Assembly (NCBI GenBank): GCA_020444165.1
Contig: JAHLLK010000090.1
Coordinates: 1-18,119, forward strand
Source: Deltaproteobacteria bacterium
Lineage (GTDB): Bacteria; Desulfobacterota; Desulfarculia; Desulfarculales; Desulfarculaceae
Length of the DNA stretch: 18,119 nucleotides
Direction: 5' to 3'
The notes under the pieces are model-generated. The model saw only the letters and a program-made list of their open reading frames with translations, was not told the origin of the DNA and did not search any database. Shown here in pieces: positions 1 to 18,119 of the stretch; the first letter of the stretch is position 1; each line of letters begins with the position of its first letter. Both the position numbers and the translations under genes were made by a program.

Positions 1-5
1 TCGCG

Positions 6-162
6 GTGAAACATGATTACGGCAGGCAATGGCCGATGCGGGCCAAGGATGGCCCACCAAATTGCAGGCTTCAAAAAGCTTGCAATTTGTGATGGTTGGC
101 AAAATCGCGTTTTTGCCAAGCCGACATTGCACGGGGCAGGATGCCCCGTGCAATGGTCTCAA
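6..162 (+). repeat. Multi-hairpin dispersed repeat, copy 1
   Basis: A chain of four inverted repeats shares order and sequence with 13499-13692. Stem 1 is GGGCCA/TGGCCC (40-45 with 50-55, loop AGGA). Stem 2 is AAATTGCAGGCTT with AAGCTTGCAATTT (59-88). Stem 3 is TTGGCAAAA with TTTTGCCAA (96-104 with 111-119). Stem 4 is ATTGCACGGGGC with GCCCCGTGCAAT (126-137 with 143-154). Similarity to copy 3 starts at GTGAAACATG (6) and ends near 162, so both boundaries are defined by comparison. It lies about 100 bases past the end of the first chemotaxis gene and encodes no protein. Whether it acts as DNA or RNA is unknown. Confidence 0.85.
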
Positions 163-173
163 TATAGTTTTTT

Positions 174-204
174 ACGTGAAACCCCGGGTATTTTCCGGTC
201 ACGT
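174..204. repeat. Inverted repeat downstream of the first chemotaxis gene
   Basis: ACGTGA (174-179) and TCACGT (199-204) form a perfect 6-base inverted repeat with CCGG pairs inside, next to a T6 run at 168-173. The run is on the wrong side for a classical terminator on either strand, so a termination role for the upstream minus-strand gene is uncertain. Confidence 0.35.
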
Positions 205-260
205 TTCATCCCTGTACCGGCCCCGCCAGATGCCCGCCTCCTTGAAATATCCGGGCCCTA

Positions 261-2363
261 TCAGAACTTGCCGAACTCCTGATCGTCCAGGGCGATGATG
301 TCGCTGGGCTTCACCACCCGGTCGGCGGGCGCCGGGGCGGGCAGACGCCCCTCCGCCGCGGGGGAGGCGGCTTGGGCGGCCAGCTTGGCCTGCACGTAAG
401 TCTTGGCGCCGGGCTTCAGTTTCCGCAGCTTGAAGCGCCCCAACAAAAGGTGCAGGGCCCGGGCCTGGCCGGAGAGTTCCTCGGCCGAAGAGGCCACCTC
501 CTCGGCGTTGGCCGTGTTCTGTTGGGTCACCTGGTCCAATTGGATCAGGCCCTGGTTGACCTGGGAGATGCCCTGGGCCTGCTCGTTGCTGGCCGCGGCG
601 ATCTCGCCCACCAGGTCGGCCATCTTGGTGATGCCCTCGTTGATCTTGCTGAGCGAGGTGGCGGTGTGGCCCGCGATCTTGGTGCCCTCGGCCACCTTCT
701 TGCCCGAGCCCTCGATGAGTTCGGCGGTTTCCTGGGCCGCCTTGGCGCTGCGGCTGGCCAGGTTCCGCACCTCCTCGGCCACCACCGCGAAGCCCTTGCC
801 GTGGGACCCGGCCCGGGCCGCCTCCACGGCCGCGTTCAGGGCCAGGAGGTTGGTCTGGAAAGCGATGTCATCGATAACCTTGATGATCTTGGCGATGCTC
901 CGGCTGGCCTGGTCGATCTCGCCCATGGCGTTGATCATGTTCCGCATCTGGAGGTTGCCTTCCTGGGCCGAGCCGCGCACCTGCCCGGCCAGGAGGTTGG
1001 CCTGGGCTGCGGACTCGGCGTTGGATTTGGTCTGCTCGCCGATCTCGGTGAGGCTGGCGGTGATCTCCTCCAGGCTGGCCGCCTGCTCGGTGGCCCCCTG
1101 GGACAGGCCGTTGCTGGAGTCGCTGATCTCCCCGGTGCCCACGGCCACCTGTTGGGCCGCGGCCTGCACCTGCCGGACCAGATCGGCCAGGTCGTCGGTC
1201 ATCCTGGCCAGGGCCAGGCCCAAGACGTCCTTGTCCGAAGCCAGCTTGCGGCGCTGGGAAAGGTCGCCGCCGGCGATGGCCTGGGCCAGGTCGGCGCGGC
1301 CCTCCAGTTGGTCGGCCATGGCGTTCAGGGCCTCGGCCAGCTCGCCGATCTCGTCGGAGCGTTGCATGGTCAGCCGCTGGCCCAGGTCACCGTCCCGGAT
1401 GTCCCGGGCCATCTTCACCGCCTTGTGCAAGGGCTTGGTCAAGGTCTGCACGAAGATGGTGATTACCGCGCCGGCCACGATCACGGCCAACAGGGCCACC
1501 AGGCCGTTCAGGTACCCCATGCGGCGGGCCGGGGCGAAAAGCTCGTCCTGGTTGGCCGCGGCGCCCACGACCCAGCCCAGCTCCTTGGTATGGCCAAAGC
1601 CCACCAGCTTGGCCATGCCCTCGTAGGAATAGGAAATGAAACCATCTTTCTGGCTGAGAATCTCTTTGCCCCAAGCGAAGTCGCTGATATTGGTCTTGCC
1701 CAGGTGCTTGGTCTCGGGATGGGAAATCACCAGGCCGTTCGGCGCGCAGATGAACACGTAGCCCGTGTCCCCCACCTTGATGGGCGCCACGAACTTTTCG
1801 CTGAAGTAGGACAGATCGATGAGCCCCAACAGGATGCCGCCCGGCTTGCCGTTGTCCATGATCGGCGCGGCCACGGCGATGCAGGGCTGACCGTTCATCT
1901 TGCTCATGATGACCTGGGACAGCACCAACTTGCCGGCCAGGGCCTCCTTGAAATAGGCCCGGTCGGCGATCTTCACCTTGTCCACGTCGGGCTGGTGGGA
2001 GGAGGCCACCACCAGGCCCTGGGAGTCGGCCAGACTCAGCGCCTGGTAGAAGGGATAGGTCTCTTTATAGCGGGCCAATACCCCGCCCGCCGATTTACGG
2101 GCCGCCTTGCCCATGAAGGTGTCCTGCAGGGCCGTGGCAAACAGCTTGTCCTGGCTCCAGCCGTTGATCTCCCGCTTGCGGTCCCCCACCCAGTTGTCCA
2201 CGAAACGCTCGGTAAAAGCGGTGAGCTGGCTGATCTGATCCCGGATCGCCGTCTCCAGGGAGGAGGAGGAGTTGAAGTAGGAGACCACACCGGATAAGGC
2301 CATGGCCAGGATCAATAGGCCCAGGGTGGTGACCAGGAACTTGCTTCTGAGGTTCAGCTTCAT
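261..2363 (-). CDS. Methyl-accepting chemotaxis protein, dCache type
   Basis: Inner-membrane chemoreceptor of 700 residues that should control CheA/CheW. TM1 is about residues 10-31. A periplasmic region of about 250 residues (35-280) has the double-Cache look, with DRAYF near 134-138 and [16 protein letters not shown] near 201-216. TM2 is about 283-306, followed by HAMP (307-357) and a long methylated coiled coil. The hairpin tip contains [20 protein letters not shown] near 497-516. The protein ends in EFGKF, which fits the x-[HFYW]-x-x-[HFYW] pentapeptide known to tether CheR/CheB. The start is supported by AGGGAG a few bases upstream; the stop is a tandem TGA-TAG. The Cache domain suggests a small organic ligand, but the ligand cannot be read from sequence. 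Confidence 0.95.
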
Positions 2364-2560
2364 AGTTGGCTCCCTGCGATGCCTGGCAGCGTCTTCTGCC
2401 GTGGGAAGTGAACGGTGAAAACCAGGCTGCTAAAAGACTGGGGCGTACCCGTACAGCACCGCACCTGCCACGAGCCGCCCGAGGGCAGGGCACCCTTTTC
2501 CGGTTGCGGAACCGGTATGGTTTCGGGTGCATCGTGCGGGATGGGGCAGGAAAAACGACA

Positions 2561-2584
2561 CTATATTGTAAGGCGACAGTATAG
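2561..2584. promoter_or_regulatory. Operator-like inverted repeat over the -10 box
   Basis: CTATATTGT (2561-2569) and ACAGTATAG (2576-2584) are inverted 9-base arms with one mismatch and a 6-base spacer. The repeat covers the predicted -10 box and start site of the chemotaxis gene, the usual place for a repressor site. No regulator gene is adjacent. Confidence 0.4.
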
Positions 2585-2606
2585 CGGAGGGGACACGGAC
2601 TTTGAA
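2578..2606 (-). promoter_or_regulatory. Promoter of the first chemotaxis gene
   Basis: On the minus strand TTCAAA (2601-2606) is separated by 17 bases from TATACT (2578-2583), placing the start of transcription near 2571. The -35 starts with TTC like those upstream of the Cache genes in this window. No flagellar sigma-28 pattern was seen. Confidence 0.5.
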
Positions 2607-2698
2607 AGTGAAAGCGTCCCTTTGGGAACCATCATTGCAAATTTGTATATCTTGTTGAAGGAGGAAGGTGCCCGCATACAAAAAGGAATTAAGAATTG

Positions 2699-3226
2699 TC
2701 AATACTCCACGCCGGCTTGCGAAGGCACCCCAGAATGATAGTGATGCTTGACCTCTTGAATCTCGCTGACCAGGTCGGCCTGGGCGTACAATTCCTCGGG
2801 GCAGCCCCGGCCGGTGAGGATCAAGTGCAGGTCCGGGGGCTTGGCGGCCATGAGGCCCCCCACCTCGGCTGGGGTCACGAAGCCCCGCTGCACGGCCAGG
2901 AAGATCTCGTCCAGGATCACCAGATCCCAGTCCCCGGACATCACCTCCCGCCGGGCCTCTTCCCAGGCCTGGCGCGCCGCGTCGCGGTGGGGGGCCAGGT
3001 CCGCCGGGCTTTTGCCGATGAGCCCCAGGCCGCGGGGCCGCAGGGAGAGCCGGGGCAGGAGAGCGGCGGACGCCAACTCGCCGTAGGCGCGTGCGCCCTT
3101 GATGAACTGCAGCATCAACACCCGGAGGCCCTGCCCGTGGGCCCGGAAGGCTTGGCCCAGGGCGGCGGTGGTCTTCCCCTTGCCGCGCCCGGTGATGATC
3201 ATGTTCAGGCCTTTTTTGACGGCCAT
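2699..3226 (-). CDS. cobO: ATP:cob(I)alamin (corrinoid) adenosyltransferase, CobO/BtuR type
   Basis: Cytoplasmic enzyme that transfers the 5'-deoxyadenosyl group of ATP to reduced corrinoid, for adenosylcobalamin synthesis or salvage. The 175 residues match the usual length of the CobA/CobO/BtuR family. The P-loop is GRGKGKTT (13-20), followed by ALGQAFRAHGQGLRVLMLQF and KGARAYGE. DLVILDEIFLAV, the KPPDLHLILTGRGCPEEL block and ADLVSEIQEVKHHYHSG are family signatures, and the end GVEY resembles the usual GI-E/D-aromatic end. GGGAGG lies just upstream of the ATG. A zinc-ribbon gene precedes it on the same strand (gap 177 bases). No cobalamin riboswitch was recognised in that gap. Other corrinoid genes are not in the window. 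Confidence 0.93.
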   Translation of the reverse strand: MAVKKGLNMIITGRGKGKTTAALGQAFRAHGQGLRVLMLQFIKGARAYGELASAALLPRLSLRPRGLGLIGKSPADLAPHRDAARQAWEEARREVMSGDWDLVILDEIFLAVQRGFVTPAEVGGLMAAKPPDLHLILTGRGCPEELYAQADLVSEIQEVKHHYHSGVPSQAGVEY

Positions 3227-3403
3227 GCTCCTCCCTCGGGGGGAATGGGGGGCAGGGGGTGGGGGAAAAGGCCGTTTTCCCCGGTCCGCCCTGGCAGACG
3301 ATTTGGCCCCGCCTTGGCAAAGGGCGCCCCCGGGGCGCAGGCGGGACGGCCCCTCCTGACGAGTTCCTGGGGGGGCGACCGGCGGTCCCGGCCGCCCCCG
3401 GGT

Positions 3404-3553
3404 TCAGCGGGTGGGGCTGAACCCCGGCTCCAGCTTGTTGGCATGGCCGCAATAGGGGCAGTAGGCCACAGCCAAGAGGCTGGATTGGAACTTCTTTTTG
3501 CACTTGGTGCAGCAGATCTCCCGCAGTTTGGGAGGCTTGATTACGTTGCTCAT
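3404..3553 (-). CDS. Small zinc-ribbon protein (49 residues)
   Basis: A short minus-strand frame begins MSNVIKPPKLREICCTKC and ends in GFSPTR. It has two Cys pairs, CCTKC (14-18) and CPYCGHAN (32-39), arranged as a rubredoxin/zinc-ribbon knuckle for one metal ion. GAGGTGG lies about 5 bases before the ATG, a good ribosome-binding site. It is intact, with strong third-position GC and coding-like composition. Proteins of this kind are common as unnamed FmdB-like or generic zinc-ribbon proteins; no specific function can be assigned. It precedes the adenosyltransferase gene in the same direction and is divergent from the phosphoesterase gene. Confidence 0.8.
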   Translation of the reverse strand: MSNVIKPPKLREICCTKCKKKFQSSLLAVAYCPYCGHANKLEPGFSPTR

Positions 3554-3781
3554 GAAGCCACCTCGCGCCTGACGCATTCGCTTGGTTCCCCGGCGGACCC
3601 GCCGGTTGCCCTAAGGTACTATCAGGCGGAGCCACATTCAATGCTTCAATGCCTCTCACTCCAGGGCGTCCGGTTTTTCAGGGCCAACTCCCCCGGGGGC
3701 CTGCTTTTGGCCGCCAACTCCCCCTCCCCGCCATGCTATTACAATAAACGCCGCCCCGTCACCCTCCCGGGAGGTAGCACC

Positions 3782-5260
3782 ATGCATCGTCGTCAGTCCA
3801 ACGTCGCGAGCGGACTATTCCTGGTCGCGCCAGGCCGACGGACCGCCGCAGCGGTCCTCGCCGGGCTCCTGCTTTGGGCCGGGCTCCTGCTTTGGGCCGG
3901 GCTGGGGCTCGGGGCCGGGGCGGCCTGGGCGGCTTCCGGCCGGGTATTATCCTTCTCGGACCTGCATTTCGATCCCTTTGCCGATCCCGCCGTGGCGGCC
4001 GGCCTGGCGGCCTCGCCGGCCACGGCCTGGGAAGGGCTCCTGGCCGCCCATCCCGGGGGGCCGGTCACCTACGGCGAGGAAACCGATTACACCCTCTTGG
4101 CCGACACCCTCGGGGCCATGCGGGAGGCGGCCGACGGGCCGGACCTGGTGCTGTTGACCGGCGACCTCTTGGCCCACAAATTCCATGACCGCTTCCAGGA
4201 AATCTTCCCCGCCGCGGGCCCGGCGGAACTGCAAGATTTCATCCACAAGACCGTGACCTTCCTGGCCCAGGAGGTGGCCGGGGCCTTCCCGGACACGCCG
4301 GTGTACTTCAGCCTGGGCAACAACGACGCCTACGCCGGGGACTACATGGTGACCCCGGAGGGTCAGTTCCTGGCCGACACGGCCAAGATCATCACCGACT
4401 ACTTCCTGACCGACCCCGCCGCGGCCCCGGGCCTCGCGGCCAGCTTCGCCCACGGGGGCTATTACAGCCAGGACCTGGGGGGCGCCGGCTCGCTGCGGGT
4501 GCTGGGCCTGAACAGCATCTATTTTTCCAGCCAGTACGTGGACCCCCGGGGCGCGGAGAGCGGGTTTTCCCCCCAGGCCGACGAGCTGGCCTGGCTGGAG
4601 AACGAGCTGGCCGACGCCGCCTCCCAGGGGGACAAGGTCTGGCTCGTCTCCCACATCCCCCCCGGGGTCAGCGCCCACAACGCGGCCCACGACCAGGGCA
4701 ACACCCCGGAAACCCTGGCCACGGTGCGGCCCTTCTGGGATGACGCCTACACCAGGGCCTACCTGGACCTCCTGGCCCGCTACCCGGACACGCTGGCCGC
4801 CGCGTTCGGCGGCCACACCCACATGGACACTTTCAACCTGACCTATGCCCCGGACGGCGGGGGGCCCACCTCCTTCCAGCACATCACCCCGGCGGTGAGC
4901 CCCGAGTTCGGCAACAACCCGGGATTCCAGATTTTCACCTATGACCCGGAGTCGTGGGAGCTGACCGGCCTGGCCACCCACCGGCTGGACGCCTCCCGCC
5001 CGGACGGGAGCTGGGAGCTGGAGTACGACTTCGGGACGACCTATGGCTTGGAGGGTTACAACCGCCAGGGCCTGGCTTCCCTGGCCGTGGACATCCTCAC
5101 CGACCCTGCCGCGCGGAAGGCCTATCACCGCTACTACGTGGTGGACAATCTGGCGGCGGCTTGGTCCATGGATTTCCTGAAGGCTTATTGGCTGGGTTTG
5201 GTGGTGACCACCGGGGACGTGTACATGGGGGCCTACAACCAACTGCCGCCCACCTACTGA
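3782..5260 (+). CDS. Secreted calcineurin-like metallophosphoesterase (acid sphingomyelinase/Ppn1-like)
   Basis: A 492-residue exported hydrolase that should use two metal ions to cleave a phosphodiester or phosphoanhydride. The signal peptide (about 1-51) ends AAWA-ASG. Metal ligands appear in order: FSDLHFD (D60, H62), LLTGDLL (D128), SLGNND (N180), VSHIPPG (H291) and GGHTHMD (H345, H347). GNND rather than GNHE resembles the Ppn1/ASM-like branch, so polyphosphate, nucleotides or phospholipid head groups are all possible substrates. ATG at 3782 was chosen because GGGAGGT lies 6 bases upstream and a signal peptide follows; the frame is open far upstream but without coding character. The gene stands alone, and the hairpin at 5322-5357 may end it. 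Confidence 0.9.
   Translation: MHRRQSNVASGLFLVAPGRRTAAAVLAGLLLWAGLLLWAGLGLGAGAAWAASGRVLSFSDLHFDPFADPAVAAGLAASPATAWEGLLAAHPGGPVTYGEETDYTLLADTLGAMREAADGPDLVLLTGDLLAHKFHDRFQEIFPAAGPAELQDFIHKTVTFLAQEVAGAFPDTPVYFSLGNNDAYAGDYMVTPEGQFLADTAKIITDYFLTDPAAAPGLAASFAHGGYYSQDLGGAGSLRVLGLNSIYFSSQYVDPRGAESGFSPQADELAWLENELADAASQGDKVWLVSHIPPGVSAHNAAHDQGNTPETLATVRPFWDDAYTRAYLDLLARYPDTLAAAFGGHTHMDTFNLTYAPDGGGPTSFQHITPAVSPEFGNNPGFQIFTYDPESWELTGLATHRLDASRPDGSWELEYDFGTTYGLEGYNRQGLASLAVDILTDPAARKAYHRYYVVDNLAAAWSMDFLKAYWLGLVVTTGDVYMGAYNQLPPTY
3861..3896 (+). repeat. 18-base tandem duplication inside the signal peptide
   Basis: CCGGGCTCCTGCTTTGGG occurs twice back to back (3861-3878, 3879-3896), followed by a partial third CCGGGCT. 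It encodes a repeated GLLLWA unit in the hydrophobic core of the phosphoesterase signal peptide and preserves the frame. Confidence 0.95.
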
Positions 5261-5314
5261 GCCCGGCCGGGGCCGCCGGCCACGCCGCGGCCCAACAGCG
5301 CGGCCCGCGCGGAC

Positions 5315-5357
5315 AAAAAAAGGGGTGAACCGGCTTCCTGGGAAGCTGGTTCACCCC
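5315..5357 (-). terminator. Rho-independent terminator of tRNA-Ser
   Basis: A 17-base stem with a 2-base loop and one internal mismatch (5322-5357; arms GGGGTGAACC...) is followed on the minus strand by T7 (5315-5321). It begins 16 bases past the tRNA 3' end. On the plus strand a shorter T4 follows, so it may also end the phosphoesterase transcript. Confidence 0.9.
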
Positions 5358-5372
5358 GGCTGCTTTTGGGGG

Positions 5373-5467
<95 letters not shown>

Positions 5468-5502
5468 GCGGCCGGAGGAGACCCCCGGCGCATCACTGGC
5501 CT

Positions 5503-5531
5503 GTAGTACCGGAAAGCCACGAAACTGTCAA
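5503..5531 (-). promoter_or_regulatory. Promoter of tRNA-Ser
   Basis: On the minus strand a perfect TTGACA (5526-5531) is followed after 17 bases by TACTAC (5503-5508). Transcription should start near 5496, about 29 bases before the mature tRNA. Confidence 0.7.
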
Positions 5532-5597
5532 GACCGGCAACGGGCCCAGGTGGATGGGCCACCGGAAAAGCGGGCGGCCGCCGAAAGAGGGGCGACC

Positions 5598-5760
5598 GCC
5601 GCGGCTAGATGACCACCGGCAGCTTGGTGGGCGCGGCGGGAGTTCCACTCGCCGGGCAACCGGCGACACGGCTTTTTAGCGGACTTCGCGCCCCAGACGC
5701 CCCCGTAGGCCGGCGCGCCCGGCCGCGGCTAGATGATCACCGGCAGCTTGGTGGGCGCAG
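5598..5760. repeat. Direct repeat copying the 3' end of the 5729-6901 gene
   Basis: About 38 bases at 5599-5636 match 5723-5760 with two differences. The right copy contains the last codons and TAG stop of the 390-residue protein; the left copy reads the same tail, APTKLPVV-I-stop, 124 bases further downstream. Between them lies a GCAA-loop hairpin (TCGCCGG/CCGGCGA, 5649-5666) followed on the plus strand by T5. Confidence 0.85.
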
Positions 5761-6901
5761 CCTCGACCTCCCCGGACTTGCTGCTCCGGCCGCCGAGCCA
5801 GCCGGGGCGCAGCTCCAAGGCCCGGGCCGGCAGCCGGCCCCGCCGCACCGCCTCCAGGGCCAGGCGCCCGGGGGCCGAGGGATCTTCGCCGTAGACCGAG
5901 CGGGCCAACTCCTCCAGACGCTGCAACACGGCTTGGGCGTGGGTGCGGTGCCGGGGGTCGGCAGGGTCGAAATCCAGGAGGGTATAGGGCGCCGGGCCCA
6001 GGTACTTGCCCCGGGCGCTGGAGCCGTGGGACTCCAGGCGCGCCAGGTAGGCGGTGGCCGCGCGTTCCCCGGCCAGGTCCAGGGGCGCCACATCGCCCCG
6101 ACCCCGGTTGGCGGCGTCCGCGAACTGGGCGCTGATCCACTGGTTGTAATCCGCCCCCCGGGAGTCGGCTTCCCGGCGGCCCTGGTTGAAGTAGGCCCAC
6201 TGGGGATGTTCCCAGATGGGCTGAAAGTCCTCGAAATAGCTGGAGAGGACGCCCAGGCGGTAACGGCGCTGGCGGTCCCAGGCCCGGCTGAAATCCCGGG
6301 TGCGGTGGTACCAGACCCGGTGCCCGTAGGCGGGGTTGCGGGTCAGATCCAGCCGCTCCTCCAAGACCGCCTCGGCCGGGGTCAGGGCCGGGGGCTGGCC
6401 GGACTCCGCGGGTTCGCAAACCGCCTGGGCCACGGCCTCGCTCTCCAGGTTCAAGGCGGACAGCGCCCGCCGCAGGCTGTCCTGCACCTCTTCCGCGCCC
6501 AGGCCCGGGGCCAGGGGGGAAAGCTGCCGGAACAGCAGGGCGGCCAGGCGGTCCAAAAGCTCCAAGGCCTGCCAGGTGGCGTCGCGTTCTTCCTGGGGCG
6601 GCTCCGGGGCCGGGGGCGGGGACTCCCCCAGGTCGGCCAACAGCCCGGCCGTGGGGAATACCTTCAACTGGGAGCCCGGGCCATCTTTTTCCAGGTACAC
6701 CTGCCCGGCCGCCTCCAGGGCTTGCAGGCGCCGCAGGAGGAGCTGTCTGGTCAGGCCGGAAGCCTCGCGCACCGCCTCGCCCGGGGCGTAGCCCTCTTGG
6801 TTGAGGTTGGCCTGCACCGCTGCCAACACGGCGGCGAGTTCCCGCGTCAGGGTCGGGACGGAAGGGACGGCCGGTTCGGCTGATTTATCCGTGGCGCTCA
6901 T
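5729..6901 (-). CDS. Unrecognised protein with possible N-terminal winged helix
   Basis: 390 residues; I do not recognise the family. Residues 18-80 (TLTRELAAVLAAVQ ... VREASGLTRQLLLRRLQALE ... GQVYLEKDG) have the spacing of a winged helix-turn-helix. A proline-rich linker (94-105) leads to a helical stretch (106-165). A Tyr/Trp-rich region follows at 186-262 (YGHRVWYHRTRDF, YFEDFQPIWEHPQWAYF, DYNQWISAQFADA). The C-terminus ends in APTKLPVII. There is no signal peptide or membrane segment. Two ATGs are 12 bases apart; GGAGG touches the upstream one (6913), so 6901 is preferred, though its 12-base spacing is long. The end of the gene is duplicated downstream. No neighbour points to a role. Confidence 0.75.
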   Translation of the reverse strand: MSATDKSAEPAVPSVPTLTRELAAVLAAVQANLNQEGYAPGEAVREASGLTRQLLLRRLQALEAAGQVYLEKDGPGSQLKVFPTAGLLADLGESPPPAPEPPQEERDATWQALELLDRLAALLFRQLSPLAPGLGAEEVQDSLRRALSALNLESEAVAQAVCEPAESGQPPALTPAEAVLEERLDLTRNPAYGHRVWYHRTRDFSRAWDRQRRYRLGVLSSYFEDFQPIWEHPQWAYFNQGRREADSRGADYNQWISAQFADAANRGRGDVAPLDLAGERAATAYLARLESHGSSARGKYLGPAPYTLLDFDPADPRHRTHAQAVLQRLEELARSVYGEDPSAPGRLALEAVRRGRLPARALELRPGWLGGRSSKSGEVEAAPTKLPVII

Positions 6902-7226
6902 GCGAGGGCGCATCCTCCGGAAGCTGGCCGGTCGGCCGGCGGGACGTGGAACCAAAGGCGACACGCCGCGCCCGGCGGCCGGGCTCGGGTGAGATGGCGC
7001 CGGCGGGGGGCCTCCCCACCGGACCGGAACTCCGGGCAGGCCAACAGCCCTATGGTCAGTCCGGCCCCGGGGGAAGCAGCCCGGCTCTGCCGGGGCGGCC
7101 AAGGCGGCTGGGAGGGCGGAGTCTGGCCCACCGCGAGGCGGCTTGGCGCCGTTCTCGCGTTTTCATAATGCGCTTATCGTCGGGGATGTGCAAGCAATTC
7201 ACTAAGGTGAGCGGGGTGGGGCCGCC
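6902..7226. other. Intergenic region without a gene
   Basis: GC-rich and without a credible frame. Near the receiver gene there is a near-palindrome ATAATGCGCTTAT (about 7167-7179). A weak minus-strand pair TTGCAC and CATTAT with 17 bases between them (about 7165-7193) could be a promoter for the 390-residue protein. No clean terminator for the receiver gene was seen. Confidence 0.3.
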
Positions 7227-7904
7227 TCAGTTGCGCCGGGTGGAAGCTTCCAAATCCAGGATCTTGGTGTTTCGCAGATAGTCGCGGGTTTTGAACTCGG
7301 TGATGTTCACCAAACGGTGCACGATCCCCCCCAGACGCAGGGATTCCTGGGCGATCAGGCTGGTCAGCTTCTGCTGCTCGGAGGGCAGGTGGTGGCGCTC
7401 CAAGAGCTGGGCCGCGGCCAAGATGGCGGTCAGCGGCTGATTGATCTCGTGGGCCGTGGCCCCGGCCGTGGCCATGGCCGCCTCCAGGCGGGCCTGCTCC
7501 TGCCGGCTGCGTTTCAAAAGATGCTCCGCCCGCACCGCGGCGATGCGGCGGGCCACCATCTCCCGGTCAAAGGGCTTGGGCAGATAGTCGTCGGCCCCGG
7601 AGCGCAACGCCCCGATGGCGCTGTCCAGGGTGCTGTGGGAGGTGACGATGATGAAAGGGGTGTCGGGCAGTTGTTCCCGCACCTTGGCCAGGAGGGTCAG
7701 GCCGTCCATGCCCGGCATGACCAGGTCGCAGAGGATCAGGTCCACTTCCCGGGCCTGACGCTCCAGAATCCCCAGCGCCTCGGGTCCCGAGGAGGCGGAC
7801 AGGGGCAGGTGACCCAGGGATTCCATCATGTGGTGCAGGTACTGCCGGGCCGTGGCGGAGTCGTCCACCAGAAGCACTTTGAGTTGGGCTAGGTTGTCGG
7901 CCAT
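7227..7904 (-). CDS. Receiver domain with HisKA-like segment, no ATPase domain
   Basis: 225 residues, cytoplasmic. Residues 8-122 form a receiver: acidic pair D14-D15, phospho-acceptor D60 in LILCDLVMPGMDG, T88-S89 and K110 in YLPKPF. Residues 130-205 resemble a HisKA dimerisation helix pair with H-box ATAHEINQPLTAIL (His152). The frame then stops after 20 more residues; the N, G1 and G2 boxes of a HATPase_c domain are absent and not found in the downstream 300 bases. It may be a dimeric receiver, a phosphotransfer protein or a decoy for another kinase. GGAGG lies 10 bases before the ATG. It follows the second chemotaxis gene in the same direction (401-base gap), suggesting but not proving a shared pathway. 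Confidence 0.9.
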   Translation of the reverse strand: MADNLAQLKVLLVDDSATARQYLHHMMESLGHLPLSASSGPEALGILERQAREVDLILCDLVMPGMDGLTLLAKVREQLPDTPFIIVTSHSTLDSAIGALRSGADDYLPKPFDREMVARRIAAVRAEHLLKRSRQEQARLEAAMATAGATAHEINQPLTAILAAAQLLERHHLPSEQQKLTSLIAQESLRLGGIVHRLVNITEFKTRDYLRNTKILDLEASTRRN

Positions 7905-8305
7905 GCCCAGTCAACCTCCAACAAGCTGAAAAAACGGCAGTAATCCCGACCAAGCAATTTTGGTAACCTGGGGCAGCATTTGCCAGGCAAATTTATACCA
8001 AGAACGAAGCCAAGGCCAGTGCCGGGCGAACTTTGCCGGAAAAGCGCTTCGCGGCCGGCTCAAACCCGGGGTGGCCCCGGCGGCCGGGGGGATTTCCAGA
8101 AAAAGCGGGCGGAGCGGGGAAAGCTCCCCGCTGGCGGGGAGGGGCGGGGAGGGGACCAGGCCCGGTCCTTTGACCCGCCGGCCCTTGGCGGGGCCGGAAG
8201 GGACCAAGCCCGCCGGCGGCGGCCCCGGCCACCGGGGGCCGCCGGGGTCAGCTCCCGCCCCGGCGAAGGGCGTGGTGCCTGCCAGCCCTCCACCGGGGCG
8301 GGAGC
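7905..8305 (-). other. Intergenic region: promoter side and hairpin cluster
   Basis: No gene was found. The left 100 bases are AT-richer and hold a TATAAA box and a palindrome upstream of the receiver gene. The right 200 bases are extremely GC-rich with several hairpins: AGCGGGGA/TCCCCGCT (about 8112-8131), GGCGGCCCCGG with an imperfect partner (about 8216-8243), and the 14-base stem at 8250-8306. Confidence 0.6.
7978..7997 (-). promoter_or_regulatory. TATAAA box with adjoining palindrome upstream of the receiver gene
   Basis: On the minus strand TATAAA (7992-7997) is followed at once by ATTTGCCTGGCAAAT (7978-7992), a perfect 7-1-7 inverted repeat. A good -35 is not visible, so the promoter is tentative; the palindrome sits where an operator would. 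Confidence 0.4.
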
Positions 8306-8306
8306 T
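8250..8306 (-). terminator. Long hairpin at the end of the second chemotaxis gene
   Basis: AGCTCCCGCCCCGG (8250-8263) pairs perfectly with 8293-8306, whose last base belongs to the TAA stop codon. The loop is 29 bases. No T-run follows on the minus strand, so it may be a Rho-dependent end or a 3'-protecting hairpin rather than a classical terminator. Confidence 0.55.
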
Positions 8307-10453
8307 TAGAACCTGCCGAACTCGTCGTCGTCCAGCTTGATGATGTCTTGGGGACGCACCACCCGGTCGGACGTCAATTCTTCCAAACCGGCCAGGCTCG
8401 CCTCTTCCGCGGGCTCTGAGGCGGCCGGCAGGGCGGCGGCGGAGCGGTTGGCCGAGGCCTGGGCGCGCCGGCCGGCTTCGTGGCTCAGGCGGAAACGGGC
8501 CAGCATCTGGCGCAGGCGGTCGGCCTGGCCGGCCAGCTCAGCCGCGGCAGCCGCGGTCTCCTCGGCGTTGGCCGAGTTCTGCTGGGTCACCTGGTCCACC
8601 TGGGACAGCCCGATGTTGATCTGGGAGATGCCCTCGGCCTGCTCCCGGGAGGCGGCGGCGATCTCGGCCACCAGGTCGGAGACCTTGAGCACCGCCTCGG
8701 TGATCTCGTTCAGGCTGGCCGCGGTTCGGCCCGCGATCTCGGTGCCCCGGGCCACCTTTTTCACCGAGCCCTCGATGAGTTCGGAGGTCTCCTGGGCCGC
8801 CTTGGCGCTGCGGCTGGCCAGGTTCCGCACCTCCTCGGCCACCACCGCGAAACCCTTGCCGTGGTGGCCGGCCCGGGCCGCCTCCACCGCCGCGTTCAGG
8901 GCCAGGAGGTTGGTCTGGAAAGCGATGTCATCGATGACCTTGATGATCTTGGCGATGCTCCGGGAGGATTCGCTGATCTCGCCCATGGCCTCGATCATGC
9001 CGCCCATTTGCTGGTTGCCCTGGCGGGCCGCCTCGCTGGCCGCGTCGGAGAGGTGGTTGGCCTGGGAAGCGGAATCGGCATTGGAAGTGGTCTGGGAGCC
9101 AATTTGCACCATGGAACTGGTGATTTCCTCCAGGCTGGCCGCCTGCTCGGCCGCACCCTGGGACAGGGCCTGGCCGGAATCGGTGATCTGGGAGGAGGAG
9201 GTGGCCACTTGATCCGCCGTGTCCCGGGCCTCGCCCACCAGGTCGTTCAAGGCGGCCAGCATCTCTTGCAGGGCCAGGCCCAGGGTGTCCCGGTCCGAGG
9301 CCAGGACGGCCTCGCGGGAAAGGTCGCCGGCCGCGATGGCCTGGGCCAGTTCGGCCTTGGTCTGCAAACTCCTGGCCATGGCGTCCAGGGAGGCGGCCAG
9401 CTGGGCCACCTCTCCCTGGCCTTCCACCTGCATGCGCTGAGACAAGTCGCCCTTCTCGATGGCCTGGGCCAGGGACACGCCCTTCTTGAGCACCCGGGTG
9501 ATGGAGGCGGCGATCAACAGGCCCAAGGCCAGGATGCCGGCCACGGCCAGGATGGCCACCACCACCGAGGCCAGGAAGGTGGCGTCCTTGGAGGCCGTGT
9601 TGGCCGCTTCCATCTCGGCCAGGAAGGTCCGGGCCAGCTCCTGCAAGCGCCGGCTCAGCGCGTCCATCTCGCCCATGACTTTCTGGCTCTTCTGCCAGGA
9701 CGCGGCCAGGGCTTGGCCCGTGGTGATCATCTCGGTGATGGGCTGGATCACCGCCTTGCCCGCGGCGGCGAGGTTTTCGTACTTCACGCCGCCCAGGATG
9801 GCGCCCAGGTTCTTCAGGTCCTTGGTCAGGCCCTCGGCCGTGACCTTCTGATCCTTGCGGTAGGTCTCCTGGTCGTGGAATACCAAGAGGAGGGCCAGGT
9901 TGAGCTGGAAGCGCTCCACCTCCTCCAAGAGGTTTTTGCTCAGGTCGGATAGCGAGATGAGGTTGGGGTCGTCGAACTGGCGGCCTTCGTAAAAGGCCTC
10001 GGTCTTCTTCTCCTCCACCCCATTCAGCACCTTTTCGCGGATCTCCGTGAGGAGCGCCACGGCTTTTTGGTGCTGCGCGGTCATCTGCTTCTTCAGCCCC
10101 AGGCTCAGCTCCTTCAACTGACCGAAATTGTTTTTGTAGGCCGACACGGCCTGGGAAAGGTCCTGAAAAGTCTGGCTCTCGCCCTGGTTGGCCGTCAGGG
10201 TCTCGCTCAGATCGGCCAGGGTATCCTCGGCGTCCTGGGCGTCGTTCTCATCCATATTGCGGGCCAGTTGGGCTTGTTGCGCGCGCAATTGCCCCACATC
10301 CTGCAAGACCCGGTTGGCCCAGGCGGACTGGGCATAGAAGGTCTCGAACGACCGCAGGGAATATAGGGTGATACCCCCCAGAACCGCGGCGGCCGCTGCC
10401 GCGAAAAACAGCAAGGTGTATATCTTGGCCCTGATAGAGGCATTTTTCAGCAT
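8306..10453 (-). CDS. Methyl-accepting chemotaxis protein with long helical sensory domain
   Basis: 715-residue chemoreceptor. TM1 is about residues 10-31 and TM2 about 292-318. The periplasmic part between them is about 260 residues, predicted entirely helical with no Cache motifs; the size fits a helical bimodular (HBM, McpS-like) domain better than a 4-helix bundle. HAMP is about 319-370, with a second HAMP-like unit after it (370-420). The signalling tip [20 protein letters not shown] is near 507-526. The end EFGRF matches the CheR/CheB tethering pentapeptide and the sequence before it matches the first transducer. AGGAG lies 8 bases before the ATG. It follows the four Cache genes on the same strand and precedes the receiver/HisKA gene, so it may serve them. 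Its ligand is unknown. Confidence 0.94.
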   Translation of the reverse strand: MLKNASIRAKIYTLLFFAAAAAAVLGGITLYSLRSFETFYAQSAWANRVLQDVGQLRAQQAQLARNMDENDAQDAEDTLADLSETLTANQGESQTFQDLSQAVSAYKNNFGQLKELSLGLKKQMTAQHQKAVALLTEIREKVLNGVEEKKTEAFYEGRQFDDPNLISLSDLSKNLLEEVERFQLNLALLLVFHDQETYRKDQKVTAEGLTKDLKNLGAILGGVKYENLAAAGKAVIQPITEMITTGQALAASWQKSQKVMGEMDALSRRLQELARTFLAEMEAANTASKDATFLASVVVAILAVAGILALGLLIAASITRVLKKGVSLAQAIEKGDLSQRMQVEGQGEVAQLAASLDAMARSLQTKAELAQAIAAGDLSREAVLASDRDTLGLALQEMLAALNDLVGEARDTADQVATSSSQITDSGQALSQGAAEQAASLEEITSSMVQIGSQTTSNADSASQANHLSDAASEAARQGNQQMGGMIEAMGEISESSRSIAKIIKVIDDIAFQTNLLALNAAVEAARAGHHGKGFAVVAEEVRNLASRSAKAAQETSELIEGSVKKVARGTEIAGRTAASLNEITEAVLKVSDLVAEIAAASREQAEGISQINIGLSQVDQVTQQNSANAEETAAAAAELAGQADRLRQMLARFRLSHEAGRRAQASANRSAAALPAASEPAEEASLAGLEELTSDRVVRPQDIIKLDDDEFGRF

Positions 10454-10592
10454 CCGCGCATCTCCTGGTCAACCAGCCAATATCTTGGTGCAGGCGGCCC
10501 GGCGGCCGCAAACATCCCCTCGGTGTCGTCCTTGCCGACGTGCACCGCGCAGGTCAAATCTTATCCAGCCGGGGTGGGGGCGGCCTCCGGTC

Positions 10593-10626
10593 CGGGTCCC
10601 TTTCCCCGGGGGAAACGGCCCGGCCG
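10593..10626 (-). terminator. Hairpin downstream of Cache gene 1
   Basis: Outer CCGGG/CCCGG arms enclose TTTCCCC/GGGGAAA about 30 bases past the stop codon, in the 203-base gap before the second chemotaxis gene. No T-run follows. It differs from the CCTTCCCGGC hairpins of the other three Cache genes. Confidence 0.35.
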
Positions 10627-10656
10627 GAGTTCACTCGGCCACACGGCGGCGGCGGA

Positions 10657-11154
10657 TCAGTCCCCCGCCTCCTTTAAGGCCTGCTCCTTGGATATGCCAT
10701 ACTCGCCCACCGCCACGAAGAAATCCTGCCCGGGAACTCGCATGACGTAGGTCACCTTTTGGGAGGGGGCCTTCTCACCCAGCTTGGGCCACCAATACTC
10801 CACCCAACCATGTCCCGGCTGCCCGGTGGCAATGGCTTGGAATTCAGCCGCGAACATGTTGCCCTTCACGTCCTTCACCGCCATGAAATTCTTCCCCACC
10901 AGCTTGGGGTTGGGATGGGCCAACATTTTGCATTGCAGGTCCTGCACAAAAGCGTAGGGTTCCTTGGCCCATTGGCTGTTGGGGTCGTTGATTTCGGCCA
11001 GACCGGCCTGGCCCTTTTCGGCCAGCATCTTGGCCGCGGCCTCGGTTTTGGCCTTCACCTCTTTGGCCGTGGCCTGGGCCGAAGCCATTTGGGGCAGGGC
11101 GCCCAGGTAGAGGGCCAGGAGTCCCGCGGTCAGCCAGATCGCCAATTTTTTCAT
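10657..11154 (-). CDS. Secreted single-Cache protein 1
   Basis: 165 residues: a signal peptide (about 1-26, ending ASA-QA) and one small-molecule-binding Cache domain of the sCache_2 type, with no membrane anchor or signalling domain. Motifs are EPYAFV near 65, AHPNPKLVGKNF near 79, DVKGNMF, GQPGHGWVEYWWPKLGEK near 111 and YVMRVPGQDFFVAVGEY. It is the most divergent of the four paralogs: DLQCKM replaces DL(K/Q)GN in three of them and FFVAVGEYG replaces LLVGVGEYD near the end, where Cache ligands are often held. GAGGAGGTAA lies upstream of this ATG, and the ATG 66 bases further upstream has no signal peptide. It is the copy nearest the chemotaxis gene (203 bases). Confidence 0.9.
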   Translation of the reverse strand: MKKLAIWLTAGLLALYLGALPQMASAQATAKEVKAKTEAAAKMLAEKGQAGLAEINDPNSQWAKEPYAFVQDLQCKMLAHPNPKLVGKNFMAVKDVKGNMFAAEFQAIATGQPGHGWVEYWWPKLGEKAPSQKVTYVMRVPGQDFFVAVGEYGISKEQALKEAGD

Positions 11155-11380
11155 GCTGCTTACCTCCTCTTGTTCCCGAAAGTCACCATGCCTCCGGCCT
11201 TGGTTTGGCCGGAGACCCACGACATTTGGTAGGAGGGGCGTCGTCGCCCGGGCAGGCCTCCTGTGATCTCCTGATAAGGTCGGCTCCGCAAAGCTGCCGG
11301 AGTCCCCCCGGACCCTCTACTCAAATCTAACAGTTACGGCCGGGTCATTTCCCCGGAAAAAAATATTTATTAGACAAGTT
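11155..11380 (-). other. Leader and upstream region of Cache gene 1
   Basis: No gene was found. On the minus strand the leader holds a strong hairpin CTCCGGCC/GGCCGGAG (11192-11214) just before the ribosome-binding site and a second, GGGCG-loop-CGCCC (11236-11249). An AT-rich stretch at 11355-11375 could carry the promoter, but no good -35/-10 pair like those of the other Cache genes was found. The same stretch gives the T-rich tail of the Cache gene 2 terminator. Confidence 0.4.
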
Positions 11381-11413
11381 GCCTTCCCCGGCCGGGAGCC
11401 GGCCGGGGAAGGC
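11381..11413 (-). terminator. Terminator of Cache gene 2, now displaced
   Basis: A perfect 15-base stem GCCTTCCCCGGCCGG (11381-11395 with 11399-11413, loop GAG) is followed on the minus strand by a T-rich stretch. Its core is shared with the hairpins after Cache genes 3 and 4. It lies 212 bases past the stop codon because copy 2 of the hairpin repeat sits between; without that insert the gap would be 14 bases. Confidence 0.75.
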
Positions 11414-11427
11414 AGGGGCTTTGCCGT

Positions 11428-11629
11428 CTAGCAGGCTGTTGAAAAACAGCCTGTTAGGCGCGCCAGGGACCACCCCAAACAAGCTACAGCTTGTTTGGGG
11501 ACCCCGGGGATGGCGCGCCAAATTGCGCGGCTTTGAAAAAGCAAGCAATTTGGAAAACTTGACAAAACCACGCTTTTGTCAAGTTTGGTTGAAAAAGGCC
11601 ATGGAGGGACTTTTTCAACATCCTGCTAG
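11428..11629. mobile_element. MITE-like element carrying hairpin repeat copy 2
   Basis: CTAG at 11428-11431 and 11626-11629 flanks a 194-base element whose ends are inverted repeats, CAGGCTGTTGAAAAA on the left and its complement with one change on the right. Inside are a 9-base GAAA-loop hairpin (11432-11453), GGCGCGCCA/TGGCGCGCC (11457-11465 with 11511-11519) enclosing a 13-base hairpin (11473-11500), AAATTGC/GCAATTT (11520-11551) and AAACTTGACAAAA with its complement (11555-11586, loop CCACGC). The core GGATGGCGCGCCAAATTGC matches copy 3 in 18 of 19 bases. No transposase is encoded, so it would have moved with one supplied elsewhere. CTAG duplication is known for some IS5-family members; the family here is not established. 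Confidence 0.8.
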
Positions 11630-12123
11630 TCGCCGGCCTCCTTCAGGGCCTGGTCTTTGGAGATGTCATACTCGCCCACCCCCACCAGGAGATCCTGGCC
11701 AGGCACGCGGATGATGTAGGTGACCTTTTGGGAGGGAGACTTCTCGCCCAGCTTGGGCCACCAGTACTCCACCCAGCCGTGACCGGGCTGGCCGGTGGCG
11801 ATGGCCTGGAACTCGGCGCAGAACATGTTGCCCTTCACGTCCTTCAGGGCCAAAAAGTTCTTGCCGACCAGGCTGGCTTTGGGATGGGCCATCATGTTGC
11901 CCTTGAGATCGTGCACGAACACATAGGGCTCCTGGGCCCACCGGCTATTGGGATCGCTGATCTCGGCCAGGCCGGCCGGGCCTTTTTCCGAGAGCATCTT
12001 GGCCGCGGCCTGGGCCTTCTCCTTTATTTGGCTGGGAGTGGCCTTGTCGGCGGCCAGACAGGGAACCGCGACCAGGGTGAGCATGAGTCCGACCAGGGCG
12101 AGCCACACAACGCCTTTTTTCAT
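11626..12123 (-). CDS. Secreted single-Cache protein 2
   Basis: 165 residues with a signal peptide (about 1-25, PCLAA-DK) and one sCache_2-type domain. Motifs: EPYVFVHDLKGN (65-76), AHPKASLVGKNF, the GQPGHGWVEYWWPKLGEK block and RVPGQDLLVGVGEYD. Cys replaces Pro or Ala before AEFQAI. AGGAGGT lies 6 bases before the ATG at 12123. Its TAG stop codon coincides with the CTAG duplicated by the mobile element, so the insertion left the protein intact but moved its terminator. The leader is long (about 384 bases). The role is presumed periplasmic ligand binding; the ligand is unknown. Confidence 0.9.
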   Translation of the reverse strand: MKKGVVWLALVGLMLTLVAVPCLAADKATPSQIKEKAQAAAKMLSEKGPAGLAEISDPNSRWAQEPYVFVHDLKGNMMAHPKASLVGKNFLALKDVKGNMFCAEFQAIATGQPGHGWVEYWWPKLGEKSPSQKVTYIIRVPGQDLLVGVGEYDISKDQALKEAGD

Positions 12124-12349
12124 GAGAACCTCCTGTTGCACTGGGTACGTGATCTTCCTGCCGGCGAGGCCGGCGGGAAACCATTTCACCAGGGGGGCGG
12201 CATGGCTCTGACGCAGGAGGACCGGCGAGCCGGGGACCGACCCCGGCTCCCCGCCGCGCGAGCCGCCTCAACCGAGTCCGGCCACGGCGGGGGCTGGCCA
12301 CGAGCCGGGACGGCCCGGGTCGGCCGGGAGCCTCCAAAAATAAATTTGG

Positions 12350-12380
12350 AAAAAAACAATTCCCACCCGGCTCAGCCGGG
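12350..12380 (-). promoter_or_regulatory. Attenuator-like hairpin and T-run in the Cache gene 2 leader
   Basis: CCCGGC (12366-12371) pairs with GCCGGG (12375-12380), and T7 (12350-12356) follows nine bases later on the minus strand. The distance is longer than in a classical terminator, so a premature-stop role is possible but weakly supported. The leaders of Cache genes 3 and 4 do not have it. Confidence 0.3.
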
Positions 12381-12513
12381 GGGGGCGGTGGCGAGGGAGC
12401 CGGGCTCCTCCGCCACGGGGCAAACCGCATCCCCCTTGGAACCGTGCCCGGAGCCCAGGCTGGCAAGCGTGGCAGGCTGCCGGCCGACGCTCCGGAGCGT
12501 TCACGATTGCCCC

Positions 12514-12542
12514 ACTATAGCAGCCAATTAATATTTTCGGAA
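12514..12542 (-). promoter_or_regulatory. Promoter of Cache gene 2
   Basis: TTCCGA (12537-12542), a 17-base spacer and TATAGT (12514-12519) on the minus strand. The same pattern and spacing occur upstream of Cache genes 3 and 4. The start of transcription should be near 12507. Confidence 0.55.
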
Positions 12543-12626
12543 TGATATTTCTTTAATGAAAATATGCTTTCCGGAATAGTAATCAATCATTACTTGTCGG
12601 GCGCTTGCCCCCTCAGGGACGGTTCC

Positions 12627-12665
12627 GCCTTCCCGGCCGGGCCCGGGAGCCCCGGCCGGGAAGGC
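12627..12665 (-). terminator. Terminator-like hairpin after Cache gene 3
   Basis: A perfect 15-base stem GCCTTCCCGGCCGGG (12627-12641 with 12651-12665) with a 9-base loop, 17 bases past the stop codon. No T-run follows. The position and CCTTCCCGGC core match the hairpins after Cache genes 2 and 4. Confidence 0.6.
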
Positions 12666-12682
12666 CGCCAAGCCCCGGCCGG

Positions 12683-13180
12683 CTAATCCCCGGCCTCCTG
12701 GCTGGCCTGCGCCTTGGAGATATCGTATTCACCCGCGCCCACCAGGAGGTCCTGACCCGGCACCCGCATGATGTAGGTGACCTTCTGGGAAGGGATCTTC
12801 TCGCCGATCTTGGGCCACCAATATTCCACCCAGCCATGGCCCGGCTGGCCGATGGCGATGGCCTGGAACTCAGCGGGGAACATATTGCCCTTGACGTCTT
12901 TCAAACCCAGGAAGTTCTTCCCGACCAGTTTCGAGTTGGGATGGGCGACCGCGTTGCCCTGCAGGTCGTACACGAAAACGTACGGCTCCTGGGCCCAGGT
13001 GCTCTGGGGATCATTGATCTCGGCCAGGCCGGTCGGGCCCTTTTCCGCTAGCATCTGGGCCGCGGCTTGAGCCTTTTCCTTCAACTGGGTGGCGGTGGCC
13101 TTGGCCGCCGCCCAGCCGCTACCCGTCTGCCAGCTCAGGATCAGTGCCGCTGCCGCCAAGCAGATCGCCCATTTCTTCAT
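12683..13180 (-). CDS. Secreted single-Cache protein 3
   Basis: 165 residues with a signal peptide (MKKWAICLAAAALILS ... GWAAA-K) and one sCache_2-type domain. EPYVFVYDLQGN, AHPNSKLVGKNFLGLKDV, GQPGHGWVEYWWPKIGEK and RVPGQDLLVGAGEYD are seen. The signal peptide start MKKWAICLA and the leader are shared with protein 4, marking these two as the closest pair. GGGAG lies upstream of this ATG; the in-frame ATG 15 bases before it is less well placed. The gene is an independent unit with its own promoter (13356-13384) and terminator-like hairpin. Confidence 0.9.
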   Translation of the reverse strand: MKKWAICLAAAALILSWQTGSGWAAAKATATQLKEKAQAAAQMLAEKGPTGLAEINDPQSTWAQEPYVFVYDLQGNAVAHPNSKLVGKNFLGLKDVKGNMFPAEFQAIAIGQPGHGWVEYWWPKIGEKIPSQKVTYIMRVPGQDLLVGAGEYDISKAQASQEAGD

Positions 13181-13498
13181 GCTTCTCGCTCCCATGGCTT
13201 TGGTGTTGAAGGGCAGGTTTCGAGACCGCCGGAGGGGGCCCGCTCCGCCGGGGGACCGGAAGCCGGGCCACCAACCCGGCCTCCCCGGGAGAAAGGGGCG
13301 CGGCCGGGGTCCTGGACCAGGGCGTCCGGCGCCTCAAACCGCGTTAGAGTGCTGTATCATAGCTGAAATGTAGCTACATTAGAACCAAATTTCTGAAAGC
13401 GACTATTTATTCATGAATAGGCGACTAAATTTCCCCTAAATTGAGGCCATTGCATGGTGAAACACATAAATCATGTTGATATTGTATCAAAACTGGCT
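13181..13498 (-). other. Leader, promoter and upstream region of Cache gene 3
   Basis: No gene was found. A leader of about 169 GC-rich bases runs from the promoter to the ATG. Upstream, 13385-13498 is AT-rich, with CATTGCATGG at 13447 (identical to a stem-4 arm of repeat copy 3), and an inverted repeat AATCATGTT/AACATGATT (about 13470-13511) that overlaps the start of copy 3. Confidence 0.5.
13356..13384 (-). promoter_or_regulatory. Promoter of Cache gene 3 with palindrome in the spacer
   Basis: TTCTAA (13379-13384), a 17-base spacer and TATGAT (13356-13361) on the minus strand. The perfect palindrome AATGTAGCTACATT (13367-13380) fills most of the spacer and would suit a regulator. The stretch ATTTCAGYTAT around the -10 box is shared with Cache gene 4. 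Confidence 0.6.
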
Positions 13499-13692
13499 GT
13501 GAAACATGATTACGGCAGGCAATGGCCGCTGCGGGCCAAGGATGGCCCGCCAAATTGCAAGCTTCAAAAAGCTTGCAATTTGTGAGGCTTGGCAAAACCC
13601 GGGCCCCCGGCAAGCTCTGCTTGCTGGGGTGGAGTCACGTTTTTGCCAAGCCGACATTGCATGGGGCAGGACGCCCCGTGCAATGCTCTCAA
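13499..13692 (+). repeat. Multi-hairpin dispersed repeat, copy 3
   Basis: Nearly identical to copy 1 apart from a 37-base addition. Stem 1 is GCGGGCCA/TGGCCCGC (13531-13550). Stem 2 is CAAATTGCAAGCTT with its perfect complement (13551-13582, loop CAAA). Stem 3 is GGCTTGGCAAAA with TTTTGCCAAGCC (13586-13597 with 13641-13652). Stem 4 is ATTGCATGGGGC with GCCCCGTGCAAT (13656-13684). The loop of stem 3 holds an additional 11-base hairpin, CCCCGGCAAGC/GCTTGCTGGGG (13605-13629), absent from copy 1. It lies between the end of Cache gene 4 and the promoter of Cache gene 3. Confidence 0.9.
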
Positions 13693-13874
13693 ATTGAGCC
13701 GGTCCCCCTGGCGGCCTTGGGGAGCCGGGCCCGGCGAAGCGGGCCGTTGGCGCGGGCCCCCTGGGAGCAGGGAATTTAGCCGGCGGCAAGGTAGTTGGGG
13801 GGCGGGGTGCTTTTGGGTGACGGCGGGCAGGCGTGGCGGCCGGCGAATACCGCCCGCCCAAGGGACTGTCCCGA
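13693..13874. other. Intergenic stretch with no recognised gene
   Basis: A GC-rich run between repeat copy 3 and the hairpin after Cache gene 4. Open frames exist on both strands but lack a ribosome-binding site and coding character. I see no promoter or repeat of note. Confidence 0.4.
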
Positions 13875-13910
13875 GCCTTCCCGGCGGGACGCGTGGCCAG
13901 CCGGGAAGGC
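13875..13910 (-). terminator. Terminator-like hairpin after Cache gene 4
   Basis: GCCTTCCCGGC (13875-13885) pairs with GCCGGGAAGGC (13900-13910), loop 14 bases, 16 bases past the stop codon. No T-run follows. It matches the hairpins after Cache genes 2 and 3. Confidence 0.6.
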
Positions 13911-13926
13911 CTGGGGGGAATCGCGT

Positions 13927-14424
13927 TTAGTCGCCGGCTTCCTGCAGGGCTTGTTCCTTGGAGATGTCGTACTCACCCACGCACACGATAAGGTCCTGGC
14001 CAGGGACCCGCGCCACGTAGGTGACCTTTTGGGAAGGGGCCTTCTCGCCCAGCTTGGGCCACCAGTACTCCACCCAGCCGTGGCCCGGCTGACCCAGGCC
14101 GATGGCCTGGAACTCGGCGGGGAACATGTTGCCCTTGACGTCCTTCAGGGCCAGGAAGTTCTTCCCCACCAGCTTGGGGTTGGGATGCGCCACCACGTTT
14201 CCCTTGAGGTCGTAGACGAAAACGTACGGCTCCTGGGCCCAGGAACTCTTGGCGTCATTGATCTCGGCCAGGCCGGCCTGGCCTTTTTCCGCCAGCATCT
14301 TGGCGGCCGCAGTGGCCTTTTCCTTCAACTGGGTGGCGGTCGCCTTATCCGCGGCCAGCCCGTCGCCAACCAGCGAGGCCAGGATAAATCCGGCAATTGC
14401 CAAACAAATCGCCCACTTCTTCAT
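13927..14424 (-). CDS. Secreted single-Cache protein 4
   Basis: 165 residues: a signal peptide (MKKWAICLAIAGFILA ... GLAA-DK, about 1-25) and one sCache_2-type domain. EPYVFVYDLKGN (65-76), AHPNPKLVGKNFLALKDV (79-96), GQPGHGWVEYWWPKLGEK (111-128) and RVPGQDLIVCVGEYD (139-153) can be seen. A Cys (148) in the last strand is unique to this copy. GGGAGAGAG precedes the ATG. It is the first gene of the minus-strand series and is divergent from the DUF1848 gene. Like its paralogs it lacks any anchor or output domain, so it must act through a partner. Confidence 0.9.
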   Translation of the reverse strand: MKKWAICLAIAGFILASLVGDGLAADKATATQLKEKATAAAKMLAEKGQAGLAEINDAKSSWAQEPYVFVYDLKGNVVAHPNPKLVGKNFLALKDVKGNMFPAEFQAIGLGQPGHGWVEYWWPKLGEKAPSQKVTYVARVPGQDLIVCVGEYDISKEQALQEAGD

Positions 14425-14598
14425 GCTTCTCTCTCCCGTCACAGATGTTTGATGGGGCAGGCTCCAAGGTCGCTGGCAGGGGCAGGCGCCGTCGGTAAAC
14501 AGGTTGGCAGAGGCCTCACCCGGTTTCTCCCGACGAAAAGGTGGGCGTCCGGCTACCCCACAAGGGCGCCAGACGCCACCGGTTACGCTAGACTGGGC

Positions 14599-14627
14599 AG
14601 GATAACTGAAATATTACCTAATTGGAA
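14599..14627 (-). promoter_or_regulatory. Promoter of Cache gene 4
   Basis: TTCCAA (14622-14627), a 17-base spacer and TATCCT (14599-14604) on the minus strand. Start near 14592, giving a leader of about 168 bases, the same as for Cache gene 3. Confidence 0.55.
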
Positions 14628-14641
14628 CAAGAATTCAACAT

Positions 14642-14719
14642 ATGAAAATAACTTTACAAACCGAGTCTGTCTGGCGGCTGGCCGCCCGGCTTGGCCGGCC
14701 CTGGCCCCATGCTCATTAG
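14642..14719 (+). other. Possible short upstream ORF overlapping the DUF1848 start
   Basis: A frame of 25 codons beginning MKITLQTESVWRLAAR ends 11 bases inside the DUF1848 gene, in another frame. The DUF1848 ATG itself has no visible ribosome-binding site, so translation could be coupled to this frame. The short frame's own ribosome-binding site is weak. Confidence 0.2.
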
Positions 14720-15629
14720 CGCCAGCCGCCGCACCGACGTGCCGGCCTTTTACACCCCCTGGCTGCTGGAGCGCCTGGCCGCCGGCTACTGCCTCACCCC
14801 CAATCCCTACAACCCCCGCCAGGTGGCCCGCCTGGACCTGCGTCCCCCGGCTCTGGAAGCCCTGATCCTCTGGAGCAAGAACCCGGCGCCCCTGTTGCCC
14901 CACCTGCCGGAGCTGCTCGCACGGGGAGTGCGCCCCAGCCTCTTGTACACCGTGAACGACTACCCCGCGGCGCTGGAGCCCGCGGTGCCGCCCCTGGCCC
15001 AGCGCCTGGCCACCTTCCGGGCCTGGGCCCGCCTGAGCGGGCCGGAGCGGGTGGTATGGCGCTACGACCCCATCCTCATCTCCCGCCACACCGACCCCGC
15101 CTGGCATGTGGCCACCTTTGGCCGGCTGTGCGGCGAGCTGGCCGGCTCCACCCGGCGGGTGAAGCTCAGCCTGGTGTGCTTCTACCGCAAGACCCTGCGC
15201 CGTCTGGCCCCCCTGGAGGCGGCGGGTTGGGGCTTTGAGCAAAACCCCCTGGCCCGGGACGAGGTGTGGGAGATGCTGGCCGGGATGGTCCGCCTGGCCC
15301 GGGAGGCCGGGATGGAGTTGACCGCCTGCGCCCCGGAGCACGATCTCTCCCCGGCGGGCCTCCGCCCCGGGGCCTGTATCAGCCCGGCCTGGCTGGCCGC
15401 GGCCTGGGGGCTCTCCTTCCCCCCCCGGCGCGACCCGGGGCAGCGGAGCCAGTGCCGCTGCCTGCCCAGCCGCGACCTGGGCTCGCCGGACACCTGCCTG
15501 CACCACTGCGTGTACTGCTACGCCACCCGGAGCGAGGCCGCGGCCCGGGCCAACCAGGCCCGCCACGATCCCCGCTCTCCCCGCCTGGTGGGCCTGGCCG
15601 GGGAGGACGACTCTCCCACCCTGTTCTGA
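14709..15629 (+). CDS. DUF1848 family protein
   Basis: 306 residues from the preferred ATG. The opening MLISASRRTDVPAFYTPWLL and the later LWSKNPAPLLPHL, VVWRYDPIL and CAPEHDL are hallmarks of DUF1848 (PF08902). The C-terminal part has a cysteine cluster: CRCLPSRDLGSPDTC then LHHCVYCYA, which may bind an iron-sulfur cluster; the CxYCYA pattern recalls radical-SAM-like proteins, but the activity is not known to me. A TTG six codons upstream (14691) is an alternative start; neither has a clear ribosome-binding site, and an in-frame stop lies at 14649. It is convergent with the hypDE pair. Confidence 0.88.
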   Translation: MLISASRRTDVPAFYTPWLLERLAAGYCLTPNPYNPRQVARLDLRPPALEALILWSKNPAPLLPHLPELLARGVRPSLLYTVNDYPAALEPAVPPLAQRLATFRAWARLSGPERVVWRYDPILISRHTDPAWHVATFGRLCGELAGSTRRVKLSLVCFYRKTLRRLAPLEAAGWGFEQNPLARDEVWEMLAGMVRLAREAGMELTACAPEHDLSPAGLRPGACISPAWLAAAWGLSFPPRRDPGQRSQCRCLPSRDLGSPDTCLHHCVYCYATRSEAAARANQARHDPRSPRLVGLAGEDDSPTLF

Positions 15630-15862
15630 ACCGGCTCGGCCGCCGGCGAAAACTCCGGGGCCCGGGGCCCAGGGTTGGCCCAGCGCGCAAAACAACCCCG
15701 CCTTTTCCCTGCCGCGGACCTGGTTACCCGTCTTTTTCCCGCCACCTGACGGCCGCCGGCGGTCGGCAAATCGGAAAACCCGCCGCCTTTTTCGGGGCCA
15801 CGCCACGCCCGAAAACCTTCAACAGGAAGGGGTTTCCCCCACCTTCTTCTTCCCCCTCCTCC
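15630..15862. other. Convergent intergenic region
   Basis: No gene was found between the DUF1848 and hypE ends. A hairpin CCTTC/GAAGG (15816-15830) followed by T4 on the minus strand may end hypE. A pyrimidine-rich run (about 15834-15866) lies beside the hypE stop codon. A clear terminator for the plus-strand gene is not visible. Confidence 0.4.
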
Positions 15863-16873
15863 TCAACAAATCCTCGGTAAAGGCTCGCCGGTGAGCATTT
15901 CCAGGGGGCGTTGGCCGCCCACGGCGGTGTTGAGCCAGACGCGGCCGGGGCGTGCGCTCTGGACTTGGCCGATGATTTGGGCTTTTTGGCCCAGGGGGTG
16001 GTTTTGCAGGGTTTGGCGGGCGGTTTCGGCCTGGTCGCCGGGCACGATGGCGATGAGTTTGCCTTCGTTGGCCAGGTAGAGGGGTTCCAGGCCCAGGAGT
16101 TCGGCCGCGCCGATGACCGCGGGGGAGAGGGGGATGGCGGCTTCGGTCAGTTCCAGGCCGGCCTCACTGGCCAGGGCGATTTCCTTCAAAGCGGTGGCCA
16201 GGCCGCCGCGGGTGGGGTCACGGAGCACGTGGGGGGTGACGCCGGCGGCGTAGAGGGCTTCCACCAGGCCGGTGAGGGGGGCGGAGTCGCTCACCAGCGG
16301 GCTGGTGAGGCCCAGGCCGGCGCGGGCGGCCATGATGGTCATGCCGTGGTCGCCCATGGTGCCGGAGACCAGGATGGCGTCACCGGCTTGGGCCAGGCTG
16401 GCGCCGACCCGGCGGCCGGGGGGGATGACGCCGATGCCGGTGGTGTTGATGAACAGGCCGTCGGCCTGGCCGCGGCCCACGACTTTGGTGTCGCCGGCCA
16501 CCACGGACACGCCCACGGCTTTCGCGGCGGCCGCCAGGGAGGCCACGGCCCGCTCCAGCAGCTCCAGGGCCAGGCCTTCTTCCAGCACGAAGCCGCAGGT
16601 GAGGTAGCGGGGCTGGGCGGCCTGCATGGCCACGTCGTTGACTGTGCCGTGCACGGCCAGGCTGCCGATGTCGCCGCCGGGGAAGAACAGGGGGGTGACC
16701 ACGAAGGTGTCGGTGGAGACAGCCAGGTCCAGGGGCGAGGCGGGCAACACCGCGGCGTCGTCCATGGGGGCCAGGAAGGGGTTGGCGAGGTGCTTGGCGA
16801 AGATTTCCTCGGTCAGCTCGCGGCTGGCCCGGCCGCCGGCCCCGTGGTCCAACAATACGGTGGTGGCGCGCAT
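15863..16873 (-). CDS. hypE: Hydrogenase maturation protein HypE
   Basis: Carbamoyl dehydratase of [NiFe]-hydrogenase maturation: it accepts carbamoyl from HypF on its C-terminal Cys and dehydrates it with ATP to thiocyanate, the source of the cyanide ligands of the active-site iron. The 336 residues are the usual length. HGAGGRAS (10-17), DDAAVLPASP (38-47), AVHGTVNDVAMQ, VVAGDTKVV and DPTRGGLAT are PurM/HypE-type signatures, and the protein ends LPRIC with the essential terminal Cys. GGAGGA inside the end of hypD is its ribosome-binding site; three bases separate the two genes, so they are co-translated. No hydrogenase structural gene is in view. Confidence 0.97.
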   Translation of the reverse strand: MRATTVLLDHGAGGRASRELTEEIFAKHLANPFLAPMDDAAVLPASPLDLAVSTDTFVVTPLFFPGGDIGSLAVHGTVNDVAMQAAQPRYLTCGFVLEEGLALELLERAVASLAAAAKAVGVSVVAGDTKVVGRGQADGLFINTTGIGVIPPGRRVGASLAQAGDAILVSGTMGDHGMTIMAARAGLGLTSPLVSDSAPLTGLVEALYAAGVTPHVLRDPTRGGLATALKEIALASEAGLELTEAAIPLSPAVIGAAELLGLEPLYLANEGKLIAIVPGDQAETARQTLQNHPLGQKAQIIGQVQSARPGRVWLNTAVGGQRPLEMLTGEPLPRIC

Positions 16874-16876
16874 CGA

Positions 16877-17965
16877 CTATTCCTCCCGCCGGTATTTGTA
16901 CCAGGCCGCGCAGGTGCCTTCGCTGGAGACCATGCAGGGGCCCACGGGCTGGCCCGGATCGCAGACCTTGGCGAACAGGCGGCACTCCGGCGGCCGGATG
17001 AGGCCCCGGAGCACCTCGCCGCAACGGCAGCCGGCCGGCTCGCCCTTTTCCACCAGGGGCAGGTCGAAGCGCCGGGCCGCGTCCAGATCGGCGAACTCCT
17101 CGGCCAACACCAGGCCGCTGGCCGGGATCACTCCCAGGCCGCGCCAGGGGGCGTCGGCCGGGCGGAAAAGCTGGTTCATCAGGGCCACCGCGGCGGGGTT
17201 GCCCTGGGGGTGCACGGCCCGGCCGTACTGGATCTCCACCCGGGGCCGGCCGGCTTCCACCTGGCGGACCAGCATGAGGAGCGAGGCCAGGATGTCCACC
17301 GGCTCGAAGCCCGAGACCACGCAGGCCTTGCCAAAGTCCCGGGCCGCGGGCTCGTAGACCTGGGAGCCGATGACCGTGGTGACGTGGCCGGGGCAGAGGA
17401 AGCCGTCGATGCCCAGCTCCGGGCCGGTGAGGAGGGCGGCCAGCGCCGGGGGCAGGAGCTTGTGGGCCGAGAGGAAGGAGAAATTGGCCAGGCCCCGCTG
17501 GCGGGCGGTGAGGCCCGCGGCGGCCACGGTGGGCGCGGTGGTCTCGAAGCCGATGCCCAGGAACACCACCTGGCGGTCCGGGCGGCCCGCGGCCAGATCC
17601 ACGGCGTCCAGGGGGGAGTACACCACCTCCACCGCCGCGCCCCGGGCCCGTTCCAGGGCCAGGGAGCCCACGGTGCCCGGCACCCGCACCATGTCCCCGA
17701 AGGTGGCCACCACCACCTCGGGCCGGCGGGCCAGCTCCACCATGCGGTCGATCTCGCCGCCGGAGGTGACGCAGACCGGGCAGCCCGGGCCGCTGATCAA
17801 TTCCACGGTGGGGGGCAGGAGGCCGGTGATGCCGTGGCGGGCGATGGCCATGGTGTGGGTGCCGCACAGCTCCATGAAGCGGACCGGCCGGGAGGATTCC
17901 TCCCGGAGGCGCTGGGCCAGCTCCCGGGCCAGGGCCGGGTCGCGATACTCATCCACGTGTTTCAT
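16877..17965 (-). CDS. hypD: Hydrogenase maturation protein HypD
   Basis: Iron-sulfur scaffold that, with HypC, assembles the Fe(CN)2CO unit and receives cyanide from HypE. 362 residues from MKHVDEYRD, the family's usual opening (MKYVDEFRD). CGTHTMAI (Cys34) and GPGCPVC (Cys62, Cys65) match the catalytic cysteines known in HypD, and the end GPCMVSSEGTCAAWYKY is the cluster-binding C-terminal motif. The frame is open for 13 more codons upstream, but that part includes repeat-derived sequence and is not expected in the family. The ribosome-binding site is weak (AAAGGA about 15 bases away). hypE follows directly. Copy 4 of the hairpin repeat lies 45 bases upstream, so hypC is not adjacent within the window. 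Confidence 0.97.
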   Translation of the reverse strand: MKHVDEYRDPALARELAQRLREESSRPVRFMELCGTHTMAIARHGITGLLPPTVELISGPGCPVCVTSGGEIDRMVELARRPEVVVATFGDMVRVPGTVGSLALERARGAAVEVVYSPLDAVDLAAGRPDRQVVFLGIGFETTAPTVAAAGLTARQRGLANFSFLSAHKLLPPALAALLTGPELGIDGFLCPGHVTTVIGSQVYEPAARDFGKACVVSGFEPVDILASLLMLVRQVEAGRPRVEIQYGRAVHPQGNPAAVALMNQLFRPADAPWRGLGVIPASGLVLAEEFADLDAARRFDLPLVEKGEPAGCRCGEVLRGLIRPPECRLFAKVCDPGQPVGPCMVSSEGTCAAWYKYRREE

Positions 17966-17980
17966 GCGTATCCGTGTTCC

Positions 17981-17995
17981 TTTGGCGGGCCATCC
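17981..17995 (-). repeat. Fragment of the hairpin repeat in the hypD leader
   Basis: On the minus strand GGATGGCCCGCCAAA, 15 bases, is identical to the stem 1/stem 2 junction of copy 3 (13541-13555). It lies between copy 4 and the hypD start and overlaps the region expected to hold the ribosome-binding site. Confidence 0.6.
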
Positions 17996-18010
17996 GTGTC
18001 CCAATTAGAG

Positions 18011-18119
18011 ACTGTTGCACAAGGCTCCATGCCTTGTGCAACGATCGGCTTGGCAAAAGCGTGGTTTTGCCAAGCCTCACGAATAACAAACCTTTCAGGT
18101 TTGTTATTCGGCGGGCCAT
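18011..18119 (-). repeat. Multi-hairpin dispersed repeat, copy 4 (cut by window end)
   Basis: Opposite orientation to the other copies. Read on the minus strand: the right arm of stem 1 (ATGGCCCGC, 18111-18119), stem 2 CGAATAACAAACC with its perfect complement (18080-18110), stem 3 GGCTTGGCAAAA/TTTTGCCAAGCC (18047-18076, loop CCACGC), stem 4 TTGCACAAGGC with its perfect complement (18015-18041). Linkers GTGAGGCTTGGC and the end of stem 3 match copy 3, while stem 2 is entirely different in sequence yet still pairs. The rest of stem 1 lies beyond the window. Confidence 0.85.

Follow-up and report, generated by a model that had tools for sequence, protein, structure and literature searches.

The small RNAs CsrB/CsrC and RsmY/RsmZ carry hairpins whose loops read CAGGA(U/A/C)G or CANGGANG. 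In the available parts of the literature, the Rsm site is published as CANGGANG (PMC6849547), and the CsrB repeat is given as CAGGA(U/A/C)G in hairpin loops, with 22 GGA in CsrB and a GGA in the loop of 51 of 55 SELEX ligands (PMC7652899). CsrA sites are usually paired, according to the accessible text of a further source (PMC4383904), and very stable hairpins are described as possibly disadvantageous for such sites in the corresponding part of a review (PMC7652899). REP/BIME and REPIN-RAYT systems are intergenic dispersed palindromes present in many copies, and the MITEs of the IS1182 family are short and multi-copy elements. IS1272, a member of the IS1182 family in staphylococci, targets hairpins such as terminators and, as the available portions of the reports describe it, deletes the target hairpin sequence without making a duplication (PMC4923244, PMC5678879).

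The hairpin-chain repeat described here shares features with each of these systems. In each copy, two loops are those of CsrB and RsmY hairpins, but the repeat is mobile, dispersed and known from DNA alone, whereas CsrB/CsrC and RsmY/RsmZ are small RNAs from their own genes; its stems are also longer than those of most SELEX ligands in the source available. Like REP/BIME and REPIN-RAYT it consists of dispersed intergenic palindromes, but it has target duplications and transposon-type ends. In Dethiosulfatarculus, its type B copies have the same ends and targets as broken 1.03-kb IS1182-family elements, which likens it to the MITEs of this family, but a conserved multi-hairpin core is present, and this core is also found between two other kinds of end; unlike the situation in IS1272, the hairpin is found on both sides. 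The repeat, ~150-260 bp long, is a non-autonomous mobile element and comprises five hairpins (H0-H1-H2-H3-H4); the best explanation of its H1 and H4 loops, to which we assign a probability of about 0.5, is that CsrA is their ligand. The match of these two loops to the CsrA/RsmA site is what is new here.

The window, i.e., the whole stretch of 18,119 nucleotides that was analysed, contains four copies, of which the first and the last are truncated by the window ends. Copy 1 (1..160, plus strand) is of type A, with its left end lost at the window start, and comprises H1 (38-58), H2 (58-89), H3 (94-122) and H4 (125-155), the latter with the loop CA-GGA-TG. Copy 2 (11428..11629, plus strand) is of type B, with the ends CTAGCAGGCTGTTGAAAAA / TTTTTCAACATCCTGCTAG; its H4 (11588..11619) has the loop CC-ATGGAG-GG, and an additional hairpin is situated inside its H1. 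Copy 3 (13443..13690, plus strand) is a complete type A element, GAGGCCATTGCATGG ... CAATGCTCTC, with five hairpins and an additional nested hairpin in H3, and a flank comparison revealed the target duplications AAATT on its left (13438..13442) and right (13691..13695). Its H1 (13531..13550) and H4 (13655..13685) have the loops CC-AAGGAT-GG (CANGGANG) and GC-AGGAC-GC (CAGGACG), respectively. Copy 4 (18008..18119, minus strand) has a type A end and is composed of the terminal GAG/CTC, H4 (18014..18042, loop GC-ATGGA-GC), H3 (18047..18076, GGCTTGGCAAAA/TTTTGCCAAGCC), H2 (18080..18110) and 9 nt of H1, where the window end cuts it; R1, a covariance model of H1-H3, matches it at 18047-18119 on the minus strand with 65.5 bits. 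The original prediction had placed this copy at 18011..18119, where the feature is indeed present, but its true start is earlier, as the terminal GAG occupies 18008-18010.

The letter-level statements of that prediction were all correct, and the stem changes on both arms are real. The H2 of copy 4 (CGAATAACAAACC...) is wholly different from that of copy 3 (CAAATTGCAAGCTT...) and still pairs perfectly, H4 differs between copies 4 and 3 by GG/CC against AA/TT, and H3 of copy 2 is the variant TTGACAAAA/TTTTGTCAA. As single-stranded DNA, the four copies fold with z-scores from -7.4 to -10.5 relative to dinucleotide shuffles, and none of the 200 shuffles of each copy was as stable. The additional hairpin within the H1 loop of copy 2 (11457-11519), roughly CACCCC...GGGGACCCCG, is an optional feature that occurs in different genera and was also observed in L029, L033, L041, L047, L051, L052 and L053.

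A loop-plus-stem pattern of stem 3, run over a collection of 84,980 species, gave 32 loci, with the chain present in 31 of them (L022 being cut by a contig end). The chain genomes are six: two Desulfarculus MAGs, Dethiosulfatarculus sandiegensis, Desulfocarbo indianensis, a Deltaproteobacteria MAG and a Proteobacteria MAG. As had been proposed for the repeat, a covariance model was built and searched in relatives, and a large family was recovered: with E <= 0.01 and the best 150 candidates per genome, R1 gave 417 matches in the six genomes, possibly including some overlapping opposite-strand matches. The numbers ranged from 15 to 133 per genome (81 in Dethiosulfatarculus, 15 in Desulfocarbo, and 101, 133, 67 and 20 in the other four), and the element is thus strongly amplified in some genomes. 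Of 297 genomes drawn from the phylum that includes Dethiosulfatarculus, at least 12 have R1 matches at E <= 1e-4, a minimum set by stricter filters and the best 15 candidates per genome, with which weak carriers were possibly overlooked. The remaining stem-3 locus, in a Spirochaetes record (L045), was rejected as a chance match, being without the chain in a genome where R1 finds nothing, and R1 matched none of the 296 genomes sampled from the phylum of that genome (best 15 candidates per genome, E <= 1e-4). Among viral contigs, 21 loci fit the loose stem-3 pattern, with the chain in none of the flanks examined, and the pattern gave no match in plasmids.

The family, which the original prediction did not recognise among the known REP, ERIC or BIME elements, is not RAYT-dependent, and its chain matches no Rfam family at gathering score. 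PF01797, the Y1 (RAYT) transposase expected in the host of a REPIN/RAYT system, was found in 10 of 15 carriers and not in G002, G005, G006, G021 and G287. With Rfam 15, the gathering-level matches were a tRNA only in the window, and a cobalamin riboswitch and a tRNA, both outside the chains, in nine related loci; RT-4 scored 26 bits on the L089 chain, against a cut-off of 73.5. A survey of the openly accessible literature, mostly at the level of listed records, on CsrA with MITE or REP, on Desulfarculus/Dethiosulfatarculus repeats and on IS1182 with terminators yielded no description of the family.

The copies are transposable elements that move as DNA, as is evident from their target duplications and, in Dethiosulfatarculus, from their IS1182-family ends; the terminal inverted repeats and target duplications by which MITEs are defined are both present. 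Type A ends (GAGGCCGCTGCACGG ... CTCTC) delimit window copies 1, 3 and 4, and among the 22 copies readable at both ends, out of 45 matches submitted, 17 have an exact 5-bp target duplication and 21 have one with at most one mismatch. Type C copies have the ends TACCAA ... TTGGTA and a short H2, mostly closed by a GNAA loop; identical 3-mers (TTA, TAA, TCA) flank 10 of 12, the remaining 8 of the 20 loci submitted having an unreadable end. Such 3-mer targets resemble those of IS5/IS1031. Type B ends in Dethiosulfatarculus read AGGCTGTTGACAAA / AGCTTGCTGACAAA, and in 8 of 32 rows their flanks have a common run of 13-29 nt, mostly a host hairpin (29 nt in L031 and 25 nt in L048); in the other 24 rows the runs are at most 11 nt, some of these rows having altered hairpin copies and some having ends that were merely guessed. 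Two elements of ~1.03 kb in the same species (L217, L218) combine type B ends with pieces of an IS1182-family transposase, which match NF033551 with E values of 3.7e-36, 2.6e-21 and 1.7e-21, each below the whole-protein cut-off since they are fragmentary. The hairpin AACGGAGGCTTAAAAGCCTCCG occurs on both sides of L217 as a duplication, the second copy having one change. In their letters, the type B ends in Dethiosulfatarculus are those of a broken IS1182-family element, and IS630 (TA target), once a candidate for type B ends, was dropped when this partner was found. A type B partner was not found in genomes other than Dethiosulfatarculus, and a search by end pattern in G021 gave no autonomous type A partner; PF01609 is absent from G021, G003, G004 and G005 and present in G123.

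The transposon ends fold into H0 and H4, and the hairpins between them, H1-H3, form a core that is retained with at least three kinds of end, since types A, B and C all enclose it. Reduced elements with 5-bp duplications were found in G021, consisting of H4 alone (L232, L233), H0 alone (L227) or H0-H1-H4 (L230), and a fifth (L229) has no 5-bp duplication. Therefore, the ends alone can be enough for an element to move, and the core is not required. The GGA loops, moreover, are unnecessary for moving, because L227 has the duplication ACTTT and is without GGA. Even without CsrA, one structured core between three kinds of end is an unusual bacterial case of end swapping. A second repeat of ~190 bp (L111-L129, in G201 and G287) has the type B end TAGCAGGCTGCTGAAAAA without the hairpin chain, with an inner GGCGTAC...GTACGCC, and was present in most of the loci that were fetched around lone ends.

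The original prediction had taken the paired changes as a sign of selection on structure. Such changes extend far beyond the four window copies: when 23 copies are aligned with MAFFT, pairing is found in 96.3% of the cells and both sides have changed in 10 of the 31 pairs. A structure-fitted alignment of 58 distinct copies, which is biased towards the model and contains two opposite-strand matches of copies already included, gives 95.5% and 30 of the 31 pairs, respectively. None of 500 shuffles, which do not preserve relatedness, attained these four values, and one of 500 attained the further-pair-type count of the MAFFT alignment; structures shifted by 1-3 columns pair just 23-53%. However, paired change alone is no proof of selection on RNA, because template switching also repairs palindromes and is expected to produce changes on both arms.

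The both-arm changes would thus be accounted for if the chain acted at the DNA level, with transposase or replication proteins recognising single-stranded hairpins and template-switch correction at replication keeping the stems perfect. We consider this alternative rather unlikely, although several observations agree with it: the ends are palindromic, some Dethiosulfatarculus copies are inserted beside duplicated hairpins, the IS1182-family partner has identical ends and a target of the same type, and IS1272 of this family targets hairpins, according to the accessible parts of the reports (PMC4923244, PMC5678879). Against it, the duplications of the H0-only and H4-only elements, and the type B ends of the chain-less repeat, indicate that the core is unneeded to move. 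Nor would template switching explain a fixed GGA beside free N positions in unpaired loops, or the opposed GA/GA mismatches of H2, which a loose pattern found in 99 of 158 copies, compared with 25 copies with the complementary TC/TC. Opposed GA/GA could form sheared G-A pairs on the GGA strand only.

The original prediction overlooked the strand-specific signal, which is carried by the GGA of the H1 and H4 loops and not by the stems. The H1 and H4 loops read CANGGANG / CAGGANG, with the N positions free, and the loops in between (H2 and H3) do not. Among the hairpins that parsed in 158 copies, 130 of 137 H1 and 117 of 128 H4 have GGA in the apical loop or at most 3 nt from it, compared with 2 of 95 H2 and 18 of 128 H3; the search model included H1, and so is biased towards GGA in that hairpin, but did not include H4. 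The counts of the reverse motif TCC in the same sets are 3, 37, 1 and 17 for H1, H4, H2 and H3, respectively, the H4 figure reflecting GTCC arms. To obtain these 158 copies, 18 of type C were added to 158 primary copies chosen from 262 matches (176 in all), and 18 H1-insert copies were subtracted; overlapping opposite-strand matches, repeated loci, cut copies (window copy 4 and L022) and some weaker matches had been dropped. The parser missed most H4 hairpins of G021 (1 of 11 parsed), in which AGGAC or AGGAT is seen on folding. Across 50 distinct H1 hairpins, the entropies of the columns C-A-N-G-G-A-N-G are 0.14, 0.40, 1.48, 0.28, 0.24, 0.38, 1.63 and 0.14; C, A, G, G, A and G are nearly fixed, and the two N positions are the most variable columns of the loop. 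The H4 tip is retained on unrelated arms across types A, B and C, with a weaker GGA in G123 (6 of 10) and G151 (3 of 5). In terms of the several GGA consensus hairpin loops that mark a CsrA-sequestering RNA, each copy has two (H1 and H4). In one locus (L104, G151:C41), both GGA loops are flipped to the opposite strand and the H3 loop is not.

The sampled copies are mostly intergenic. For the 115 of 158 copies with genes on both sides, as called by a simple purpose-made gene finder, no orientation bias relative to the neighbouring genes was observed: the upstream gene is co-oriented in 61 (54 against) and the downstream gene in 57 (58 against). Therefore, nothing in read-through transcription points to selection by the host for the GGA strand. 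Of 30 cases in Dethiosulfatarculus, 22 have a downstream gene that runs antisense to this strand (p = 0.016). The lack of an orientation bias would also suit recently amplified selfish elements with no function beyond spreading, whose loops are alike by descent, as would the near-identical scores of the G021 copies, the intact target duplications and the broken hairpins of lower-scoring copies. We regard such an origin as improbable, as GGA was kept while the arms, the ends and the H2 and H3 loops diverged, and the N positions within the very same loop vary most. That the chain is a module for transcript ends or stability (a barrier, an insulator or 3' end protection), with GGA loops for another factor, is more improbable still: the intergenic location and the duplicated terminator-like hairpins that flank some Dethiosulfatarculus copies would fit, but overall the copies are not placed preferentially 3' of co-oriented genes.

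Binding of CsrA to the H1 and H4 loops, the reading preferred here, infers a role as RNA from the loops together with the co-occurrence of csrA. Taking the carrier, csrA and hfq counts to refer to the same 297 genomes, since the handles recur, csrA (PF02599) was found in 142 of the sampled genomes, comprising 11 of 12 carriers and 131 of the 285 others (p = 0.002, a value that ignores kinship and completeness). No such excess was found for hfq (PF17209), which is present in 75 of the 297 (2 of 12 carriers and 73 of 285 others, p = 0.74). Among the 15 carriers examined, 13 have csrA, and none was found in G005 and G123, both of which are many-contig genomes.

In the proposed mechanism, the GGA strand would be transcribed via read-through or from an own promoter, and the resulting RNA would bind the dimeric regulator CsrA through its putative sites in H1 and H4. 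The family would then be a dispersed, transposable set of CsrA sites, serving either as a decoy or as a CsrA mark inside host transcripts, and its dispersed copies would act much as CsrB or RsmY RNAs do from a single gene. Some Desulfarculus-like bacteria may thus carry scattered decoys for this global regulator. More specifically, and only tentatively, we propose a transposable CsrA decoy, an RNA module that swaps its transposon ends and keeps its two CsrA hairpins, with copy number and insertion sites possibly tuning or parasitising the regulator. If CsrA binds the loops, a self-spreading element would titrate or steer a global regulator, and transposon dynamics would be tied to post-transcriptional control.

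The window also harbors four tandem paralogous genes of ~170-187 aa on the minus strand (10657-14442), with 77-83% similarity to the reference across 300 nt, and the gaps among them contain copies 2 and 3. The minus-strand gene adjoining copy 2 terminates exactly on the TAG of the type B end (11626-11628). Type B ends start with TAG or TAA in copy 2 and in several copies of G201, G287 and G002, and the ends of the element may supply stop codons to adjacent genes. In addition, several upstream genes, as called by the simple gene finder, stop 26-28 nt before H1.
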